From NCBI RefSeq assembly GCF_030268085.1, contig NZ_BSDE01000004.1, positions 186,001 to 250,000 on the forward strand: a DNA stretch of 64,000 nt. Reading direction: 5' to 3'. This DNA is from Geothrix limicola (lineage in GTDB: Bacteria > Acidobacteriota > Holophagae > Holophagales > Holophagaceae). The translations under genes were made by a program, and so were the position numbers. The notes under the pieces are model-generated. The model worked only from the letters and a program-made list of their open reading frames with translations, had not been told where the DNA came from and made no database searches. Of the stretch, positions 1 to 64,000 are shown one piece after another. Position 1 is the stretch's first letter, and the number at the start of each line of letters is the position of its first letter.

Positions 1-671
1 ATGCCCGCCACGATGTTGACGGCCAGGATGATGAGGGCGGCCACGGCGTCGCGCTGGGTGAATTTCACAGCGCCGTCCATGGCTCCGTAGAATCCGGCTT
101 CTTCCTGCAGATCCTTGCGGCGGCGGCGGGCCTCCTGCTCGTCGATGTAGCCCGCGTTCAGGTCGGCGTCGATGGCCATCTGCTTGCCGGGCATGGCGTC
201 CAGGGTGAAGCGGGCGGTCACTTCGGCGATGCGGCCCGCGCCGTGGTTGATCACGAGGAACTGGATGGCCAGCAGGATGAGAAAGACCACCAGGCCGATC
301 ACATAGCTGCCGCCCACGACGAACTGGCCGAAGGCCTTCACCATGTTGCCGGCCGCATCGGCGCCCTGGTCACCGGCGAAGAGCAGGATCCGGCGGGTGG
401 TGGCCACGTTGATGGCCAGACGGAAAAGCGTCACCACCAGCAGCACGGAAGGGTATGAGCTGAACTCCTTGGGGCGGCGCACATACATGCCCACCATCAG
501 GATGATGAGGCTCAGCGTGATGTTGAGGACGATGAGCAGATCCACCATGAAGGCGGGCATGGGCAACACCATGACCACCAGCACGATCATCACGAACACG
601 GGCGCAGCGAGATCCGACCGCCGGGCCAGGCGGGCCATATAAGGAAGCAGACGATCGAGGAAGGTCAACAT
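1..671 (-). CDS. flhA: Flagellar biosynthesis protein FlhA (N-terminal part, cut by window edge)
   Basis: Inner-membrane component of the flagellar type III export gate. Reading leftwards from the ATG at 669-671 gives about 223 residues of an expected roughly 690; the rest lies beyond base 1. Visible features are N-terminal hydrophobic segments from about residue 22, then the FlhA/FHIPEP signature region around residues 63-95 ([14 protein letters not shown] followed by [12 protein letters not shown]), then another membrane segment and the start of the cytoplasmic linker ([19 protein letters not shown]). It is the last visible gene of a minus-strand run, 67 bases after the YraN-like gene. Family assignment is confident from the signature; no other flagellar gene is in the window. 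Confidence 0.95.
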
Positions 672-738
672 ACCGACACCCGCAGGGTGCGGGGCGAGGG
701 GTATGCCAACGACGTGGTGGCGGCAGGATCGGCCCGGT

Positions 739-1113
739 TCAGCGTCGGATCTTCAGCGCATCCCAGCGCTCCGGCGGGTGAAACCGGCATCGGAATCCCG
801 CCCAGCTCACCCGCTGGAAGCTCACCTCGCCCGGCCAGGGAACCCGGTCCAGCCAGCCCCGCAGGGCCCGCTGGAGGCGGAGCCGCTGCTCGGGCTCTAC
901 GGCTGTGTCGGCGCCGACCCAGGCGCCGGGTCGCCGGGCCTTCACCTCCAGGAGGCGCAACTCAGGGCCCCGGCTCAGGAGCAGGTCCAGCTCCCAGCGG
1001 CCCATTTTCTGACGCCAGGCCACCAGGTCCCAGCCCCGAGCCCAGAAGAGCCAGAGGGTCAGCCGCTCGGCCCGGAGGCCCAGGCGGCGGGCGGCCTCCC
1101 CACGGCGGGTCAG
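739..1113 (-). CDS. YraN/UPF0102 family endonuclease-like protein, probable CTG start
   Basis: Small nuclease-fold protein of the YraN (UPF0102) family, related to Holliday-junction resolvase-like endonucleases; cellular role unsettled. The core motifs GRWELDLLL and [10 protein letters not shown] supply the E-D...E-x-K active-site pattern. The first GTG (1021-1023) would remove the N-terminal helix that normally precedes the catalytic strand. The frame stays open upstream and reads [18 protein letters not shown], typical of the YraN N-terminus, with no ATG or GTG. CTG at 1111-1113 restores 124 residues, the family's usual length. It overlaps the GNAT stop as CTGA, and GGGAG lies 5 bases upstream. 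The family call is solid; the CTG start is inference. Confidence 0.72.
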
Positions 1114-1601
1114 GCGAGCTCCCGGGCGTAGAACACCGTGTCCACGGGCATGCGAGGGAAGTCCGGGGGCAGCGCCTCCGGTGCGATCCGGCGGAAGCCG
1201 TTGCGTTCGTAGAAGCGGTGTGCCGCCGCCATGTGGGGCAGGGTGCCGAGCCAGAGGCCGGGCAGGCCCTGGGCCCGGGCATGGACCAGCAGCGTGTCGA
1301 GCAGGGCCTGGGCCAGGCCGCTGCCGCGCTGGTCCCGGTGGAGGAACATCTTGCGCAGGGCGCCCCCGCCACCGGGAGCCTGGCCGAAATCGATGAGGCC
1401 GAGGGTGCCGACCACGCGCTCCCCTTCCATGCCCACCCAGAAACCGCCGCGGCCCGACTGGTAGACCTCGGGGATGCGGCCCAGGTCCGGCTGGTCCGCC
1501 GCCGTGATGGGCACGCCGAACTCGATCTGCTGGATGGGCAGGATCAGGTCGAGCACCTGCCCCTCAAGGCCCGGCTGGAAAGGCTGGATGCGGAAAGCCA
1601 T
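1110..1601 (-). CDS. GNAT family N-acetyltransferase
   Basis: A 163-residue acetyl-CoA-dependent acetyltransferase of the GNAT fold; substrate unknown. Strand beta4 and the acetyl-CoA loop are visible as VVGTLGLIDF, then LRKMFLHRDQRGSGLAQALL (the Q/R-x-x-G-x-G/A pyrophosphate loop is QRGSGLA, near residue 93). The C-terminal AAAHRFYERNGFRRI is the usual alpha4-beta6 segment. It sits 4 bases after the upstream membrane-protein gene, and its stop codon overlaps the likely CTG start of the YraN-like gene, so the three are probably co-transcribed. It resembles the PanZ/YjgM-type single-domain enzymes; nothing nearby fixes a substrate. Confidence 0.88.
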   Translation of the reverse strand: MAFRIQPFQPGLEGQVLDLILPIQQIEFGVPITAADQPDLGRIPEVYQSGRGGFWVGMEGERVVGTLGLIDFGQAPGGGGALRKMFLHRDQRGSGLAQALLDTLLVHARAQGLPGLWLGTLPHMAAAHRFYERNGFRRIAPEALPPDFPRMPVDTVFYARELA

Positions 1602-1605
1602 GGTC

Positions 1606-2175
1606 CTACTCGTCCCGCCGGGGCAGCAGGAGGCTGCGCTGGACGCGCTCGAGGTTGCCGTGGATGCGGACGATCTTCCAGGCCAGCACCATGGCGTAGC
1701 CCAGCCAGACCCAGAGCAGGCGCGGATCCACGGGCGTGCGCTTGAGCACGTCGGTGCCGATGTCCAGGCGCAGGCCCTGGAGGTACCACACGACGGCGCC
1801 GAAGGCGATGATCAGGTAGCCCCAGCGGATCCAGTAGGGGCGCAGGCCCTCCTTGACCTTCCAGCGCAGCAACAGCCAGCGGTCGAAGCGGTCCGCCTTC
1901 TCCTCGGCGAAATGCAGGGCCAGCAGCTGGTCCACCAGCGGCGCGTAGCGGTGCACTTTCAGTTCCTGGATCTCCTCCTCGCCGTTCAGCTTGCGCAGGA
2001 AGGCCGAACGGATCTTGCCGATGCATTCCTCCCAGGGGGCCTCCTCCCTCTGGAGGGAGAGGTGCAGCCGCACGAGGCCCACCCACAGCAGGGCCTGGAA
2101 CAGCAGCACGACCCAGAGGGACCAGCCCTGCCAGCCCTGGGTGCGGACGAGGTCGAGAAAGCGCGAGAGATCCAT
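1606..2175 (-). CDS. Hypothetical inner-membrane protein
   Basis: A 189-residue protein I do not recognise. It has three hydrophobic stretches: about residues 19-37 (LWVVLLFQALLWVGLVRL), 116-135 (WGYLIIAFGAVVWYLQG) and 152-168 (LLWVWLGYAMVLAWKIV). Between the first two lies a charged helical region of about 75 residues rich in Glu, Lys and Trp. It starts 23 bases after the stop of the giant lipoprotein gene and ends 4 bases before the GNAT gene, so it is probably part of the same transcript. No catalytic motif is visible. Confidence 0.7.
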   Translation of the reverse strand: MDLSRFLDLVRTQGWQGWSLWVVLLFQALLWVGLVRLHLSLQREEAPWEECIGKIRSAFLRKLNGEEEIQELKVHRYAPLVDQLLALHFAEEKADRFDRWLLLRWKVKEGLRPYWIRWGYLIIAFGAVVWYLQGLRLDIGTDVLKRTPVDPRLLWVWLGYAMVLAWKIVRIHGNLERVQRSLLLPRRDE

Positions 2176-2198
2176 GGGACCAGCTTACTGGGGCTGGC

Positions 2199-5100
2199 CT
2201 AGGGCATGTAGATCTCGGTGACGACGTCGCCCTTGAGGCCGAAGGCCACGAGGATCGTCCCGTCGTTCAGGAGGGTCGCCGTGTGGCCCGTGCGCCCCGT
2301 GTTCAGGCCCCCCGCGGCGCTCCAGGTGCCAGCCCCGGGATCGAAGATCTCCACCGAGGACAGGGCGCTCGAAGTGCCGTTGGCGCCCCCGGCCACGAGG
2401 ACCTTGCCGTTGGCAAGTAGGGTGGCCGACTGGCTCGAACGCGCCATGCCCAGGCCTCCGGTCGTGGCGCTCCAGGTGGTGGCCACGGGATCGAAGATTT
2501 CGGAACTCGACAGGGTTCCGGAGCCGTCCTCGCCTCCCGCGACGAGCACCTGGCCGCTCTGCAGCAGGGTGGCGGAATGGCTGGTGCGCCCGCCGACCAG
2601 GGCGCCGGTGCCGGACCAGGTTCCCAGGGCGGGGTCGAAGAGCTCCGCGCTGGACAGGCCGCTGGTCGCGCCATTGCCCCCGGCCACCAGGACCAGGCCG
2701 CCCGAGATCAGCGTGGCGGTGTGGAAGGCGCGGGCCGCGCTTAAGGAGCCGGTGGGGGCCCAGGTGCCCAGGCTGGGATCGAAGATCTCCGCCGTCGCGA
2801 GGGATGAAGATGCGTCGGAACCGCCCGCCACCAGGACCTTTCCGCCCGTGAGGAGGGTGGCCGTGTGGTTGGCGCGGGCCGCCGACAGGCTGCCGGTGGC
2901 CGTCCATAGCCCCGTGCCTGGATCGTAGCGTTCAGCGGTGGTCGTGTAACCCGAGGCGGTCTGCCCGCCGACCACAAGGATGGTGCCGTCGCCCAGCAGG
3001 GTGGCCGTGTGGCCGGATCGCGCGGTGCCGAGGCTTCCGGTGGCCGTCCAGGTCCGCGTCGTGGGGTCGTAGAGCAGGGCGCTGGCGAGCGGATTTCCGT
3101 TCAAGGTTCCCCCCGCCATGAGGACCTTGCCGTTGCCAAGGAGGGTGGCGGTGGGGCGGGTGCGTGCGCTTCCGAGGCTGCCCAGGGCCGACCAGGTGCC
3201 GGAGGTGGGATTGAAGGTTTCCGTGCTGCCTAGGGGGTCGGTGGCGCTGCCCCCCGCGGCGAGCACGGTGCCGTCCTGCAGCAGGGCGGCCGCATGGCCC
3301 GACCTGGCGGTGACGAGGCTGCCCGTGGCGGTCCAGGTTCCGGCCGCGACGGTGTAGAGTTCGGCGCTGGGCGTTTCACCGGAGGCGCCGGTGCCTCCCG
3401 CGACGAGGAGCTTGCCGCTGGAGAGGAGGGTGGCCGAATGGCCGCTCCGGGCCGTGCCCAGGGCTCCCGTGGGCGCCCAGGTGCCCCCGCTGGGATCGTA
3501 GAGTTCCGAGCTGGCCAGCGGGTTGTTCGAGGCGTCGAGACCGCCCGTCACGAGGACCTTGCCGCTGGAAAGGAGGGTGGCTGTGTGGTTGGTGCGCCCG
3601 GTGCCCATGGTGCCTGCGGCGGACCAGGTGCCGAGGGCCGGATCGAAGAGTTCGGGGGCGGCGTTCGATCCCGAGCCGTCCCGCCCGCCAGCCACCAGCA
3701 CCTTGCCACTTGAGAGCAGTGTGGCCGAGTGGCCGGAGCGACCGGTGGTCAGGCTCCCTGTCGCTGTCCAGAGGCCCGTGCTGGGATCGTAGATGTCAGC
3801 CGTGGCGAGGGCTGCGAGGGTCCCATCGGAACCTCCGACCACCAGGACCTTGCCGTTGGCCAAGGTGGTGGCGGTGTGGCCGGAACGGGCGGCGTTCAGG
3901 TTGCCTGTGGTCGGACTCCAGGTGCCGAGGGCGGGATCATACAACTCTGAACTGTTGAGGTAGCCGGAGGCGCCGTGGCCCCCGGCCACCAGCACCTTGC
4001 CATTGCCGAGCAGCGTGGCCGACAAGCCCGAACGCGCCGTTCCCAGGCTGCCCGTGGGGGCCCAGGTAGCGGAGGCGAGATCGAAGATTTCCGCCGCCGC
4101 TTCGGGCGCGCTGCCGAGCCAGGCTCCGCCGACGAGCAACACGCGTCCGCTGGGCAGGAGGGCCCAGGCCCGACCGCTTCGCGCCGCGGAGAGGCCGCCG
4201 TTCTTCACCAGCCAGGTGCCGGTCTGGACGGTCACCGTGCGCGCGGCGGTGGCGTGGGTGGCCGCGGGATTCTGGACATCGGCCTGAACCTGGAAGGTGC
4301 CCGCGGTACCGGCCGTGAAGCCGAGCAGACCGGTGCCCTGTCCAGAACTGATGGTGCCCGAGCTGCTGCCGGAAATCAGCGTCCACAGGTCGGTCATGCC
4401 GGACTGGATGGGGACGCTGGCCTTCATCCAGGTGTCGCCGGGATGCACGGAGATGGGCAGGGCCAGTTCGGCGTTGGGCGCGATCACGGTGCTCGATGCC
4501 CCCAGGGTGTGGGTGCCGTTCATGGTCACGCTGCCCGAGGCGGCCACGGGGGTTCCATCCAAGGTGACCTGCAGGTTCTGGTAGCCGGCCAACAGGGCGT
4601 AGCTGAAGGCCACGGAGGTGCCCTGGGGGTAGCTCGTGGTGCTCGCGGGCGTGCCCGTGACGCCCGCGCCCAGGTTGACGGTCAGGGCATAGGTGGGCAG
4701 GGCGCTGAAGGTGGCCGAGATGGTGGTGTTCGACGTCACGTTGGAGACGGTGTAGCTCGTCAGGGCGCCCAGGGAAGCGCCGTCCACCGTGACGTTGGCC
4801 ACCTGGTAGCCGGCGTTGGGCGTGATGGTGTAGGCCTGGCTGCCGCCGAAATTCACCGTGGTCACGCCGGCGGGGCTGATGCTCCCGTTGGGCCCGGCGC
4901 TGGCCGTGATGGTGAAGGTCTGGATCTGGGCGGTGATGGTCAGGGTGTGGGATGCGTTCATGGTGATGTCGCCGAAGACTGGCGCGGGCGCGCCATCCAG
5001 GGTGACCTGCAGGTTCTGGTAGCCGGACTGAAGGAAGTAGCTGTAGTGCACGGCCGTGCCCAGGGGGTAGCTGGCCGTGGACACGGGGGAGCCGGTGGCG

Positions 5101-7574
5101 CCCGTGCCCAGGTTCACCGTCAGGACGAATCCGGGCGGCAGGGCGAAGCTGGCCGAGATGGTGTGGTTGGCCGCCAGGTTCGAGAAGGTGTAGCTCGTGA
5201 CGGCCCCCACGGATACGCCGTCCACCAGCACGTCGGCCACCTGGTACCCCGCGTTCGGAGTGATGGTGTAGCTCTGGTTGCTGCCGTAGTTCAGCAGCGT
5301 GCTGCCGGTGGGGCTGATGCTGCCGTTGGCCCCGGCGCTGGCGGTGATGGTGAAGGTCTGGATCAGGGCGGTGACCGTGAGGGTATGGGCGGCGTTCATG
5401 GTGACGTTGCCCGAGGCGGATACCGGGGCGCCGTCCAGGTGGACCTGCAGGTTCTGGTAGCCGGCCTGGAGGGCGTAGCTGTAGGGCACGACCGTGCCCT
5501 GGGGATAGGTCGCTGTGCTCGCGGGCGTCCCAGTCACGCCCAGGCCCAGGGCCACGGTCAGGGTGTTGGTGGGCAGCGGGCTGAAGGTGGCGGAGATGGT
5601 GTGGTTGGTGAGGACGTTCGAGAAGGTGTACGAGGCGATGGCGCCCTGAGCGAGCCCATCCACGGTGACGCCGGCGATCTGGTATCCGGCGTTGGGCGTG
5701 ATGGTGAAGGTCTGGCTGGCGCCGTAGTTCACGGAGACTGCGCCGTTGGGGCTAATGGATCCGTTTGCGCCGGCGCTGGCCGTGAGGGTGAAGGTCTGGA
5801 TCTGGAAGGTGGCCGAAAGCGTGTGGCTGCTGGTGACGTTCGAGAAGGTGTACGACGTGATGGGTCCGACGGAGCTGCCGTCCACGACCACGTCCGTCAC
5901 CTGGTATCCGGTGTTGGGCGTGATGGTGTAGGTCTGGCTTCCGCCGTAGGTCAGGGTGGTCACGCCGGCGGGCGAGACGGTGCCGTTCGCGCCGGCGCTG
6001 GCCGTGAGGGTGAAGCTCTGGAGCTGGGCGGTGGCGGCCAGGGTGTGCGTGCCGTTCATGGTCAGGCTGCCTGCGGCCGCCACGGGGCTGCCGTCCAGGC
6101 TGACCTGGAGGTTCTGGTAGCCCGCCTGCAGGGCATAGGCATAGTTCACGGCCGTGCCCTGGACATAGCTCGCCGAGCTCGCGGGAACGCCCGTCACGCC
6201 CGCGCCCAGGTTCACCGTGAGCGCATAGGTGGGCAGGGCGCTGAAGGCGGCGGCGAGGGTGTGGTTGGCCGTCACGTTGCTGAAGGTGTACGTGCCCACG
6301 GGGCCGACGGACACGCCGTCCACCGTGACGCTGGCGATCTGGTACCCGGCATTGGGGGTGATGGTGTAGGTCTGGCTGCCGCCCTGGTTGAGGGTGGTCA
6401 CGCCGGAGGGGCTGACGCTGCCGTTTGCGCCGGCGCTGGCCGTGATGGTCCAGGTCTGGACTTGGGCCGTGGCGGCCAGGGTGTGGGCGCCATTCATGGT
6501 CAGGCTTCCCGAAGGCGCCACGGGGTTGCCATCCAGGCTGACCTGGAGGTTCTGGTAGCCGGCCTGCAGGCTGTAGGCGTAGTTCACCACCGTGCCCTGG
6601 GTGTAGGTGGCTGTGGCGGCGGGAAGGCCCGTCACGCCCGCGCCCAGGTTCACCGTCAGGGCGTAGCCGGGGAGCGGGTTGACGAGGACCTGCGCGGTGG
6701 CCTGGCTGGAACCCGCCCCGTTGGTGGCGGTCAGCGTGTAGATGATCGTGCCCGTGGCATTGGGCGTGGCCGCCTTGCTGGCGAGCCCGGTGACCGAACC
6801 GACACCCTGATCGATGCTCAGGCTGGTGGCGCCCGCCACGGTCCATGAGAGCGTGGTCGATTGACCGAGGGTGAGCGTCGTCGGGTTGGCGCCGAAGGCG
6901 CTGATGACCGGCGGCCGGGGTGCGGGGTTGACGGTCAGGACCGCGTCGCGGCTGGGTGTGGATCCGGCCGCATTGCTGACCACGCACCGGAAGGTGGCGC
7001 CGGCATCCGCCAGGGCTGTCACGCCGACCTGGTACGTGCTGGTGGTGGCGCCCGGAATATCGACCTGGTTCTTCTGCCACTGGTAGGTCGGTGTGGGTTT
7101 CCCGTTCGCCGTCACGCTGAAGGCCGCGGGCTGTCCTTCGGTGACGGTGAGGTCGCCGGGCTGGGCCGTGATGGCGGGGGGCCACTGCACCGTTAACGCG
7201 CAGGAATTGGATGCGACGCTGCCCAGCCGGTTGGTGAGCAGCACCGAGAAGGTGGCCCCGTCATCGGCCTGGGTGGTGGCGGCGGTGGTGTAGGTGGCGC
7301 CGGTGGCGGCGGGGATGGGCACCCCGTCCCGGCGCCACTGGTAGGTGAACGGAGCAAAACCTGCCGCGGTTACCGTGAACGTGGCCGCCTGGCCGACGTT
7401 CACGGTCTGGCTGGCGGGTTGGGTCGCAAAGGCCGGTGTGGCTGGGGCGAGGACTTCGGAGGTCTTGGCGCCGCCGCCGCAGGCGAGCAGCCCCATCAGC
7501 GCGAGGGCGGCCAGACTCCGGCCGAAGCGGCGAAGGCTTGCGTTCGGATCATCGGGTCTGGGGGACATTCCCAT
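2199..7574 (-). CDS. Giant cell-surface lipoprotein with Ig-like, InlB-type and Kelch-like repeats
   Basis: A 1,791-residue exported lipoprotein. An Arg-rich n-region is followed by a hydrophobic stretch and the lipobox MGLLAC with GGG after the Cys, so it should be lipid-anchored. Order of domains: three Ig-like domains (about residues 48-300, with the tyrosine-corner style YQWRRDG and YQWQKNQ); ten InlB/Flg_new-type modules in two alternating kinds (about 303-1025); a bridging all-beta region; then 14 Kelch-like repeats of about 48 residues to the C-terminus. Such proteins usually act in adhesion or surface recognition; the ligand is unknown. The start at 7574 is supported by AGGAA six bases upstream. 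The antisense frames are long only because of high GC. Confidence 0.88.
2202..4215 (-). repeat. 14 tandem Kelch-like repeats (about 144 bp period) within the lipoprotein gene
   Basis: Each unit reads roughly G-S-L[22 protein letters not shown], then a variable 10-12 residues, then E-x-(F/Y)-D-P-x-x-G-T-W. I count 14 units, the last truncated after LVAFGLKG. The double-Gly and the Tyr/Phe...Trp pattern is the Kelch blade signature. Fourteen blades would suit two seven-bladed propellers, but this is inference. Units are similar but not identical at DNA level. Confidence 0.85.
4495..6672 (-). repeat. Ten alternating InlB-type (Flg_new-like) surface modules within the lipoprotein gene
   Basis: Two module kinds of about 70-75 residues alternate. 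Type A begins [12 protein letters not shown] and contains [14 protein letters not shown] and LTMNGAHTL. Type B begins [11 protein letters not shown](I/V)SP and contains TITPNAGYQ(I/V) then VTVDG and [11 protein letters not shown](L/I). The order read in the protein is A-B-A-B-B-A-B-A-B-A, so one A module seems to be missing between the second and third B modules. The modules are close enough at DNA level that recombination between them is likely. Confidence 0.82.
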
Positions 7575-7780
7575 CGAGCGTTCCTGAGCGGTGGCGTCGT
7601 GCGGGCGTGGGCCATCTGGAGGGGCAGGATCCTGACCATGGAGAAGGCGCGCTTATCCCTCCTACACAGACTGTGCCAACCCACTTTCCTCACCATCCCC
7701 TCGGCTGAGGCGGCTTGGACCGTTAATTGCCTTGGATCCTGGTCGTTGCCATTTCCCCGACCGGCGGCCGACGGCCACCC

Positions 7781-7790
7781 GGTACCCTGG
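7781..7790 (+). promoter_or_regulatory. TAnnnTGG-type -10-like element upstream of the OmpA/barrel gene
   Basis: GGTACCCTGG with TACCCT as a possible -10 hexamer, about 37 bases before the proposed TTG start at 7828. It matches the recurring TAnnnTGG element of this window. No convincing -35 is seen. The rest of the 7575-7827 intergenic region separates this gene from the divergent lipoprotein gene and shows nothing else I can name. Confidence 0.4.
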
Positions 7791-7827
7791 TTCCCTAGAC
7801 GTTCACGGCACTTTCCCGAAGGCACCC

Positions 7828-9270
7828 TTGCTCAAACCCTGGCGTACGTTCACTCTGGCGGCCTGGACCCTCCTCGGTCCGGTCCGGGGCGGGGAGGCCC
7901 CGCTGACGACCTTCGAGCGGATGGACACCCTCTATTTCGGCAAGGGGTCCGTGGCGCTGAGCCCCCTGGGGCTCGAGAAACTTGGGCAGTTTGTGCAGGC
8001 ATGGGGCAAGACGGGCCCCTGGGCCATCGGCATCCCCCGGAACCACGGCGCCTCGGAGCCGGTGGTCCAGGGCCGGGTCCAGGCCCTGATCCACGCCCTC
8101 GCAGAGCAGGGCGTGGTCGGCGTAGTGACCCTCGCCACGGAGGCCGTGCCCCGCGACGGCTTCGATCCGATGCTCGTCGGCAAGCTGAAGGCGGATCCTT
8201 TTGCGGGCGTGGATCCCAACGAGGACCAGCCCCAGGCCCCTGCCGTGCAACCCGTGGAGCCCGTTCTCCCTTCCGCTCCGGCTCCGGTGCCAGCGCCCGC
8301 CTCAGAACCGGCACCGGCCCGGCCGAAGGCCCCGGTCCCCGCGCCCAGGCCTTCCTCCGTCCCCTGGTGGGCCATCCAGGGATCGGTGGAAACCCGGTCC
8401 TCCCAGCCCGCCCAGCCTCCGACGGTGCGCCTCGACGCCAAGCCCAGCCAGGTGCTGGGCCTGGGCCTGAACCTGTGGGGCGATTGGGGGCAGATCGACC
8501 TGGGCTATTCGAAAACCGCCCAGGCGGAGCAATCCGAACCCACCAACCGGCTCGATGTCTCCACCCAGGCCACGACCTTCTATCGGCAGTGGCGGCTGGG
8601 GGCGCAATTCAAGGGAGCCTGGATGCCCATCGGCATCTCCTACGAGGATGAGACCGCCGCCACCACCGCCGTGCTGGCGAAGAACACGCTGATCGTGGAT
8701 CGGAATGGATTCGCCTGGGTGAGTCTGATGGATGGCGTCAACTTCGCCTACAAGCGCCGGGATCAGACCTTCGCCCTGGACGGGCAGTTCGGCAGAAAGA
8801 CTCAGGGCCTGAAGCTGGCCGTGGGCCTGCAGATCGACAAGATCGAAAGCCCCCTGAACGTCACGGAATTTGGCTCCTACTCGGACCACATGCTCTTCGC
8901 CGCCAAGTACGACCTCGTCGGCGTTCACGCGAGCCTCCAGGGGGATCCCTGGCGGGAGGGCTTTCACGCGGATGCCCTGGAACTGCGGGTCGGGCGCGCG
9001 ACCGGCATCCACGTGGTGGATCAGTACCGCCTCCTGAATGTCGATGTCGCCAAGCGTCCCTTCAACGAGGCGATGCTTCGATTCGCCCCTTACTACCTGG
9101 GTTTCGTCGGGCGCAGCGGATTCGTGCGGATCACGGCGCCGCTGGCCTACACCTGGAATTCCTTCAAGCCGGTGACCGTCCTCCAAGCCAACGGCGACGG
9201 CCAGGAAGTGGGCCTCTACGGCACCCGCTCCAGCTTCGGGCTGAAACTCGACCTGGGGCTGCGCTACTGA
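7828..9270 (+). CDS. Outer-membrane beta-barrel protein with N-terminal periplasmic domain and Pro-rich linker
   Basis: About 480 residues. The best start is TTG at 7828, giving LKPWRTFTLAAWTLLG as a signal peptide, with GAAGG just upstream. A longer frame from 7732 would put a non-secretory segment in front. Residues about 25-140 form a small domain with an OmpA-like hint (LYFGKGSVALSPLGLEKLGQF). Then comes a Pro/Ala linker (about 145-195), then about 280 residues of alternating amphipathic strands ending in LDLGLRY, a C-terminal aromatic typical of outer-membrane barrels. Function is unknown; structural anchoring or transport are both possible. It is divergent from the giant lipoprotein gene. 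Confidence 0.72.
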   Translation: MLKPWRTFTLAAWTLLGPVRGGEAPLTTFERMDTLYFGKGSVALSPLGLEKLGQFVQAWGKTGPWAIGIPRNHGASEPVVQGRVQALIHALAEQGVVGVVTLATEAVPRDGFDPMLVGKLKADPFAGVDPNEDQPQAPAVQPVEPVLPSAPAPVPAPASEPAPARPKAPVPAPRPSSVPWWAIQGSVETRSSQPAQPPTVRLDAKPSQVLGLGLNLWGDWGQIDLGYSKTAQAEQSEPTNRLDVSTQATTFYRQWRLGAQFKGAWMPIGISYEDETAATTAVLAKNTLIVDRNGFAWVSLMDGVNFAYKRRDQTFALDGQFGRKTQGLKLAVGLQIDKIESPLNVTEFGSYSDHMLFAAKYDLVGVHASLQGDPWREGFHADALELRVGRATGIHVVDQYRLLNVDVAKRPFNEAMLRFAPYYLGFVGRSGFVRITAPLAYTWNSFKPVTVLQANGDGQEVGLYGTRSSFGLKLDLGLRY

Positions 9271-9909
9271 TCAGACCTTGTTCCAGGGCACTTCACCGAG
9301 GGCGAGGAAGGCCTCGCCGTTCAGGCCCTGGTCCTCGGCGCGCTTGAGCAGGTGCTGCAGCACTTCGGCCGTGGCCTCGGCGTCCTGCAGGGCGCGGTGG
9401 GCGCGGGTATTGGTGATTCCGAGGAATTCGCAGAGTTCGGCCAGGCTGCGGCGCGGCAGCTCGGGGATGAGCTTCTTGGCCAGCAGGCGGGTGCAGACGA
9501 GGCGGTGGCGCCGCCAGATGCCTTCGGGCAGCCAGGCCTTGAGGAAGCTGCCGTCGTAGGGCGCGTGATGGGCCACCCAGACGCGGCCTTCGAGCTTGGG
9601 CGCCAGCTTCAGCGCCACCTGCTCCCAGGGGGGCGCGCCCGCCAGCATGGGCAGGCTGATGCCCGTGAGGCGCTGGATCTCTTCGGGCAGAAAGCCCTGG
9701 ATCGAGGCCAGGCTGGAGAAGCGCTCCTCCACCACCAGGCCCGAGAGGCGCACCAGGCCCACTTCCGTGATCTCCGAGGGCTGGAGGAACCGCCCGTCCT
9801 TGCCCCAGCGGGCCTTGGGACTGCCTCCGGTGGTCTCCAGATCCAGCACCGCGAACCTCAGCTCCCGCAGGGCGGGCGAGCCGGATTCGAGGAGGGGGGG
9901 CTGGGTCAT
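9271..9909 (-). CDS. DEDDh 3'-5' exonuclease (DnaQ/PolC epsilon-like)
   Basis: A 212-residue exonuclease of the DnaQ fold. Exo I is FAVLDLETTGG (D23, E25), Exo II is the AHHAPYDGSFL region with its Asp, and Exo III is RAHRALQDAEATAEV with the catalytic His and Asp. The order and spacing fit the DEDDh group. No polymerase or helicase domain is attached, so this may be a stand-alone proofreading subunit or an RNase T/ExoX-like enzyme. Its ATG overlaps the stop of the upstream zinc-ribbon gene as ATGA, which suggests coupled translation. It ends directly against the convergent barrel gene. Confidence 0.9.
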   Translation of the reverse strand: MTQPPLLESGSPALRELRFAVLDLETTGGSPKARWGKDGRFLQPSEITEVGLVRLSGLVVEERFSSLASIQGFLPEEIQRLTGISLPMLAGAPPWEQVALKLAPKLEGRVWVAHHAPYDGSFLKAWLPEGIWRRHRLVCTRLLAKKLIPELPRRSLAELCEFLGITNTRAHRALQDAEATAEVLQHLLKRAEDQGLNGEAFLALGEVPWNKV

Positions 9910-10328
9910 GCGCTGATCAGGGTCTTGAGACCCTCTCTGAAGAGCACGTCCACCTTCTTACCCAGCTTCCGCTGCACGCGGCCCAGGCCGAAGCTCGGAT
10001 GGTCCATCCAGGCGCCTTCCTCCCAGGGCTCGTTGACGCGGTAGGGGCGGGCCTTGGCACCACCCTGCTCCTCGGCCAGCACCTGCTGGAACTGGGAGAC
10101 GAGGGAGCCCGGGCGGGGGCCGCCCACCTTGGCGGCGGCGGGGATCCGCGGGTTGCGGGGGAGGGGTTCGGGCTTGGCCGCGCGGAACTTGTGCACAGAG
10201 CGGCAGTTCCCGCAGATGAGCTTGTCGGGCACCCCATTGGTCACGGTCAGGACCTGGTGGCGGGTCTCGCCGCCGCAGCGCCCGCAGGGCGCATCCACAT
10301 CCTGGCCTGCATAGTAAGTCTTCGTCAT
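9906..10328 (-). CDS. Zinc-ribbon protein of unknown function
   Basis: 140 residues from ATG at 10326-10328. The N-terminal half is a four-Cys zinc ribbon (APCGRCGGETRH, then LICGNCRSVH). The C-terminal half carries WMDHPSFGLGRVQRKLGKK followed by VDVLFREGLKTLI. That second motif resembles the small HPxFGxGxV beta domain seen at the end of many bacterial regulatory or UvrD-like proteins, so nucleic-acid or polymerase contact is possible but unproven. The start codon lies only 5 bases after a GCTAGTCTGG element, and the gene overlaps the exonuclease start by 3 bases, so the two form a likely leaderless two-gene unit. Confidence 0.75.
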   Translation of the reverse strand: MTKTYYAGQDVDAPCGRCGGETRHQVLTVTNGVPDKLICGNCRSVHKFRAAKPEPLPRNPRIPAAAKVGGPRPGSLVSQFQQVLAEEQGGAKARPYRVNEPWEEGAWMDHPSFGLGRVQRKLGKKVDVLFREGLKTLISA

Positions 10329-10333
10329 ACCTT

Positions 10334-10343
10334 CCAGACTAGC
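10334..10343 (-). promoter_or_regulatory. GCTAGnnTGG -10-like element, leaderless arrangement
   Basis: On the minus strand GCTAGTCTGG is followed by AAGGT and then ATG. If TAGTCT is the -10 hexamer, transcription would begin at or within a base of the A of the start codon, giving a leaderless mRNA for the zinc-ribbon/exonuclease pair. The same GCTAG..TGG core occurs before genes at 24125, 41426 and 59362. Confidence 0.5.
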
Positions 10344-10348
10344 ATCCG

Positions 10349-10756
10349 TCAGCGCGCGGCTGCGCGGTTCAGGTGCGCCGCCAGCTTCTTGTCCTCTTCG
10401 GAAATGTGGTGGGAGAGCCAGTCCCGGAGGAAATGCATGACCGGAAGGGACAGCATCTGCGAGCCCTTGTCGAGCTTCCCCTGGAGTTCCACCACCTGGC
10501 GGGTGAGGTCGTCGTGGACGGCCTTGTGCGCCTTGAAGCCGGGGTAGGCGGACCGCTGCATGAGATCCTCCTCGGTCTTGAAGTGCTCGACGGTGTAGCG
10601 GGCGAGGAAGGCGAGGGTCTTGCCGATCTCGTCCTTCCCGTGCCCCGCCTGCATCGCGTCGAACAGGGTGTTCACGTGATCGAAAAGCATCCTGTGCTGG
10701 GCGTCGATGATGGGCACGCCCACTTCGTACTTGGACTCCCACTTGATGAATGCCAT
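10349..10756 (-). CDS. Bacteriohemerythrin (oxygen-binding di-iron protein)
   Basis: 135 residues from ATG at 10754-10756, chosen because GGGAGG lies 5 bases upstream and the protein then starts MAFIKWESKYEVGV, the usual hemerythrin N-terminus. The di-iron ligands are present in order: H in DAQHRMLF, HFKTEE (H and E), HKAVHDDL (HxxxH) and HHISEEDKKL (H and D/E). The single-domain form reversibly binds O2 and may deliver or buffer it in microaerobic or anaerobic cells. It stands alone between the zinc-ribbon gene and the deacetylase gene, with its own promoter-like sequence upstream. Confidence 0.93.
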   Translation of the reverse strand: MAFIKWESKYEVGVPIIDAQHRMLFDHVNTLFDAMQAGHGKDEIGKTLAFLARYTVEHFKTEEDLMQRSAYPGFKAHKAVHDDLTRQVVELQGKLDKGSQMLSLPVMHFLRDWLSHHISEEDKKLAAHLNRAAAR

Positions 10757-10810
10757 GACGACCTCCCAGGTCGAGTCCGCCGGATTCATCGGTCGCCCTG
10801 GGACGAACAT

Positions 10811-10838
10811 GATTTATGGCGTCGAATGGTTAAATCAA
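10811..10838 (-). promoter_or_regulatory. Possible sigma70-type promoter for the bacteriohemerythrin gene
   Basis: On the minus strand TTGATT (10838-10833) is separated by 16 bases from TAAATC (10816-10811), about 55 bases before the start codon. This AT-rich patch stands out from the GC-rich surroundings. The -10 match is only partial, so confidence is modest. The TTGAT half could also suggest an FNR-type site, but its expected partner half is not present. Confidence 0.4.
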
Positions 10839-10852
10839 GTGCTGACGGGGGG

Positions 10853-12220
10853 TCAGTGAGACCCGGGCAGCACCAGGTGGCCCTGGGCGTCCAGCGCGGC
10901 GAAGCGGTAACCCTCGGCCTCCAGACGCGGGATCAGCACCGGCAGCACCTTGCCGGCCCGGTCGTGGATGTCGTGGAACAGGAGGATGCCGCGCCGTTCG
11001 TGGGCGATGAGCTTCAACACGCGGTCGGCCACGGAACTGGGCACGGGATCGGCCCAGTCCAGGCTGTCGATGTTCCAGAGGACCGAGCGCAGGTGGTAGG
11101 TCTGGAGGGCCTGCAACTGCACCGGCGTGCGGGCGCCGTAGGGGAAGCGGAACAGCTGGCTGTGCGCGCCGGGAATGGCCTGCAGCAGCTGGTCGGTCTC
11201 GCGGATCTCGAGATCCAGCGCGGCGCCGGTCTCCTTGTTGAGCTGGGCGTGGGTGTAGCTGTGGTTGCCCACGACGAAGCCCCCCTTCACCAGATCCTCG
11301 GTGATGCTGGAGAGGGGATTCAGCTTGACCTGGCCCGAGGTTTCCTGGGCGCCGAGGTTGCGACCCACTTCGAAGAACAGGGCCGGCACCTGCTCCTTCT
11401 GCAGGAGGGCCTTGATCTCCTCGGTGTAGATCCGGTGGGGGCCGTCGTCGAAGCTGAGGATGAGCACCTTGTCGGGAAGCTCGGTGCCGTTGATCTCGCC
11501 GCTGCCCTGGAGACCCGCGGCCGGGGAGGCGATGGCCGGGCCCTTGAGCAGCGGATCGAGCGGGATTCGCTTCTGGAGTTCGGTGACATAGGCGGTCCAG
11601 CGCGCCCGCGAGCCTCCCTGGGCCTGGACGCCCGGGCCTCCGAAGACGCGCTGGTACTCCGTTTCCACGAGGCGCTCCACCCGGTCCACCTCGGCGAGAT
11701 CGCGGGCCAGGCGCTGGTTGAGCATCAGGCCGCCGGGGCTGGTGTCGTGGCGGAGCGGCTTCTGGAGGATCCGCAGCGAATCCCGGAAGGCGAGCCGGTC
11801 CAGTTCGAGCAGCTCCGGGTCGGCTTCCATCCAATCGAGCAGCGCGGCGACCACGGGATCGCGCTGGGCGGCGGGCTGCCCGGCCAGCCGCGTCAGCGCG
11901 GTGTTCAGCTGGTGGACCAGGTCGCGACGCTCGTGGTGCAGGCGATGGCCGACGGCCAGGGCGCGTTCCAGGTCAGGCCCCTTGAGGTTCGCTTCGTCGG
12001 CGAACAGCACAATCAGCTGGCGGTGCACCTCCAGATCGGCCCGCAGCGCCTCCAGCAGCGGCGCAGTGCCGGCCGGTTCCGGGCGGGCCGTGGCTTCGGC
12101 GAGGGTGGCCGCGACGGCCAGGGGCGGACGGGTAGCGACCTTTGCGCGCTGATGGCGCAGGGGCCACAGCGCGCCCGCCGCGAGCGCCAAGAGGAGGAGG
12201 GGCCAGGTTTTCCGCAGCAT
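10853..12220 (-). CDS. Polysaccharide deacetylase (NodB domain), membrane-anchored
   Basis: 455 residues. An N-terminal signal-anchor (WPLLLLALAAGALWPL) is followed by a helical region of about 200 residues without recognised motifs, then a carbohydrate esterase family 4 (NodB) domain from about residue 250. Motif 1 is FDDGPH (257-262), motif 2 is GNHSYTH (near 318-324, both metal His present), motif 3 is RFPYGAR, and later WNIDSLDWADP and LLFHDIH complete the active site. The enzyme should remove N-acetyl or O-acetyl groups from a cell-surface polysaccharide or peptidoglycan in the periplasm. The gene begins one base after the valS stop, so it is probably expressed with valS. Confidence 0.9.
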   Translation of the reverse strand: MLRKTWPLLLLALAAGALWPLRHQRAKVATRPPLAVAATLAEATARPEPAGTAPLLEALRADLEVHRQLIVLFADEANLKGPDLERALAVGHRLHHERRDLVHQLNTALTRLAGQPAAQRDPVVAALLDWMEADPELLELDRLAFRDSLRILQKPLRHDTSPGGLMLNQRLARDLAEVDRVERLVETEYQRVFGGPGVQAQGGSRARWTAYVTELQKRIPLDPLLKGPAIASPAAGLQGSGEINGTELPDKVLILSFDDGPHRIYTEEIKALLQKEQVPALFFEVGRNLGAQETSGQVKLNPLSSITEDLVKGGFVVGNHSYTHAQLNKETGAALDLEIRETDQLLQAIPGAHSQLFRFPYGARTPVQLQALQTYHLRSVLWNIDSLDWADPVPSSVADRVLKLIAHERRGILLFHDIHDRAGKVLPVLIPRLEAEGYRFAALDAQGHLVLPGSH

Positions 12221-12221
12221 G

Positions 12222-14831
12222 TCAGCCCAGCAGGGCCTTCACCTGGACGAGGCGCTGCTCCTTCTCCTCGGCCTGGCCGCGCAGCTTGGCCACGGCGGCC
12301 TCGGGGGCCTTGGTGACGAAGCTTTCGTCGGCGAGGCGGGCGCGAAGGGGTTCCAGCTCCTTCTCTAGCTTGGCCAGTTCCTTTTCGAGCTTGGCCTTTT
12401 CGGCGACGGGATCCTTGAGGCCCGCCAGCTCCAGGGCCAGGGTGCCGCCCGCGACCACGGCCACGGTGCGGGTGGCCGTGGCCAGCTCGTCCTTGGTGAA
12501 GGTGACCGATTCCAGCCGTGCGATGGATTTCAGGGCCTCGGCGAAGGGTTCCAGTTCCATCAGTGAACAGAAGGCGGGCACGCGCTTGGCGGGATCCACG
12601 CCCTGCTCGGCCTTGAGGCGGAGGAAGGCCGAGAGCACTTCCTGGAAGCGGGGGATGATCGTCGCGTCGCCGCCCGTGATCTGAAGGTCCTTTTCATCCG
12701 TTGGCCAGCTTCGCAGAGCCAGGAGAGCAGGCTCTGAATCCGGTAATCGGGGCGCGATGACCGCCTCGTGGATCTCTTCGGTGAGGAAGGGCACGAAGGG
12801 ATGCAGGGCGCGCAGCAGGATGTCGAGGAAGTGCAGGATGGCGGCCTTCTGCCCGGCCGTGCCGCTCACCAGCTGCACCTTGGCCAGCTCGATGTAGGTG
12901 GCGCAGAAATCATCCCAGACCAGGTGGTAGAGCAGGTCCGAGGCCTCGTGGAAGCGGAACTCCTCGAGCGCCTTCGTGACGGCGGTGAGCGTGTCCCTCA
13001 TCTCCTTGATCATCCAGAATTCGGCCTCGCCGAATTCGGGCGTCGTTTCGAGCGTGATGGATTCGTCGAGGTTCATCTGCACGAAGCGTGATGCGTTCCA
13101 CAGCTTGTTGCAGAAGTTCCGGGAGGCCTCCAGACGCGCCGTGCTCATGGCGATGTCGGTGCCCGGCGCGGCCATGATGGCCAGTGAGAAGCGGAGGGCG
13201 TCGGTGCCGTACTCCTCCATCACTTCGAGCGGGTCGATGACGTTGCCCTTGGTCTTGCTCATCTTCTGGCCGCTGGCATCGCGCACGAGGCTGTTGAAGT
13301 AGACCTTGCGGAAGGGCACCTCGCCCATCCAGGTGAGGCCCGCCATGGCCATGCGCGCCACCCAGAAGAACAGGATGTCGTAGCCCGTGATGAGCACGCT
13401 GGTGGGGTAGTAGCGCTTGAGCTCCTCGGTCTCCTCGGGCCAGCCGAAGACGCTGAAGGGCCACAGGGCCGAGCTGAACCAGGTGTCCAGCGTGTCGGGG
13501 TCCTGAGTGAGTTTCGTACTGCCGCAGGTGCAGGCGGCCGGGGCTTCCATCTCCACGTGCAGCTCGCCGCAGGCGTCGCAGGTCCAGGCCGGGATGCGGT
13601 GGCCCCAGACGAGCTGGCGGCTGATGCACCAATCCTGGATGTTGGTGAGCCAATGGTTCCACACGGCCGTGTGATGTTCGGGCGTGAACTGGATGGCACC
13701 CGAATTGACGGCGTCGAGCGCCTTGGCGGCGGCGTCTTTGACATCCATGAACCACTGCTCGCTGACGAGGGGCTCCAGCACGGCGCCGCTGCGGTCGCTG
13801 AGGCTGATCTTGTTGGTGTAGTCCTCCACCTTCACGAGGAAGCCCTGCTCCTCCAGATCGGCCACCACGCGCTTGCGGGCCTCGAAGCGGTCCAGGCCCG
13901 CGTAGGCGCCCGCTGCGGCGGTCATCTTGGCGTCGAAGCCGATGATGGTGATGGAGTCCAGCTTCAGGCGCTGGCCCGCGGCGAAGTCGTTGGGATCGTG
14001 GGCCGGCGTCACCTTCACGCAGCCCGTGCCGAAGGCGGGATCGACGAAGGTGTCGGCCACCACGGGGATCTGCCGGCCCGTGAGCGGATGGTTCATGAGC
14101 TTGCCGATCATGCCCTGGTAGCGCTCGTCGTCGGGATGCACGGCCACGGCGGTATCGCCGAGCATGGTCTCGGGGCGGGTGGTGGCCACGACGACGTCGC
14201 CGCTGCCGTCTGCCAGCGGATAGCGCAGGTGCCAGAGCTTGCCGCGGCGCTCCTCGTACTTCACTTCGAGATCGCTGAGCGCGGTCTGCAGGGCGGGATC
14301 CCACTGGATCATGCGGGGGCCGCGGTAGATGCGGCCGGCACGGTAGCTTTCGACGAAGACCTTGCGCACGGCCTTGTTGAGCGCGGGATCCAGGGTGAAG
14401 CGGTTGCGCGTCCAATCCACGGAGCAGCCCAGGCGCTTGAGCTGGTGCTCGATGGCGCCCTGATTCTTCTCCTTCCAGTCCCAGATGCGCTTCTCGAACG
14501 CATCGCGGCCCAGCTGGTGGCGGTCCGTGCCTTCGGCCTTGAGCTGGCGCTCCACCATCATCTGGGTGGCGATGCCGGCGTGATCCGTACCCGGCACCCA
14601 CAGGGCGTCGAAGCCCTGGGCCCGCTTGAAGCGCGTGAGCACGTCATGCAGGGTGTTCACGAGGGCGTGGCCCATGTGCAGGTTGCCCGTGATGTTGGGC
14701 GGGGGAATCACGATGGACCAGGGCTCCTTGCCGCTCTTGGGCGCGGCCTCGAAGGCCTTGGATTCCTCCCACACCGAATACCAGCGGGTCTGCGCCGTCT
14801 TGAAATCGAAAGCCTTGTCCATTTCGTGCAT
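12222..14831 (-). CDS. valS: Valyl-tRNA synthetase
   Basis: 869 residues from ATG at 14829-14831. The product starts MHEMDKAFDFKTAQTRWY, the classical ValRS N-terminus, with AAGGA six bases upstream. An in-frame extension to 14912 would translate the inverted repeat described separately and is unlikely. The HIGH-type motif is GNLHMGHAL, the KMSKS motif is KMSKTKGN, and the editing domain, anticodon-binding domain and C-terminal coiled-coil tRNA arm (LEKELAKLEKELEPLRARL) are all recognisable. It charges tRNA-Val in the cytoplasm. No T-box specifier structure is apparent upstream. Confidence 0.97.
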   Translation of the reverse strand: MHEMDKAFDFKTAQTRWYSVWEESKAFEAAPKSGKEPWSIVIPPPNITGNLHMGHALVNTLHDVLTRFKRAQGFDALWVPGTDHAGIATQMMVERQLKAEGTDRHQLGRDAFEKRIWDWKEKNQGAIEHQLKRLGCSVDWTRNRFTLDPALNKAVRKVFVESYRAGRIYRGPRMIQWDPALQTALSDLEVKYEERRGKLWHLRYPLADGSGDVVVATTRPETMLGDTAVAVHPDDERYQGMIGKLMNHPLTGRQIPVVADTFVDPAFGTGCVKVTPAHDPNDFAAGQRLKLDSITIIGFDAKMTAAAGAYAGLDRFEARKRVVADLEEQGFLVKVEDYTNKISLSDRSGAVLEPLVSEQWFMDVKDAAAKALDAVNSGAIQFTPEHHTAVWNHWLTNIQDWCISRQLVWGHRIPAWTCDACGELHVEMEAPAACTCGSTKLTQDPDTLDTWFSSALWPFSVFGWPEETEELKRYYPTSVLITGYDILFFWVARMAMAGLTWMGEVPFRKVYFNSLVRDASGQKMSKTKGNVIDPLEVMEEYGTDALRFSLAIMAAPGTDIAMSTARLEASRNFCNKLWNASRFVQMNLDESITLETTPEFGEAEFWMIKEMRDTLTAVTKALEEFRFHEASDLLYHLVWDDFCATYIELAKVQLVSGTAGQKAAILHFLDILLRALHPFVPFLTEEIHEAVIAPRLPDSEPALLALRSWPTDEKDLQITGGDATIIPRFQEVLSAFLRLKAEQGVDPAKRVPAFCSLMELEPFAEALKSIARLESVTFTKDELATATRTVAVVAGGTLALELAGLKDPVAEKAKLEKELAKLEKELEPLRARLADESFVTKAPEAAVAKLRGQAEEKEQRLVQVKALLG

Positions 14832-14854
14832 TGAAATCCTTGTCTTGGCCTTTT

Positions 14855-14888
14855 CCAACTCGAAATCGGCGAGCCGATTTCGAGTTGG
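14855..14888. repeat. Perfect inverted repeat (16-bp arms, 2-base centre) before valS
   Basis: The left arm at 14855-14870 (CCAACTCGAAATCGGC) and right arm at 14873-14888 (GCCGATTTCGAGTTGG) are exact reverse complements around the dinucleotide GA. The structure lies 24 bases upstream of the valS ATG. Neither side is followed by a T-run, so it is not a standard terminator. As RNA it would form a very stable hairpin in the valS leader; as DNA it could be an operator. Confidence 0.8.
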
Positions 14889-14993
14889 TACGGACATGGT
14901 GGGAACCGCCAACCCAATAAATCAGTTTACCCATGGAAGAAGGAGGGTTCCAGGAGGGTTCGGGAGAGGTGACTCCCAGGTCCGTTGGAATGC

Positions 14994-15003
14994 GATACCA
15001 TGG
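14994..15003 (+). promoter_or_regulatory. TAnnnTGG-type -10-like element before the cytochrome gene
   Basis: GATACCATGG with TACCAT as a possible -10 hexamer, 34 bases upstream of the ATG at 15038. It matches the window-wide pattern, with no clear -35. Confidence 0.35.
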
Positions 15004-15037
15004 TCGCCATTCGTCCGGAACGGGGACGGGAGGGCAC

Positions 15038-15388
15038 ATGCGTCTTCTGCGGATCGTGGCACTGGGACTAGCTGGCGCCCTGGCGGCCGGGCTTGGCGCG
15101 GCCGAGGAGCAGCGGACCCTGCCCGCGCCCCACACCAAGGCCAAGCTCATCTGCCACGACTGCCATCAGAAGGAGAAGCCCACCTCGGCCGCTGTGCCCG
15201 ACGAGGCCTGCATGGTCTGCCATGGCGACTATCCGGCCATGAAGGCGCTCACGAAGGACGCCAAGCCCAACCCGCACGGATCTCCGCACGATCCCATCCT
15301 CTGCACGGAATGCCACCGCCAGCACAAGCCGCCGGTGGTGAAATGCCTGGAATGCCACGAAGGGAAATTCACCTTCAAGATCAAATGA
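15038..15388 (+). CDS. Exported tetraheme c-type cytochrome (c3-like)
   Basis: 116 residues from ATG at 15038 (GGGAGG 4-9 bases upstream). A signal peptide (LLRIVALGLAGALAAGLGAA) is followed by four CxxCH heme-attachment sites in about 85 residues: CHDCH, CMVCH, CTECH and CLECH. Additional His residues (PHTK, NPHGSPHDP, HRQHKPP) could serve as distal ligands. Size and heme count match the small tetraheme/c3-type periplasmic electron carriers of metal-reducing bacteria. It probably shuttles electrons across the periplasm. The nearest gene downstream, 42 bases on, encodes a HlyD-type adaptor. Confidence 0.9.
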   Translation: MRLLRIVALGLAGALAAGLGAAEEQRTLPAPHTKAKLICHDCHQKEKPTSAAVPDEACMVCHGDYPAMKALTKDAKPNPHGSPHDPILCTECHRQHKPPVVKCLECHEGKFTFKIK

Positions 15389-15430
15389 AGCAGGCGTCAT
15401 GACAGGATAGGGGCAGAGGTGAGTGATCCC

Positions 15431-16156
15431 ATGCCCCTTCGAATGCTGCTCCTGTCGATGTTGATGCTTGGATCCCTGGAGGCGAGGGCCGGAGCCCTGA
15501 TCGAGGGCACGGTGCTGCCCTTCCGCCAGGTGGAGGTGAGCGCGCCCGTCTCCAGTCGCATCGTCGAGATGAAAGTGAAGGAGGGCGATGCCGTGAAGCA
15601 GGGCCAGCCCCTGGCCCTGCTCTACGGAAGGCTGGAGGAGCTGGAGATGCAGCGGGCCAAGGCCCTGCTGGAGCGCCGCGAATTCGAAGCCAAGGGGGCC
15701 AAGCGGCTCTACGAAAACAAGATCATTCCCGAATCGAAGGCGCTCGAAATGCGCATCGAGCTGGACTTGGCGCGCCTGCAGTACGAGAGCGCGGCCGAGC
15801 AGGTGCGCCTGCGCACGGTGCTGGCCCCCATGGATGGCGTGGTGGTCACGCGCACCCACGAGGTGGGCGAAAGCGTGTCCACCGCGCAGCCGATGTTCCG
15901 CATCCTCGACCTCAGCCGCGTGCTGGTGCAGGTGGCCGTGGGGCCGAGGACCGTCGCCTCCCTCGCGCTCGGGCAGAAGGTCCGCGTCTCCCTGCCCCAG
16001 ACGCCCGATTCGTCCGAGCTGAAGGGCGAGGTGGCGCTGGTGGATCCCTGCGCGGATGCCGAAGGCAAGGTGCGGGTGCGCGTGATGGTGGAGAACCCGG
16101 AGCGGCATATCCGGTCCGGGATCAAGGCCTTGGTGGAGCTGCCCAGCTCGAAGTGA
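15431..16156 (+). CDS. HlyD/RND-type periplasmic adaptor, orphan
   Basis: 241 residues from ATG at 15431; GTG at 15419 in the same frame is an alternative. A signal peptide (MLLLSMLMLGSLEARA) leads to a lipoyl-like half (VEVSAPVSSRIVEMKVKEGD), a coiled-coil hairpin (about residues 75-130, rich in Glu, Arg and Ala), the second lipoyl half (LAPMDGVVVTRTHEVGE) and a beta-barrel domain. This is the membrane-fusion protein architecture, but shorter than usual adaptors (about 350-400) and with no pump or TolC gene beside it. It follows the tetraheme cytochrome by 42 bases. It could pair with a distant transporter, or act in envelope stress or metal handling; this is unresolved. Confidence 0.82.
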   Translation: MPLRMLLLSMLMLGSLEARAGALIEGTVLPFRQVEVSAPVSSRIVEMKVKEGDAVKQGQPLALLYGRLEELEMQRAKALLERREFEAKGAKRLYENKIIPESKALEMRIELDLARLQYESAAEQVRLRTVLAPMDGVVVTRTHEVGESVSTAQPMFRILDLSRVLVQVAVGPRTVASLALGQKVRVSLPQTPDSSELKGEVALVDPCADAEGKVRVRVMVENPERHIRSGIKALVELPSSK

Positions 16157-16165
16157 CCGGTCCGA

Positions 16166-16411
16166 TCAGAGCTTCTTGTGGGTGCCGTCGCACATGGGTT
16201 TGGTGCCCGTGTGCTTGCAGGCGCAGAACCACTTGGACCCGGTGACATCGGCGGTGTAGGCCATGGGCGTGAAGGGACCGCCCTTGTGCGAGCCGTCGCA
16301 GAAGGGCTGGCTCTTGCTCAGGCCGCAGGCGCACCAGTGGTAGGTCTTTCCGGCTTCGACCTCGACCTTGCAGGGGGCCTTCTGGGCGATGTGGGGCGTG
16401 GAATCCGACAT
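16166..16411 (-). CDS. Double CDGSH-type iron-sulfur protein
   Basis: 81 residues with two complete CDGSH motifs: CACGLSKSQPFCDGSH and CACKHTGTKPMCDGTH, each fitting C-x-C-x2-(S/T)-x3-P-x-C-D-G-(S/T)-H. Each should bind a [2Fe-2S] cluster through three Cys and one His, like mitoNEET. Tandem-motif bacterial members are small soluble proteins thought to act in electron or cluster transfer. The ATG at 16409-16411 gives MSDSTPHIAQKAPCKVEV, a typical start. The hemerythrin-domain gene lies upstream on the same strand, 70 bases away. Confidence 0.93.
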   Translation of the reverse strand: MSDSTPHIAQKAPCKVEVEAGKTYHWCACGLSKSQPFCDGSHKGGPFTPMAYTADVTGSKWFCACKHTGTKPMCDGTHKKL

Positions 16412-16452
16412 GGCGATCCTCCGTTCGGGGTGCCTGGCGTGGAAGGTGGAGG

Positions 16453-16462
16453 CCACTATACC
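16453..16462 (-). promoter_or_regulatory. TAnnnTGG-type -10-like element before the CDGSH gene
   Basis: On the minus strand GGTATAGTGG occurs 41 bases upstream of the CDGSH start codon. TATAGT is the best -10 match of the recurring element in this window (5 of 6 to TATAAT). Confidence 0.45.
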
Positions 16463-16481
16463 GCCGCTGTCCCCTCCGGGA

Positions 16482-17144
16482 TCAATCGCTCGACATGCGG
16501 TCCCACATGTCTTCCCATTCGAGGTCTGTCCACCATTCGCGTTCGAGCCCATCGCAGGTGACGCCGTACGAGGGGCAGGCGACGCAGCCGTCCCCGCGGT
16601 GGACCGTCGGATCATGCTGGGGAGGGTAGGCCGCGATCAGGGCCTCGCCGACCTCGCGGGCCTGGCGCTCCTCCCCGCTCATGGGGCGGGAGGGCAGGTC
16701 CTGCACGTGGAAGCGGCGCAGGCGTTCCTGGCCTTCGGGAAAGAGGACGGAATTCTCGGCGTCGATGTGGCGCCAGAGGGCATGGCTGTAATCCACCGCC
16801 AGGGCCTGCAGCAGCTGGCGCTCCGCGTCGTCGGCGAGGGGGCCGCCGATCAGGTGCTCCATGGCGTCCAGCAGGGCGGCCATGCGCTGGTGTTCGCCCG
16901 TGAGCGCGGCGACGGGCCCGCGTTCCGCGGGGACCTCGGCCCTTTCGACCAGGGCTCGGAAGAGCACCTGCTCCTCCTTCTCGTGATGGAAGTCCCCGGC
17001 GAAACGGCGGAAGAAGGCCATGAAGCGCGGCCCATCCCCCGGGTCGCCCTGGGCCGCCAGGCGCGCCGTCACGAAGGCCCGCAGCGAGCCCAGCACCTGC
17101 TCGATGAGGGCGTGTTCGGCGCGGAGATCCTCGATGAGCTGCAT
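16482..17144 (-). CDS. Hemerythrin HHE-domain protein with Cys-rich tail
   Basis: 220 residues from ATG at 17142-17144. The first 145 residues form an HHE four-helix bundle: EHALIEQVL, FHHEKEEQVLF (H-H-E-x-x-E), GEHQRMAALL and WRHIDAENSVLFP supply His and Glu iron ligands. This is the RIC/YtfE-like class rather than the small bacteriohemerythrin seen at 10.7 kb. The C-terminal tail after residue 175 adds GDGCVACPSYGVTCDG, a possible metal or redox site, followed by a Trp/Asp-rich end. It may respond to O2, NO or iron, or assist Fe-S repair; the neighbouring CDGSH gene fits an iron-redox theme, which is inference. Confidence 0.85.
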   Translation of the reverse strand: MQLIEDLRAEHALIEQVLGSLRAFVTARLAAQGDPGDGPRFMAFFRRFAGDFHHEKEEQVLFRALVERAEVPAERGPVAALTGEHQRMAALLDAMEHLIGGPLADDAERQLLQALAVDYSHALWRHIDAENSVLFPEGQERLRRFHVQDLPSRPMSGEERQAREVGEALIAAYPPQHDPTVHRGDGCVACPSYGVTCDGLEREWWTDLEWEDMWDRMSSD

Positions 17145-17397
17145 GGGGCCTCGTGGGACGTCCTTCGGACGGTTCGGATGGTTCCGGGGTGGGATCAAAG
17201 GGTCCGTTCCCATTCTCGCAGGCCCGGAGGTGCTCCAGGTCGCTTGCGCGGAGATGCATCTGCATATCTGACGTGAATGGGGCCTGTTTTTTCTAATGAC
17301 TGGCTTGCAAGGGCGGGGCAAGGGGTTCATGGTGGTCAGGCTCGTAATTCGTCCTGCCCTCCCGGCACGTATGACAGAAACAGCCTTGATCAACCCC

Positions 17398-17415
17398 GGC
17401 GCCCCGTCGGGCGCC
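17398..17415 (+). other. GC-rich hairpin in the leader of the duplicated-domain exported protein
   Basis: GGCGCCC (17398-17404) and GGGCGCC (17409-17415) pair around CGTC, about 20 bases before the ATG at 17436. The hairpin sits just before the AGGAGA ribosome site. The 17145-17435 intergenic stretch, between divergent genes, otherwise shows no motif I can name. Confidence 0.4.
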
Positions 17416-17435
17416 CCCCTATTCAGGAGACTGTC

Positions 17436-18290
17436 ATGAACACCCGAGTCCTGCTGTGCCTCTCCCTTGGTGCCACCGCGGTCTGGGCCGCCGAGCCCCA
17501 GGCCTGGAACTGGCCGAAGGTGGTGCTGATCGGCATCGAGGAGATGAAACCCGGGAAGGGAGCGGCTCACCAGAAGAACGAAACAGCCTGGACGCGGGCC
17601 ATCGCAGCCGCCAAGTTCCCCTACCACTTCTACGCCATGAGCCCAGTGGCGGGGCCCAACCAGGTCTGGTGGGTCAATCCCGTGGGCACCTTCGCGGACC
17701 TGGAGAAGGCCGACGCCTTCATCGGCAAGAACCCCGCGCTCAAGGCCCAGGTTGAGGGTTTCGCGGTCAAGGATGGAGAGATGGTCACCAACAGCCGGAC
17801 CGAGCTCTATGTGCTGCGCCCCGACCTCAGCCGCAGTCCCGGGACCCTCTACCCGCACTTCTACTGGACCTTCGTCATCCGCGTGAAGCCCGGCCAGGAC
17901 GAGGCATTCAAGGACTTCGCGAACAAGATGGGTGCGTTCTACGACAAGGCGGGGCTGGCGGCGCACTGGGGCATCTATCAGGGCATGGCGGGGACCACCA
18001 ATCCCACCTTCCTCGTGGTGGTGCCGCTCCGCTCCATGGCCGACCTGGATGCGGCCATGGCCGATGATCGCAAGTTCGCCGAGACCGCCGGGGAGGAGGG
18101 CCTGAAGGGCCTGGCCAAGCTCAGTGCCGAAGCCACGGGCCGGGAGGAGTCCTTCCTCCTGGGCGTGGATCCCAAGATGAGTTATCCGGATGAGGGGGAC
18201 CTGAAGGCCGACCCCGAGTTCTGGAAGGAGTGGACCGCCAAGCCCGCCGCCAAAGCCAAGCCCGCACCGGCCAAGGAAGAGAAAAAATAG
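17436..18290 (+). CDS. Exported protein with two tandem ABM/NIPSNAP-like domains
   Basis: 284 residues from ATG at 17436 (AGGAGA upstream). A signal peptide ending near VWAA is followed by two domains that look like copies of one another. The first is about residues 30-110 (VVLIGIEEMKPGKGAAH ... FADLEKADAF) and the second about 145-225 (FVIRVKPGQDEAFKDF ... MADLDAAMAD). Both match the ferredoxin-like fold of antibiotic biosynthesis monooxygenase/NIPSNAP proteins: beta strand, x-P-G-x-(G/D)-x(A/E), long helix, YxxxSPVAG- or YQGMAGT-type strand. The tail is Lys/Ala/Pro-rich. No catalytic residues are clear, so function is unknown. Periplasmic location is inferred. Confidence 0.72.
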   Translation: MNTRVLLCLSLGATAVWAAEPQAWNWPKVVLIGIEEMKPGKGAAHQKNETAWTRAIAAAKFPYHFYAMSPVAGPNQVWWVNPVGTFADLEKADAFIGKNPALKAQVEGFAVKDGEMVTNSRTELYVLRPDLSRSPGTLYPHFYWTFVIRVKPGQDEAFKDFANKMGAFYDKAGLAAHWGIYQGMAGTTNPTFLVVVPLRSMADLDAAMADDRKFAETAGEEGLKGLAKLSAEATGREESFLLGVDPKMSYPDEGDLKADPEFWKEWTAKPAAKAKPAPAKEEKK

Positions 18291-18325
18291 ACTGGATGGG
18301 AACGGTGCCCATGGGGGGGTGGTGG

Positions 18326-18333
18326 TAGATTGA
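18326..18333 (+). promoter_or_regulatory. Variant -10-like element TAGATTGA
   Basis: TAGATT sits 33 bases upstream of the ATG at 18367, within GGTAGATTGAGATTC. It is close to the TAGATTGG element found at 24084 and is the only promoter-like feature in the 76-base gap. Confidence 0.35.
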
Positions 18334-18366
18334 GATTCAATTTTCACCACCCAACCCGGAGGATCC

Positions 18367-18858
18367 ATGAAGGCACGTTGGCCTGCCCTCACCTTGTTCG
18401 CGGCCACGGCCGTCCTGGTCGCCCCGGCCCAGGAAACCAAGGTCGATAAGACCAAGGTGAAGGTGTCCCCCCTCACCCAGGACACCTCGGGGCGGCCCGC
18501 TCCCATCCAGGTGACGCCTCCGCCGCCCACCGGGGGAACCGGCGCGCGTCCGGCCCGGCTCGTCCAGCCTCAGCTCGATGACCTTGAGACGCGGATGGCA
18601 GCGCTGGAAGCCCTCGTCGAAAAACAGAAGGCGCAGGTGGCCACCCTGAGCAGTCAGGTCGCCGTGCTGCAGCAGGACAACAACAAGCTGTGGGCCAAGA
18701 ACATCGCCCTTGAGCTCATCGCCAAGGAATACACGACGCACCAGCACAATCCCGGCACCCTGTTCGGTCAGACCATGCAGGGCAACTTCCACATGGTCTT
18801 CGTCACCGATCCGAATTCCCTCAATGCCAGGACCTCGGGACCCCTGCCGGGCAAGTAG
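18367..18858 (+). CDS. Hypothetical exported coiled-coil protein
   Basis: 163 residues with a cleavable signal peptide (LTLFAATAVLVAPAQ). A Pro/Thr-rich low-complexity stretch (about residues 30-65) is followed by a heptad-rich coiled coil (about 68-112: LDDLETRMAALEALVEKQKA and on) and a C-terminal segment containing THQHNPGTLFGQTMQG. I do not recognise the family. The coiled coil suggests a periplasmic oligomer. It runs tail-to-tail with bioB, with only 3 bases between stop codons. Confidence 0.65.
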   Translation: MKARWPALTLFAATAVLVAPAQETKVDKTKVKVSPLTQDTSGRPAPIQVTPPPPTGGTGARPARLVQPQLDDLETRMAALEALVEKQKAQVATLSSQVAVLQQDNNKLWAKNIALELIAKEYTTHQHNPGTLFGQTMQGNFHMVFVTDPNSLNARTSGPLPGK

Positions 18859-18861
18859 CCT

Positions 18862-19818
18862 CTAGGCTCCCGTTTGGGCAGGGGCCCCCTCCACCCGCAT
18901 ACCCAGGGCGTTCAGCAGCCAGTGGTCGTGGTTGCCGCCCGGGTTGGGGGTGGTGAGCAGCTTCTCACCGGTGAAGATGCTGTTGGCCCCCGCGAAGAAG
19001 CAGAGGGCCTGCAGCTCGTCGCTCATCTGCGTGCGTCCGGCGCTGAGGCGGATGCGGCTCTTGGGGAAGAGGATGCGGGCCGTGGCGATCATGCGCACGA
19101 GTTCGAGCGGGGGCAGGGGATCCACGTTCGCCAGGGGCGTGCCGTCCACGGCGACGAACTGGTTGATGGGGATGCTTTCGGGCGCGGGGGAGAGTTCCGT
19201 CAGTTCCTGCAGGAAGTGGATGCGCTGATCCACCGTTTCGCCCATGCCCACGATGCCGCCTGAGCAGACTTCGAGCCCCGCGGCGCGCACGGCGGCGATG
19301 GTTTCGAGCCGCTCGTCGAACTTGCGGGTGTGGATGATGGTTTCGTAGAAATCGCGGCTGCTGTCGATGTTGTGGTTGTAGACCTGGCAGCCGGCCGCCT
19401 TCAGGCGCTTCGCCTGGTCCTCGTTGAGCATGCCGAGGGTGACGCAGACCTCCATGCCCATGTTGGATACGCCATGCACCATCTCGAGCACGGCGTCGAA
19501 GTTGGCGTCGTCCTTCACCTCGCGCCAGGCGGCACCCATGCAGTAGCGCGTGCTGCCGTTGGCCTTGGCCTCCAGGGCCCCGGCCAGCACCTTGTTCACG
19601 TCCTTGAGGGGTTCCACCTTCAGGTCGGTCTGGTAGCGGGCGCTCTGGGGACAGTAGGCGCAGTCCTCGGGGCAGGCGCCGGTCTTGATGGAATCCAGGG
19701 TGCAGAACTGGATCTCTTCGGCGTTCCAGTGCTGGCGATGCGCCGTGGCCGCCCGGTAGAGCAGCTCGGGCACGGGCAGGTCGTGGATGGCGCGGATCTC
19801 GGCGGGCGACAGGGACAT
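18862..19818 (-). CDS. bioB: Biotin synthase (radical SAM)
   Basis: 318 residues from ATG at 19816-19818; TTG at 19863 is a weaker in-frame alternative. It converts dethiobiotin to biotin using a radical-SAM [4Fe-4S] cluster bound by CPEDCAYC and a second [2Fe-2S] cluster that donates sulfur. Seen motifs: IKTGACPEDCAYCPQSARY, YNHNIDSSRDFYE, CSGGIVGMGET, and RLSAGRTQM with the Arg and Cys ligands of the second cluster region. Length and start (MSLSPAEIRAIHDLPVPELL) are normal for the family. No other biotin gene is adjacent. TACAAT at 19841-19846 (minus strand) is a possible -10. Confidence 0.96.
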   Translation of the reverse strand: MSLSPAEIRAIHDLPVPELLYRAATAHRQHWNAEEIQFCTLDSIKTGACPEDCAYCPQSARYQTDLKVEPLKDVNKVLAGALEAKANGSTRYCMGAAWREVKDDANFDAVLEMVHGVSNMGMEVCVTLGMLNEDQAKRLKAAGCQVYNHNIDSSRDFYETIIHTRKFDERLETIAAVRAAGLEVCSGGIVGMGETVDQRIHFLQELTELSPAPESIPINQFVAVDGTPLANVDPLPPLELVRMIATARILFPKSRIRLSAGRTQMSDELQALCFFAGANSIFTGEKLLTTPNPGGNHDHWLLNALGMRVEGAPAQTGA

Positions 19819-19859
19819 GGGTGGGCTCGCAAAGGTTTCGATTGTACCTGAGATTGCGA

Positions 19860-20558
19860 TCAATCCGAGGAAGCATCCAGGTTGAGCCGGTATCCGACGT
19901 TGGGTTCGGTGATGAAGTGCCTGGGCCGGGTGGGATCGACTTCCAGCTTCTTGCGGAGCATGGCCATGTAGATGCGCAGGTAGTGGGTGTTGCCCTCGCC
20001 GCCGGGGCCCCAGACCTCGCTGAGCAATTGGCTGTGTGTGGCCACCTTGCCCTGGCGGCGCACCAGGGCTTCCAGCAGGCGGTACTCGAGGGCGGTGAGC
20101 TTGACGGGTCGGCCCCCCTGGCTGATCTCGCGCCGTTCCAGGTCGATCCGCAGCCCGCCGCTGCAGATCACGGGATCGGCGACATCGGCCGAAAGGGTGT
20201 GGCGCAGCGCCACCCGGATCCGCGCCAGCAGTTCCGCCGCGCCGAAGGGCTTGGCGAGGTAGTCGTCGGCGCCCTGGTCGAGGGCCGCGACCTTGTCCCG
20301 CTCCTGATTGCGGGCGCTGAGGATGACGACGGGCTTGCGGCTCCAGGCGCGCAGATCCTTCAGCACGGACATCCCATCGCGGTCGGGCAGCCCGAGATCC
20401 AGCAACACCAGATCCGGGTTGTGTGTGCGCGCCATGGCCAGGCCCTCGGCGGCCGTGGCCGCGCTCAGCACCTGGTACTGCTGGCCCGAGAGGGTCGGGA
20501 TCAGGAAGCGGCGGAGCGACTCCTCGTCCTCGATGATGAGGATCAGCGGCTGGTTCAC
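19860..20558 (-). CDS. KdpE-like response regulator (OmpR/PhoB family)
   Basis: 232 residues from GTG at 20556-20558. The receiver domain has the acidic pair EDEE near residue 11, phospho-acceptor Asp in LVLLDLGLPD (about residue 52), Thr/Ser and Lys in VVILSARNQ and DDYLAKPF. The C-terminal winged helix (about 130-230) has LTALEYRLLEALVRRQGKV and THYLRIYMAMLRKKLE, close to KdpE. Its start overlaps the stop of the kinase gene as GTGA, so the pair is translationally coupled. No kdpFABC operon is in view, so the target could be elsewhere or could include the divergent ammonium transporter. Confidence 0.88.
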   Translation of the reverse strand: MNQPLILIIEDEESLRRFLIPTLSGQQYQVLSAATAAEGLAMARTHNPDLVLLDLGLPDRDGMSVLKDLRAWSRKPVVILSARNQERDKVAALDQGADDYLAKPFGAAELLARIRVALRHTLSADVADPVICSGGLRIDLERREISQGGRPVKLTALEYRLLEALVRRQGKVATHSQLLSEVWGPGGEGNTHYLRIYMAMLRKKLEVDPTRPRHFITEPNVGYRLNLDASSD

Positions 20559-22510
20559 AGGGCCCCCCCGGGGAGGGTAGGTTCGGCCCCTCCGGGGAAG
20601 ACGGAATCGGCCGCCTCGGGAGGTTCGGGCGGCGTGCCGTCGAGGGGCAGGGTCACGGTGAAACGCGATCCACCGCCGGGCCGGTTCCCGGCCAGGATGG
20701 TGCCGCCGTGGGACTGGGCGATGGCGCGGCAGATGGCGAGGCCGAGGCCCACGCCGCCTTCGCCCGCTCCGGGAAGACGGAAGAACTTGTCGAAGATCCG
20801 CTGCTCGAAGCCCTCGGGAATGCCGGGTCCGCGATCCGCCACCTCCAGGTGGATGCATCCCGATTCATCCCAGGCCCGCAGGTCGATGGCTTCTCCGGGC
20901 GCGTGGCGCTGCGCGTTCGTCAGCAGGTTCACGAGCAGCTGCTCGATGAGGGCGGCGTCCAGCGGCACCAGGGGCAGGGCCTCGGGCAGGTCCACATGGA
21001 TGGGCAGGCCGCCCTGGCGCTTTTCCATGCGGCCCAGGGCCGAGCCGACGACCTCTTCCAGGGGCTGCCATTCCTTCTGCACCTGGATGGCGCCGCTTTC
21101 CAATCGCGTGAGATCCAGCAGGTTGCCCAGCAGGTGGGCCAGGCGTTCGCTCTCGTCCTGGATCATGGTGAGCAGGTCGCGGCGGGTGGGTTCACTCAAC
21201 TGTCCCGGCAGCAGCAGGCTGCCCGCGGCGCCGTGGATGGCGGCGAGCGGCGTGCGCAGATCGTGGCCGATGGCGCCCAGGAGCGAACTCCGCATCCGCT
21301 CGGTCTCGCTTTCGATCTGGGCCTTCCGTGCCTCTTCCAGCCAGCGCAGCCGCTCGAGCGCCAGCGCGATCTGGACCGCGAAGGCCTTCAGCAGCTCCCA
21401 GGTGCCCGGCGGCAATCCCGCCGGGTCCCGCGGCAGGACCTGGAGCACGCCTTCGCTGCGGTCGGTCCCGGTCAGCGACAGGCAGTAGGTGGGCCCGAAG
21501 GCGAGGGGTTCCAGGGGATCGCCGAGCCGCTCTTCGACACTGAGCCTGGGCAGCAGATCTTCGGGCGGGGGCAGGCCCGGATCCAGCGAGGGCGGAGGCA
21601 CGGCTTTCCAGGTTCCGACCTTCGGGAGGAGGAGGCAGGCTTCGACCTTGAACACCCGGCGAATGTGCTCGGAGGCGGTCTGGCCCACCTCCTCGGGGGT
21701 GCGGCAGCGCGCCAGGGCCCGGCCCAGCAGGTACAGCGAGGCCGTGTGCATCTCGCGGCGCTGCACTTCACGGGCCTGGGCGCGGAGGCGGTGCAGCAGG
21801 CCGATCACCGCCTGGGCGGCCAGCAGCATGGCGAGGAAGAAGAGCAGATTGGGCCATTGGGCGGCGCCACGGCTGAAGCGGGGCGTCTCCAGCAGGAAGC
21901 TGTAGAGCAGGGTGCTCAGGACCGAGGCCAGGACGGCCAGGCCCTGACCCCAGCGGTGGGCGATGAAGGTCACGGCCGCGAGATAGACGGGCAGCACGAG
22001 GGCGATATTGCCTTCGCGGGGCACCAGCCAGGCCAGGCCCGAGCAGGCCCCCAGCACGCTCAGCATGCCCACCATGGCGCCGAAGCCCAACGGCGGTTGG
22101 TTGCCGCCGGCGGCATCGCCCGGATCGTCCAGCACCTCGATGGCCGTGTCGAGGCCGCGGCGCTGCAGCTCGTCGGCGGTGGAATGGCCCACGCGCGCCC
22201 AGGGCCAACGGTCCCGCGACCGCCCCAGCAGGAGGGCCTGGGCATGGGTGCCGCGAGTAGCCTCTGTCAGGCCCTGGGCCAGGGTCGGTGCGCGGACGAT
22301 GCGGATCTCGGCGCCCAGGCGCTGGGCCTCCTGCAGCCAGACCTGCGCCTGCTCGGCATCTTCCGTGATCTGGCCGCCGCCCATGTCCACATGGACGGCG
22401 ATCCAGGGGACGGATCGCTCCCGGGCCAGGCGGAAGCCCGCCTGGATGAGGCGCAGGGCGCGGGCCTCGGATCCGAGGGCCACGAGAATGGGGCGGAGCG
22501 GGGCGTTCAT
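20555..22510 (-). CDS. KdpD-like sensor histidine kinase lacking the N-terminal KdpD domain
   Basis: 651 residues from ATG at 22508-22510. Order: a UspA-like nucleotide-binding domain (about 6-125, IRPILVALGSEARAL-type start and ALLLGRSRDRWP); a four-helix DUF4118 membrane block (about 140-245); a GAF-like domain (about 270-410); HisKA with phospho-acceptor His in AIGHDLRTPLAA (about 440); HATPase_c (NAQRH, ADRGPGIP, GVGLGLAIC). Compared with KdpD of E. coli (about 890 residues), the N-terminal KdpD domain with its Walker motif is absent. It probably senses K+, osmolarity or energy state; the adjacency to amt makes ammonium another option. The -10-like element TACCCTGG lies 6 bases before the ATG. 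Confidence 0.88.
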   Translation of the reverse strand: MNAPLRPILVALGSEARALRLIQAGFRLARERSVPWIAVHVDMGGGQITEDAEQAQVWLQEAQRLGAEIRIVRAPTLAQGLTEATRGTHAQALLLGRSRDRWPWARVGHSTADELQRRGLDTAIEVLDDPGDAAGGNQPPLGFGAMVGMLSVLGACSGLAWLVPREGNIALVLPVYLAAVTFIAHRWGQGLAVLASVLSTLLYSFLLETPRFSRGAAQWPNLLFFLAMLLAAQAVIGLLHRLRAQAREVQRREMHTASLYLLGRALARCRTPEEVGQTASEHIRRVFKVEACLLLPKVGTWKAVPPPSLDPGLPPPEDLLPRLSVEERLGDPLEPLAFGPTYCLSLTGTDRSEGVLQVLPRDPAGLPPGTWELLKAFAVQIALALERLRWLEEARKAQIESETERMRSSLLGAIGHDLRTPLAAIHGAAGSLLLPGQLSEPTRRDLLTMIQDESERLAHLLGNLLDLTRLESGAIQVQKEWQPLEEVVGSALGRMEKRQGGLPIHVDLPEALPLVPLDAALIEQLLVNLLTNAQRHAPGEAIDLRAWDESGCIHLEVADRGPGIPEGFEQRIFDKFFRLPGAGEGGVGLGLAICRAIAQSHGGTILAGNRPGGGSRFTVTLPLDGTPPEPPEAADSVFPGGAEPTLPGGAL

Positions 22511-22516
22511 GAAGGT

Positions 22517-22524
22517 CCAGGGTA
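22517..22524 (-). promoter_or_regulatory. TAnnnTGG -10-like element, leaderless arrangement, kdpD-like gene
   Basis: On the minus strand TACCCTGG is followed by ACCTTC and then the ATG, so transcription from a -10 at TACCCT would begin essentially at the start codon. A second AT-rich patch farther upstream (22533-22556) could hold another promoter, or the one for amt on the other strand. Confidence 0.42.
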
Positions 22525-22637
22525 CCAAGGCGCTGCCATATAAAAAGCGCGTAAAAAGTGGTTCCCGCGGACCCAGGTCACAGGCCCCCCTCTCCATACT
22601 TCCGGCATCCGGAACATCCGGACTCGGAGGTTGTTTT

Positions 22638-23876
22638 ATGGCGCCCATGCCACTCAATGTAGGAAACACAGCGTTCATGCTGCTTTGCGCGAGCCTCGTC
22701 ATGCTCATGACGCCGGGCCTCGCCTTCTTCTATGGCGGCCTCGTGGGCCGCAAGAACGTGCTGACGATCATGACCCAGAGCTTCGTCAGCCTGGGCTGGA
22801 CCACGGTGCTGTGGTTCGCCTTCGGCTATTCCATGTGCTTCGGCCCCTCCTGGCACGGCATCGTGGGCGACCCCACGCACTACGCCTTCCTGAAGGGCAT
22901 CACGCTGCAGACCATGTTCACGGGCAATGACGCGGGCATTCCCCTCATCGTGCACGTGGCCTACCAGATGATGTTCGCCATCATCACGCCGGCCCTCATC
23001 ACCGGCGCCTTCGCGAACCGCGTGACCTTCAAGGCCTACTTCCTGTTCCTCACGGGCTGGCTGATCTTCGTCTACTTCCCCTTCGTCCACATGGTGTGGA
23101 GCCCCGAGGGCATCCTGGCCAAGTGGGGCGTGCTCGACTTCGCGGGCGGCATCGTGGTGCACAACACCGCCGGCTTCGCGGCCCTGGCCTCCATCCTTTA
23201 CGTGGGCAAGCGCAAGGTGGTCGAGAACGTGGCTCACAACGTGCCCCTCATCGCCCTGGGCACGGGTCTGCTGTGGTTCGGCTGGTACGGCTTCAATGCC
23301 GGTTCCGAGCTGAAGGTGGACAGCGTCACCGCCAGCGCCTTTCTCAACACGGACGTCGCCGCCTCCTTCGCCGCCGCCACCTGGCTGATGGTCGAGTGGA
23401 TGAACGCCAAGCAGCCCAAGTTCGTCGGCCTGCTCACGGGTGCCGTCGCCGGCCTCGCCACCATCACCCCCGCCGCGGGCTACGTGTCACTGAGCACCGC
23501 CGCCCTCATCGGCATCCTCGCGGGCGTGATCTGCTACTACGCCGTGGCGCTGAAGAACAAGCTGGGCTGGGACGACGCGCTGGATGTCTGGGGCGTTCAC
23601 GGCGTGGGCGGCCTCATCGGCGTGATCTTCCTCGGCGTCTTCGCCTCCAAGGCCTGGAACCCCGCGGGCACCGACGGCCTGCTGCTGGGCGGCACGGGCT
23701 TCTTCGGCAAGCAGATGGCGGCCGTGCTGATCTCCTCCGTGTGGGCCTTCGGCTTCACCTACGGCATGCTCTGGATCATCGACCGCATCACCCCCGTTCG
23801 CGTGGGTGTGGCCGCCGAAGAGAAGGGGCTCGACACCGAGCTGCACGGCGAAGAGGCCTATCCCCAGGGCATCTAG
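22638..23876 (+). CDS. amt: Ammonium transporter (Amt/MEP/Rh family)
   Basis: 412 residues from ATG at 22638 (CGGAGG 7 bases upstream). Eleven hydrophobic segments are evident. Family hallmarks: TPGLAFFYGGLVGRKN near the N-terminus, the Phe gate region YQMMFAIITPALITGAFANR, the pore His in GGIVVHNTAGFAALA, and the second pore His in DVWGVHGVGGLIGVIFLG. It passes ammonium/ammonia across the inner membrane. There is no N-terminal signal sequence extension and no adjacent glnK/P-II gene, which is unusual since amtB and glnK often pair. It is divergent from the KdpDE-like genes. Confidence 0.95.
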   Translation: MAPMPLNVGNTAFMLLCASLVMLMTPGLAFFYGGLVGRKNVLTIMTQSFVSLGWTTVLWFAFGYSMCFGPSWHGIVGDPTHYAFLKGITLQTMFTGNDAGIPLIVHVAYQMMFAIITPALITGAFANRVTFKAYFLFLTGWLIFVYFPFVHMVWSPEGILAKWGVLDFAGGIVVHNTAGFAALASILYVGKRKVVENVAHNVPLIALGTGLLWFGWYGFNAGSELKVDSVTASAFLNTDVAASFAAATWLMVEWMNAKQPKFVGLLTGAVAGLATITPAAGYVSLSTAALIGILAGVICYYAVALKNKLGWDDALDVWGVHGVGGLIGVIFLGVFASKAWNPAGTDGLLLGGTGFFGKQMAAVLISSVWAFGFTYGMLWIIDRITPVRVGVAAEEKGLDTELHGEEAYPQGI

Positions 23877-23910
23877 CCCCTGGAAGGCCCGGACGGAATC
23901 CCTCCGAACC

Positions 23911-23950
23911 AGCGGGGCGGCTCTTTTGGGCCGCCCCGCTTACATTCTTA
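23911..23950 (+). terminator. Intrinsic terminator after amt
   Basis: Arms AGCGGGGCGGC (23911-23921) and GCCGCCCCGCT (23930-23940) are perfectly complementary over 11 bp with an 8-base loop, followed by TACATTCTT. The U-tract is weak but the stem is strong, and it lies 34 bases after the stop. Confidence 0.75.
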
Positions 23951-24081
23951 CCGGAAAAAGTTTCTAGACCCTTCCGTCATGAATTGATCTGCGGCGGTCT
24001 GTGCCCTTGTCCACATTCAGGCCCGTTGGGCCGATAGTCTGTGAAAGATTCCGGGGTAAATGGGGGGGGATTGGTCTGCGT

Positions 24082-24091
24082 GCTAGATTGG
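24082..24091 (+). promoter_or_regulatory. GCTAGnnTGG -10-like element before the fused E1 gene
   Basis: GCTAGATTGG lies 33 bases upstream of the GTG at 24125. TAGATT would be the -10 hexamer. It is one of four exact GCTAGnnTGG occurrences that sit just upstream of starts in this window. Confidence 0.5.
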
Positions 24092-24124
24092 GCCATTCGC
24101 CGCCCCTCGGCGGGAGGAGTTCTT

Positions 24125-26251
24125 GTGGCCCATAGCTCCGCCCAGACTGCCATCGCCACCAGCCTGTCCCGCGAACAGCGGGTCCGGCTCTACCGGACGA
24201 TCTACGCCGCGCGACGCATCGACGACAAAGAGATCACCGGCAAACGGCAGAACAAGGTCTTCTTCCAGATCAACGGCGTGGGCCACGAGGCGGTCCAGGC
24301 CGCGGCTTCCATGGTGTTCCGTCCCGGTCACGACTGGTTCTTCTTCTACTACCGCGACCGGGCCCTGGCCTACGGTCTGGGCTACACGGCCAAGGAGATG
24401 TTCTTGGGTTCCGTGGGCGCGGTGGCCGATCCCGCCAGCGGCGGCCGCCAGATGCCCAGCCACTGGGGGCACAAGAATCTCAACATCTTCACCACCTCCA
24501 GCCCCACGGGCAGCCAGTTCCTGCAGGCGGTGGGCGCCATGGAAGCCGTGGTTCGCGCCGAGCAGGGCGGCCTGCAGGAGCAGCTCGGCATCCGGTCCGA
24601 CGAGGTGGGCCTGGTCACCACGGGGGACGGCACCTGCAGCCAGGGCGAGTTCTGGGAAGCCCTCAGCAATGCGGTGAACCTGAAGGCGCCCCTGGTATTC
24701 CTGGTAGAAGACAACGGTTATGCCATCAGCACGCCCAGCGAGGTGCAGTACCCGGGCGGCAACGTGGCGGCCCTGCTGCAAGGCTACGCCGGGCACGGCC
24801 TGCTGATCCTGGACGACGTGGATGGCTGTGATCCCATCGCCAGCTACGAGGCCCTGAAGACGGCCGCCGACCATGCCCGTGCCCGCAAGGGCCCGGCCCT
24901 GGTGCGCGCCAAGGTGATCCGCCCCTACAGCCATTCGCTCTCCGACGACGAGCAGCTTTACAAATCCAAGGCCCAGCGCGAGGCCGAGGCCCATCGGGAT
25001 CCGGTGACGACCTACGCCCGGCACCTGGTGGAGAGCGGGGATCTGACGGAAGCCCAGCTCCAGATGCTGAAGGAAGAAGTGCAAGCCGAGATCGATGCGG
25101 CCTGGGACGAGGCGGACGCCGCGCCGCGCCCCGAGCCCGGCAGCTACTACCAGCACCTCTACAGCGAGGAGGTGGATCCAACATCGGCCGCCTTCGACAC
25201 CGAGCAGGCCGCGGGCGACCAGGCCACGGGCACCAAGACCATGCTCGACCTCATCAACACGACCCTGAAGCAGGAGATGGCGCGGGATCCGCGCATCCTC
25301 GTCTTCGGCGAGGACGTGGCCGACGCCAGCCGCGCCGACATCCTCGACGAGGTGAAGGGCAAGGGCGGCGTCTTCAAGACCACCCACGGCCTGCAGAAAC
25401 TGTTCGGCAACCATCGGGTGTTCAACACGCCCCTGGCCGAGGCCACCATCGTCGGCCGCGGCATCGGCCTGGCCGCCCGGGGCTTCAAGCCCGTGGTGGA
25501 GATCCAGTTCTTCGACTACATCTGGCCCGCCATGCAGCAGCTGCGCGACGAACTGGCCAACATCCGCTGGCGCTCCAACGGCGCCTTCAAGTCCCCCATG
25601 GTGGTGCGCGTGCCCATCGCGGGCTACCTCATGGGCGGCGCCACCTATCACAGCCAGTGCGGCGAAAGCACCTTCACGCACATCCCCGGCCTGCGCGTCG
25701 TCTGCCCCAGCAACGCGCTCGACGCCGCCGGCCTGCTGCGCACGGCCATCCGCTGCGACGACCCCGTGCTCTTCCTCGAACCCAAGCACCTCTACCGGCA
25801 GACCCACAACAAGGGCAATGATCCTGGCCCCGACTTCATGATCCCCTTCGGCAAGGCGCGCACCGTGCGGGAGGGCAAGGATCTTTCCGTCATCACCTAC
25901 GGCTGCACGGTCCATCGCGCGGTGCAGGCGGCCCGCGAGGCCGAAAAGGAAGGCATCTCCGTCGAGATCATCGATCTGCGCTCGCTGAACCCCTACGACT
26001 GGGTGGCCATCGAGCGAACAGTCAAGAAGACGCACCGCGTGATCGTGGCCCACGAGGACACGCTCAGCTGGGGCTACGGCTCGGAAATCGCCGCGCGCAT
26101 CGCCGACGAACTGTTCTTCCACCTGGACGCCCCCGTGCGCCGCGTGGCGGCCAAGGACACCTGGGTGGCCTACTACCCGGCGCTGGAAGACGAGATCCTG
26201 CCCCAGCCCAAGGATTTCCTTGAGGCCTACCGCAAAATCATGTCCGTCTGA
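24125..26251 (+). CDS. 2-oxoacid dehydrogenase E1, alpha and beta subunits fused
   Basis: 708 residues from GTG at 24125, preceded by GGGAGGAG. Residues about 1-365 are the E1 alpha part with the thiamin diphosphate site [19 protein letters not shown] ending in the VEDN of the ThDP motif. Residues about 375-708 are the E1 beta part ([60 protein letters not shown]). Together they should decarboxylate a branched-chain 2-oxoacid or similar substrate and pass the acyl group to a lipoyl E2, feeding branched-chain fatty acids and acyl-CoA. The sequence leans to the branched-chain type over pyruvate, but this is not certain. No E2 or E3 gene is near. Confidence 0.9.
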
Positions 26252-26299
26252 TGCTGTCCGGGGGTTCCGCGCTGCGCGCACACCCCCCGGGTCCCCCGC

Positions 26300-26328
26300 G
26301 CAGAGGCATGGCAGAGCCCTGCCTCTGC
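26300..26328 (+). other. Hairpin between the E1 gene and the next gene
   Basis: GCAGAGGCA (26300-26308) pairs exactly with TGCCTCTGC (26320-26328) around an 11-base loop, with a CCCCGC/GCGGGG pair further out. There is no T-run, so it may be a weak or Rho-assisted terminator or simply a leader structure. It occupies most of the 26252-26432 gap. Confidence 0.35.
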
Positions 26329-26404
26329 TTGTCTGCGGGGATCCCCGTGACACATACATGCTCTCCGGTGGGCCGATATTCCGGGGTACAGCCCCTTCCG
26401 CCGA

Positions 26405-26412
26405 TAGGATGA
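26405..26412 (+). promoter_or_regulatory. Variant -10-like element TAGGATGA
   Basis: TAGGAT lies 21 bases upstream of the ATG at 26433 in the sequence CCGATAGGATGAAC, a near match to the recurring TAnnnTGG element. Confidence 0.3.
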
Positions 26413-26432
26413 ACAGTCCTCCCGGAGGAGAC

Positions 26433-27227
26433 ATGCGGATCCTGCCCCTTGCTCTTGCCCTCTGCGCCACCTCGGCCTTCGCCCAGCTGGGCGCGCCGAA
26501 CCCGGTGTCCAACGGGTTCCAGCGCACCTGGACCTTCGGCGCGCAGAGCTATGGCCCCACCCTCACGGGCCATTTCGAGGGCTCGCAGGACGGCAAGCCG
26601 ATCTTCCTGGACCTCGACGGGGACCTGGGCCTGGGCAGGGACAAGACCACGCCGGGACTCTTCCTCGACTACCAGGGCCCCCGCTTCGCCTTCCAGGTGT
26701 CCAGCGGCTCGGCGGATTACAAGGGCGATCGCACCGTCACGCGCACGGTCACGCTGAACGGCACGAGTTACACGGCCGGCACCCGCGTCCTCTCCCACGT
26801 GAAGCTGGCGAGCGTGGATGGCGTGTGGACCATCAAGTTCGTGCGCGACACCGACACCTGGCTGGGCCTCGATCTGGGCGTCCAGGCCTGGACCCTGGAC
26901 ATGGATGCCTCCAGCGCCGACCCGGCCCTGCCCATGGCGGCCAGCACGCGGGTTACGGCCCCCATCCCTCAGATCGGCCTTTCGGGTGGATCCCGCGGCT
27001 TCAACGGCGCGGTCGAAAGCAAGGCCTACTTCCACTACCTGGGCTACAAGCAGGCCAAGTACACCCTGTTCGGCGTGGACCTGCGGGTCTTTCCCGTGAA
27101 CTGGTTCGGACTCCGCGCCTTCTACGAGGGTGGCAGCTTCAAGGTGCCCAAGGGCTCCATCAAGGATGACCTTGATTTCCAGCTGGATCGGAAGGGTGTG
27201 GGGCTGGGGGCCGTGGTCCGGTTCTGA
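26433..27227 (+). CDS. Outer-membrane beta-barrel protein
   Basis: 264 residues from ATG at 26433 (GGAGGAG 3-9 bases upstream). The signal peptide ILPLALALCATSAFAQ is followed by an all-beta protein whose alternating strands (FLDYQGPRFAFQVSSGSADY, TDTWLGLDLGVQAWTLDM, YFHYLGYKQAKYTLFGVDLR) end in LGAVVRF. A terminal Phe is the usual barrel-assembly signal. This suggests an 8-12-stranded barrel related to OmpW/outer-membrane beta-barrel domain proteins. Function is unknown. It follows the E1 gene but has its own -10-like element. Confidence 0.75.
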   Translation: MRILPLALALCATSAFAQLGAPNPVSNGFQRTWTFGAQSYGPTLTGHFEGSQDGKPIFLDLDGDLGLGRDKTTPGLFLDYQGPRFAFQVSSGSADYKGDRTVTRTVTLNGTSYTAGTRVLSHVKLASVDGVWTIKFVRDTDTWLGLDLGVQAWTLDMDASSADPALPMAASTRVTAPIPQIGLSGGSRGFNGAVESKAYFHYLGYKQAKYTLFGVDLRVFPVNWFGLRAFYEGGSFKVPKGSIKDDLDFQLDRKGVGLGAVVRF

Positions 27228-27310
27228 GCTGGGGTGATTCTCTCTAAATGCCTGATCGGGAAGATTGGTTGCAAAAAAAAAGGATGGACTTCCGCAATCC
27301 TGTCATCCTG

Positions 27311-27343
27311 TTCGCGTGACCCGCCAAGGGCGGACCTCACGAA
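27311..27343 (+). other. Imperfect stem-loop in the cold-shock gene leader or promoter region
   Basis: TTCG...GTGA...CCGCC (27311-27325) can pair with GGCGG...TCA...CGAA (27329-27343) around AAG with small internal mismatches. It lies 70-100 bases upstream of the csp ATG. It could be part of a temperature-responsive leader if the transcript starts upstream of it, which I cannot establish. Confidence 0.3.
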
Positions 27344-27413
27344 CATGCTATGACGGCCTTGTCTGGGGAAAGTCATCGCTACAACATCACCAGACATTCT
27401 GCAGGAAACAGTC

Positions 27414-27617
27414 ATGGCTCAAGGCACCGTCAAGTGGTTCAACGCTGAGAAGGGCTTCGGTTTCATCACCCCCGACGAGGGCGGCGCTGATCTCTTCGTC
27501 CACCACACCGCCATCCAGGGCGGCGGCTTCCGCACGCTGGACGAGAACCAGCGCGTCAGCTTCGAAGTGGCTCAGGGCCAGAAGGGCCCCCAGGCTACCA
27601 ACGTCCAGAAGCTCTAA
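27414..27617 (+). CDS. Cold-shock protein (CspA family)
   Basis: 67 residues: [18 protein letters not shown] contains RNP1 (KGFGFI), and DLFVHHTAI contains RNP2 (LFVHH). It forms a five-stranded OB fold that binds single-stranded RNA and DNA. Length and sequence are standard for the CspA/CspC group. A non-coding stretch of 186 bases (27228-27413) precedes it, including an A9 run at 27274-27282 and a partial hairpin at 27311-27343, consistent with a long regulated leader. A terminator follows. It is likely monocistronic. Confidence 0.96.
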
Positions 27618-27635
27618 TTCGAACCGTTCCTAGGA

Positions 27636-27667
27636 CAGGCGGCCCTTCGGGGCCGCTTGTTTCGTTT
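27636..27667 (+). terminator. Intrinsic terminator after the cold-shock gene
   Basis: CAGGCGGCCC (27636-27645) pairs with GGGCCGCTTG (27650-27659) with one G-U pair around a TTCG tetraloop, followed by TTTCGTTT. This is a classic stable tetraloop terminator 19 bases after the stop. Confidence 0.85.
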
Positions 27668-27725
27668 AAGGGACGCTAATCAGCGGTTCGAGACGGTCGT
27701 AATCCAGGCATCCCCCGGAGCGACC

Positions 27726-28649
27726 ATGTCCCCCGTGAACCGGAGCCTCCTGAGGGCGGGGCTCGTCCTGCTCATGCTCTACCTGGCCGCTTCACTCTTT
27801 GCGGGCTGGTGCCTGCCCGGGCTGCTCCTGCACGCGCCTCAGCCCCGTCGCGTTCCCGGTGAGGTCGAGACCCGGCTCGCGGCCCTGTCCGCCGTGGGAG
27901 AGCGGTGGACGCTCCACGCCGTGCCCTCCGGAGCGGCCCGCTTGCAGGTCCACTGGCTCCACAGATCCGAGGGAAGGGGGGCGGCAATTCTCCTGCACGG
28001 GTTCGGGGATGATGCCCTGGGCTCGGCTCCGCGGCTTCAGGACCTTCCGGGCCTGGATGTCCTTTGTTTCACGTTCCGCGGGCGCGATCTGGACCCGTCC
28101 GTCCCGACGACGCTCGGCGGTCATGAGCGGGAGGATGTGGCCGCCGTGGTCCATTTCCTGGAGAGCGCGGGCTGGCCGAGGCAGCACCAGGTCCTGGTGG
28201 GATCAAGCCAGGGCGCGGGCGTGGCGCTGCTGGCCCTGGCCGATCTGGAACGCGAAGGCGGGCCCTTGGCCGGGGCCCTGCTGGAAAGCCCCTTCCGGGA
28301 TCTGCGGGACGCGGCCCGCCACCACCTGCGTGGAACGCTGGGTCCCTTCGAGGTGCTGGCCCGGCCGGCGGAGCGCTTCGGAATCTGGCGGGCCGGCCGG
28401 ATCGCGCGGTTTGATCCCGACACCGTTTCCCCGCTTCGCGCCAGCCGGGGGCTTCAGACCCCCGTGGCCCTGCTGGCGGGCGATGCGGACCAGGTCACGC
28501 CCTTGCCGGGAGTACAGGCCATCGCCCGGAACCTGCCGGACCTCACGGTCGTTCCCGGGGCCCAACATCTGGAAGTCGGAGCCCGGCTATCCGGCGGGTG
28601 GAGGGCCTGGGCCGACCCGCGCCTGCGGAGCTGGGGACTGTTGCCCTAG
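27726..28649 (+). CDS. Alpha/beta hydrolase, membrane-anchored
   Basis: 307 residues from ATG at 27726. An N-terminal hydrophobic helix (AGLVLLMLYLAASLFAGW) is followed by an alpha/beta hydrolase domain: oxyanion segment ILLHGFGDD, nucleophile elbow VGSSQGAGVAL (Ser of GSSQG near residue 160), acid in LLAGDADQVTP and catalytic His in VPGAQHLEVG. Probably an esterase or peptidase-like enzyme facing the periplasm; substrate unknown. The stop codon overlaps that of the convergent membrane-protein gene (CTAG shared). Confidence 0.85.
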   Translation: MSPVNRSLLRAGLVLLMLYLAASLFAGWCLPGLLLHAPQPRRVPGEVETRLAALSAVGERWTLHAVPSGAARLQVHWLHRSEGRGAAILLHGFGDDALGSAPRLQDLPGLDVLCFTFRGRDLDPSVPTTLGGHEREDVAAVVHFLESAGWPRQHQVLVGSSQGAGVALLALADLEREGGPLAGALLESPFRDLRDAARHHLRGTLGPFEVLARPAERFGIWRAGRIARFDPDTVSPLRASRGLQTPVALLAGDADQVTPLPGVQAIARNLPDLTVVPGAQHLEVGARLSGGWRAWADPRLRSWGLLP

Positions 28650-28996
28650 TGGTGGCCGTGCCCGTGGTCGTCCGCCACGGCGGGCTTGCCCATGAACTCG
28701 GGCTTGCGTCCCAGGAAGATCACCCACAGGCCGTAGAGGGCGAGCGTGCCCAGACCCACGATGAACAGGGCCGGGCGGGCGGCCGCCACGGCGGGGGCGC
28801 GGTAGCTCAGCAGGCCCGCGATGCCTCCGAAGAATCCGACCGTGATGAGCAGGATTCCCCAGCGGGCCGCGGCCACGGGGTTCTGGCCCACTTCCTCAGG
28901 CAGGGTGCCGAGGGGAGTCTTCACCTCCCCGGCGACATGGGTGCCCTGGAAGATCAGGACGAGGAAAAGGACGAAATAGAAGACCTGGAACATCAT
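28646..28996 (-). CDS. Small membrane protein with His-rich C-terminus
   Basis: 116 residues from ATG at 28994-28996 (a second ATG follows directly). Three hydrophobic segments: about residues 4-20, 45-66 (GILLITVGFFGGIAGLLSY) and 76-93. The protein ends in DDHGHGHH, a possible metal-binding tail. I do not recognise the family. It is convergent with the hydrolase gene with overlapping stop codons. The divergent TetR gene is 148 bases away, so it could share the operator region there. Confidence 0.6.
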   Translation of the reverse strand: MMFQVFYFVLFLVLIFQGTHVAGEVKTPLGTLPEEVGQNPVAAARWGILLITVGFFGGIAGLLSYRAPAVAAARPALFIVGLGTLALYGLWVIFLGRKPEFMGKPAVADDHGHGHH

Positions 28997-29069
28997 GGGC
29001 TGTCTCCGTGAAGGACCAGAATCGCATGGGGTATCCATGAATGCGATCACATGGGACAAAATTCCCGGC

Positions 29070-29098
29070 TTGACAGGTATCAAACGTTTGATTAATCA
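29070..29098 (+). promoter_or_regulatory. Promoter of the tetR/efflux operon with operator in the spacer
   Basis: TTGACA (29070-29075) is a perfect -35. With a 17-base spacer the -10 would be TAATCA (29093-29098), a partial match. The spacer contains the palindrome ATCAAACGTTTGAT, so a bound repressor would block polymerase directly. Confidence 0.55.
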
Positions 29099-29125
29099 TG
29101 GTTCATGAATTAATCATTCGATTGA
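29080..29125. promoter_or_regulatory. Two matching palindromic operators upstream of tetR
   Basis: Site 1 is TCAAACGTTTGA at 29080-29091, perfect and extendable to 14 bp. Site 2 is TCATTCGATTGA at 29114-29125 with one mismatched pair. Both fit TCAnnCGnnTGA, and their centres are 34 bp apart. Between them GATTAATCATG and CATGAATTAATC form another near-inverted repeat with a one-base bulge. This is the AT-richest patch of the neighbourhood and is the obvious binding site for the adjacent TetR protein. Confidence 0.68.
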
Positions 29126-29144
29126 TTCACACCTGAGGACCCTC

Positions 29145-29822
29145 ATGACCCCTCCGGCCCTGAACCAGGACACCCGAACCCGCCTGATCGAATCGGCCAT
29201 CCAGCATTTCGCCGCCAAGGGCTTCGACGGGACGGGCATTCGCGAGATCGCCAAGAGCGCCAACGCCAACTCGGCGCTGGTGACCTACCACTTCTGCGGC
29301 AAGGAAGGCCTCTACCTGGAAGTCCTCAAGGCCATCTTTGCGCGCAAGGAGGTCTGCGCCGTGGCCGAGCTGGAAGGCATCCCGCCGGCCGGGGCGCCCG
29401 GGGCCCGCAAGGCCGCCCTCGAAGGGCTTCAGAACTACATCAAGGCCTTCGTGACCGAGCTGATGTCCTGCGACCGGTCCGATCCCCTGAACGAGGCGGC
29501 CATGGTGCTCATGGCCAGGGAGATGCAATCCCCCCGGGCCGCCTCGGCGGATCTGCTCATGGAGCACCTGCAGCCCTACGTGACCTACCTGATGAACTGC
29601 CTGCAGGTGCTGCGCCCGGATCTGGACGAGGACGACCTCTTCTCCATGGGCGTGAGCATCCAGGGCCTGATGATCCACTACCGGAACTCCCTGGGGATCA
29701 TCCGCCTCATCCGGAAGAACCCCGACTATCCCGAAGACCTCACCAAAGTCATCCAGCACTTCATCGACTTCAGCCTGAGGGGACTTGGCGTTCCCGAGGC
29801 CTTTCCGCAGCCGAGGAACTGA
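29145..29822 (+). CDS. TetR-family transcriptional regulator (CecR/YbiH-like)
   Basis: 225 residues. The N-terminal HTH spans about 14-60 (LIESAIQHFAAKGFDGTGIR, then EIAKSANANSALVTYHFCGK), with the YHFxGKEGLY motif typical of the CecR/YbiH subgroup. The C-terminal half is an all-helical ligand domain. It is likely a repressor of its own operon, acting at the palindromes at 29080-29125 and released by the pump's substrate. The start is preceded by TGAGGA. The tolC-like gene follows 2 bases after its stop. Confidence 0.92.
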   Translation: MTPPALNQDTRTRLIESAIQHFAAKGFDGTGIREIAKSANANSALVTYHFCGKEGLYLEVLKAIFARKEVCAVAELEGIPPAGAPGARKAALEGLQNYIKAFVTELMSCDRSDPLNEAAMVLMAREMQSPRAASADLLMEHLQPYVTYLMNCLQVLRPDLDEDDLFSMGVSIQGLMIHYRNSLGIIRLIRKNPDYPEDLTKVIQHFIDFSLRGLGVPEAFPQPRN

Positions 29823-29824
29823 CC

Positions 29825-31129
29825 ATGCTCCTGTTCGCCCCACCCGCCCTCCAGGCGCCAGCTCCGGCCCCCGTCCCGGCTGGCGCGCCCCTCAGGCTCG
29901 ACCTCTCCGGCGCCCTGACCCGCGCCCGGAACGAGAACCCCATGCTCCGCGCGGCCAAGGCCCGCGTCGAAGAGCGCCGCGGCCTCATCACCAGCACCCG
30001 CGCCGACGCCCTGCCGCAGCTCTCGCTCATGGGCGATTTCACGCGCACCCGGGATGTCTCCATCCTCAACAGCGGGTTCGCCGACAGCGCCGCGTCCTTC
30101 GGCATTTCGCCCACCTCCCTCGTAGGCGCCCGCAGCTTCTACACCGGCCAGGCCAACCTCACCCAGCCGCTGTTCTACTGGGGCAAGCTGGGCACGGCCA
30201 TCGACATCGCCAAGATGGGCGAGCAGGAGGCCGCCTTCGCCTACACGACCTCGGAACTGGACGTGCTGCATGGCGTCGCCAAGGCCTATCTGGGTGTGCT
30301 GAACGCCCAGGCGGAGCAGGAGGTCATCGAGTCCAGACGCAAGACCGCCGAGCAGTTCGTGCAGGACGTGAAGGCCAAGCTCGAGGCCCAGACGGCCACC
30401 GAGCTGGACCGCCTCCGGGCCGAGAGCGAACTGCTGGCGGTGATCCCCGATTCACTGCAGGCCGACGCCCAGGTGAAGCGGGCCATCGAGGTTCTCAACG
30501 GGCAGCTCGGCCTGGACCCCAAGACCCCCCTCGATTTGGCGGGAATGGGTGAGCTGTCCCTCGGCGCCAAGCCCGCCGGCGCCGAGCGCAGCGAACTCGC
30601 CCAGCTCAAGCAGCAGGAGGCGATGTACCGGGCCAACGAAAAGATCATCACCTCGGACCTGCGTCCCAAGTTCGATCTCAGCGCCAGCTACGGCTACCAG
30701 GCCGGCAAGACCGAAAACCTGTGGCGGGATCCCTACGACACCTGGAAGGTGAGCGTCACCATGAAGTTCCCGATCTTTGACGGGCTGCGCAGCTCGGGCA
30801 AGCGGGCCCAGAACACGGCCCAGCTCGAGCAGGTGAAGCAGGCCCGCATCGACCGGGAAAGGTCGGTGGCCATCGAGCAGAGCAGTGCCGACCGGGAACT
30901 GGAAAAGGCCATCGCCTTGAACGAAGCGGCCCGGAAGGCGCATGATGCTGCCCTCGAGGCGCTGCGCATGAGCCGCGAATCCTTCGATCAGGGCCTGATC
31001 ACCTCGCTCGACCTCCTGCAGGCGGAGCGGGCCGAGCGCCAGGCCGAAAGCCAGCGCCGCCGCGCCGAACTGGGCCTCTGGTCCGCCCGCTTTGATCAGC
31101 GCCGCTCGATCGGCCTGCCCCCTCTTTGA
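29825..31129 (+). CDS. TolC-family outer-membrane efflux protein
   Basis: 434 residues, predicted outer-membrane channel with two OEP repeats (LDLSGALTRARNENPMLRAA near residue 25; SMGVS-like second half with TWKVSVTMKFPIFDGLRS at about 310-330, then a long alpha-helical segment). The N-terminus MLLFAPPALQAPAP is a poor signal peptide without basic residues, and I found no better in-frame start upstream, which is odd for an exported protein. Gene order with the adaptor and pump makes it the outer-membrane partner of that RND system. It ends with a 4-base overlap with an in-frame TTG of the adaptor gene. Confidence 0.88.
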   Translation: MLLFAPPALQAPAPAPVPAGAPLRLDLSGALTRARNENPMLRAAKARVEERRGLITSTRADALPQLSLMGDFTRTRDVSILNSGFADSAASFGISPTSLVGARSFYTGQANLTQPLFYWGKLGTAIDIAKMGEQEAAFAYTTSELDVLHGVAKAYLGVLNAQAEQEVIESRRKTAEQFVQDVKAKLEAQTATELDRLRAESELLAVIPDSLQADAQVKRAIEVLNGQLGLDPKTPLDLAGMGELSLGAKPAGAERSELAQLKQQEAMYRANEKIITSDLRPKFDLSASYGYQAGKTENLWRDPYDTWKVSVTMKFPIFDGLRSSGKRAQNTAQLEQVKQARIDRERSVAIEQSSADRELEKAIALNEAARKAHDAALEALRMSRESFDQGLITSLDLLQAERAERQAESQRRRAELGLWSARFDQRRSIGLPPL

Positions 31130-31155
31130 TGCTGACGAATTTCTCGGAGCCGACC

Positions 31156-32301
31156 ATGAACCGCAAACCCCTTCTTCTCTACGTCGCCCTTCCCGTCGTC
31201 GTGATCGCCGGAGCGGCCACCTTCCACCGCGGCAAGCGCAATGACGAGTTGAACCACCAGGCCGCCGTGAAATCCGAAGGCAGCGTGGCCGTGACCCTGG
31301 TGCCCGTCCAGGAGCGCAGCTTCCATTCCGCCGTGGCCTTCACCGGCACCCTGCTGGCCGTGAACCGCGCCGAACTGAAGGCCGAAGTCACCGGCCGCGT
31401 GACCCGCGTGGCCGTGCAGGAAGGCGACACCGTCGCCGCCGGCGCGCTGCTCGGCGCCCAGGATGAGGACGACTACGTGCTGGGCGTGCAGGCCGCCGAG
31501 GCCCAGCTCGCCCAGGCCAAGGCCCAGGCCCTTCAGGCCCAGCGCGACAACGACCGTTCCGTGGCCCTGCTGGAGAAGCGCAGCATCACCCGCCAGGCGG
31601 CCCAGCAGGCCGAGACGGCCTATAACGCCACCAAGGCCGCGGCCCAGGCCGCCGACAGCAACTTCGGACTGGCCAAGCTGCGGCTCAAGAAGGCCCGCCT
31701 CGTCGCGCCCTTCGCGGGCCAGGTGGCGCGCCGCCTCGTGCAGCCCGGCGAAATGCTGAACCCCGGCCAGACCGCTTTTGAAGTGGTGGACAACCGCAAA
31801 CTCGAGATCCGCGCCGACCTGCCCACGGAGGCCATGGCTCAGGTGAAGGTGGGCCAGCGCGCCACCTTCCGCGCCGTCGGTCTCGACCGCATGGTGGAAG
31901 GCCGCGTCGCCCAGGTGAGCCCCAGCCTTTCCCAGGACGGCCGCACCCTGCGCGTTCGCATCGAAGTCGCCAATCCCGACGGCCTGCTCAAGGGCGGGCT
32001 CTTCGTGGAGGGCGTCATCCTCGGTGAGGGCGAAGCCAAGAGCGCGGCCCTTCCGGCCACCCTGCTGAAGGCACAGGACCGGGACGCCGAACTCTACGTC
32101 GCCGAGCAGGACACCGCCCGCCGGAAGAAGGTGGTGCTCGGTCCCGAACAGGACGGCTTCCGTCCCGTGCAGGGCCTCGCGGTCGGCGCCCAGGTGGTCG
32201 ACAGCGGCAAGGATCTGGTGAACGAAGGCAGTCGGTTGCGTGTCGTCAGCGGCGCTGCCGCACAGGGTGTAGTCGGCGCTTCAGCCAAGGGAGGGAAATA
32301 A
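31156..32301 (+). CDS. RND efflux periplasmic adaptor (membrane fusion protein)
   Basis: 381 residues from ATG at 31156, chosen because it gives a proper N-terminal anchor (KPLLLYVALPVVVIAGAATF) with CGGAG upstream; TTG at 31126 is the longer alternative. Lipoyl halves: LLAVNRAELKAEVTGRVTRV then AVQEGDTVAAGALLG, and RLVAPFAGQVARRLVQPGE. Between them is an Ala/Gln-rich coiled-coil hairpin (about 100-160). A beta-barrel (FEVVDNRKLEIRADLPTEAM) and membrane-proximal domain follow. It links the RND pump to TolC. It ends 3 bases before the pump gene. Confidence 0.93.
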   Translation: MNRKPLLLYVALPVVVIAGAATFHRGKRNDELNHQAAVKSEGSVAVTLVPVQERSFHSAVAFTGTLLAVNRAELKAEVTGRVTRVAVQEGDTVAAGALLGAQDEDDYVLGVQAAEAQLAQAKAQALQAQRDNDRSVALLEKRSITRQAAQQAETAYNATKAAAQAADSNFGLAKLRLKKARLVAPFAGQVARRLVQPGEMLNPGQTAFEVVDNRKLEIRADLPTEAMAQVKVGQRATFRAVGLDRMVEGRVAQVSPSLSQDGRTLRVRIEVANPDGLLKGGLFVEGVILGEGEAKSAALPATLLKAQDRDAELYVAEQDTARRKKVVLGPEQDGFRPVQGLAVGAQVVDSGKDLVNEGSRLRVVSGAAAQGVVGASAKGGK

Positions 32302-32304
32302 CCC

Positions 32305-35300
32305 ATGTTCCTTTCCGACCTCTCCATCCGGCGGCCGGTCTTCACCGTCTGCATCATGCTCGCCCTGGTGGTGCTGGGCCTCTTCTCCGTGAAGAGCCTG
32401 GGCATCGACCAGTACCCCAACACGGACATCCCAACCGTTACCGTCTCCGTCGTCTACCCCGGCGCCAGCCCCGAATCCGTCAAGCAGGACGTCGTTCGCA
32501 AGATCGAGGAAGCGGTCAACCCCATCGAGAAGATCAAGGAAATCAGCTCCACCAGCCAGGAGGGCCTGGGCACGCTTGTGGTCCAGTTCCAGCTGGGGCG
32601 CAACGTCGATAACGCGCTCAACGATGTGCGCACCAAGATCGGCCAGATCCGCCGCGATCTGCCCAGCAACATCGAAGAGCCGGTCATCTCCAAGTTCGAC
32701 CCGGCCCAGCTGCCCGTGCTCTCCCTCGTGGTGAAGCCCGACGCCAAGCACGCCGGCATGAATGATCGGGAACTCACGCGCATCGCCGAGGACTTCCTCA
32801 AGCGCCGCATCGAGAACATCAACGGTGTGGGCAAGGTGGATCCGGCCGGTGGCAGCACCCGCGAGATCCTCATCCAGATCGATCCCCAGAAGCTCGAATC
32901 CCAGGGCCTGGCCCTTGCGGCCGTGAAGAACGCCCTGGCCGGCGACACCATGGCCATCCCCAGCGGCAACTTGCTGCAGGGCAACCGCGAGGTGTCCGTG
33001 AAGGTGGACGCCAAGGCCAAGTCCGTGGGCGACTTCGAACACGTGATCGTGGGCAACAAGGAAGGCCGCCCCATCGAGCTTCAGGAAGTCGCGAAGATCG
33101 TGGACGGCATCAAGGAGAAGCGCAGCCTGGCCCGCCTCAACGGCAAGGACGTGGTGGCCCTGGAAATCCAGCGGCAGACCGGCGGCAACACCGTGGCCAT
33201 GGTGACGGCGGTGGAGAAGGCGCTGGAGGAACTGAAACCCGAACTGCAGAAGCAGGGCGTGGAAGTGGTCACCGCCAAGGACAATGCCCGCTTCATCATC
33301 GACAACGTGGATGACGTGAACGTCTCCATCTACGTGGGTGGCCTGCTCACGGTGATCATCGTCTTCTTCTTCCTGAAGAGCTGGCGCTCCACCCTCATCA
33401 CCAGCCTCACCCTACCCGTGTCCGTGATCTCGACGTTCATCGTCATGCGGGCCCTGGATTTCACCCTGAACGTGATGACGCTCATGGGCCTCAGCCTGGC
33501 CATCGGCATCCTCATCGACGACGCCATCGTCGTGCGCGAAAACATCACGCGGCACGCGGAAATGGGCAAGGACCACGTGACAGCTGCTCGAGAAGGCACA
33601 GCCGAGATCGGCCCCGCGGTCATCGCGACCACGTTGTCGATCCTCGCGGTGTTCGTACCCGTGGCCTTCATGGGCGGCATTGTCGGCAAGTTCTTCTTCC
33701 CCTTCGGCATCGTGGTGGCCTTTGCCGTCGCCGTGTCGCTGTTCGTGAGCTTCACGCTCGATCCCATGCTCAGCGCCGTGTGGCCCGATCCCGAGCACGA
33801 GAAGAGCAGCGATGGCCACGTGCACTACCGGGGCCGCAACCCCATCATGCGGGCCGTGGAAGCCTTCGGCCGCATGCTCGATCGCTGGGAGGGCCTCTAC
33901 AAGCTGGCCATCGAGTGGTCGCTCAACCACCGCTGGACCGTGCTGGGCCTGGGTTTCGGCACCTGGGTGCTGGCCATGGGCCTGTCGGGCCTGCTCGGCA
34001 ACAACTTCATGCCCGACTATGACCGCGGCGATCTGCAGGTGACCTTCAAGGCCGAGCCCGGCTCCAGCCTGGCGGCCACCCGCGAAAAGGCCCTGGCCCT
34101 GGAATCGACCATCAAGGCCGTTCCCGGCGTGGAGCACACCTACACGACCATCGGCACGGGCCTCAACGGCACTGTGGATTCCGGCGGCATCTACGTGAAG
34201 CTGAAAGAAGGCCGCCGTCCCAGCCATATCAACATCCGCCGTCAGATCCGCGAGGGCTTCCGCTCCGTGCCCGGCGTGGATGCGGCCGTGGGCCCCGTGA
34301 GTGACTGGGGCATGGCCTATCCGATCATGGTGGCCGTGCAGGCTCCGGAGCGTGACGCCGTCATCCAGGCGGTGCCCCTCGTGAAGGAGGCCCTGCGCAG
34401 CGTGCCCGGCGCCGTGGACGTGACCACCAGCCTCGACAGCGGCAAGCCCGAACTGAGGCTCGTCGTCGATCGCAAGGCCGCGTCGGATCTGGGCGTGAGC
34501 CCGGCCCTGGTGGCCCAGATGGTCCGCCCCCTCGTGGATGGCGAGAAGGTGGCCAAGTACGAGGACGAGAAGGGCGAGCAGCGCGACGTGCGCGTGCGTC
34601 TCGAGGACCAGCAGCGCCGCTTCACGACGCAGCTGGCCAACATGACCGTGCAGAGCACCAAGGATCTGGGCGGCGGCAAGCATCCGCTGGTCCGTCTGAA
34701 CCAGGTGGTGCGTTTCGAGGAGGGCATCGCGCCCGCCAAGCTGCAGCGCCACGACCTGATGGACGAGGTGGAAGTCGACGCCAACTTCGATGGCTCCACC
34801 CTGGGCGAAGTCAGCGCCCTGGCCGCCAAGAAGGTGGAGGACCTGAAGCGCAGCGGCAAGCTGCCGGAAGGCGTGCGTGTCGAATTCCTCGGCCAGACCC
34901 GCGATCAGAAGGAGACCGCAGGCTACATGGGCACCTCGCTCCTGCTGGCGGTGTTCTTCATCTACTTCGTGCTGGCCAGCCAGTTCGAAAGCTTCAAGCT
35001 GCCCGTCGCCATCATGGCCAGCCTGCCGCTTTCCATGGTGGGCATGGTGCTCATGCTCCTCGTCACCGGCGACTCCATGTCCATGATGACGAGCATCGGC
35101 ATGATCCTGCTCATGGGCCTGGTGACGAAGAACGCCATCCTGCTGGTGGACCACGCCCTGCACCTGGAACGCGAAGAAGGGATATCGAGGCGCCAGGCCA
35201 TCATCCGCGCGGGCACCGTGCGGCTGCGGCCCATCCTCATGACCAGCTTCGCCATGGTCGGCGGCATGTTGCCCCTTTTCCTCGCGCTGGGCGCGGGCGC

Positions 35301-35505
35301 GGAAATGCGCGCGCCCATGGCCCGGGCCGTCGTGGGCGGCATCATCACCTCCACCCTGCTGACGCTGATCGTCGTGCCGGTCTTCTTCGAGTTCGTCGAG
35401 GAACTGAGCCTGGCCAAGGCTTGGGCCTGGATTCGCCTGCGCCTCGGCATGGCGCAGCCCGAGCCCCAGGTCATGCGCCCGCAGGTGGAGGCCCCCGATG
35501 CCTGA
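32305..35505 (+). CDS. RND multidrug efflux transporter (HAE-1/AcrB type)
   Basis: 1,066 residues, full length. N-terminal MFLSDLSIRRPVFTVCIMLA is the AcrB/MexB-type start. Twelve transmembrane segments and two large periplasmic loops are evident. The proton-relay Asp pair is in GILIDDAIVVRENI at about residues 405-406, equivalent to AcrB D407/D408. The C-terminal GMILLMGLVTKNAILLVD carries the conserved Lys. It should export amphiphilic or toxic compounds using the proton gradient. The nitroreductase gene overlaps its end by 8 bases, hinting that the substrates include nitro-compounds or quinone-like toxins; this is inference. Confidence 0.95.
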   Translation: MFLSDLSIRRPVFTVCIMLALVVLGLFSVKSLGIDQYPNTDIPTVTVSVVYPGASPESVKQDVVRKIEEAVNPIEKIKEISSTSQEGLGTLVVQFQLGRNVDNALNDVRTKIGQIRRDLPSNIEEPVISKFDPAQLPVLSLVVKPDAKHAGMNDRELTRIAEDFLKRRIENINGVGKVDPAGGSTREILIQIDPQKLESQGLALAAVKNALAGDTMAIPSGNLLQGNREVSVKVDAKAKSVGDFEHVIVGNKEGRPIELQEVAKIVDGIKEKRSLARLNGKDVVALEIQRQTGGNTVAMVTAVEKALEELKPELQKQGVEVVTAKDNARFIIDNVDDVNVSIYVGGLLTVIIVFFFLKSWRSTLITSLTLPVSVISTFIVMRALDFTLNVMTLMGLSLAIGILIDDAIVVRENITRHAEMGKDHVTAAREGTAEIGPAVIATTLSILAVFVPVAFMGGIVGKFFFPFGIVVAFAVAVSLFVSFTLDPMLSAVWPDPEHEKSSDGHVHYRGRNPIMRAVEAFGRMLDRWEGLYKLAIEWSLNHRWTVLGLGFGTWVLAMGLSGLLGNNFMPDYDRGDLQVTFKAEPGSSLAATREKALALESTIKAVPGVEHTYTTIGTGLNGTVDSGGIYVKLKEGRRPSHINIRRQIREGFRSVPGVDAAVGPVSDWGMAYPIMVAVQAPERDAVIQAVPLVKEALRSVPGAVDVTTSLDSGKPELRLVVDRKAASDLGVSPALVAQMVRPLVDGEKVAKYEDEKGEQRDVRVRLEDQQRRFTTQLANMTVQSTKDLGGGKHPLVRLNQVVRFEEGIAPAKLQRHDLMDEVEVDANFDGSTLGEVSALAAKKVEDLKRSGKLPEGVRVEFLGQTRDQKETAGYMGTSLLLAVFFIYFVLASQFESFKLPVAIMASLPLSMVGMVLMLLVTGDSMSMMTSIGMILLMGLVTKNAILLVDHALHLEREEGISRRQAIIRAGTVRLRPILMTSFAMVGGMLPLFLALGAGAEMRAPMARAVVGGIITSTLLTLIVVPVFFEFVEELSLAKAWAWIRLRLGMAQPEPQVMRPQVEAPDA

Positions 35506-36202
35506 GGCGCCCTTCTACACCACCGTGGAATCGCGCCGCACCATCCGCGACTTCCTTCCAGATGCCGTCCCCCAGGAGGTGCTGGACCGCTGCCTTGACG
35601 CGGCCCGGCTTGCGCCCAGCTCCAGCAACCTCCAGCCCTGGCAGTTCATCGTGATCCGCGATCCGAAGGTCCGGCAGGCGGCCAACGCCGCCTGTCTGGA
35701 CCAGATGCCCGCGAAGACCGCGCCCCTGCTGATCGCCCTCGTCACGCGCCGGGACACCTGGCGCCGCAACCGCGACGAGATCATCCGGATCTTCGAATCC
35801 CGCGGCCCCCTGCGCCCGAGCCAGGCCTCCTACTACCGGAAGATCATTCCGGTGGTCTACACCACGGGGCCCTTCGGGCTGCTGGGGCCGCTGAAGCGCG
35901 CCTTCAGCCGCGTCACCTCCCTCTTTAAGCCGATGCCGAACCTGATGTCCCGGGGCGATGTCCGCATCATGGCCCACAAGAGCACGGCCCTCGCCGCCGC
36001 GACCTTCATGCTCGCCATGCGGGCCGAGGGTTACGACACCTGCCCCATGGAAGGCTTCGATCCCTGGCGGGCCAAGGCCCTGCTGGATCTTCCGCGGGGC
36101 GCCGAGGTGAACATGTTCCTCGCCGTGGGCAAGCGCAGCGAGGCGGGCCTGTGGTGGGACCGCGTGCTCATGCCGCGGGACTGGGCCGTCCGGGAGATCT
36201 GA
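35498..36202 (+). CDS. Nitroreductase-family FMN oxidoreductase
   Basis: 234 residues. FMN-binding motifs: SRRTIRDF near residue 13 and APSSSNLQPWQF near 41-52, with a C-terminal EVNMFLAVGKRSE. The middle contains an insertion (about residues 90-150) with RPSQASYYRKIIPVVYTTGP. Members reduce nitroaromatics, quinones or flavins with NAD(P)H. It overlaps the RND pump by 8 bases and is the last gene of the TetR-headed operon, so it is probably induced with the pump. A strong terminator follows. Confidence 0.9.
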   Translation: MPEAPFYTTVESRRTIRDFLPDAVPQEVLDRCLDAARLAPSSSNLQPWQFIVIRDPKVRQAANAACLDQMPAKTAPLLIALVTRRDTWRRNRDEIIRIFESRGPLRPSQASYYRKIIPVVYTTGPFGLLGPLKRAFSRVTSLFKPMPNLMSRGDVRIMAHKSTALAAATFMLAMRAEGYDTCPMEGFDPWRAKALLDLPRGAEVNMFLAVGKRSEAGLWWDRVLMPRDWAVREI

Positions 36203-36230
36203 GGCCTTCGCGTCAACGGCGGCACCTGAG

Positions 36231-36268
36231 GGGGCCCGGACAGTTCCGCTGTCCGGGCCCCATCCTTT
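36231..36268 (+). terminator. Strong intrinsic terminator after the efflux operon
   Basis: GGGGCCCGGACAG (36231-36243) pairs perfectly over 13 bp with CTGTCCGGGCCCC (36249-36261) around TTCCG, followed by ATCCTTT. It lies 28 bases after the nitroreductase stop and separates the operon from mfd. Confidence 0.82.
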
Positions 36269-36328
36269 CGGGATCCGCGACCTTTCTGAAAGACACCTGC
36301 GCGGGCCTCGGGCAATCTGGAAGGATCT

Positions 36329-39300
36329 ATGACTGATACGGGCCACGATCTCAGGGATCTCCTCCGGCCGAGCGAGGGGACAGCCACCGCGGCCGAGGCC
36401 AGCTTCGATCTCGGTGCCCCGGGCTCCCGCCTGCGGTGGATGTCGCCCGCCGCGCTGGCCCTCGTGCTCGCCAAGTGGATCACGCGCGGCGGACGGGCCC
36501 AATCCCTGTGGGTGGATGCCCCCAGCGAGGCCGAGGCGCGCACCCTGGCCCAGGATCTGCAAGTCCTCCTCCCCGGATCGGGAGTGGCGTATTTCCCGGG
36601 CTTCACGCCCTATGTCGGCGGTGAGAGCAGCCCCCCGGCCATGGTGCTGCGCGAGCGGCTCTCGGCCCTGGTGGGCCTGCTGGAGCGCCGCGTCCAGGTG
36701 CTGGTCACCGGGCCGCTGACGGCCTGCGAAAAGCTGCCCCATCCCACCTGGTTCCAGAAGCAGAAACTCGAACTCACCAAGGGGGCCGAAGTGCCCCGCG
36801 AGCTGCTGCTGGAGACCCTCGTGGCCCTGGGTTATCGCCGCACGGAAATGGCCTCGGCACCCGGCGAATTCAGCTCCCGCGGCATGGTCGTCGACCTCTG
36901 GCCCGACCACCTGGATCAGCCCCTGCGATTGGAGACCTTCGGCGACGAGCTGGAGCGCCTGAGTCCCTTCGACCCCGACACCCAGCGCCGCACGGGCGAT
37001 TCCCTCGAGGCCCTCACCCTATACCCGCGCTTCGAAGGCGAGCGGGGCACCGGCGAGGCGCTGATGGCCGCCGTGCAGGCGCGCGCGGACCGCACCCAGG
37101 AACCCGAGGACGACCTGGCCTTCCGTCGCGCGCGACTCGCCACCCACGGCCACTTTCCGGGCGAGGAGCTGTTCCATCCCCTGCTGAGCCAGCCCAAGGG
37201 GCAGCTTGTCCACTGGGTGCCGCCCTGCCTGCGCGTGCGCCTGGACAGCGCCTGGGAGGATGCGCTGCGTGACGCCGAGCGCGCGCGCATCGAGGAGGGC
37301 TTGGCCATGCTGCGCCGCGGCGGCGTCGTCTGCCCCGACTTCGAGGACCGCTTCCTGCCCGGCGATCCCAGCCGTCCCACCCTGCTGCTCACCGAGTGGC
37401 AGAGCGAGGCCACCGTGCCTCTCGCCGCCCAGCCGGTGCGCGAGTTCCAGGGCCGCCTCTCGGAGCTGGCCGAGCACCTGCAGGACCTCGCACTCACGGG
37501 GCACCGCGTGTACCTGGCGGGCTCCACGCCGGGCATGCGGGACCGCTTCCACGAGATCCTGCGCGAGCACGAACTGCCCCAGGCCCACGGCACCGAAGCC
37601 GGATGCCACGCCATCCACCTGCCCCTGAGCGCGGGCTTCCTGCTGAAGGAGCCGGGCCTCGTGCTCTTCACCGAGCGCGAAGTCTTCGGCCGCAAGGCCA
37701 TCCAGGCGGCGCCCAAGAAATCCCGCAGCTCGGCCTTCCTGTCGGACCTGCGCGACCTCAAGCCCGGCGACCGCGTGGTCCACATGGATCACGGCATCGG
37801 CGAGTTCCTCGGCTTCTCCACCCTCACGGCGGGCGGCGAGGAACAGGAGGTGCTGCAGCTGCGCTATGCCGACGGCGGCCAGCTCAACGTCAGCCTCGAG
37901 CGGGCCGATCTCGTCCAGCGCTACACGGGCGCAGAAGGCCACCTGCCGCCCCTGGACAAGCTGGGCGGCGCCTCCTGGGCCAAGGTCAAGCGCAAGGCCA
38001 AGAAGGCCATCCGCGACATGGCCGACGAGCTGCTCAAGCTTTACGCCCAGCGCAAGCTGGAGAAGGGCCACGCCTATCCATCGGACGGCCCGGACATGGC
38101 GGCCTTCGACGCCAGCTTCCCCTTCACGCCCACGCCGGATCAGATCGAGGCCATCGAGGCCGTGAAGGCCGATCTCGAATCGCCGCGCCCCATGGACCGC
38201 CTGCTGGTGGGTGACGTGGGCTTCGGCAAGACGGAAGTGGCCATGCGCGCCGCGGCCAAGGTGGCGCTGGAAGGTCGGCAGGTGGCCGTGCTCTGCCCGA
38301 CCACCATCCTCTGCTTCCAGCATTTCCGGACCTTCCGCGAGCGCTTCGCCGGCTTTCCCGTGCGCATCGAGATGCTCAACCGCTTCGTGGACGCCGCAGA
38401 CCAGAAGCGCATCCTGCAGGAGCTCGCCGACGGCAAGATCGAGATCGTCGTCGGCACGCACCAGATGCTCGGCGCCCGGGTGAAGTTCGCGGACCTGGGC
38501 CTGGTGGTCATCGACGAGGAGCAGCGCTTCGGCGTGGGCCACAAGGAGAAGCTGAAAAAACTGCGCCTCAACGTGGATCAGCTGGCGCTTTCGGCCACGC
38601 CCATCCCGCGCACGCTGCACATGAGCCTCACGGGCCTGCGCGAGATCAGCCTGATTGAGACGCCACCGAAGGACAGGCTCGCCATCGAGACCGTGGTGGC
38701 GCCCTGGAGCGACGAGCTGGTGCAGACGGCCATCCAGTTCGAGATGCGCCGCGGCGGCCAGGTCTACCTCGTGCATAACCGCGTGGAATCCATCGTCAGC
38801 ATCGCCGCGCGGGTGCGCGAGCTGGTGCCCGACGCTCGCGTGGCCGTGGGCCATGGCCAGATGACGGACGAGGCCCTGGAGCAGGCGATGCTTGGCTTCA
38901 TGGAGGGGCGCATTGACGTGCTGGTGGCGACAACCATTGTCGAAAACGGTCTCGACGTGCCCAACGCCAATACGCTCATCGTGCACCGCGCCGACGCCTT
39001 CGGGCTCAGCCAGCTCTACCAGCTGCGGGGCCGCGTGGGGCGCAGCGACGTGCCCGCCTACGCCTACCTGCTGATCCCGCCCAAGCACGAGGTCAGCGAG
39101 GATGCCCGCAAGCGCCTTCAGGCCCTGGAGGACTTCTCGGAACTGGGCTCGGGTTTCCGCATCGCGGCCATGGACCTGGAGCTGCGCGGCGCGGGCAACC
39201 TGCTGGGCGGCGAGCAGTCGGGACATATCCACGACATCGGCTTCGAGCTCTACGTGAAGCTGCTGGAGGAAACGCTCCAGGAGCTTCAGGGCCAGCCCAG

Positions 39301-39754
39301 CGGCACCTTCGAGGTGAAGCTGGACGGCCTGGCGCCCGGCGCCCAGCTGAGCCGCCGCTGGATCGACCAGGCCAGCGAGCGCCTCGTGGCCTACAAGCGC
39401 ATCTCGCGCCTGCGCGATGAGCGGGAGCTGGAACTCTACAAGCTGGACCTGGAGGACCGCTTCGGCCACGTGCCGGATGACGATGCCGACACGATCCGCT
39501 TCTTCGAACTGCTCAAGGTCAAGCTGCGGGCACAGCATCTGGCGGTATCGGAAGTGGCCGTGGAAAAGGGCCAGCTCAAGTTCCGCCTGAGCCCCCAGAC
39601 GCCGCTGGATCCTGCCAAGCTCATGGCCTGGGTGGGCCAGAAGAAGGGCGCCCAGTTCAGTCCCGATGGCGCCCTGCGCCTGCCCCTGCTGGGCACCCAG
39701 GACGGGCCCATGCTGCAGGCCCAGCGCGTGCTCGCGGAGTGGGCGGGACTTTAG
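36329..39754 (+). CDS. mfd: Transcription-repair coupling factor Mfd
   Basis: 1,141 residues. Order: UvrB-like N-terminal domains (about 1-330), CarD-like RNA polymerase interaction domain (about 475-560, GDRVVHMDHGIGEFLGF), then the RecG-like superfamily 2 translocase with Walker A GDVGFGKTEVAMRAA (about 628-642), DEEQRFG (about 728-734), SATPIPRTLHMSL, QLRGRVGRS, and the C-terminal TRCF domain. It pushes stalled RNA polymerase off lesions and recruits UvrA. The upstream element CAATCTGG at 36313-36320 and AAGGA precede the ATG by 9 and 4 bases. Confidence 0.97.
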   Translation: MTDTGHDLRDLLRPSEGTATAAEASFDLGAPGSRLRWMSPAALALVLAKWITRGGRAQSLWVDAPSEAEARTLAQDLQVLLPGSGVAYFPGFTPYVGGESSPPAMVLRERLSALVGLLERRVQVLVTGPLTACEKLPHPTWFQKQKLELTKGAEVPRELLLETLVALGYRRTEMASAPGEFSSRGMVVDLWPDHLDQPLRLETFGDELERLSPFDPDTQRRTGDSLEALTLYPRFEGERGTGEALMAAVQARADRTQEPEDDLAFRRARLATHGHFPGEELFHPLLSQPKGQLVHWVPPCLRVRLDSAWEDALRDAERARIEEGLAMLRRGGVVCPDFEDRFLPGDPSRPTLLLTEWQSEATVPLAAQPVREFQGRLSELAEHLQDLALTGHRVYLAGSTPGMRDRFHEILREHELPQAHGTEAGCHAIHLPLSAGFLLKEPGLVLFTEREVFGRKAIQAAPKKSRSSAFLSDLRDLKPGDRVVHMDHGIGEFLGFSTLTAGGEEQEVLQLRYADGGQLNVSLERADLVQRYTGAEGHLPPLDKLGGASWAKVKRKAKKAIRDMADELLKLYAQRKLEKGHAYPSDGPDMAAFDASFPFTPTPDQIEAIEAVKADLESPRPMDRLLVGDVGFGKTEVAMRAAAKVALEGRQVAVLCPTTILCFQHFRTFRERFAGFPVRIEMLNRFVDAADQKRILQELADGKIEIVVGTHQMLGARVKFADLGLVVIDEEQRFGVGHKEKLKKLRLNVDQLALSATPIPRTLHMSLTGLREISLIETPPKDRLAIETVVAPWSDELVQTAIQFEMRRGGQVYLVHNRVESIVSIAARVRELVPDARVAVGHGQMTDEALEQAMLGFMEGRIDVLVATTIVENGLDVPNANTLIVHRADAFGLSQLYQLRGRVGRSDVPAYAYLLIPPKHEVSEDARKRLQALEDFSELGSGFRIAAMDLELRGAGNLLGGEQSGHIHDIGFELYVKLLEETLQELQGQPSGTFEVKLDGLAPGAQLSRRWIDQASERLVAYKRISRLRDERELELYKLDLEDRFGHVPDDDADTIRFFELLKVKLRAQHLAVSEVAVEKGQLKFRLSPQTPLDPAKLMAWVGQKKGAQFSPDGALRLPLLGTQDGPMLQAQRVLAEWAGL

Positions 39755-39813
39755 CTCAGACCATCTCCCTGCCGGGGATTCAGCCGTTCAGGGGGACCGG
39801 CCGAAAGGCTGGC

Positions 39814-41325
39814 ATGGCCCGGGAAGATCCGGGCCCCTGGGACCGGCGCATGGAAAACGAGAAGATCGGCAATACCCAGAGCCCACGCGCTCTCATTCTG
39901 CTGACGGGGGCGGGCCTCATGGGCGGCCTGGTCCTCGCGACCTTCATCGCGGTTTACGGCATCAACCAGGGGGTGGATTCCGCCACGCTGCCGGTGGCGG
40001 GACGCACCCTGAACCAGTTCATGGCGGTGGTGCTCACCTGCATCGCCCTCATCGTGCCGCTGACGGCCAACCTCTACACGCCCAAGCTCGTCACGCTCTA
40101 CGTCAAGCATCCCCTGATCGTCGTGATGCTCTCCCTGCTGCTGGCCAGCCACATCATCTGCCTGGCGCTGAATTTCACGCCCGCGGGCAGCCTGCTCAAC
40201 CGCCTGCTCGTGGATGCGCTGGCCCTCATCTACCTCGTGGTGATCACCGGGGCCTTGCCCTTTCTCTACGCCATCAGCCGTTTCCTCCGCCCCAGCTACT
40301 TCGTTCCGATGCTGACGCGGAAGGCCCTGCGCAGCCTTCGTGTGCTGGGCCAGACCAAGCGCGTGGAGGCCCACAAGGACAACCTCTTCGAGATCATCGA
40401 CGTGGTGACGAACATGGCGCTCACGGGCATGGCCCGCGGAGACCGGCAGCTGGTCCTGAGATCCATGGGCTCCCTCCACACGCTGCTGGCGGGCATCATC
40501 GCCAGCGGCCCCGGGGAGGGCCTGGGCTGGCGGAGCTCGCGACCTTGGTTTGTGCCGGGCCTGGCGAAGGAGGGGCAGGGTTACCTCATCCGCGAGCAGG
40601 TCTGGCCCGAAGCCTACGTGCTCGCGCAGACGCTCAAGATCACCGAGGTGGCCACCAAGCGCCAGCACGAGCTGCTGTCCGAACTGGCCAGCCAACTGGT
40701 GGACACGGCGCGGCTGGCCAGCGAGGCCGGCACGGAGGCGGTGATCGAGCTGCACGTGATGACCTTCAACATGTTGCTGCGCGAGGCGGTGGAACAGCAC
40801 GACCTGCGCCGCTTCCAGAACCTCTCCTACTACTACCGCCTGCTCATCGAGGTGTTCCATCCGACCCCGGCCCGCATGCACGAGGCCGCGCGGCACCTGC
40901 TCCACTACGCGCGCATGGCCACGCGGGAAGGCCTGGGTTTCGCGTACGAGACCGTGGTCTACGACCTGGGCGAGCTGGTGCTCAGCCTGGGCCGCCAGGG
41001 CGAAGAGCGGGCCGTAGAGCTCATCCAGGCCTGGGCCGGACCGATCTGGCAGGACGCGATCACCCACGACACGGGCCTGAAGAAGGTGGGCTGGCGGGCC
41101 CTCCTGCGCACCCACTGGGAGGCCCGCACCCTGGGCCTGAAGGAGGTCGCCGACGCCATCTACTGGCGCTTCCTGACGGACGAAGCCATCCACCGGGAGC
41201 AGCTGGAGCTGCTCATCGAGGAGAACCGCGAGCTGCACTATGAATTCAACGATCGCCTGATGCGCTTTGCCTATCTCACGCCGCCTGCGGAAGCGGAGGC
41301 CCAGGCTTTCCTGGAACAGTGGTAG
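39814..41325 (+). CDS. Hypothetical membrane protein with large cytoplasmic helical domain
   Basis: About 503 residues if started at ATG 39814 (GAAAGG five bases upstream); ATG 39850 is also possible. Four hydrophobic segments lie in the first 150 residues (ILLTGAGLMGGLVLATFIAV, then three more around LNQFMAVVLTCIALIVPL, LIVVMLSLLLASHIICLAL and LALIYLVVITGALPFLYAI). The remaining about 340 residues are helical and soluble. The layout resembles DUF2254-type membrane proteins, but I see no decisive motif. It follows mfd by 59 bases and may be co-transcribed with it. Confidence 0.65.
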   Translation: MAREDPGPWDRRMENEKIGNTQSPRALILLTGAGLMGGLVLATFIAVYGINQGVDSATLPVAGRTLNQFMAVVLTCIALIVPLTANLYTPKLVTLYVKHPLIVVMLSLLLASHIICLALNFTPAGSLLNRLLVDALALIYLVVITGALPFLYAISRFLRPSYFVPMLTRKALRSLRVLGQTKRVEAHKDNLFEIIDVVTNMALTGMARGDRQLVLRSMGSLHTLLAGIIASGPGEGLGWRSSRPWFVPGLAKEGQGYLIREQVWPEAYVLAQTLKITEVATKRQHELLSELASQLVDTARLASEAGTEAVIELHVMTFNMLLREAVEQHDLRRFQNLSYYYRLLIEVFHPTPARMHEAARHLLHYARMATREGLGFAYETVVYDLGELVLSLGRQGEERAVELIQAWAGPIWQDAITHDTGLKKVGWRALLRTHWEARTLGLKEVADAIYWRFLTDEAIHREQLELLIEENRELHYEFNDRLMRFAYLTPPAEAEAQAFLEQW

Positions 41326-41395
41326 CGGGCCCCGGGCCGTTCGCCGGTGAAGATCCGCCGTTCGCCGATCCTCCTGTTTGGGCGGTGCCGAAAGG

Positions 41396-41405
41396 GCTAG
41401 CTTGG
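41396..41405 (+). promoter_or_regulatory. GCTAGnnTGG -10-like element
   Basis: GCTAGCTTGG ends 20 bases before the ATG at 41426, leaving room for a short leader with the CAGGAG ribosome site. It is one of four exact copies of this motif before genes. Confidence 0.5.
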
Positions 41406-41425
41406 AACCGTCCCCAGGAGTTCCC

Positions 41426-42838
41426 ATGCTGCCCTTTCTGATCTCGGAAACCGCCTGGCTCGTCCGCGTGATCCAGGCCGTGGGCTTGTTCGTGGTGATC
41501 ACCGCCTTCGCGCCGGCCCTGCGCGCCGAAGAACGGCACGGCCAGGAACCTCGTATTGCCGCCCTGCACGGTTTCGAATCCGCCGAAGTCCGCCAGCAGG
41601 GCTTCACCCTGCCGAAGGCCGCGAAGGTCCACGTCTACGCCCGGGGCGGAGGCATGCGCTCCTTCATCCACGGCCGTGGCGACCAGCCCCTCTTCGCCTA
41701 TGGCTGGATCCTCAACGCCACCACGCGGGAGGTGGTCTGGCAGATGGACGGATCGAACACCAAGCGCGACTGGGACTACTGGGTGGCGGACCGCTACCTG
41801 GACCTGCCCGCGGGCAGCTACGAAGCTTACTTCGCCAACCACGGCTTCGGGCAGAGCCTTCTTTTCGCCCAGTGGACCCGCAACATCGACCGCCGCTCCA
41901 TCCACACAGAGCACCAGGAGCGTCCCCACGGCTTCCTGGCGGCCTTCGGCGCCGATGAATCCAGCCTGCTGCGCCACTGGCGCGAACAGGTGGGGAACTA
42001 CGGCATGGAGGTCTACCTCGCCGCGGGCCAGGGGGCCGAGGTGGCCAGCTTCGAGGCGCCCCTGCGCTGGAAGAACATCGTCGTCTCGCTGCCCGCCGCC
42101 ACTGACGACGGCCACTGGACCCAGGCCTTCCACGTGCGCAAGCCCATCACACTGCATGTCTACGCCGAAGGCGAGGGCAGCGGTCGGAACCTGGCCGACT
42201 ACGGCTGGATCGTGGACGCCCGCACCCGGGCCCGGGTGTGGGAGATGAGCATGGACAAGTCCCAGTACGCCGGCGGGGCGCAGAAGAACCGCCGCCAGGT
42301 GGAAACGATCCAGCTGCCCGCGGGTGATTACGAGGCCAGCTACGTCACGGATGATTCCCATTCCCCGGCGGACTGGAACGCGGCCCCGCCCTGCGACCCC
42401 GCCTTCTATGGCCTGACCCTGTCCGTGCCCGCGGACGCGGAGGCTTCGGCGGTCTCCCTGACGGATCCGCTCCATTGGACCGTGGTGGCCGAGCTGGTGC
42501 GCGTGGGCGACGACCAGGACCGCCGCACCACCTTCAGCCTCACGGGGCCTCAGTCCCTGCGCGTCTACGCCATCGGCGAAGGGCACCGGGAAGAGATGAT
42601 CGACGAGGCCTGGATCGAGGATGCATCAGGGACCCGCGTCTGGACCATGGTGCGCAACCACACGAGCCATGCAGGCGGCGCGACCAAGAACCGCCTGGCC
42701 GACGAGCTGATTCAATTGCCCAAGGGGACCTACACCCTGCGTTTCAAGACCGATGACAGCCACGCCTACGGCGACTGGAACGACGACGCACCCTGGGATC
42801 CCGAGCATTACGGCGTGACCGTCTACGCCCTGAAGTAG
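41426..42838 (+). CDS. Exported protein built from three copies of an unrecognised beta domain
   Basis: 470 residues from ATG at 41426 (CAGGAG upstream). A signal peptide (VIQAVGLFVVITAFAPALRA) is followed by three related segments of about 130-145 residues. Each holds a strand pair (x)VYA.G.G, then YGWILNATTREVVWQM / YGWIVDARTRARVWEM / DEAWIEDASGTRVWTM, a LPAG(S/D)YEA(Y/S)-type strand, and, in copies 2 and 3, AGG(A)(Q/T)KNR and TDDSHSPADWNAAPP / TDDSHAYGDWNDDAP. Copy 1 has the divergent DGSNTKRDWDYW instead. Conserved Asp, Trp, His and Asn suggest ligand or metal binding on a beta sandwich. I know no function. It ends 9 bases from the convergent PAS-protein gene. Confidence 0.75.
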   Translation: MLPFLISETAWLVRVIQAVGLFVVITAFAPALRAEERHGQEPRIAALHGFESAEVRQQGFTLPKAAKVHVYARGGGMRSFIHGRGDQPLFAYGWILNATTREVVWQMDGSNTKRDWDYWVADRYLDLPAGSYEAYFANHGFGQSLLFAQWTRNIDRRSIHTEHQERPHGFLAAFGADESSLLRHWREQVGNYGMEVYLAAGQGAEVASFEAPLRWKNIVVSLPAATDDGHWTQAFHVRKPITLHVYAEGEGSGRNLADYGWIVDARTRARVWEMSMDKSQYAGGAQKNRRQVETIQLPAGDYEASYVTDDSHSPADWNAAPPCDPAFYGLTLSVPADAEASAVSLTDPLHWTVVAELVRVGDDQDRRTTFSLTGPQSLRVYAIGEGHREEMIDEAWIEDASGTRVWTMVRNHTSHAGGATKNRLADELIQLPKGTYTLRFKTDDSHAYGDWNDDAPWDPEHYGVTVYALK

Positions 42839-42847
42839 GATCCGGTT

Positions 42848-44272
42848 CTATCCGGAATCCTTCGTGGCTTCCGGGTAGAACCCCGCCGCGCACTGGGGGC
42901 AGATTCCGTGGGTGAAGCGGGCCGGGGAATGCTCCTGGATGTAGCTTTCCACCTGGGTCCAGTAGCCCGCGTCGTCGCGGATGCGCTTGCACCAGGAGCA
43001 GATGGGGACGAGGCCGCTGAGGGTTTGCACGTCCGCCAGGGCTGCCCGAAGCTCCTTGATGAGGCGTTCGCGTTCGGCCGCCGCCTGCACGCGGGCCGTG
43101 ATGTCGTGGGCGATGACGGAGATGCCGGACATGCTGCCATCGCCGTGGATGATGGGAGAGGCCGTGAGGGCGACGTGGATGAGGGTCCCGTCCTTCCGCT
43201 TGCGGAGGGTCTCGTAGTTGCGCAGCCGCTGACCTTCCCTGAGGGTGCGCAGGAGGTCTCGGGTTAGAGGAAGCAGCTCCTCGGGAACGATCAGGGGGGG
43301 CGGCTTTCCGATGGCTTCGGCGGCGGAGTACCCGTACAGGGTGGTGGCGCCTTCGTTCCAATCGGTGATGATGCCGTCCATGTTCGAAGCGTAGATCGCA
43401 TCCTCCGAGGAATCCACGAGGGCCGCGAGGCGTTCGCTGCGGGCTTCAAGCTGCTTTTTTTCAGATAAGTCGAAGAAGAGCAGCACTGTCCGCTCCTGTC
43501 CATCCAGATTCTTGAAGATCGTGGACGAAACATCGGCGGGGAAGCGGCTGCCATCCGCCCGCTTCAAGGTCATTTCGCCCCGGGCGTGTCCCTCTCGTCG
43601 GCGGGTCTCGAGGAATTCGTGTGTCCGGGGGTCCGAAGTATCCACCAAGCCTTCGCGGCCCGCGGCACAGATGTCGGCTTCGGTGCACCCGCTGATGCGG
43701 CAAGCGGCGGGGTTGGCGGCGAAGATGCGGCCATCCGGCGAGGTGAGCAGGATGGCTTCGGAGCTGTGATCGAAGATGGCCCGGAACCGGGAGGTCTGTT
43801 CGCGCAGGGCCGCTTCGCCCTGGCAACGCGCCGTGGTGTCCCGCCAGGTGATGGCCAGCCCGTCGCCCACTTTCACCGCCCGCAGGTCGAGGGCCCGGAA
43901 CACCCGTTTGCCTGTACCGGGAGGATCCGCTGGGAAATAGACCTCCTGGGACAGGGGCGTTCCCGTGGACACCACCTGCCGGAAGGCCTCGAACAACTCG
44001 CCCAGGTCGAGGCGGAGCAGTTCCAGCAGGCGATGGCCCTGGATGTCCTCCCGCTGGCGGTGGTTGAGGCGGCACCCGGCTTCATTGATGTAGTCGAAGC
44101 GGAAATCCTCGATCTCGCCACTGGCCGAGCGGAGGGCGGAGAGGAGGACGAACCCGTCCGGCAGGGTTTCGAGGCAGGTGCGGTAGATCTCCCCTGGCCC
44201 CACGCCCTCGCGCGCCAGATCCAGCCTCTCCCACGGAGAACTCAGATCCTGTTGTGTCGAATCTTGGGCCAT
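42848..44272 (-). CDS. Triple-PAS signalling protein with Cys-rich C-terminal module and no kinase
   Basis: 474 residues from ATG at 44270-44272. Three PAS-like segments: about 25-155 (FDYINEAGCRLNHRQREDI), about 160-285 (FRAIFDHSSEAILLTSPDGR) and about 290-415 (ALVDSSEDAIYASNMDGIIT), the last two with PAC-type ends. A short helix follows (RERLIKELRAALADVQTL), then a C-terminal module LVPICSWCKRIRDDAGYW ... EHSPARFTHGICPQCAAGFY. The CxxC...H...CPxC pattern looks like a metal or redox site. No HisKA, HATPase, GGDEF, EAL or HTH is present, so the output must be through this module or a partner. The same module is known to end many sensor proteins of environmental bacteria. Confidence 0.83.
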   Translation of the reverse strand: MAQDSTQQDLSSPWERLDLAREGVGPGEIYRTCLETLPDGFVLLSALRSASGEIEDFRFDYINEAGCRLNHRQREDIQGHRLLELLRLDLGELFEAFRQVVSTGTPLSQEVYFPADPPGTGKRVFRALDLRAVKVGDGLAITWRDTTARCQGEAALREQTSRFRAIFDHSSEAILLTSPDGRIFAANPAACRISGCTEADICAAGREGLVDTSDPRTHEFLETRRREGHARGEMTLKRADGSRFPADVSSTIFKNLDGQERTVLLFFDLSEKKQLEARSERLAALVDSSEDAIYASNMDGIITDWNEGATTLYGYSAAEAIGKPPPLIVPEELLPLTRDLLRTLREGQRLRNYETLRKRKDGTLIHVALTASPIIHGDGSMSGISVIAHDITARVQAAAERERLIKELRAALADVQTLSGLVPICSWCKRIRDDAGYWTQVESYIQEHSPARFTHGICPQCAAGFYPEATKDSG

Positions 44273-44285
44273 GTGGGGCCTCGGT

Positions 44286-45995
44286 TCATCGGGACAGCTG
44301 GGGAACGTTGAGATGGGCCGGACACGGGGCTGGAGGACGCACCCGCCCATCGAAGCGGCCTGGGAGGGTGGCCCCGCAGGTCGGGCAACCGCCTTCGGCG
44401 TCCAGGTCCAGGCTCAGCAGGCGGAACCCTTCGCGCTGGATGAGGGGCCGTCCGCAGCCGGGGCAGAAGGTCGTCGCGCCCTCCGGATCGTGGAGGTTGC
44501 CGATGTAGACATGCTTCAGTCCGGCCTCGCGGGCCAGGGCCCGGGCGCGGCGGAGGGCGGCGGGCTGGGTGGGCCGATGGTCCAGCATGCGGTACGCCGG
44601 ATGGAAGGCGCTGAAGTGGAGGGGAACCTCGACGCCCAGATCGTCGGCGATCCATTCGGCGAGCTGGCGGATCTCCGCCTCCGAATCATTCAGCCCGGGG
44701 ATGAGCAGGGTGGTGATCTCGGTCCAGACATCCGTGCTGTGGACGAGGTAGCGCAGGGTGTCGAGCACCGGCTGGAGGGAGCCCCCTACCGTCCGGTGGT
44801 AGAAGGCATCGTTGAAGGCCTTGAGGTCCACGTTCGCCGCGTCGATGTGGGCGAAGAAATCCCTGCGGGCAGCCTCTTGCAGGTAGCCCGCGGTCACGGC
44901 CACGGTGGCGAGGCCTTCGGCATGGCAGGCCTCGGCGACATCCGAGACGTATTCGAGGGAGATGGCCGGTTCGTTGTAGGTGAAGGCCACGCTACGGCAA
45001 CCCAGGTGCCGGGCCCCCGAGGCCACGGTGTCGGGCGCGGCCCACTCCTGCAGTCGGTCCGGATCGCGGGAGCGGGAGAGGTGCCAGTTCTGGCAGAACC
45101 GGCAGGTGAGGTTGCAGCCGACGGTGCCGAAGGAAAGCACCGAGGTGCCCGGCAGGAAATGGTTCAGCGGCTTCTTTTCGATGGGATCCACGCAGAAGCC
45201 GCTGCTGCGGCCGTAGGCCGGGAGCACCATGCGGTCGCCGATCCGCTGGCGCAGGAAGCAGCGGCCACGCTGACCCTCGTGCAGGGCGCAGCCGTGGGGG
45301 CATACGTCGCAGCGCAGGCGGCCGTCGGCAAGCCGGTGCCAGTGCCGGGCGGGATAAAGGAAGCCCGCGGCGGGCGGGGCATTGAGGGGCGCCGGTCGCG
45401 GCTCGTCGCGCCAGGCTTCCACGGTGTAGGTCCAGACCTGCATCCCGGGCGGCCAGAAGGTGGCGGGCCAGCCGGCCTTGAGCTTGAGAGCCGCGAGGAA
45501 GGCGCGGGGCTCGGGCATGTGATCCCAGACCTGGGGGAGGAAGGTGGCGCTCCGGCCCTCGTGCTCCAGCAGCAGGCCATCCACGCCCGGCCGCAGCTGG
45601 CGCAGCAGGTCCTCCTCGTCGGTGCAGGCGAGCGGGTTCAGCGGCGACAGGAGGGAGACTTCCACGGCGAGGCGGGGCAGCTGCTCGGGTGGAAGGGGCT
45701 CGAAGCGGGGATCGTCGAAGGCGGCGGCCCGGGCGTGGCGTCGCACTCCCTCGGCTAGGGAGCCGTCCGGCCAGAGGCTGCCGACGCAGCCCCGGAGCTG
45801 GCCATCCAGGGTGAGGGTGACGAAGCTGGCCTGGGGCCGGTCGAAAACAGAATCAGGGGCGGCCTCCTGGTCGTCGGAGGACTCCTCGAGGAGGTGCGGG
45901 CCCAGGGCCTCGGCGATGGCCCGCCGGGCCATGCGCGCCAGCCGGTGCCCATCCAGGTCAGGAGGGCTCGGTTTCGAAGAAGGCAAAGGCTCCAT
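44286..45995 (-). CDS. AmmeMemoRadiSam system: AMMECR1 domain fused to radical SAM enzyme
   Basis: 569 residues. Residues about 12-185 are an AMMECR1 domain (ASFVTLTLDGQLRGCVGSLW, AAFDDPRFEPL, VEVSLLSPLNPL, FLPQVW). Residues about 225-569 are the AmrS-type radical SAM protein: a Cys cluster CDVCPHGCALHEGQRGRC, the SAM cluster loop GCNLTCRFCQNWHLS (CxxxCxxC), then IDAANVDLKAFND and a C-terminal zinc-ribbon pair CPGCGRPL ... CPTCG. The two partners are commonly separate genes next to a Memo gene; here they are one polypeptide. The start overlaps the Memo-protein gene by 38 bases. The system's substrate is unknown; it is predicted to modify an RNA or protein target. Confidence 0.9.
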   Translation of the reverse strand: MEPLPSSKPSPPDLDGHRLARMARRAIAEALGPHLLEESSDDQEAAPDSVFDRPQASFVTLTLDGQLRGCVGSLWPDGSLAEGVRRHARAAAFDDPRFEPLPPEQLPRLAVEVSLLSPLNPLACTDEEDLLRQLRPGVDGLLLEHEGRSATFLPQVWDHMPEPRAFLAALKLKAGWPATFWPPGMQVWTYTVEAWRDEPRPAPLNAPPAAGFLYPARHWHRLADGRLRCDVCPHGCALHEGQRGRCFLRQRIGDRMVLPAYGRSSGFCVDPIEKKPLNHFLPGTSVLSFGTVGCNLTCRFCQNWHLSRSRDPDRLQEWAAPDTVASGARHLGCRSVAFTYNEPAISLEYVSDVAEACHAEGLATVAVTAGYLQEAARRDFFAHIDAANVDLKAFNDAFYHRTVGGSLQPVLDTLRYLVHSTDVWTEITTLLIPGLNDSEAEIRQLAEWIADDLGVEVPLHFSAFHPAYRMLDHRPTQPAALRRARALAREAGLKHVYIGNLHDPEGATTFCPGCGRPLIQREGFRLLSLDLDAEGGCPTCGATLPGRFDGRVRPPAPCPAHLNVPQLSR

Positions 45996-46752
45996 AGCCG
46001 ACCACCTCTTCCATGTCGCCCGCCGTATCGCCCGAGCTGCGGAGGTCGAGCAGGACGGGGTGCAGCTTCCGGCGCTTGGCGGCCTCCAGGAATCCCGCCA
46101 CGGGGGTGGCCCCGCAGGCGCGTTCGGATTCCAGGCTGGTGTCCAGGTGCAGGATCCTGCGCACGGTCTCCTCGTCCATGGCGCGGCCCACGCGGTAGGG
46201 CAGGTAGTGGGACAGGTCCGAACTCACGACGAGGACGGTTTCGGGGCCACCCCACAAGGCCTTCAGCACTTCGGCGATTTGGAAGGGCGTGGCTTCGCCC
46301 ACGAGCAGCGGGACCAGCTGGGCCTTCGGCGCCACCACCTGCAGGAAGGGCAGCTGCACTTCCAGGGAATGCTCGGGCCGGTGGATGGCTTCGCTGCGGC
46401 GGATGTGGGGAAGGCTCGTCAGGGCCTCCTGATCGAGGTCCACGGTGCCGAGGGGGGTCTCGAAACCGCCGGATTCGGGCAGGGCCATGCCGTGGAAAGC
46501 CGCGTGGTGGCTGGGGCCGAGCAGGATCACCCGCTCGAGGGTGGAGCCCTCGTGCAGCAGCCGGGCATAGGCACTGGCGGCCACGGGGCCCGAGTAGGGG
46601 TAGCCCGCATGGGGCACGATCAGCGCCTTGGGCATGGGCTCTTCCGGCGGCACGTATACGACGGCGAGCATGCGGTCCACGTCCTCCCGCAGGCGGGCGG
46701 GATTCCCGGGATAGAAACGACCAGCGACCGAGGGCGGGCGCACCGTCAACAT
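45958..46752 (-). CDS. amrB: AmmeMemoRadiSam system protein B (Memo-like)
   Basis: 264 residues with the Memo fold, related to non-haem iron dioxygenases. Seen motifs: VAGRFYPGNPARL, IVPHAGYPYSGPVAASAY, ILLGPSHHAAFHG, IHRPEHSLEVQLPFLQ and VVSSDLSHYLPY; the His residues (HAGY, PSHH, SDLSHY) are the expected metal or catalytic set. It lies immediately upstream of, and overlaps by 38 bases, the fused AMMECR1/radical SAM gene, so the complete three-part system is encoded by two overlapping genes. Its function in bacteria is unsettled. Confidence 0.93.
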   Translation of the reverse strand: MLTVRPPSVAGRFYPGNPARLREDVDRMLAVVYVPPEEPMPKALIVPHAGYPYSGPVAASAYARLLHEGSTLERVILLGPSHHAAFHGMALPESGGFETPLGTVDLDQEALTSLPHIRRSEAIHRPEHSLEVQLPFLQVVAPKAQLVPLLVGEATPFQIAEVLKALWGGPETVLVVSSDLSHYLPYRVGRAMDEETVRRILHLDTSLESERACGATPVAGFLEAAKRRKLHPVLLDLRSSGDTAGDMEEVVGYGAFAFFETEPS

Positions 46753-46838
46753 GGCAGCCTCCTGTGCGCAGTAGGGGTACGATCGGTTCCCACCGCGAGG
46801 CGCGCAAGACGGGGCCGCGAGATTCTAGACCTGAACGT

Positions 46839-46863
46839 AAAAAGGCCGGGAATCCCGTCTTTG
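46839..46863. terminator. Short bidirectional terminator-like hairpin
   Basis: GCCGGGAATCCCGT can fold into a 5-6 bp stem, with AAAAA on its left (a T-run for minus-strand transcripts) and TCTTTG on its right. It lies just past the 3' end of the nucleotidase gene (minus strand) and would separate it from the Memo gene. Confidence 0.5.
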
Positions 46864-46870
46864 TTGAGTC

Positions 46871-48346
46871 TCAGAGTCCGGGATCCCGCTCCGGATGCTC
46901 CAGGGTGCTGGGGTCGTGGGGCAGGCTGCCGCGCGGCGAACGGAAGTACGCGTAGGGTGTGGCGTGCAGGAAGTTCGAGACGCGGCTCGTGTAGATGTCG
47001 GCGTAGCGCTCGATCTGGCGCGTGAGGTGGCTCTTGTCATTGCCCGCGCGGGTGAGCAGGCCCCAGCGGGGATTGGTCAGTTCGCTGCCGGCCTTGGCCA
47101 GGGGGGCGATCACCGCGTCCAGGGCCACCAGCTGGTTGCGCAGTTCATGCACGCGCGCCTCGGCCTCGGCCGCATGGCCGGTGTCGGCATGGTCTGGCGC
47201 GTCGCCGTAGCCCGCATGCAGGCGCTGGAGGGTGAGGCGGGCCAGGGAGAGTTGGGCCTCCAGGGCCTCCTTGTCGCGCATGAGGGCGATGAGCCGCAGT
47301 TCGGTGGGCCGGTAGGATTCCAGGGCCGAGACCTCGGCCTCCAGTTCGCGCAGCACCAGGGCCGTGCGCCAGCTGAGGCTGCGCTTGCTCACATGCACAT
47401 CGCCGAACATGTGGTCGCCCACGTAGAGGATCTCGTCGCCGGAAACGCCCAGGTCGCGCTCCACCTGAGCCGCGCATCCGCCCAGGTAGGTGCCGCCGGG
47501 GCGTAGCGGGCCGGTCATCGGGCGCAGCAGGCCCGACTCGTCCACCACCTCGAAGAAGGGTCCCTGCTCCGTGAAGAAGATGGGTTTGCGGGCGGAGACG
47601 ATCACCAGGTCGAAGAGCTGGCGCCAGGTCATGTCCCCGGGCAGGTGGCGGTCGTAGGCGTGGGCCATCATCTTCGAGGTGAAGCTCCACTCCGAGTTGG
47701 TGATGAGCAGCAGCTTCTTGCCCGAGAGCTTCTGATCCAGCAGGGCCAGGGCCGAAGCGGGATCCTGCACCACGTAGCGTTCCGGGGCCGCGGCGATCTC
47801 GGCCTTCAGGTGGCCTTCCAGGTGCTGGGCGTCCACCCGGGCCCGCACCTGGCGGTAGAGGCTCGCGTATTCGAAGGGGCGGGGCAGGGCGCCGCGATCA
47901 AGCAGGTCCACGGCCTGCGCGAAGAGGCAGCCTTCCGACAGGGAGAACAGCGTGTTGAGGAAGACCCAGCGGGAATCCGAAAGGTCCACCAGGGTCTCGG
48001 CGTAGGCATCGCGCTGCTCGGTGAATTCGAGCATCCGCGTGCCATGCATGGCCCGCTTCACCAGGCCGAAGCGGTTGGCCTTCACCAGGTTGCCCAGTTC
48101 CGTATCGATGACGAGGCCGCGGGTCACCATGCCGGGATCGAAGTCGAGGCCCTCCATGGGCCAGCCCTCGGAGAGCAGGCGTTCGCGGGCCTGGGCGTAG
48201 ACCATGCGCTCGAAGGCATCCACCCGGTAGTCCACCAGGGTGTAGTCCATGTCGTAGCCGATGGCCCGGACCGACCGCATGTTCAAGGTGCGGTTGCAGA
48301 AAATCCCGCGACCGCGGGGGATGTCGGAAAGGTCGGGATTCAGCAT
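46871..48346 (-). CDS. HAD-superfamily 5'-nucleotidase (NT5C2-like, HAD-IG)
   Basis: 491 residues from ATG at 48344-48346. HAD motif I is IGYDMDYTLVDY (nucleophile Asp and DxD pattern), motif II LLLITNSEWSF, and motif III/IV includes the Lys of SARKPIFF and VGDHMFGDVHVSK with the acidic pair. The long inserted region and the C-terminal helical coiled extension match the purine 5'-nucleotidase/HAD-IG family (cytosolic nucleotidase II-like), which hydrolyses IMP/GMP-type monophosphates. TATCCTGG ends 3 bases before the ATG, implying a leaderless transcript. Confidence 0.88.
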   Translation of the reverse strand: MLNPDLSDIPRGRGIFCNRTLNMRSVRAIGYDMDYTLVDYRVDAFERMVYAQARERLLSEGWPMEGLDFDPGMVTRGLVIDTELGNLVKANRFGLVKRAMHGTRMLEFTEQRDAYAETLVDLSDSRWVFLNTLFSLSEGCLFAQAVDLLDRGALPRPFEYASLYRQVRARVDAQHLEGHLKAEIAAAPERYVVQDPASALALLDQKLSGKKLLLITNSEWSFTSKMMAHAYDRHLPGDMTWRQLFDLVIVSARKPIFFTEQGPFFEVVDESGLLRPMTGPLRPGGTYLGGCAAQVERDLGVSGDEILYVGDHMFGDVHVSKRSLSWRTALVLRELEAEVSALESYRPTELRLIALMRDKEALEAQLSLARLTLQRLHAGYGDAPDHADTGHAAEAEARVHELRNQLVALDAVIAPLAKAGSELTNPRWGLLTRAGNDKSHLTRQIERYADIYTSRVSNFLHATPYAYFRSPRGSLPHDPSTLEHPERDPGL

Positions 48347-48349
48347 GGC

Positions 48350-48359
48350 CCAGGATAGC
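48350..48359 (-). promoter_or_regulatory. TAnnnTGG -10-like element, leaderless arrangement, nucleotidase gene
   Basis: On the minus strand GCTATCCTGG is followed by GCC and then the ATG, so a -10 at TATCCT places the start site at or next to the first codon. The ribosome-site region is otherwise poor, which agrees with a leaderless mRNA. Confidence 0.48.
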
Positions 48360-48437
48360 AAGGCCGAACCGGGGTTTCCCCGGGTGGTGGCCGGCCCCTT
48401 CCCATGCGATTCTGATGCCTCGCGTTCGGAGGCTTCC

Positions 48438-50513
48438 GTGTCCCTGCTCCATCGATTCCTCGTTCCAGCCCTCATCGTCGCCCTGCCCGCGGCCGCGGCG
48501 GAGAAACGGGCCTTCACCATCGAGGACCTCTACCGGCTGAAAGGCGTGCAGCACCTGGCGCTCAATCCCGAGGGTTCGAAGCTGGCCTTCGAGGTCTCCA
48601 GCCAGGATCTGAAGGCCGCCACGCGCAACACGCAGATCTGGGTGCTGGACGTGGCCACGGGCCAGACGAAGCAGCTCACCTATTCGGGCAAGTCGGACAC
48701 GGCGCCCCAGTGGTCGAAGGATGGCAAGACGCTCTACTTCCTGTCGAGCCGCACGGACGGAAGCCAGCTCTGGGCCCTGGACGCCGCCGGCGGCGAGGCC
48801 CGCAAGCTCACCTCCTTCGAGGCGGGCGTCGGCGCACCGAAGCTCATGCCGGGCTCGAACCGGGTGGTCTTCGAGGCCTCGGTGTTCCCCGAGGCGATGG
48901 CGGACGGGGCCAAGCAGAAGAGCCTGAGCGACAAGCTGGACAACGGCCCGGTGCAGGCCCACCTAGCGGATTCGCTGCTCTACCGCCACTGGACCGAGTG
49001 GCGCGACTTCCAGTACACCCACCTCTTCAACGCCAGCTTCGACGGCAAGGTCGAAGCCATCACGACGGGCAAGCAGGACTACCCCGCCTTCTGGCAGAGC
49101 TGGGACCTGAGCCCCGACGGCAAGGAGGTCTGCGTCACGACGAACGCGGATCCCGTGCCCGCCCGCAGCACCAACCAGGATCTCTTCCTCATCTCGCTGG
49201 AAGGCGACCGCACGCCCCGGCGCATCACCGGCGACAACCCGGCCGCGGATCAGGATCCCAAGTACTCGCCCGATGGCCGCTTCATCGCCTACCGCTTCCA
49301 GACCAAGCCCGGCCACGAATCCGACCGCTTCCGCCTCGCCCTCTACGATCGCCAGACGAAGACCCGCAAGGTGCTCACCGAGGCCATCGACAACTGGGTG
49401 GACAGCTTCCAGTGGTCCGCCGACGGCAAGGCGATCTGGTTCACCGTGCAGGAGAAGGGCCGCTGGCCGCTCTTCCGCCTGGAGGTCGCCACGGGCAAGA
49501 CCACGCGCATGCTTGAGGGCCAGAGCATCCGCGAATTCCAGGTGAGTCCCGATCAGAAGGCCGTCTACCTCACCAAGACCCGCGTGGGCGAACCGGCCGA
49601 GATCTGGCGCTACGGCTTCGACACCAAGGAACTGAAGCGGCTGACGGGCTTCAACCAGGCCGTGGCCGAGGAAGTCGACATCCGTCCCGCCGAGGAGCAG
49701 TGGGTGAAGGGTGCCGATGGCAAGGACATCCACGTCTTCCTCGTGAAGCCCCACGGCTTCGACCCCGCCAAGAAATATCCCCTGATCCTGAACGTGCACG
49801 GCGGCCCGCAGATGATGTGGTCCGACACCCTGCGCGGCGACTGGCAGGTCTACCCCGGCGCGGGCTACATCGTGGCCTTCCCGAATCCGCACGGCTCCAC
49901 GGGCTACGGCCAGGCCTTCACGGACGCCATCAGCGGCGACTGGGACGGCAAGGTTCAACAGGACATCGAGAAGGTGACCGACCACCTGGCTTCGCTGCCC
50001 TACGTGGACAAGGACCGCATGGGCGCCATGGGCTGGAGCTGGGGCGGCTACGCCATGATGTGGCTGGAGGGCCACACGACCCGCTTCAAGGCCCTGGGCG
50101 CCATGATGGGCGTCTACGACCTGCGCTCCATGCACGGCGCCACCGAGGAGCTCTGGTTCCCCGAGCACGACCTCACGGGCACGCCCTGGGATAAGGCGAC
50201 CGCCTACGACCGCATGAACCCCAGCAGCCACGTGAAGGCCTTCAAGACGCCCTGCCTCGTCATCACGGGCGAGCGCGACTACCGCGTGCCCTACACGCAA
50301 AGCCTGCAGTTCTTCACGGGCCTGCAGGAGATGGGCGTGCCCAGCCGCCTCATCGTCTTCAAGAACGACGGTCACTGGCCCGACAACCTGAAGTCCATGC
50401 CCGTCTACTACAACGCCCACCTCGAATGGTTCCAGAAGTACCTGGGCGGCGGCGCCGCCCCCTGGAAGACCGAGGACATGGTGCGCAACCTAGCCTTCGA
50501 CACCAAGAAGTGA
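48438..50513 (+). CDS. Exported S9-family prolyl oligopeptidase/dipeptidyl peptidase-like enzyme
   Basis: 691 residues from GTG at 48438, with CGGAGG five bases upstream. Signal peptide LLHRFLVPALIVALPAAAA. Residues about 30-420 form a WD/beta-propeller region (GVQHLALNPEGSKLAFEVSS, YSPDGRFIAYRFQ). The C-terminal alpha/beta hydrolase domain carries the catalytic Ser in GWSWGGYAMM (S534), Asp in TGERDYRVPY (about 614) and His in NDGHWP (H646). It should cleave short peptides in the periplasm or outside. It is divergent from the nucleotidase gene. Confidence 0.93.
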   Translation: MSLLHRFLVPALIVALPAAAAEKRAFTIEDLYRLKGVQHLALNPEGSKLAFEVSSQDLKAATRNTQIWVLDVATGQTKQLTYSGKSDTAPQWSKDGKTLYFLSSRTDGSQLWALDAAGGEARKLTSFEAGVGAPKLMPGSNRVVFEASVFPEAMADGAKQKSLSDKLDNGPVQAHLADSLLYRHWTEWRDFQYTHLFNASFDGKVEAITTGKQDYPAFWQSWDLSPDGKEVCVTTNADPVPARSTNQDLFLISLEGDRTPRRITGDNPAADQDPKYSPDGRFIAYRFQTKPGHESDRFRLALYDRQTKTRKVLTEAIDNWVDSFQWSADGKAIWFTVQEKGRWPLFRLEVATGKTTRMLEGQSIREFQVSPDQKAVYLTKTRVGEPAEIWRYGFDTKELKRLTGFNQAVAEEVDIRPAEEQWVKGADGKDIHVFLVKPHGFDPAKKYPLILNVHGGPQMMWSDTLRGDWQVYPGAGYIVAFPNPHGSTGYGQAFTDAISGDWDGKVQQDIEKVTDHLASLPYVDKDRMGAMGWSWGGYAMMWLEGHTTRFKALGAMMGVYDLRSMHGATEELWFPEHDLTGTPWDKATAYDRMNPSSHVKAFKTPCLVITGERDYRVPYTQSLQFFTGLQEMGVPSRLIVFKNDGHWPDNLKSMPVYYNAHLEWFQKYLGGGAAPWKTEDMVRNLAFDTKK

Positions 50514-50526
50514 GGACGGGAACTTC

Positions 50527-50557
50527 GGGGGCCCCGGGTTGAAAACTCAGGGCCCCC
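50527..50557 (+). terminator. GC-rich hairpin after the S9 peptidase gene
   Basis: GGGGGCCC (50527-50534) and GGGCCCCC (50550-50557) pair exactly across a 15-base loop. No T-run follows, so it may need Rho or be a weak terminator. It lies 13 bases after the stop. Confidence 0.45.
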
Positions 50558-50617
50558 CCGCCCGGGATCCGAAGAGATGGGTATCGGAAGGCTTCCGGGC
50601 TTCGCCCCAAGGTTCCT

Positions 50618-52855
50618 GTGCGTCCACTCCTCCAAGGCATCCTGTGGCTCCTGCTGGGGATGGCGATCCCCGTGCCGGCTCCGGCCCAGGCGCCGCCGGA
50701 ACGGGTCACCCTCCAGCTGAAGTGGCACCACCAGTTCCAGTTTGCGGGCTACTACGCCGCCCAGCAGCAGGGCTACTACCGCGAGGCCGGCCTCGAGTTG
50801 GAGATCCACGAAGGCCAGCCCGGCATCGACGTGGTGCAGGAAGTGGTGAGCGGCCGTGCCCAGTTCGGGGTGGGCACCAGCGCGCTCCTGCTCGCCCGGA
50901 ATCAGGGCCGGCCCGTCGTGATCCTGGCGGCGATCTTCCAGCACTCCCCGGTCATCCTCGTCGCCCGCACCGGGGCCGGCATCGGCTCGGTCCAGGATCT
51001 GCCCGGCAAGCGCCTGATGATCGAGAAGCAGTCCGACGAGCTCTTCGCCTACATGCGCAAGGAGGGGGTGTCGGAAAGCTCCGTGACCCTGCTGCCGCAC
51101 ACCTTCAACCCCGAGGATCTGATCGAGGGAAAGGTCGATTGCATCAGCGCCTACCTCACGGATGAGCCGTATTTCTTCGACAAGGTGCGCTTCCCCTACC
51201 TGGTCTTCACGCCCCGCATGGGCGGCATCGATTTCTACGGCGACAACCTCTTTACCTCCGACGGGGAACTGAAGGCCCATCCTGAGCGGGTCAAGGCCTT
51301 CCGGGAAGCGAGCCTGAAGGGCTGGAAGTACGCCATGCAGCACCCGGAGGAGATCACGGACCTGATCCTCGCGCGCTACGGGAAGGGCCGTGGCCGCGAG
51401 TATCTCCTCTACGAAGCCCAGAAGATGAACATGCTCCTCCAGCCGAGCCTCGTGGACATGGGCTACATGTACCGCGGGCGCTGGCAGCACATCCGCGACA
51501 CCTACGCCGAACTGGGCCTCCTGCCCAAGGGCTTCGATCTGGACAAGGTCCTCTACGAACCCGAGGCAGGTGCGCGGCAGATCAACCGCAGGCTCGCGGT
51601 GGCCACGGCGGTGCTGCTGGGCGTGGGCCTCCTCCTCGCCAGCGCCACCCTGATCTTTTCGCGGCTCTACCTCCGGCTGAAGCGCGAGACCGCCTCCCGC
51701 GAAGAGGCCGAGAGGGCCATGCGCCTCGAGCAGGAGCAGAAGGTCCAGCTGGAAATCCAGCTGCAGCAGGCCCGGAAGATGGAGAGCCTGGGCAACCTGG
51801 CGGGCGGCATCGCCCACGACATGAACAATGTCCTGGGGGCCATCCTCGGCATCGCCTCGGCCAACCAGGAAGCCCAGCCCTCTGACAGTGATACCCACCG
51901 GGCCTTCGAGATCATCACCCGGGCCGCCGAGCGGGGCGGGAAGATGGTCAAGTCCCTCCTCAGCTTCGCGCGCCAGAGCCCGGCCGAGCAGCGGGAAGTG
52001 AACCTGAACCAGATCATCCGCGAGGAGACGGAACTCCTGGAGCGGACCACCCTCTCCAAGATCCGGTTGGAGATGGACCTGGATCCCGACCTGAAGCCCA
52101 TGCTCGGGGATGCCGGCGCCCTGACCCAGGTCCTCATGAACCTTTGCGTCAATGCCGTGGACGCCATGCCCGATCGGGGCACCCTCACCCTCCGGACTCG
52201 GAACCTCGGGCGGGACAGGATCGAGGTCAGCGTCGAGGACACGGGCTCGGGGATGCCCAAGGAGGTGCTGGACAAGGCCATGGAGCCCTTCTTCACGACG
52301 AAGGAGATCGGCAAGGGCACCGGTCTGGGCCTGTCCATGGTCTACAGCACCGTGAAGGCCCACCATGGCGAGGTGGCGCTCGATAGCCACCTGGGCCTGG
52401 GCACCCGCGTGACCCTCCGTTTTCCGGCCTGCGATTCCGAATGCCGACCCGGGCAAGCGGAGGGAGATTCCCGGGCCGAGGCCGGTCGCAGGGCCCTCCA
52501 GGTGCTCCTGGTGGACGATGACGAGCTGGTGCTGGGCTCCGTCGAGCACGTCCTCCAGTCGCTGGGCCACATCGTTGTGACGGCCGGAAGCGGGGAGATG
52601 GCCCTGGACCGGATCGAAGGCGGGTACGAGCCGGATGTGGTGATCCTCGACCTGAACATGCCGGGGCTCGGCGGCCACGGCACCTTGCCCCGCCTCCGGG
52701 ATCTGCTTCCAAACGTGCCGATCCTGCTTTCCACCGGCCGGGCGGACCAGTCCGCCCAGGCGCTGGTCAAGGCCTATCCCCTCATCACCCTGCTGCCCAA
52801 GCCTTTCTCCATCCAAAGCCTGCGGGACCACCTGGAGGAAGTGGCCCGGGGCTGA
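50618..52855 (+). CDS. Hybrid sensor kinase with periplasmic THI5/NMT1-type binding domain and C-terminal receiver
   Basis: 745 residues from GTG at 50618 (AAGG five bases upstream). A signal peptide is followed by a SsuA/THI5/NMT1-like solute-binding domain (about 30-310: VTLQLKWHHQFQFAGYYAAQ, EAGLELEIHEGQPGIDVVQE, VSGRAQFGVGTSALLLAR). Then come one TM (about 328-350), a coiled coil, HisKA (GGIAHDMNNVLGAI, H400), HATPase_c (NLCVNAVDAM, DTGSGMP, GTGLGLSMV) and a receiver domain with phospho-acceptor Asp in VVILDLNMPG (D678). The binding domain resembles proteins that bind thiamin-pyrimidine (HMP) precursors or nitrate/sulfonates, so the kinase may sense such a molecule directly. No DNA-binding partner is adjacent. 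Confidence 0.9.
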   Translation: MRPLLQGILWLLLGMAIPVPAPAQAPPERVTLQLKWHHQFQFAGYYAAQQQGYYREAGLELEIHEGQPGIDVVQEVVSGRAQFGVGTSALLLARNQGRPVVILAAIFQHSPVILVARTGAGIGSVQDLPGKRLMIEKQSDELFAYMRKEGVSESSVTLLPHTFNPEDLIEGKVDCISAYLTDEPYFFDKVRFPYLVFTPRMGGIDFYGDNLFTSDGELKAHPERVKAFREASLKGWKYAMQHPEEITDLILARYGKGRGREYLLYEAQKMNMLLQPSLVDMGYMYRGRWQHIRDTYAELGLLPKGFDLDKVLYEPEAGARQINRRLAVATAVLLGVGLLLASATLIFSRLYLRLKRETASREEAERAMRLEQEQKVQLEIQLQQARKMESLGNLAGGIAHDMNNVLGAILGIASANQEAQPSDSDTHRAFEIITRAAERGGKMVKSLLSFARQSPAEQREVNLNQIIREETELLERTTLSKIRLEMDLDPDLKPMLGDAGALTQVLMNLCVNAVDAMPDRGTLTLRTRNLGRDRIEVSVEDTGSGMPKEVLDKAMEPFFTTKEIGKGTGLGLSMVYSTVKAHHGEVALDSHLGLGTRVTLRFPACDSECRPGQAEGDSRAEAGRRALQVLLVDDDELVLGSVEHVLQSLGHIVVTAGSGEMALDRIEGGYEPDVVILDLNMPGLGGHGTLPRLRDLLPNVPILLSTGRADQSAQALVKAYPLITLLPKPFSIQSLRDHLEEVARG

Positions 52856-52882
52856 GGTGTCCCGGGTGCGGGCTCCGTGTGG

Positions 52883-52890
52883 CAGAGTGG
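52883..52890 (+). promoter_or_regulatory. -10-like element CAGAGTGG shared with the Xaa-Pro peptidase gene
   Basis: GTGGCAGAGTGGTT occurs about 90 bases upstream of the ATG at 52976. The 12-base core GGCAGAGTGGTT recurs at 56824-56835 before another exported peptidase gene. The two genes may share a promoter type or regulator. Confidence 0.35.
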
Positions 52891-52975
52891 TTTCATTCCT
52901 GCCTTGATCCTCCTGTGGGCTTTGCAGGCTCGGCCACGCCCGCCAGGTTCGACGCACGATGAAAAGGACCCTCCG

Positions 52976-54730
52976 ATGACTCGACAATTCCTGCTGGTTC
53001 CCGCCCTGCTGGTCGTGGCCTCCACCGCGCCCGCCGGAACGCCTGCGATGGCGCCCGCCAAGGCCGCCTTCGCGCGGTTCAAGAGCGAGTTCATCGAGGC
53101 CTACTGGAAGCAGAATCCTGAAAGCGCCGTGGCGGTGGGGTATTACAAGTACGCGGACCGGCTGCCGGTTCCCGATGCGGCGGAACGCCGCCGCAGCCTC
53201 GGTTTCGGTGACCTCTGGCTGCGCAAGGCGAAGGCCTTCGATGAGGCGAGTCTGGACGTGCAGGACCGGGTGGACCTCCGCCTGATCCGCAATGAACTCG
53301 AATCCGAGCGCTGGGCGGCGACGGTCTTCAGGGGCCATCAGTGGGACCCCTCGAGCTACAACGTCGCGGGCACCTTCGGGCTGCTGCTGGGCACGGAGTA
53401 CGCCCCGCTGGACGCGCGGCTGCGGGTGGTGGGAAAGCGCCTGCCCCGCGTTCCCGCCTACTACGCCGCGGCCAAGGCGGCCCTCAAAGATCCCACGCTG
53501 GAGCACACCCAGCTGGCCATCCTCCAGAACAAGGGCGCCCTGGGCGTCTTCGGCGCGGACTTCCTCAAGCAGGTGGAGGGCTCCACACTGACGAGCGCCG
53601 AGAAGGCCCGCCTGAAGGCCGATGCGGCCAGGGCCCAGGCGGCCATCCAGGACTACATCACGCATCTTGAGGGCCTCGAAATGAGGCTGCGGGCTTCGGG
53701 ATGGCGCAGCTTCCGCATCGGCAAGAAGCTCTTCGAGACGTCGTTCGAGTATTCGATCCAGGCGGGCTGCACGGCCGAAGAGCTGCACCGTCGCGCCCTG
53801 GCGGAAAAGGAAAAGCTGCATGGCCGCATGGCGGAGCTGGCCCTCCAGCTCTGGCCCAAATACTTCGGCACCGAGCCCGCGCCCGCCGACCGTCTGGACC
53901 TGATCGGCCGCATGGTGGAGCGGCTCTCGCAGACACACGTTTCCGCCGAAGGCTTCGTGGCCGAAGTGAAGCGGCAGATCCCCCTGCTGGAAAGCTGGGT
54001 GCGTGAGCATGACCTCGTGAACCAGGATCCGACCAGGCCCCTGGTCGTGCGAGAGACGCCCGAATACATGCGCGGCGTTGCCGGCGCCAGCGTGAGCGCG
54101 CCCGGGCCCTACGATCCCAAGGCCAACACCTACTACAACGTCACGCCGCTGGAGGGCACGGCGGCCCAAAAGGAGAGCTACCTGCGGGAGTACAACGAGT
54201 ACATCCTCCAGGTGCTGAACATCCACGAAGCTATTCCCGGGCACTACGTGCAGCTGCTCCACGCCAACCAGTCGCCCAGCCTCGTGAAGGCCGTCTTCGG
54301 CAACGGCGCCATGGTGGAAGGCTGGGCCGTCTACGCCGAGCGCATGATGCTGGAATCCGGCTACGGCGGAAACACGCCCGAGATGTGGCTCATGTATTCC
54401 AAGTGGAACCTGCGGGTGGTCTGCAACGCGATCCTGGATTACGGCGTCCACGTCGAGGGGATGGGCGAGGCCCAGGCCATGCGCCTGCTCACGCGCGAGG
54501 CCTTCCAGCAGGACAGCGAAGCCCGGGAGAAGTGGCACCGGGCCCAGGTCACGTCGGTCCAGCTCTCCAGCTACTTCGCGGGCTACTCCGCCATCTATGA
54601 CCTGCGCGAGCGGCTCAAGGCGCAGCAGGGCCGCGACTTCGACCTCAAGCGCTTCCACGAGCAGTTCCTGAGCTATGGCAGCGCCCCGGTGAAGGTCATC
54701 CGCGAGCTGATGCTGCCCAAGGTCAATTGA
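52976..54730 (+). CDS. Exported DUF885 family metallopeptidase-like protein
   Basis: 584 residues from ATG at 52976, with AAAAGGA upstream. Signal peptide FLLVPALLVVASTAPA. The zinc motif HEAIPGHY (H417-E-x3-H422 region) and EGWAVYAERMM supply the family's metal ligands. DUF885 proteins are large all-helical metallopeptidases of the periplasm or cell surface with unsettled substrates. The 3' end overlaps that of the convergent histidine kinase gene by 8 bases. Confidence 0.87.
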   Translation: MTRQFLLVPALLVVASTAPAGTPAMAPAKAAFARFKSEFIEAYWKQNPESAVAVGYYKYADRLPVPDAAERRRSLGFGDLWLRKAKAFDEASLDVQDRVDLRLIRNELESERWAATVFRGHQWDPSSYNVAGTFGLLLGTEYAPLDARLRVVGKRLPRVPAYYAAAKAALKDPTLEHTQLAILQNKGALGVFGADFLKQVEGSTLTSAEKARLKADAARAQAAIQDYITHLEGLEMRLRASGWRSFRIGKKLFETSFEYSIQAGCTAEELHRRALAEKEKLHGRMAELALQLWPKYFGTEPAPADRLDLIGRMVERLSQTHVSAEGFVAEVKRQIPLLESWVREHDLVNQDPTRPLVVRETPEYMRGVAGASVSAPGPYDPKANTYYNVTPLEGTAAQKESYLREYNEYILQVLNIHEAIPGHYVQLLHANQSPSLVKAVFGNGAMVEGWAVYAERMMLESGYGGNTPEMWLMYSKWNLRVVCNAILDYGVHVEGMGEAQAMRLLTREAFQQDSEAREKWHRAQVTSVQLSSYFAGYSAIYDLRERLKAQQGRDFDLKRFHEQFLSYGSAPVKVIRELMLPKVN

Positions 54731-56444
54731 CGGGGAAGGCCTCGGCTTCGGGCGCATCCCAATGCGGGGGCGGGAACTCGATACGGAAGCGGGAGCCCCG
54801 CCCCACTTCGGTATGCACCTGGATGCGGCCGCCCAGGTCGTCCACCACGGCCTTCACGGAGCCCAGGCCGAGGCCCGTGCCCTTGCCGGCCTCCTTGGTG
54901 GTGAAGAAGGCCTCGAACAGGTGGGCCAGCACCTGGGGGGGCATGCCGCTTCCCGTGTCCTCGACCTCCAGCACGGCGCCAGGGCCTTCGCTGCCAAGCC
55001 GGACGGTGATGCTTCCCCCGGGCGGCGTCGCATCCTTCGCGTTGCCCACGAGGTTCACCACGATCTGATCGATGAGCGTGCCCTGGGCCCGCACCAGGAG
55101 CGGATGGTCCGGCACGACGACGATGAGCCCGAGGCTCTTGGGGATGAGGGCGCGGAGCACCGGTTCGAGCCCGCAGATGTGGGCCGTGAGGTCGAGGATG
55201 CTGAGTCCCGGGCCTTCCGGGCGCCCGGTGGCCATCATGCGTTGGGTCAGTTCCCCCGCGCGGACCAGCGCGGTTTCGAGCCGGCCGAGATCCTGCTCGG
55301 AGCGGCCAGGGTGCACTTCCGCCGCCAGGCCCAGGTAGCCCAGGGCCGCCGTGAGCAGGTTGTTGAGATCGTGGGCCAGGCCCGCACCCATCGTCGCCAG
55401 CAGGTTCATGCGCTGGGTCCGCAGGACGAGGGACTGTGTCTCCGCCAACTCCCGGGTGCGGATCTCCACCTTGGATTCGAGGTGGCGGTTGATCTCGACG
55501 TAGTCCCACAGCAGGAGCCCCTGGCGCAGCAGCACGAGGAGGGCGAGGCCGATGAGCAGCCCGAGGCCCATGCCGTCCCGGTGGGCACCCGCGGGCAGGT
55601 AGGTGGCCAGGGCCCCGCCGAAGGCCAGGACCACGGGCAGGTAGGGCAGCAGCAACAGAAGGATGCGGTGGGCCGAGGTGGAAGGACGCGTCGACCAGGG
55701 CGCCTGGGTCGCCCACCAGAGCATGGCCCAGAAGGGCACGCCGATGACTCGGGAGGGGTGGTAGATGTGGAAGGTGCCGCCGAGGATGGCGTAAGCCCAG
55801 AAGGGCACGGTCAGAGCGAAGTAGCCGAGGGCGAGCGCGAGGATCCCCACGGGACTGTCGAGGCTGAGCTGGCGCGCGATGAGGGCGTGGCAGGCCAGGC
55901 CCAGGCTGCAGGCGATGAGCAGGAAGAAGGCCTGGAGCAGCAGCTGCGTCTGGGGGTCTCCCGCCACGGGCAGGAGCGGCTTCACGACCCACATCCAGAA
56001 CATGAGGTAGAGGGCGGTCGCGAAGATGATGCCGTCGAGAAGGGCTCCCCCCCGGCGGCCGGGCTCGCGGGGACGCTGGCTGCGGAAGCCGACGAGGGAG
56101 GCGGCCACGGGAAGGATGGACAGCGTCCACCCGGAAAGCTGCGACAGCGGAGGGTGGTGGATGAAGAAACCCTGGACGAACTGCTGGCGCAGGGCCGTGG
56201 CGAGGGCGAAGGACACCATCAGGAAGAAGCACCCGACCAGGATCCAGCCCCACCGGTTCAGGGGTTCCCGCCTTGCCCTGCGGAAGGCCTCAAGTCCGGT
56301 ATAAGGCAGCAGGACGAGGTAGATGAGCGTGGGGACGCCCACCCGCACCGCCGGTGGAAGGGCGGACGGAACCAGGAGGAGGATGCTCGCGCTTCCGAAC
56401 ACCGCAAACATCACCCAAGGGGGCACCCTCGATTCAGCCGTCAT
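54723..56444 (-). CDS. Membrane sensor histidine kinase
   Basis: 573 residues from ATG at 56442-56444. The N-terminal half has eight or nine hydrophobic segments (7TM-like, about 10-320), followed by a short coiled coil (LESKVEIRTRELAETQ), HisKA with GAGLAHDLNNLLTAALG, and HATPase_c (NLVGNAKDATPPGG, DTGSGMP, GTGLGLGSV). No PAS domain or receiver is attached and no response regulator is adjacent, so its partner must lie elsewhere. GATAAT lies 7 bases before the ATG, another leaderless-looking start. The signal sensed is unknown. Confidence 0.88.
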   Translation of the reverse strand: MTAESRVPPWVMFAVFGSASILLLVPSALPPAVRVGVPTLIYLVLLPYTGLEAFRRARREPLNRWGWILVGCFFLMVSFALATALRQQFVQGFFIHHPPLSQLSGWTLSILPVAASLVGFRSQRPREPGRRGGALLDGIIFATALYLMFWMWVVKPLLPVAGDPQTQLLLQAFFLLIACSLGLACHALIARQLSLDSPVGILALALGYFALTVPFWAYAILGGTFHIYHPSRVIGVPFWAMLWWATQAPWSTRPSTSAHRILLLLLPYLPVVLAFGGALATYLPAGAHRDGMGLGLLIGLALLVLLRQGLLLWDYVEINRHLESKVEIRTRELAETQSLVLRTQRMNLLATMGAGLAHDLNNLLTAALGYLGLAAEVHPGRSEQDLGRLETALVRAGELTQRMMATGRPEGPGLSILDLTAHICGLEPVLRALIPKSLGLIVVVPDHPLLVRAQGTLIDQIVVNLVGNAKDATPPGGSITVRLGSEGPGAVLEVEDTGSGMPPQVLAHLFEAFFTTKEAGKGTGLGLGSVKAVVDDLGGRIQVHTEVGRGSRFRIEFPPPHWDAPEAEAFPVN

Positions 56445-56505
56445 GACCGGGATTATCGGATGAAGGCGCGGGAATGGGTGATGAATGGGTTTGGAAGATC
56501 GGCGC

Positions 56506-56643
56506 CTATTTCTTCTTTTTGGTGGGGGACAGCGGGGACGGTTTCACGGATTCGGTCAGCCGGCTGGACAGCTCCGCGCCCCGGTGGGTGGCGCCGTGCA
56601 CGATGGGTGGTTTGGCCTTCTTGGGTTTCTTGTCGTTGGACAT
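56506..56643 (-). CDS. Small Lys/Pro-rich protein (45 aa)
   Basis: ATG at 56641-56643 reads MSNDKKPKKAKPPIVHGATH, then RGAELSSRLTESVKPS, and ends PTKKKK before TAG. AAGGGA lies 5 bases upstream of the ATG. The composition is strongly basic, with Lys at both ends, and it does not look like a random frame. Known bacterial parallels include small basic nucleic-acid-binding or stress proteins, but I do not recognise this one. It precedes the histidine kinase gene by 61 bases on the same strand and could belong to its transcript. Confidence 0.55.
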   Translation of the reverse strand: MSNDKKPKKAKPPIVHGATHRGAELSSRLTESVKPSPLSPTKKKK

Positions 56644-56825
56644 GGTGTCCCTTTTCGGGTCTCCGGTTCAATCGGATTCAGGCCCTGTTGACAGCATGGA
56701 CCCGATTTTTGGAAGTTTATGAATTTCTTTATTTATATTCACAAATGGGCTTGCAACCACCCCTGCTTCAGCAGGTTCGGCACGGGTGGAAAAACACCCA
56801 AGCCCGCCTTGCGGGGGGCCTATGG

Positions 56826-56833
56826 CAGAGTGG
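56826..56833 (+). promoter_or_regulatory. -10-like element CAGAGTGG before the Xaa-Pro peptidase gene
   Basis: TATGGCAGAGTGGTT ends 18 bases before the ATG at 56853, leaving a leader that still contains CTGGAG. It repeats the 12-base core seen at 52881. The 56644-56852 stretch also holds an AT-rich patch around 56710-56745 (TTTATATTCACAAA) that could contain further promoter elements. Confidence 0.35.
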
Positions 56834-56852
56834 TTCCACCCCTGGAGCCCGC

Positions 56853-58295
56853 ATGCCGCGCTGCCGTTCTGCCCTGTTCCTTCTGCCGGCCCTCGTGTCG
56901 ACCTTCGCGCCCGTCCTTGCGGCCCAGGCACCACTGGCCTACCACGGTGTGCGGCTCCCGAAGGCCTTCTTCGCGGGCAACCGGGCCAGGCTCATGGCGC
57001 GGGCCAAGGCCATGGGGCCAGGCAGCCTGGTGGTGGTGAAGTCCATGCCGCTCCAGCCCAGTTCCGGCGACGGCGAGCACCTCTACCGGCAGGACTCGGA
57101 CTTCTACTACCTCACGGGCGTGGAAGAGGAGCACGCCGTGGCCCTGCTGGACGCGGACAAGGGCACGTACACGCTGCTCGTGCAGGCCAGCGATCCCCGC
57201 CGCGAGATCTACGACGGGCCGCGCCTCGGCGTGGAGGGCGCCAAGGCGAGGGGAGCCGATGAGGCGGCGGTGTTCCCCGCCGCGGAGAAGACGCTGAACG
57301 AGGCCCTGGCGAAGGCCAAGCGCATCGTCCTCATCGACAATTTCGACGAGACCTTCCGCACCAAGGTGCTCGACGTGGCCTATCCAAAAGGCGCCGCCAC
57401 CTGGAAGGGCGATTACGAAAAAAGCCTGGTGGACGGCCGTCCCATCGTCGCCGAGATGCGGCTGATCAAGCAGCCCTGCGAAATCGACATGATCCAGCAC
57501 GCCGTGGACGTGAGCATCGAAGGGCACCTGGCCGCCATGCGGGGCAGCGCATCTTTCACCAACGAAGGGCAGGTGGCGGCGGCCCTGGAAGGCACCGTGC
57601 GCGCCCTGGGCGCGCGCTTCCTCGCCTACGAGACCATCGCCGGGGCGGGCAGCAACGGCTGCGTGCTGCACTACCCCTTCAACGATCAGCCCATCCTGCC
57701 CGGCTCGCTCATCCTCATGGATGCCAGCGGCGAGGTGGGCTACTACACCTCGGATATCACGCGCACCTGGCCCGCCAGCGGCACCTTCAGCCCCGAGCAG
57801 CGAGCCCTCTACGACCTGGTGCTGAAGGCCCAGGAGGCGGGGCTCCAGGAGGTGCGGCCCGGCCGCCTGCACGAGGCGAGCATAAGGGCGGCCGCCCGCG
57901 TCGTCAGCGACGGGCTCGTGGACCTCGGTCTCATCAAGGGGGAGAAGGAGGCGGCCTTCAAGCGGGGCGACTGGAACAAGTTCCTCCCGCACGGCATCAG
58001 CCACTACCTGGGCCTGGATGTGCACGATGTCGGCAGCTACGGCGCGCCGTCGGAGTTCCACCGGCACGGCGGCATGCGGCCGCTGGAGGCCGGCATGGTG
58101 CTCACCATGGAGCCGGGCATCTACATCCCCAAGGGCATGGAGGGCGTTGACGCGAAATGGCAGGGCATCGGCATCCGCATCGAGGACGTGATCCTCGTGA
58201 CGCCCGAGGGCTGCCGCAACCTGAGCGCCCGTCTGCCCCGCAAGGCGGAAGAGGTGGAGAAGGTCGTGCGTTCTGGGGCCAAGCTTCGGAAGTAG
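56853..58295 (+). CDS. Exported Xaa-Pro aminopeptidase (M24 family)
   Basis: 480 residues from ATG at 56853 (CTGGAG upstream). Signal peptide ALFLLPALVSTFAPVLA. The N-terminal creatinase-like domain (about 30-210, QDSDFYYLTGVEEEHAVALL) is followed by the pita-bread peptidase domain with the five metal ligands D, D, H, E, E in MDASGEVGYYTSDITRTWP, PHGISHYLGLDVHD, LTMEPGIYIP and GIRIEDVILV. It removes N-terminal residues before proline. A periplasmic form is unusual compared with cytosolic PepP. It converges on the barrel-protein gene. Confidence 0.92.
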   Translation: MPRCRSALFLLPALVSTFAPVLAAQAPLAYHGVRLPKAFFAGNRARLMARAKAMGPGSLVVVKSMPLQPSSGDGEHLYRQDSDFYYLTGVEEEHAVALLDADKGTYTLLVQASDPRREIYDGPRLGVEGAKARGADEAAVFPAAEKTLNEALAKAKRIVLIDNFDETFRTKVLDVAYPKGAATWKGDYEKSLVDGRPIVAEMRLIKQPCEIDMIQHAVDVSIEGHLAAMRGSASFTNEGQVAAALEGTVRALGARFLAYETIAGAGSNGCVLHYPFNDQPILPGSLILMDASGEVGYYTSDITRTWPASGTFSPEQRALYDLVLKAQEAGLQEVRPGRLHEASIRAAARVVSDGLVDLGLIKGEKEAAFKRGDWNKFLPHGISHYLGLDVHDVGSYGAPSEFHRHGGMRPLEAGMVLTMEPGIYIPKGMEGVDAKWQGIGIRIEDVILVTPEGCRNLSARLPRKAEEVEKVVRSGAKLRK

Positions 58296-58302
58296 ACGGG
58301 GC

Positions 58303-58836
58303 TCAGAACCGCAGCGTGGCGCCGAGGGTCAGGCCCGTGGCCGTGAGCGTCTTGTCGATGGGGCTCCAGAAGCCCCGCGCTTCGAAGGCCAGCCGCGGCG
58401 AGATCTGGTAGCCCAGGCCGCCGTTCACGCCCAGGCGGGTGGCGTTGATGGTGGAGGGCGAGGTGCCCACCGAAGCCACGTGCCACTGGTGGCCGCCGAT
58501 GGAGGCGATGAGGTAGGCCCCGCGCTCGGGATCCTCGCTGGGGTACCAGAGGCCGTCCATCATGAAGTCCACGGAACCCACCGTCGTCTTGGTGCCGCTG
58601 AGGCCGAGGGTGTCGCCCTTGGGGATGTACTGGAAGCCGATGAGGGGACGCAGCACCAGGCCGCCGTTGACGGGCAGGCTGACGAAGACCGCCGCGCCGA
58701 TGCCGATCTGGCGGTTGGTCAGGTCGATCAGGTCGCCCATGGGCACCAGGGCGTGGGCGCGAAACCCGATGTAGGACTCTTGGTCCTGGGCGACGAGGGG
58801 TAGGGAGAGGGCGATCAGTAGGGCCGCGCGCTTCAT
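58303..58836 (-). CDS. Small outer-membrane beta-barrel protein
   Basis: 177 residues with signal peptide RAALLIALSLPLVAQ. Alternating strands (YIGFRAHALVPMGDL, GAAVFVSLPVNGGLVLRPLI, RLGVNGGLGYQISPRLAFEA) end in LTLGATLRF with terminal Phe. Size suits an eight-stranded OmpX/OmpW-like barrel. The gene starts one base after the KdsC-like gene ends, so they are likely co-transcribed. Function unknown. Confidence 0.75.
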   Translation of the reverse strand: MKRAALLIALSLPLVAQDQESYIGFRAHALVPMGDLIDLTNRQIGIGAAVFVSLPVNGGLVLRPLIGFQYIPKGDTLGLSGTKTTVGSVDFMMDGLWYPSEDPERGAYLIASIGGHQWHVASVGTSPSTINATRLGVNGGLGYQISPRLAFEARGFWSPIDKTLTATGLTLGATLRF

Positions 58837-58837
58837 G

Positions 58838-59362
58838 TCAAACCTCGTAGGTGGCCAGGATGTCGGCCCAGCGTCCCTGGGCCTTGAGGATGCGCTCGGC
58901 GACGGCGCGCAGCAGGCCGTGGCCGCCGGGGATCTGGGTTACCCAGTGGCAGGCGGCCTGCACTTCGGGCACGGCGTCGGAGGGACAGCAGGCCAGACCC
59001 ACCCGGCGCAGCAGGGGCAGGTCGGGCAGGTCGTCGCCCAGGTGGGCGATCTGGTCATAGGTCAGGCCGTATTTGGCGCAGAGCTGATCGAGCACGGGTT
59101 TCTTCGCCAGGTGCCCCGCGAAGCAGTCCTCGACGCCCAGATCCTTGGCGCGGTTCAGGGTGGCCTCCGAAGCCAGGCCGGAAATGAAAGCCACGGGGAT
59201 GCCGGACCGCTGCAGCCACTTGATGGCCGCGCCGTCCCGCACATGGAAGGACTTGGCGTTGCCGGGCACGGCGCCATAGTGGAGGGCGCCCGTGGTGAGC
59301 ACGCCGTCGATGTCGGTGCAGAGAAGGCGGATCTTGGCCGCGCGCAGGTCCAGGTCGTCCAC
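58838..59362 (-). CDS. kdsC: KdsC-like HAD phosphatase (3-deoxy-manno-octulosonate-8-phosphate phosphatase family)
   Basis: 174 residues from GTG at 59360-59362. HAD motif I LLCTDIDGVLTTGAL (DxD), motif II VAFISGLASEA, the Lys in LAKKPVLDQL, and motif IV HLGDDLPDLPLL. Length and lack of a cap domain fit the C0 KdsC group, which makes KDO for lipopolysaccharide. The related YrbI-like and NeuA-type phosphatases cannot be ruled out, as no kdsA/kdsB is adjacent. The upstream GCTAGGCTGG element leaves a 14-base leader with GGGAG. Confidence 0.85.
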   Translation of the reverse strand: MDDLDLRAAKIRLLCTDIDGVLTTGALHYGAVPGNAKSFHVRDGAAIKWLQRSGIPVAFISGLASEATLNRAKDLGVEDCFAGHLAKKPVLDQLCAKYGLTYDQIAHLGDDLPDLPLLRRVGLACCPSDAVPEVQAACHWVTQIPGGHGLLRAVAERILKAQGRWADILATYEV

Positions 59363-59376
59363 GGGTCGCTCCCAGA

Positions 59377-59386
59377 CCAGCCTAGC
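59377..59386 (-). promoter_or_regulatory. GCTAGnnTGG -10-like element before the KdsC-like gene
   Basis: On the minus strand GCTAGGCTGG precedes TCTGGGAGCGACCC and the GTG start. The 14-base spacing to the start leaves a short leader with a clear ribosome site. Confidence 0.5.
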
Positions 59387-59506
59387 AAATCCGGGGCCAC
59401 GGGCAGGGCCCCGGCTCGATTCACCCTGAAATGGGAGGATTTGACGGAAGTTGGCTGGCTGGATGCCTCGACAGGTATACAGTTGCCATCGGACGGTGAT
59501 TTTCCC

Positions 59507-59519
59507 TTGACAGGGTCAA
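59507..59519. promoter_or_regulatory. Candidate ArsR operator overlapping a -35
   Basis: TTGACAGGGTCAA is a perfect inverted repeat (TTGAC / GTCAA) with a 3-base centre. It coincides with a perfect TTGACA -35 (59507-59512), 36 bases before the GTG at 59555. TCATAT (59531-59536) at an 18-base spacing is a weak -10. It is the only obvious binding site for the neighbouring ArsR protein. Confidence 0.5.
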
Positions 59520-59554
59520 AATCCAGATAATCATATGTGCATGGAGTTTTGACC

Positions 59555-59884
59555 GTGAACCACCAGCTCAGCAATCCCATGATCGATGAAGTGAGCGGCC
59601 TCTTCAGCGCCCTGGGGGACACGTCCCGCCTGAAGATCCTGCGCTCCCTGCTGGATTCCAAGACGCCCCTCAGCCAGGGGGCCGTCGCCGAGGCCTCGGG
59701 GCTCTCCCAGGCCAACGCCTCGAAGCACCTGGCCTGCCTGGTGCGCGTGGGCCTCGTGAGCCGCGAGCCCGAAGGCAACGCGGTCTACTTCAGCCCCGTC
59801 ATGCCCCTGGTGGGAGAGCTGTGCGATCTGGTCTGCGGCCACGTCAGCGACCGCGCCCGCATCACGTACAAGGCTTTGAAGTAA
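59555..59884 (+). CDS. ArsR/SmtB-family metalloregulator
   Basis: 109 residues from GTG at 59555 (TGGAG upstream); GTG 59537 and ATG 59579 are alternatives in the same frame. Winged-helix ArsR fold: FSALGDTSRLKILRSLL, then the recognition helix LSQANASKHLACLVRVGLVS, and the beta-wing SREPEGNAVYFSP. The C-terminal helix ELCDLVCGHVSDRARI carries Cys, Cys, Asp and His that could form an alpha5-type metal site. It heads the TolC/adaptor/RND genes and should derepress them on binding a metal ion such as Zn, Co, Cd, Ag or Cu. The metal cannot be told from sequence. Confidence 0.88.
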   Translation: MNHQLSNPMIDEVSGLFSALGDTSRLKILRSLLDSKTPLSQGAVAEASGLSQANASKHLACLVRVGLVSREPEGNAVYFSPVMPLVGELCDLVCGHVSDRARITYKALK

Positions 59885-59909
59885 GGGGCCCCGGCCCTTT
59901 TTTTGTTCT
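59883..59909 (+). terminator. Intrinsic terminator between arsR and the efflux genes
   Basis: AAGGGGCC and GGCCCTT around a short CC loop, with T7 directly after (TTTTTTTG, near 59898-59905). It lies just after the arsR stop and 14-18 bases before the tolC-like start. It would reduce read-through to the efflux genes and could be an attenuation point. Confidence 0.7.
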
Positions 59910-59922
59910 GGAGTATTCCTTT

Positions 59923-61239
59923 ATGAGTATTAAAAGACTCACAGCGCTATTGGTCGCGGGGCTGGGGATGGGGCTTGGCCTCGGCGCCCAGGAACCGCTG
60001 ACCGTCGAGCGCGCCATCCGCCGGGCCTGGACCGATCAGGCGGGCCTTCGCGCCGGCCAGGCCCTGGTGGAGGGCCGCCAGGCCGAGGCCGAATCCGCCC
60101 GAGCCCTGCGCCTGCCCAGCTTCACGCTGAACGCCCAGGGGATGCGGACCAACGAACCCATGATGGCCTTCGGCATGAAGCTGAACCAGGCGCGGATCGG
60201 CGCGGCGGACTTCAATCCCCTGGTGCTGAACCATCCCGATCCCATCGGCGCCTACGGCGGCTCCGCGGTGGTGCAGCAGCCGCTCTACGCCGGGGGCCGC
60301 ATCACCGCCGCCCGCCGGGCCGGCGAATTCATGGCCGAGGCCGAACAGGCCAGCCAGGAGCATCGCAAGCAGGAGACGGCGCGTGCCGTGGTCGAGGCCT
60401 ACTTCGGCATCCAGGTGGCCGAGCAGGCGCTCGCCTGGGTGGACGACACCCGCGCCTGGGTCCAGGGCATGGAAGATTTCGTCGGCGCCCGGGTGGCCCA
60501 GGGACTCATGCTCGAATCCGAGCTGCAGCGGCTGAAGGCCGTGCATGCCCAGGTGGACGCCCAAAAGGCCGAAGTGCTGCGCCAGGTGCACACGGCCCGT
60601 TCCGGTCTGGGCCTGCTGACGGGCGGCGGCCCCGTGGAGGGACCGTTGGCTACCGCGCTGGACGTTCAGGAGGCGACCACTCCGGGCGCACCCGTCCGCC
60701 GGGCCGACCTGGTGTCCGCGGACCTTCAGGCCCGCGCCGCGACGGAAGGCGCCAAGGCCGCCAGCGGCAACCTGCTGCCTTCCGTGGGACTGGAGCTGGG
60801 CGCGGGCACGCTGCACCATTCCTGGTCCGACAAGGGCAACTGGTCCTGGGCCGCCGTGGGTCTCTCCTGGAAGGTGTTCTCGGGGCCCGACCGCGCCAAG
60901 GCCAACGCCGCCCGCGCCCAGGCCAATGCCGCGAAGGAGATGCTGTCCTTCAAGCAGCAGCAGGCCGATCACGAGGTGCGCGCCGCCAAGGAGGCGGTGG
61001 CGGCTGCCCAGGCCCGCTGCGCCGCGGCGAAGGAATCCCTGCTCGCCGCCGAGACCTCCAAGCGTCTGCGGGAAGCGCGCCACCGCGAAGGCCTCACGCC
61101 CCTCACCGATGTGCTCGATGCGGAAGCCGCCCTCCAGGGCGCCCGCAACCTGCTGCTGCAAAGCCTCTATGACCTGCGCACGAACCGGGCGGCCCTGGAT
61201 CTGGCCACCGGCGCCCCCATCGAAGGAGTCCATCCATGA
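59923..61239 (+). CDS. TolC-family outer-membrane protein of the ArsR-headed efflux system
   Basis: 438 residues from ATG at 59923 (TGGAG nine bases upstream). A good signal peptide (IKRLTALLVAGLGMGLGLGAQ) is followed by two OEP repeats (LTVERAIRRAWTDQAGLRAG near residue 25 and a second starting at about 245). The helical regions are rich in Ala, Glu, Lys and Gln. It pairs with the adaptor and RND genes directly downstream; its stop overlaps the adaptor start by 4 bases (ATGA). Confidence 0.92.
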   Translation: MSIKRLTALLVAGLGMGLGLGAQEPLTVERAIRRAWTDQAGLRAGQALVEGRQAEAESARALRLPSFTLNAQGMRTNEPMMAFGMKLNQARIGAADFNPLVLNHPDPIGAYGGSAVVQQPLYAGGRITAARRAGEFMAEAEQASQEHRKQETARAVVEAYFGIQVAEQALAWVDDTRAWVQGMEDFVGARVAQGLMLESELQRLKAVHAQVDAQKAEVLRQVHTARSGLGLLTGGGPVEGPLATALDVQEATTPGAPVRRADLVSADLQARAATEGAKAASGNLLPSVGLELGAGTLHHSWSDKGNWSWAAVGLSWKVFSGPDRAKANAARAQANAAKEMLSFKQQQADHEVRAAKEAVAAAQARCAAAKESLLAAETSKRLREARHREGLTPLTDVLDAEAALQGARNLLLQSLYDLRTNRAALDLATGAPIEGVHP

Positions 61240-62261
61240 AACCGACCGTCGTTCTCGTCCTGACGGCCCTGTCCTTGATCACTCTGGCCTGCGGCCACAA
61301 GGAGGCCCATTCCGAGGCCAAGGAACTGCCCAGAGTCGCCGTGTCCCTCGTGGCGGGCGCCGCGGCCGAAGGCGGCACCTGGGTGGCCGCCACGCTGCAG
61401 TCCACCCGCACGGCCACCCTGTCCACGCGCATGGCCGCGCAGGTCAAGCGGGTGCACGTGCAGGAGGGCCAACGCGTGGCTGCCGGCGCACTGATGATGG
61501 CCCTCGGTGACGAGGATCTCCAGGCCCAACTGAAGGCCGCCGAAACGGGTCTGGCCACCGTGCAGGCCCACCACCGCCGCATCCAGGCGCTCTTCGAGCA
61601 GAAGGCCGCCACGCCCTCCGAGCTGGAAGGGGCCCAGGCCCAGCTGGCCCAGGCCCAGGCGGGGGTCGCGTCTCTCAAGGCCAACGTGGCCTACACGCAG
61701 ATCCGCGCGCCCTTCTCCGGCATCGTCCAGTCCCGCAAGGTCAACGAAGGCGACTTCGTCGGGCCTGGCACGCCCCTGGTGGAGCTGGTCGGCGAAGGCG
61801 AGCAGGAACTGGTGGCGACCCTGTCCGAGGGAGAGGCCAAGGCCCTGAAAGCCGGCCTCAAGGTGCCTTTCGAATCGGAAGGAATCAAGGGCGAAGCCCA
61901 GGTGACGGCCCTGGCCGCGGGCGGCGACGCCTTCAGTCACAAGGGCACCCTGCGGGCCCGGGTGCTGTCGCCCAAGGGGCTGCGCCAGGGCTCCTTCGCC
62001 CGCATCCTCGTGCCCGGGGTCAAGGCTGAGGGACTGAGGATCTCGCGCAGCGCCCTCGTGACGCGGGGCGAACTGACCGGCGTCTTCGTGGCCAAGGACG
62101 GCCACGCCGAACTGCGCTGGATCTCCCTGGGCGAGGGCGCGGGCGACAGCCTGCCCGTGCGCGCGGGCCTGAAGCCAGAGGATCGCGTCATCGATCGGCC
62201 CGGCAGCCTCCAGGACGGCCAGCCCATCGACATTTCCGGCGGGGTGAATCATGGAAAGTAA
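61236..62261 (+). CDS. RND periplasmic adaptor, lipoprotein type
   Basis: 341 residues. Lipobox LITLAC near residue 19 followed by GHKEAH suggests a lipid anchor. Lipoyl halves: LSTRMAAQVKRVHVQEGQRV and IRAPFSGIVQSRKVNEGD. A short coiled-coil hairpin lies between (about 90-135), then a beta-barrel domain (LVELVGEGEQELVATLSE) and a membrane-proximal domain. It is shorter than CusB/CzcB-type proteins and has no N-terminal metal-binding Met or His cluster. It overlaps the RND gene by 11 bases. Confidence 0.93.
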   Translation: MKPTVVLVLTALSLITLACGHKEAHSEAKELPRVAVSLVAGAAAEGGTWVAATLQSTRTATLSTRMAAQVKRVHVQEGQRVAAGALMMALGDEDLQAQLKAAETGLATVQAHHRRIQALFEQKAATPSELEGAQAQLAQAQAGVASLKANVAYTQIRAPFSGIVQSRKVNEGDFVGPGTPLVELVGEGEQELVATLSEGEAKALKAGLKVPFESEGIKGEAQVTALAAGGDAFSHKGTLRARVLSPKGLRQGSFARILVPGVKAEGLRISRSALVTRGELTGVFVAKDGHAELRWISLGEGAGDSLPVRAGLKPEDRVIDRPGSLQDGQPIDISGGVNHGK

Positions 62262-64000
62262 CCCCCGTCTCGGGCTGGCCGGAAGGCTCGCCAAGGGCTT
62301 CCTCCGCAGCAAGCTGACACCGCTGCTGGTGCTCGCCTCGCTGATGCTGGGCCTGCTCGCCGTGTGGCTCACGCCGCGCGAGGAGGAACCCCAGATCGTC
62401 GTGCCCATGGTGGATCTCTACGTGCCGTTCCCCGGCGCGAGCCCCAAGGAGGTGGAAAGCCAGGTCACGACGCCGCTGGAGAAGCGCCTCTGGGGCATTC
62501 CCGGCGTGGAGTACCTCTACAGCGTGAGCCGGCCGGGCATGGCGCTCCTCACCGTGCGCTTCAAGGTGAACGAACCCCAGGAGCCCAGCCTCGTGAAGCT
62601 CCACCAGGAGCTGGCCGCCCATCCTGAGCTGCTGCCGCCCGGGGCCATGAAGCCCATCGTCAAGCTGCAGACCATCGACGACGTGCCCTTCCTCGTGCTC
62701 ACCCTGCATGGGCAGGACCAGACGCCGGGCCAGCTGCGCAAGGTGGCCGAGGTGCTTGGACAGGAACTGTCCACCGTGCCCAACACCGCGCAGGTGAAGG
62801 TAGTGGGCGGGGCCCGCCGCATGGTGCGCGTGGAGCCCGATCCGGACCGCATGCGCTCGCTGGGCTTCTCCATGGCGGAGCTGCAGCCCGCCCTGCAGTC
62901 CGCCGAGGCCCAGCTGCCCGTGGGCGCGCTGGTGAATCAGGGCCGCCGCACGGAGGTGGAGGCCACGGGCTTCGTCATGCAGGCCGCCGAACTCAAGCGG
63001 CTGGTGGTGGGCGTGCGCAACCAGCGGCCCATCTACCTGGGGGACGTGGCGAGCATCGTGGACGCGCCCGAGCCCGAACCCGCCGTCGTGCTCTTCGGCG
63101 GGGCAGGGGCCGCGACGGGAAGTGGGGGCTTCGAAACGGCCGTGAGCCTCACGCTCTCCAAGCGCGCGGGAACCAACGCCACGGCCCTCGCCGACCAGGT
63201 GTTGGCCAAGGTGGAGGCTCTGCGCGGCAACCTCATCCCGCGCGATCTCAAGGTCACGGTGACGCGCAACTACGGCGAGACCGCCGGCGACAAATCCAAC
63301 GAGCTGATCGAGCACCTGATGATCGCCACCCTCAGCGTCATCGCGCTCATCCTCCTGGCCATGGGCTGGCGCAGCGCCGTCGTGGTGGGCGTTGCCGTGC
63401 CCGTGACCTTGGCGCTCACCCTGCTCATCACCTACCTGCTGGGCTACACGCTGAACCGCGTGACGCTCTTCGCGCTCATCTTCTCCATCGGCATCCTGGT
63501 GGACGACGCCATCGTGGTGGTGGAGAACATCCACCGGCACATGCACCTGCCGGGTCAGCGCAAGAGCTTTGCGCGCATGGTGGTGGAGGCCGTCGACGAG
63601 GTGGGCAATCCCACCATCCTCGCCACCTTCGCCGTCATCGCCGCCATCCTGCCCATGGCCTTCGTGCGCGGACTCATGGGCCCCTACATGCGGCCCATCC
63701 CCGTCGGCGCCAGCCTGGCCATGCTGTTCAGCCTCATCATCGCCTTCGTCATCAGCCCCTGGGCCAGCCTCATCGTGTTCAAGAAGGAGGCCCACCTGCC
63801 CGAGGTGGACGAGAGCGGCCTGCATCCGGCCACGCCCGAAACCGTGCCGCCGGAGCCCGAGCACGACTGGCCCCACAAGAACCCCGAGGTGGCCCCCGAC
63901 AGCCGCATGACGATGCTCTACCGCAAGGTGATGCACGCCCTGCTCACCCGGCCGCCCGTGCGCTGGGGCTTCTTCGCCGGCGTGGTGGCCCTGCTGCTGG
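62251..64000 (+). CDS. RND efflux transporter of the ArsR-headed system (cut by window edge)
   Basis: At least 583 residues from ATG at 62251, continuing past the right edge (full RND pumps are about 1,030-1,080). The N-terminus (RLGLAGRLAKGFLRSKLTPL) and LYVPFPGASPKEVESQVTTP are typical. The Asp pair is in GILVDDAIVVVENIHRHM at residues 418-419. After the TM6 region comes an insert rich in Pro, Glu and His (about 525-555). The N-terminal REEEPQIVVPMVDLYV segment looks more like HAE/AcrB-related orphan pumps than like CusA/CzcA, but the ArsR regulator points to metal or metalloid export. The metal is not determined. Confidence 0.93.
   Translation, partial: MESNPRLGLAGRLAKGFLRSKLTPLLVLASLMLGLLAVWLTPREEEPQIVVPMVDLYVPFPGASPKEVESQVTTPLEKRLWGIPGVEYLYSVSRPGMALLTVRFKVNEPQEPSLVKLHQELAAHPELLPPGAMKPIVKLQTIDDVPFLVLTLHGQDQTPGQLRKVAEVLGQELSTVPNTAQVKVVGGARRMVRVEPDPDRMRSLGFSMAELQPALQSAEAQLPVGALVNQGRRTEVEATGFVMQAAELKRLVVGVRNQRPIYLGDVASIVDAPEPEPAVVLFGGAGAATGSGGFETAVSLTLSKRAGTNATALADQVLAKVEALRGNLIPRDLKVTVTRNYGETAGDKSNELIEHLMIATLSVIALILLAMGWRSAVVVGVAVPVTLALTLLITYLLGYTLNRVTLFALIFSIGILVDDAIVVVENIHRHMHLPGQRKSFARMVVEAVDEVGNPTILATFAVIAAILPMAFVRGLMGPYMRPIPVGASLAMLFSLIIAFVISPWASLIVFKKEAHLPEVDESGLHPATPETVPPEPEHDWPHKNPEVAPDSRMTMLYRKVMHALLTRPPVRWGFFAGVVALLL

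Follow-up and report, generated by a model that had tools for sequence, protein, structure and literature searches.

The sensors of BvgS and EvgS are SBP_bac_3 domains, periplasmic domains of the solute-binding protein (SBP) type fused to a hybrid histidine kinase. The kinase described here, encoded in a 64-kb stretch of Geothrix limicola DNA (the window), resembles them in this fusion but uses an NMT1 domain. A further parallel, in a fold that differs from that of NMT1, is offered by the dCache sensors; as in the clade described below, one module is carried by many receptor types. For the dCache sensors of purines and amines, the ligands of this shared module were measured, as reported in PMC11245519 and PMC10104139. 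That SBP Pfam domains act as sensor domains is stated in general terms in PMC9602780; no description of NMT1-type sensor kinases or cyclases turned up in the literature searched.

The nearest solved folds are those of ThiY (3ix1) and the C. difficile protein 4nmy, which share a conserved Trp and Tyr with the sensor but are transporter subunits, have Asp-Trp where the sensor has Lys-Trp, and are 18–20% identical to it. The HMP-P synthase THI5 has a similar fold, but is an enzyme. The ABC-type NMT1 SBPs linked to dihydropyrimidinase (for example at Klebsiella, Thalassospira, Sinorhizobium and Deinococcus plasmid loci) belong to the same fold family and have the cleft motif [KR]W..Q.QFAG in common with the sensor; unlike the fused sensor, they are stand-alone proteins in ABC operons (about 27–35% identity), and their Trp112 and Tyr157-Asn158 differ in the sensor. 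For the kinase half, the CckA-type hybrid kinases (NF046020) were the best NCBIfam match and show the same HisKA-HATPase-receiver layout, but their sensor part differs and the score of 255.4 bits falls under the cut-off of 1000.

Layout and surroundings of the kinase

The gene (Table 1) begins with GTG, immediately preceded by an AAGG stretch. The original prediction of a kinase joining an NMT1/THI5-type domain to a receiver was borne out: Pfam matches were obtained for NMT1 (PF09084; residues 39–245, E 6e-49, 167.3 bits against a gathering cut-off of 20.5), HisKA (residues 391–453, E 7e-8), HATPase_c (residues 497–604, E 5e-24) and Response_reg (residues 629–739, E 4e-17), and the H, N, D/G1, F and G2 boxes and the receiver Asp and Lys, read directly from the sequence, are all intact. 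Hydropathy gave a single strong transmembrane window (residues ∼328–352); a weaker one at residues 100–118 falls inside the folded domain. The hydrophobic N-terminus and the single strong transmembrane window indicate that the NMT1 domain is periplasmic. The Pfam scan found neither HAMP nor PAS between the membrane and the DHp region, so the signal would have to cross the short linker directly. As read from its sequence, the protein is a complete predicted membrane sensor kinase and adds a further example to an established layout. An ORF of 1449 aa on the opposite strand (50408–54757, -), lying over the kinase and DUF885 genes, was judged to be a GC-rich mirror artefact.

The relatives found by the domain search place the host with Holophagaceae/Geothrix in the Acidobacteriota. 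In the host genome (4.23 Mb in 20 contigs), the gene order round the kinase is 5′-nucleotidase family (-), S9 peptidase (+), kinase, DUF885 (+), histidine kinase (-) and M24 peptidase (+). As originally noted, no cognate response regulator is adjacent, the flanks consisting of the two peptidases, DUF885 and a histidine kinase without a receiver. No thiamin or pyrimidine genes were found near the window's sensor. The flanking histidine kinase (54723–56444, -) has HisKA and HATPase_c domains, lacks a Pfam sensor domain, and is convergent to the DUF885 gene. Elsewhere in the window, genes for an AMMECR1-radical SAM fusion and a Memo-like protein lie side by side (44286–46752, -).

Orthologues lie in differing settings (gene names judged from sequence): one adjoins a permease-like gene near cydAB-like genes (G004), two adjoin a dus-like gene (G016 and G225) and another adjoins HypB/HypF-like genes (G124). 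The sensor kinase gene is therefore not bound to one operon. When the neighbours of 68 sensor loci were clustered, the largest shared cluster covered 20 loci and probably comprises signalling proteins, as judged from one example with a receiver-domain start; the smaller shared clusters came mostly from close relatives. The clustering over these 68 loci gave no ligand hint.

Table 1. Positions of the kinase, its parts and related gene pairs (window numbering, or locus numbering where a locus is named)
Feature	Position	Strand	Basis
Hybrid histidine kinase, 745 aa	50618..52855	+	ORF list, Pfam domains
Signal peptide/N-terminal hydrophobic segment, residues 1-25	50618..50692	+	Hydropathy 1.66 at residues 4-22; cleavage site inferred
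Periplasmic sensor domain, solute-binding, NMT1/THI5 type (residues 25-324)	50690..51589	+	Pfam, AF2 model, alignment A1
Signature of the clade, LKWHHQFQFAGYYAA, spanning the loop behind the first strand and the beginning of the first helix	50717..50761	+	Highest conservation within A1
IFQHSP, second conserved cleft-side loop	50933..50950	+	Alignment A1, conservation scores
GIDFYGDNLFT, third conserved cleft-side loop	51224..51256	+	Alignment A1, conservation scores
Transmembrane helix, residues 328-352	51599..51673	+	Hydropathy 2.32
HisKA dimerisation/phosphoacceptor domain, H box HDMNN within 51803-51838	51788..51976	+	Pfam, motifs
HATPase_c with N, G1, F and G2 boxes	52106..52429	+	Pfam, motifs
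Receiver domain with DDD, phospho-Asp and Lys motifs	52502..52834	+	Pfam, motifs
Binding protein and hybrid kinase pair, host genome	L097:3641-7224	-	
Binding protein and hybrid kinase pair, host genome	L097:14010-17266	-	
Binding protein and hybrid kinase pair, host genome	L098:3086-7813	-	

The sensor domain and its clade

The sensor had been described beforehand as a full solute-binding domain, and an AF2 model of 300 residues built from 58 alignment rows (mean pLDDT 94.9) agreed with this. When compared by Foldseek and VIA-align 2, the modelled fold best matched ThiY 3ix1 (Z 32.7, rmsd 2.6 over 291, 18% identity), followed by 4nmy, the thiamin-bound C. difficile binding protein (Z 31.6, rmsd 2.4 over 286). 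Lower matches to the model were THI5 (Z 28.3–25.7), SsuA (23.4), PqqT (23.2), CmpA (22.1), NrtA (21.2) and TauA (20.6); the comparison with THI5, SsuA and NrtA, suggested in advance as a check, thus ranks them in that order. Sequence profiles placed 4nmy first (E 1.9e-35), then 3ix1 (5.1e-28), THI5 (4e-15), SsuA (7e-8) and TauA (9e-5); NrtA and CmpA were absent from the 13 matches at E 0.001. SsuA, TauA, NrtA and CmpA belong to the same superfamily as the sensor, with weaker profile and fold matches than the thiamin branch.

A search of genome contigs with the domain as query gave 68 loci. Alignment A1 holds 57 of them plus the window's domain (58 rows), and alignment A2 holds 55 plus the window's protein (56 full proteins). 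Both omit L037, L042, L051, L054, L057, L060, L062, L072, L085 and L089; A1 also omits L077, and A2 also omits L034, L061 and L069. The loci omitted from A1 were near-copies, short, cut or passed over. The invariant residues of A1 (300-residue domain numbering) are L10, K11, W12, H14, F16, Q17, F18, A19, G20, Y22, A24, G28, D185, A207, G211, W212, Y214, A215, E242 and R264. Conservation averaged 3.24 bits in the cleft-side loops, which were picked by eye and labelled from secondary structure and general SBP topology, against 2.26 bits in the rest of the domain. In the tree, the 58 sensor rows fell on one side of a branch, apart from the other named groups, in 100% of 200 bootstraps (support 88/99). 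This sequence evidence assigns the window's domain to a sensor clade of its own, marked by the motif LKWHHQFQFAGYYAA.

The hosts of the 58 rows represent nine phyla: Acidobacteriota, Pseudomonadota, Verrucomicrobiota, Kiritimatiellota, Bacteroidota, Thermodesulfobacteriota, Spirochaetota, Campylobacterota and Fibrobacterota. Outputs among the 56 full proteins (overlaps were not counted) were GGDEF (25), HATPase_c (25), HisKA (16), receiver (13) and EAL (12), and PAS_3 was found in 31. A second solute-binding domain, SBP_bac_3, lies beside NMT1 in seven of the 56, which are possible dual-ligand sensors. In a phylum sample of 297 genomes, 13 sensor domains were found in nine genomes (367–436 bits, all in frames of at least 756 aa), while the remaining four matches below 1e-40 were stand-alone proteins (145–154 bits, frames of 323–420 aa). 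This gap in score and frame length indicates that sensors and transport proteins are well separated.

The sensor domain occurs a second time in the host genome (G000 contig C3, L096:7557–10100, -), 60% identical, on an NMT1-PAS-GGDEF-hemerythrin protein; the same layout is present in G007. In G002, G056 and G225, copies of the domain have leuS-like genes as neighbours. In three gene pairs of the host genome the fused layout is split: a separate binding protein (Phosphonate-bd or NMT1_2) is encoded immediately upstream of a hybrid kinase. Stand-alone relatives also occur in another Acidobacteriota family (f10, L121–L124), with DWYPQPEHGGFY in the three of the four that were read; judged from sequence, their neighbours are ABC ATPase-, amidase-, deaminase-, FAD oxidase- and creatininase-like genes, possibly a cluster for N-heterocycle use.

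Candidate ligands of the sensor

A pyrimidine-like N-heterocycle is our best guess for the ligand, not proven but more likely than nitrate or sulfonate. A tblastn search against plasmids gave 320 records, and the annotation was read round 16 transport-type matches, SBPs picked by hand among 40 listed of the 320 and in several cases interrelated; H1 and H2 are sensors and were not counted. The motif [KR]W..Q.QFAG is present in 57 of the 58 sensors, the window's included, and in nine of the 16 plasmid SBPs. A dihydropyrimidinase gene lies within 4 kb of six of these nine but of none of the seven without the motif, one of which adjoins rutABCD; the association of motif and pyrimidine genes (6/9 versus 1/7) is not significant (Fisher p 0.06, n = 16). 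No thiamin-synthesis gene was annotated in the stretch around any of the 16. The Lys-Trp motif in SBPs beside dihydropyrimidinase points to a pyrimidine-like ring as the ligand of the sensor. Against the sensor profile, the 16 SBPs scored 118–191 bits, the thiamin-SBP 124, ThiY 100 and THI5 59, the majority of the transport-type relatives examined outscoring both ThiY and the thiamin-SBP; the top SBP, from Herpetosiphon (191 bits), nevertheless lacks the motif. Trp112 and Tyr157-Asn158 are present in all six motif-bearing SBPs of the tree set and not retained in the sensors. Sensors and pyrimidine SBPs were grouped in 36 of 200 bootstraps, a grouping that was not rejected (p-AU 0.32). The tree, in which THI5, 4nmy, ThiY, Paracoccus and Caballeronia were flagged as long branches, and the comparison of pocket residues leave aside the L124 binding protein, whose translation contained 13 stops. 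A search of 82 sensor sequences at 1e-5 revealed no dihydropyrimidinase (HydA) or PreA gene; in the host genome no dihydropyrimidinase passed the cut-off (158 against 393 bits) and PreA had no good match.

A conserved ligand of another class, such as a product of purine breakdown or a small organic compound, quinone-like or other, is possible, if with some doubt. The combination of sensor invariants His14, Phe16, Asp185, Glu242 and Arg264 occurs in no SBP compared, the PQQ-binding protein also matches the sensor fold (Z 23.2), and the deaminase-, amidase- and creatininase-like genes next to the stand-alone f10 relatives would suit such a compound; however, there is no positive pointer to any given one.

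Thiamin or one of its precursors with a pyrimidine ring (HMP, FAMP), along the lines of the original proposal, is a ligand that is possible but not favoured, and which we regard as unlikely. By profile and fold the best solved relatives are indeed 4nmy and ThiY, Trp12 and Tyr183 are retained, and Gln84-His85 and Asp181 equal those in 4nmy. However, the residue preceding the conserved Trp is Lys11 in all 58 sensors, against Asp or Asn in 4nmy, ThiY and THI5, and sensors and thiamin proteins were grouped in none of the 200 bootstraps, although the AU test does not reject this grouping (p-AU 0.38); with neither grouping rejected, the tree leaves more than one SBP group as a candidate sister of the sensors. 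In G225 and G016, ThiD and the sensor are about 3 kb apart, but ThiD was found in all 13 of the same-genus genomes that were searched, and in G000 and G004 the two are on different contigs, so this linkage looks incidental and was discarded as a ligand clue. No TPP riboswitch was found in the host genome, nor any Rfam match in the 64-kb window or in ten neighbour loci, and the window has no linked ABC transporter, a trait of ThiY and the thiamin-binding protein. The host genome has ThiC, and de novo synthesis of HMP is therefore probable. In THI5, the catalytic elements Lys62, His66 (H66 appears in a PDB title) and CCCFC align with Gly, a gap and the DFYGD region of the sensor, respectively; all three are missing, and the sensor was rejected as an HMP-P synthase. 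The proposal therefore holds as regards the branch, thiamin-pyrimidine proteins being closer in fold and profile than nitrate/sulfonate ones, but not as regards HMP or thiamin as the specific ligand.

Nitrate, sulfonate, taurine or bicarbonate, the other option first offered, is very improbable: the broad fold is common to the sensor and SsuA, CmpA, NrtA and TauA, but these proteins lie about 9 to 12 Z units under ThiY, the SsuA profile match (E 7e-8) is far weaker than that of the thiamin-SBP (2e-35), and no nitrogen/sulfur transport genes were found in the scanned flanks of the kinase. It is about equally improbable that the domain lost small-ligand binding and works as a protein-protein platform, which would fit the lack of transport or catabolic genes linked to the sensor, but not the concentration of conservation in the cleft-side loops.

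Proposed signalling and reach of the clade

With a pyrimidine-like ligand as the preferred reading, we tentatively propose that the kinase is a transport-independent periplasmic sensor, a scheme we consider plausible as a whole. The two-lobe NMT1-type domain would bind a small polar ring compound in a cleft lined by KWHHQFQF, QHSP and DFYGD, most likely a pyrimidine-like N-heterocycle of the uracil/dihydropyrimidine/hydantoin class and less likely HMP. Closing of the lobes would be transmitted by the single transmembrane helix directly to the DHp helix and would alter autokinase activity, a direction of signalling that we infer; the phosphate would then pass to the fused receiver, to a histidine phosphotransfer protein and to a relay common to the paralogous hybrid kinases of the genome, its presumed partner.

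The kinase-receiver part is 43–65% identical to all eight host hybrid kinases aligned, and AHDMNN[VI]L is retained in all nine kinases of the comparison, the window's included. A broader search gave at least 35 matches in the host genome (all of the 35 scored, out of 169 first-look candidates), and there were six Hpt matches. A cassette common to many paralogues suggests one phosphorelay for all, which would explain the absence of a neighbouring regulator. In a plasmid relative from Arcobacter, the sensor gene overlaps at its end with the gene for a response regulator, indicating that the sensor module can also act as a classical pair.

The layout of the kinase is ordinary, while its sensor is widely shared and undescribed in the literature searched. 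It is conceivable, though doubtful, that the KWHHQFQFAGYY clade, carried in at least nine phyla on kinases, diguanylate cyclases and phosphodiesterases, serves generally to sense a single ligand class in the periplasm, probably pyrimidine-like rings; on the THI5/NMT1 fold it would then correspond to the dCache sensors for purines and amino acids. With one sensor module on many outputs, a single ligand measurement would annotate many kinases and c-di-GMP enzymes together, and would also show the route from a transport-protein fold to a stand-alone sensor.
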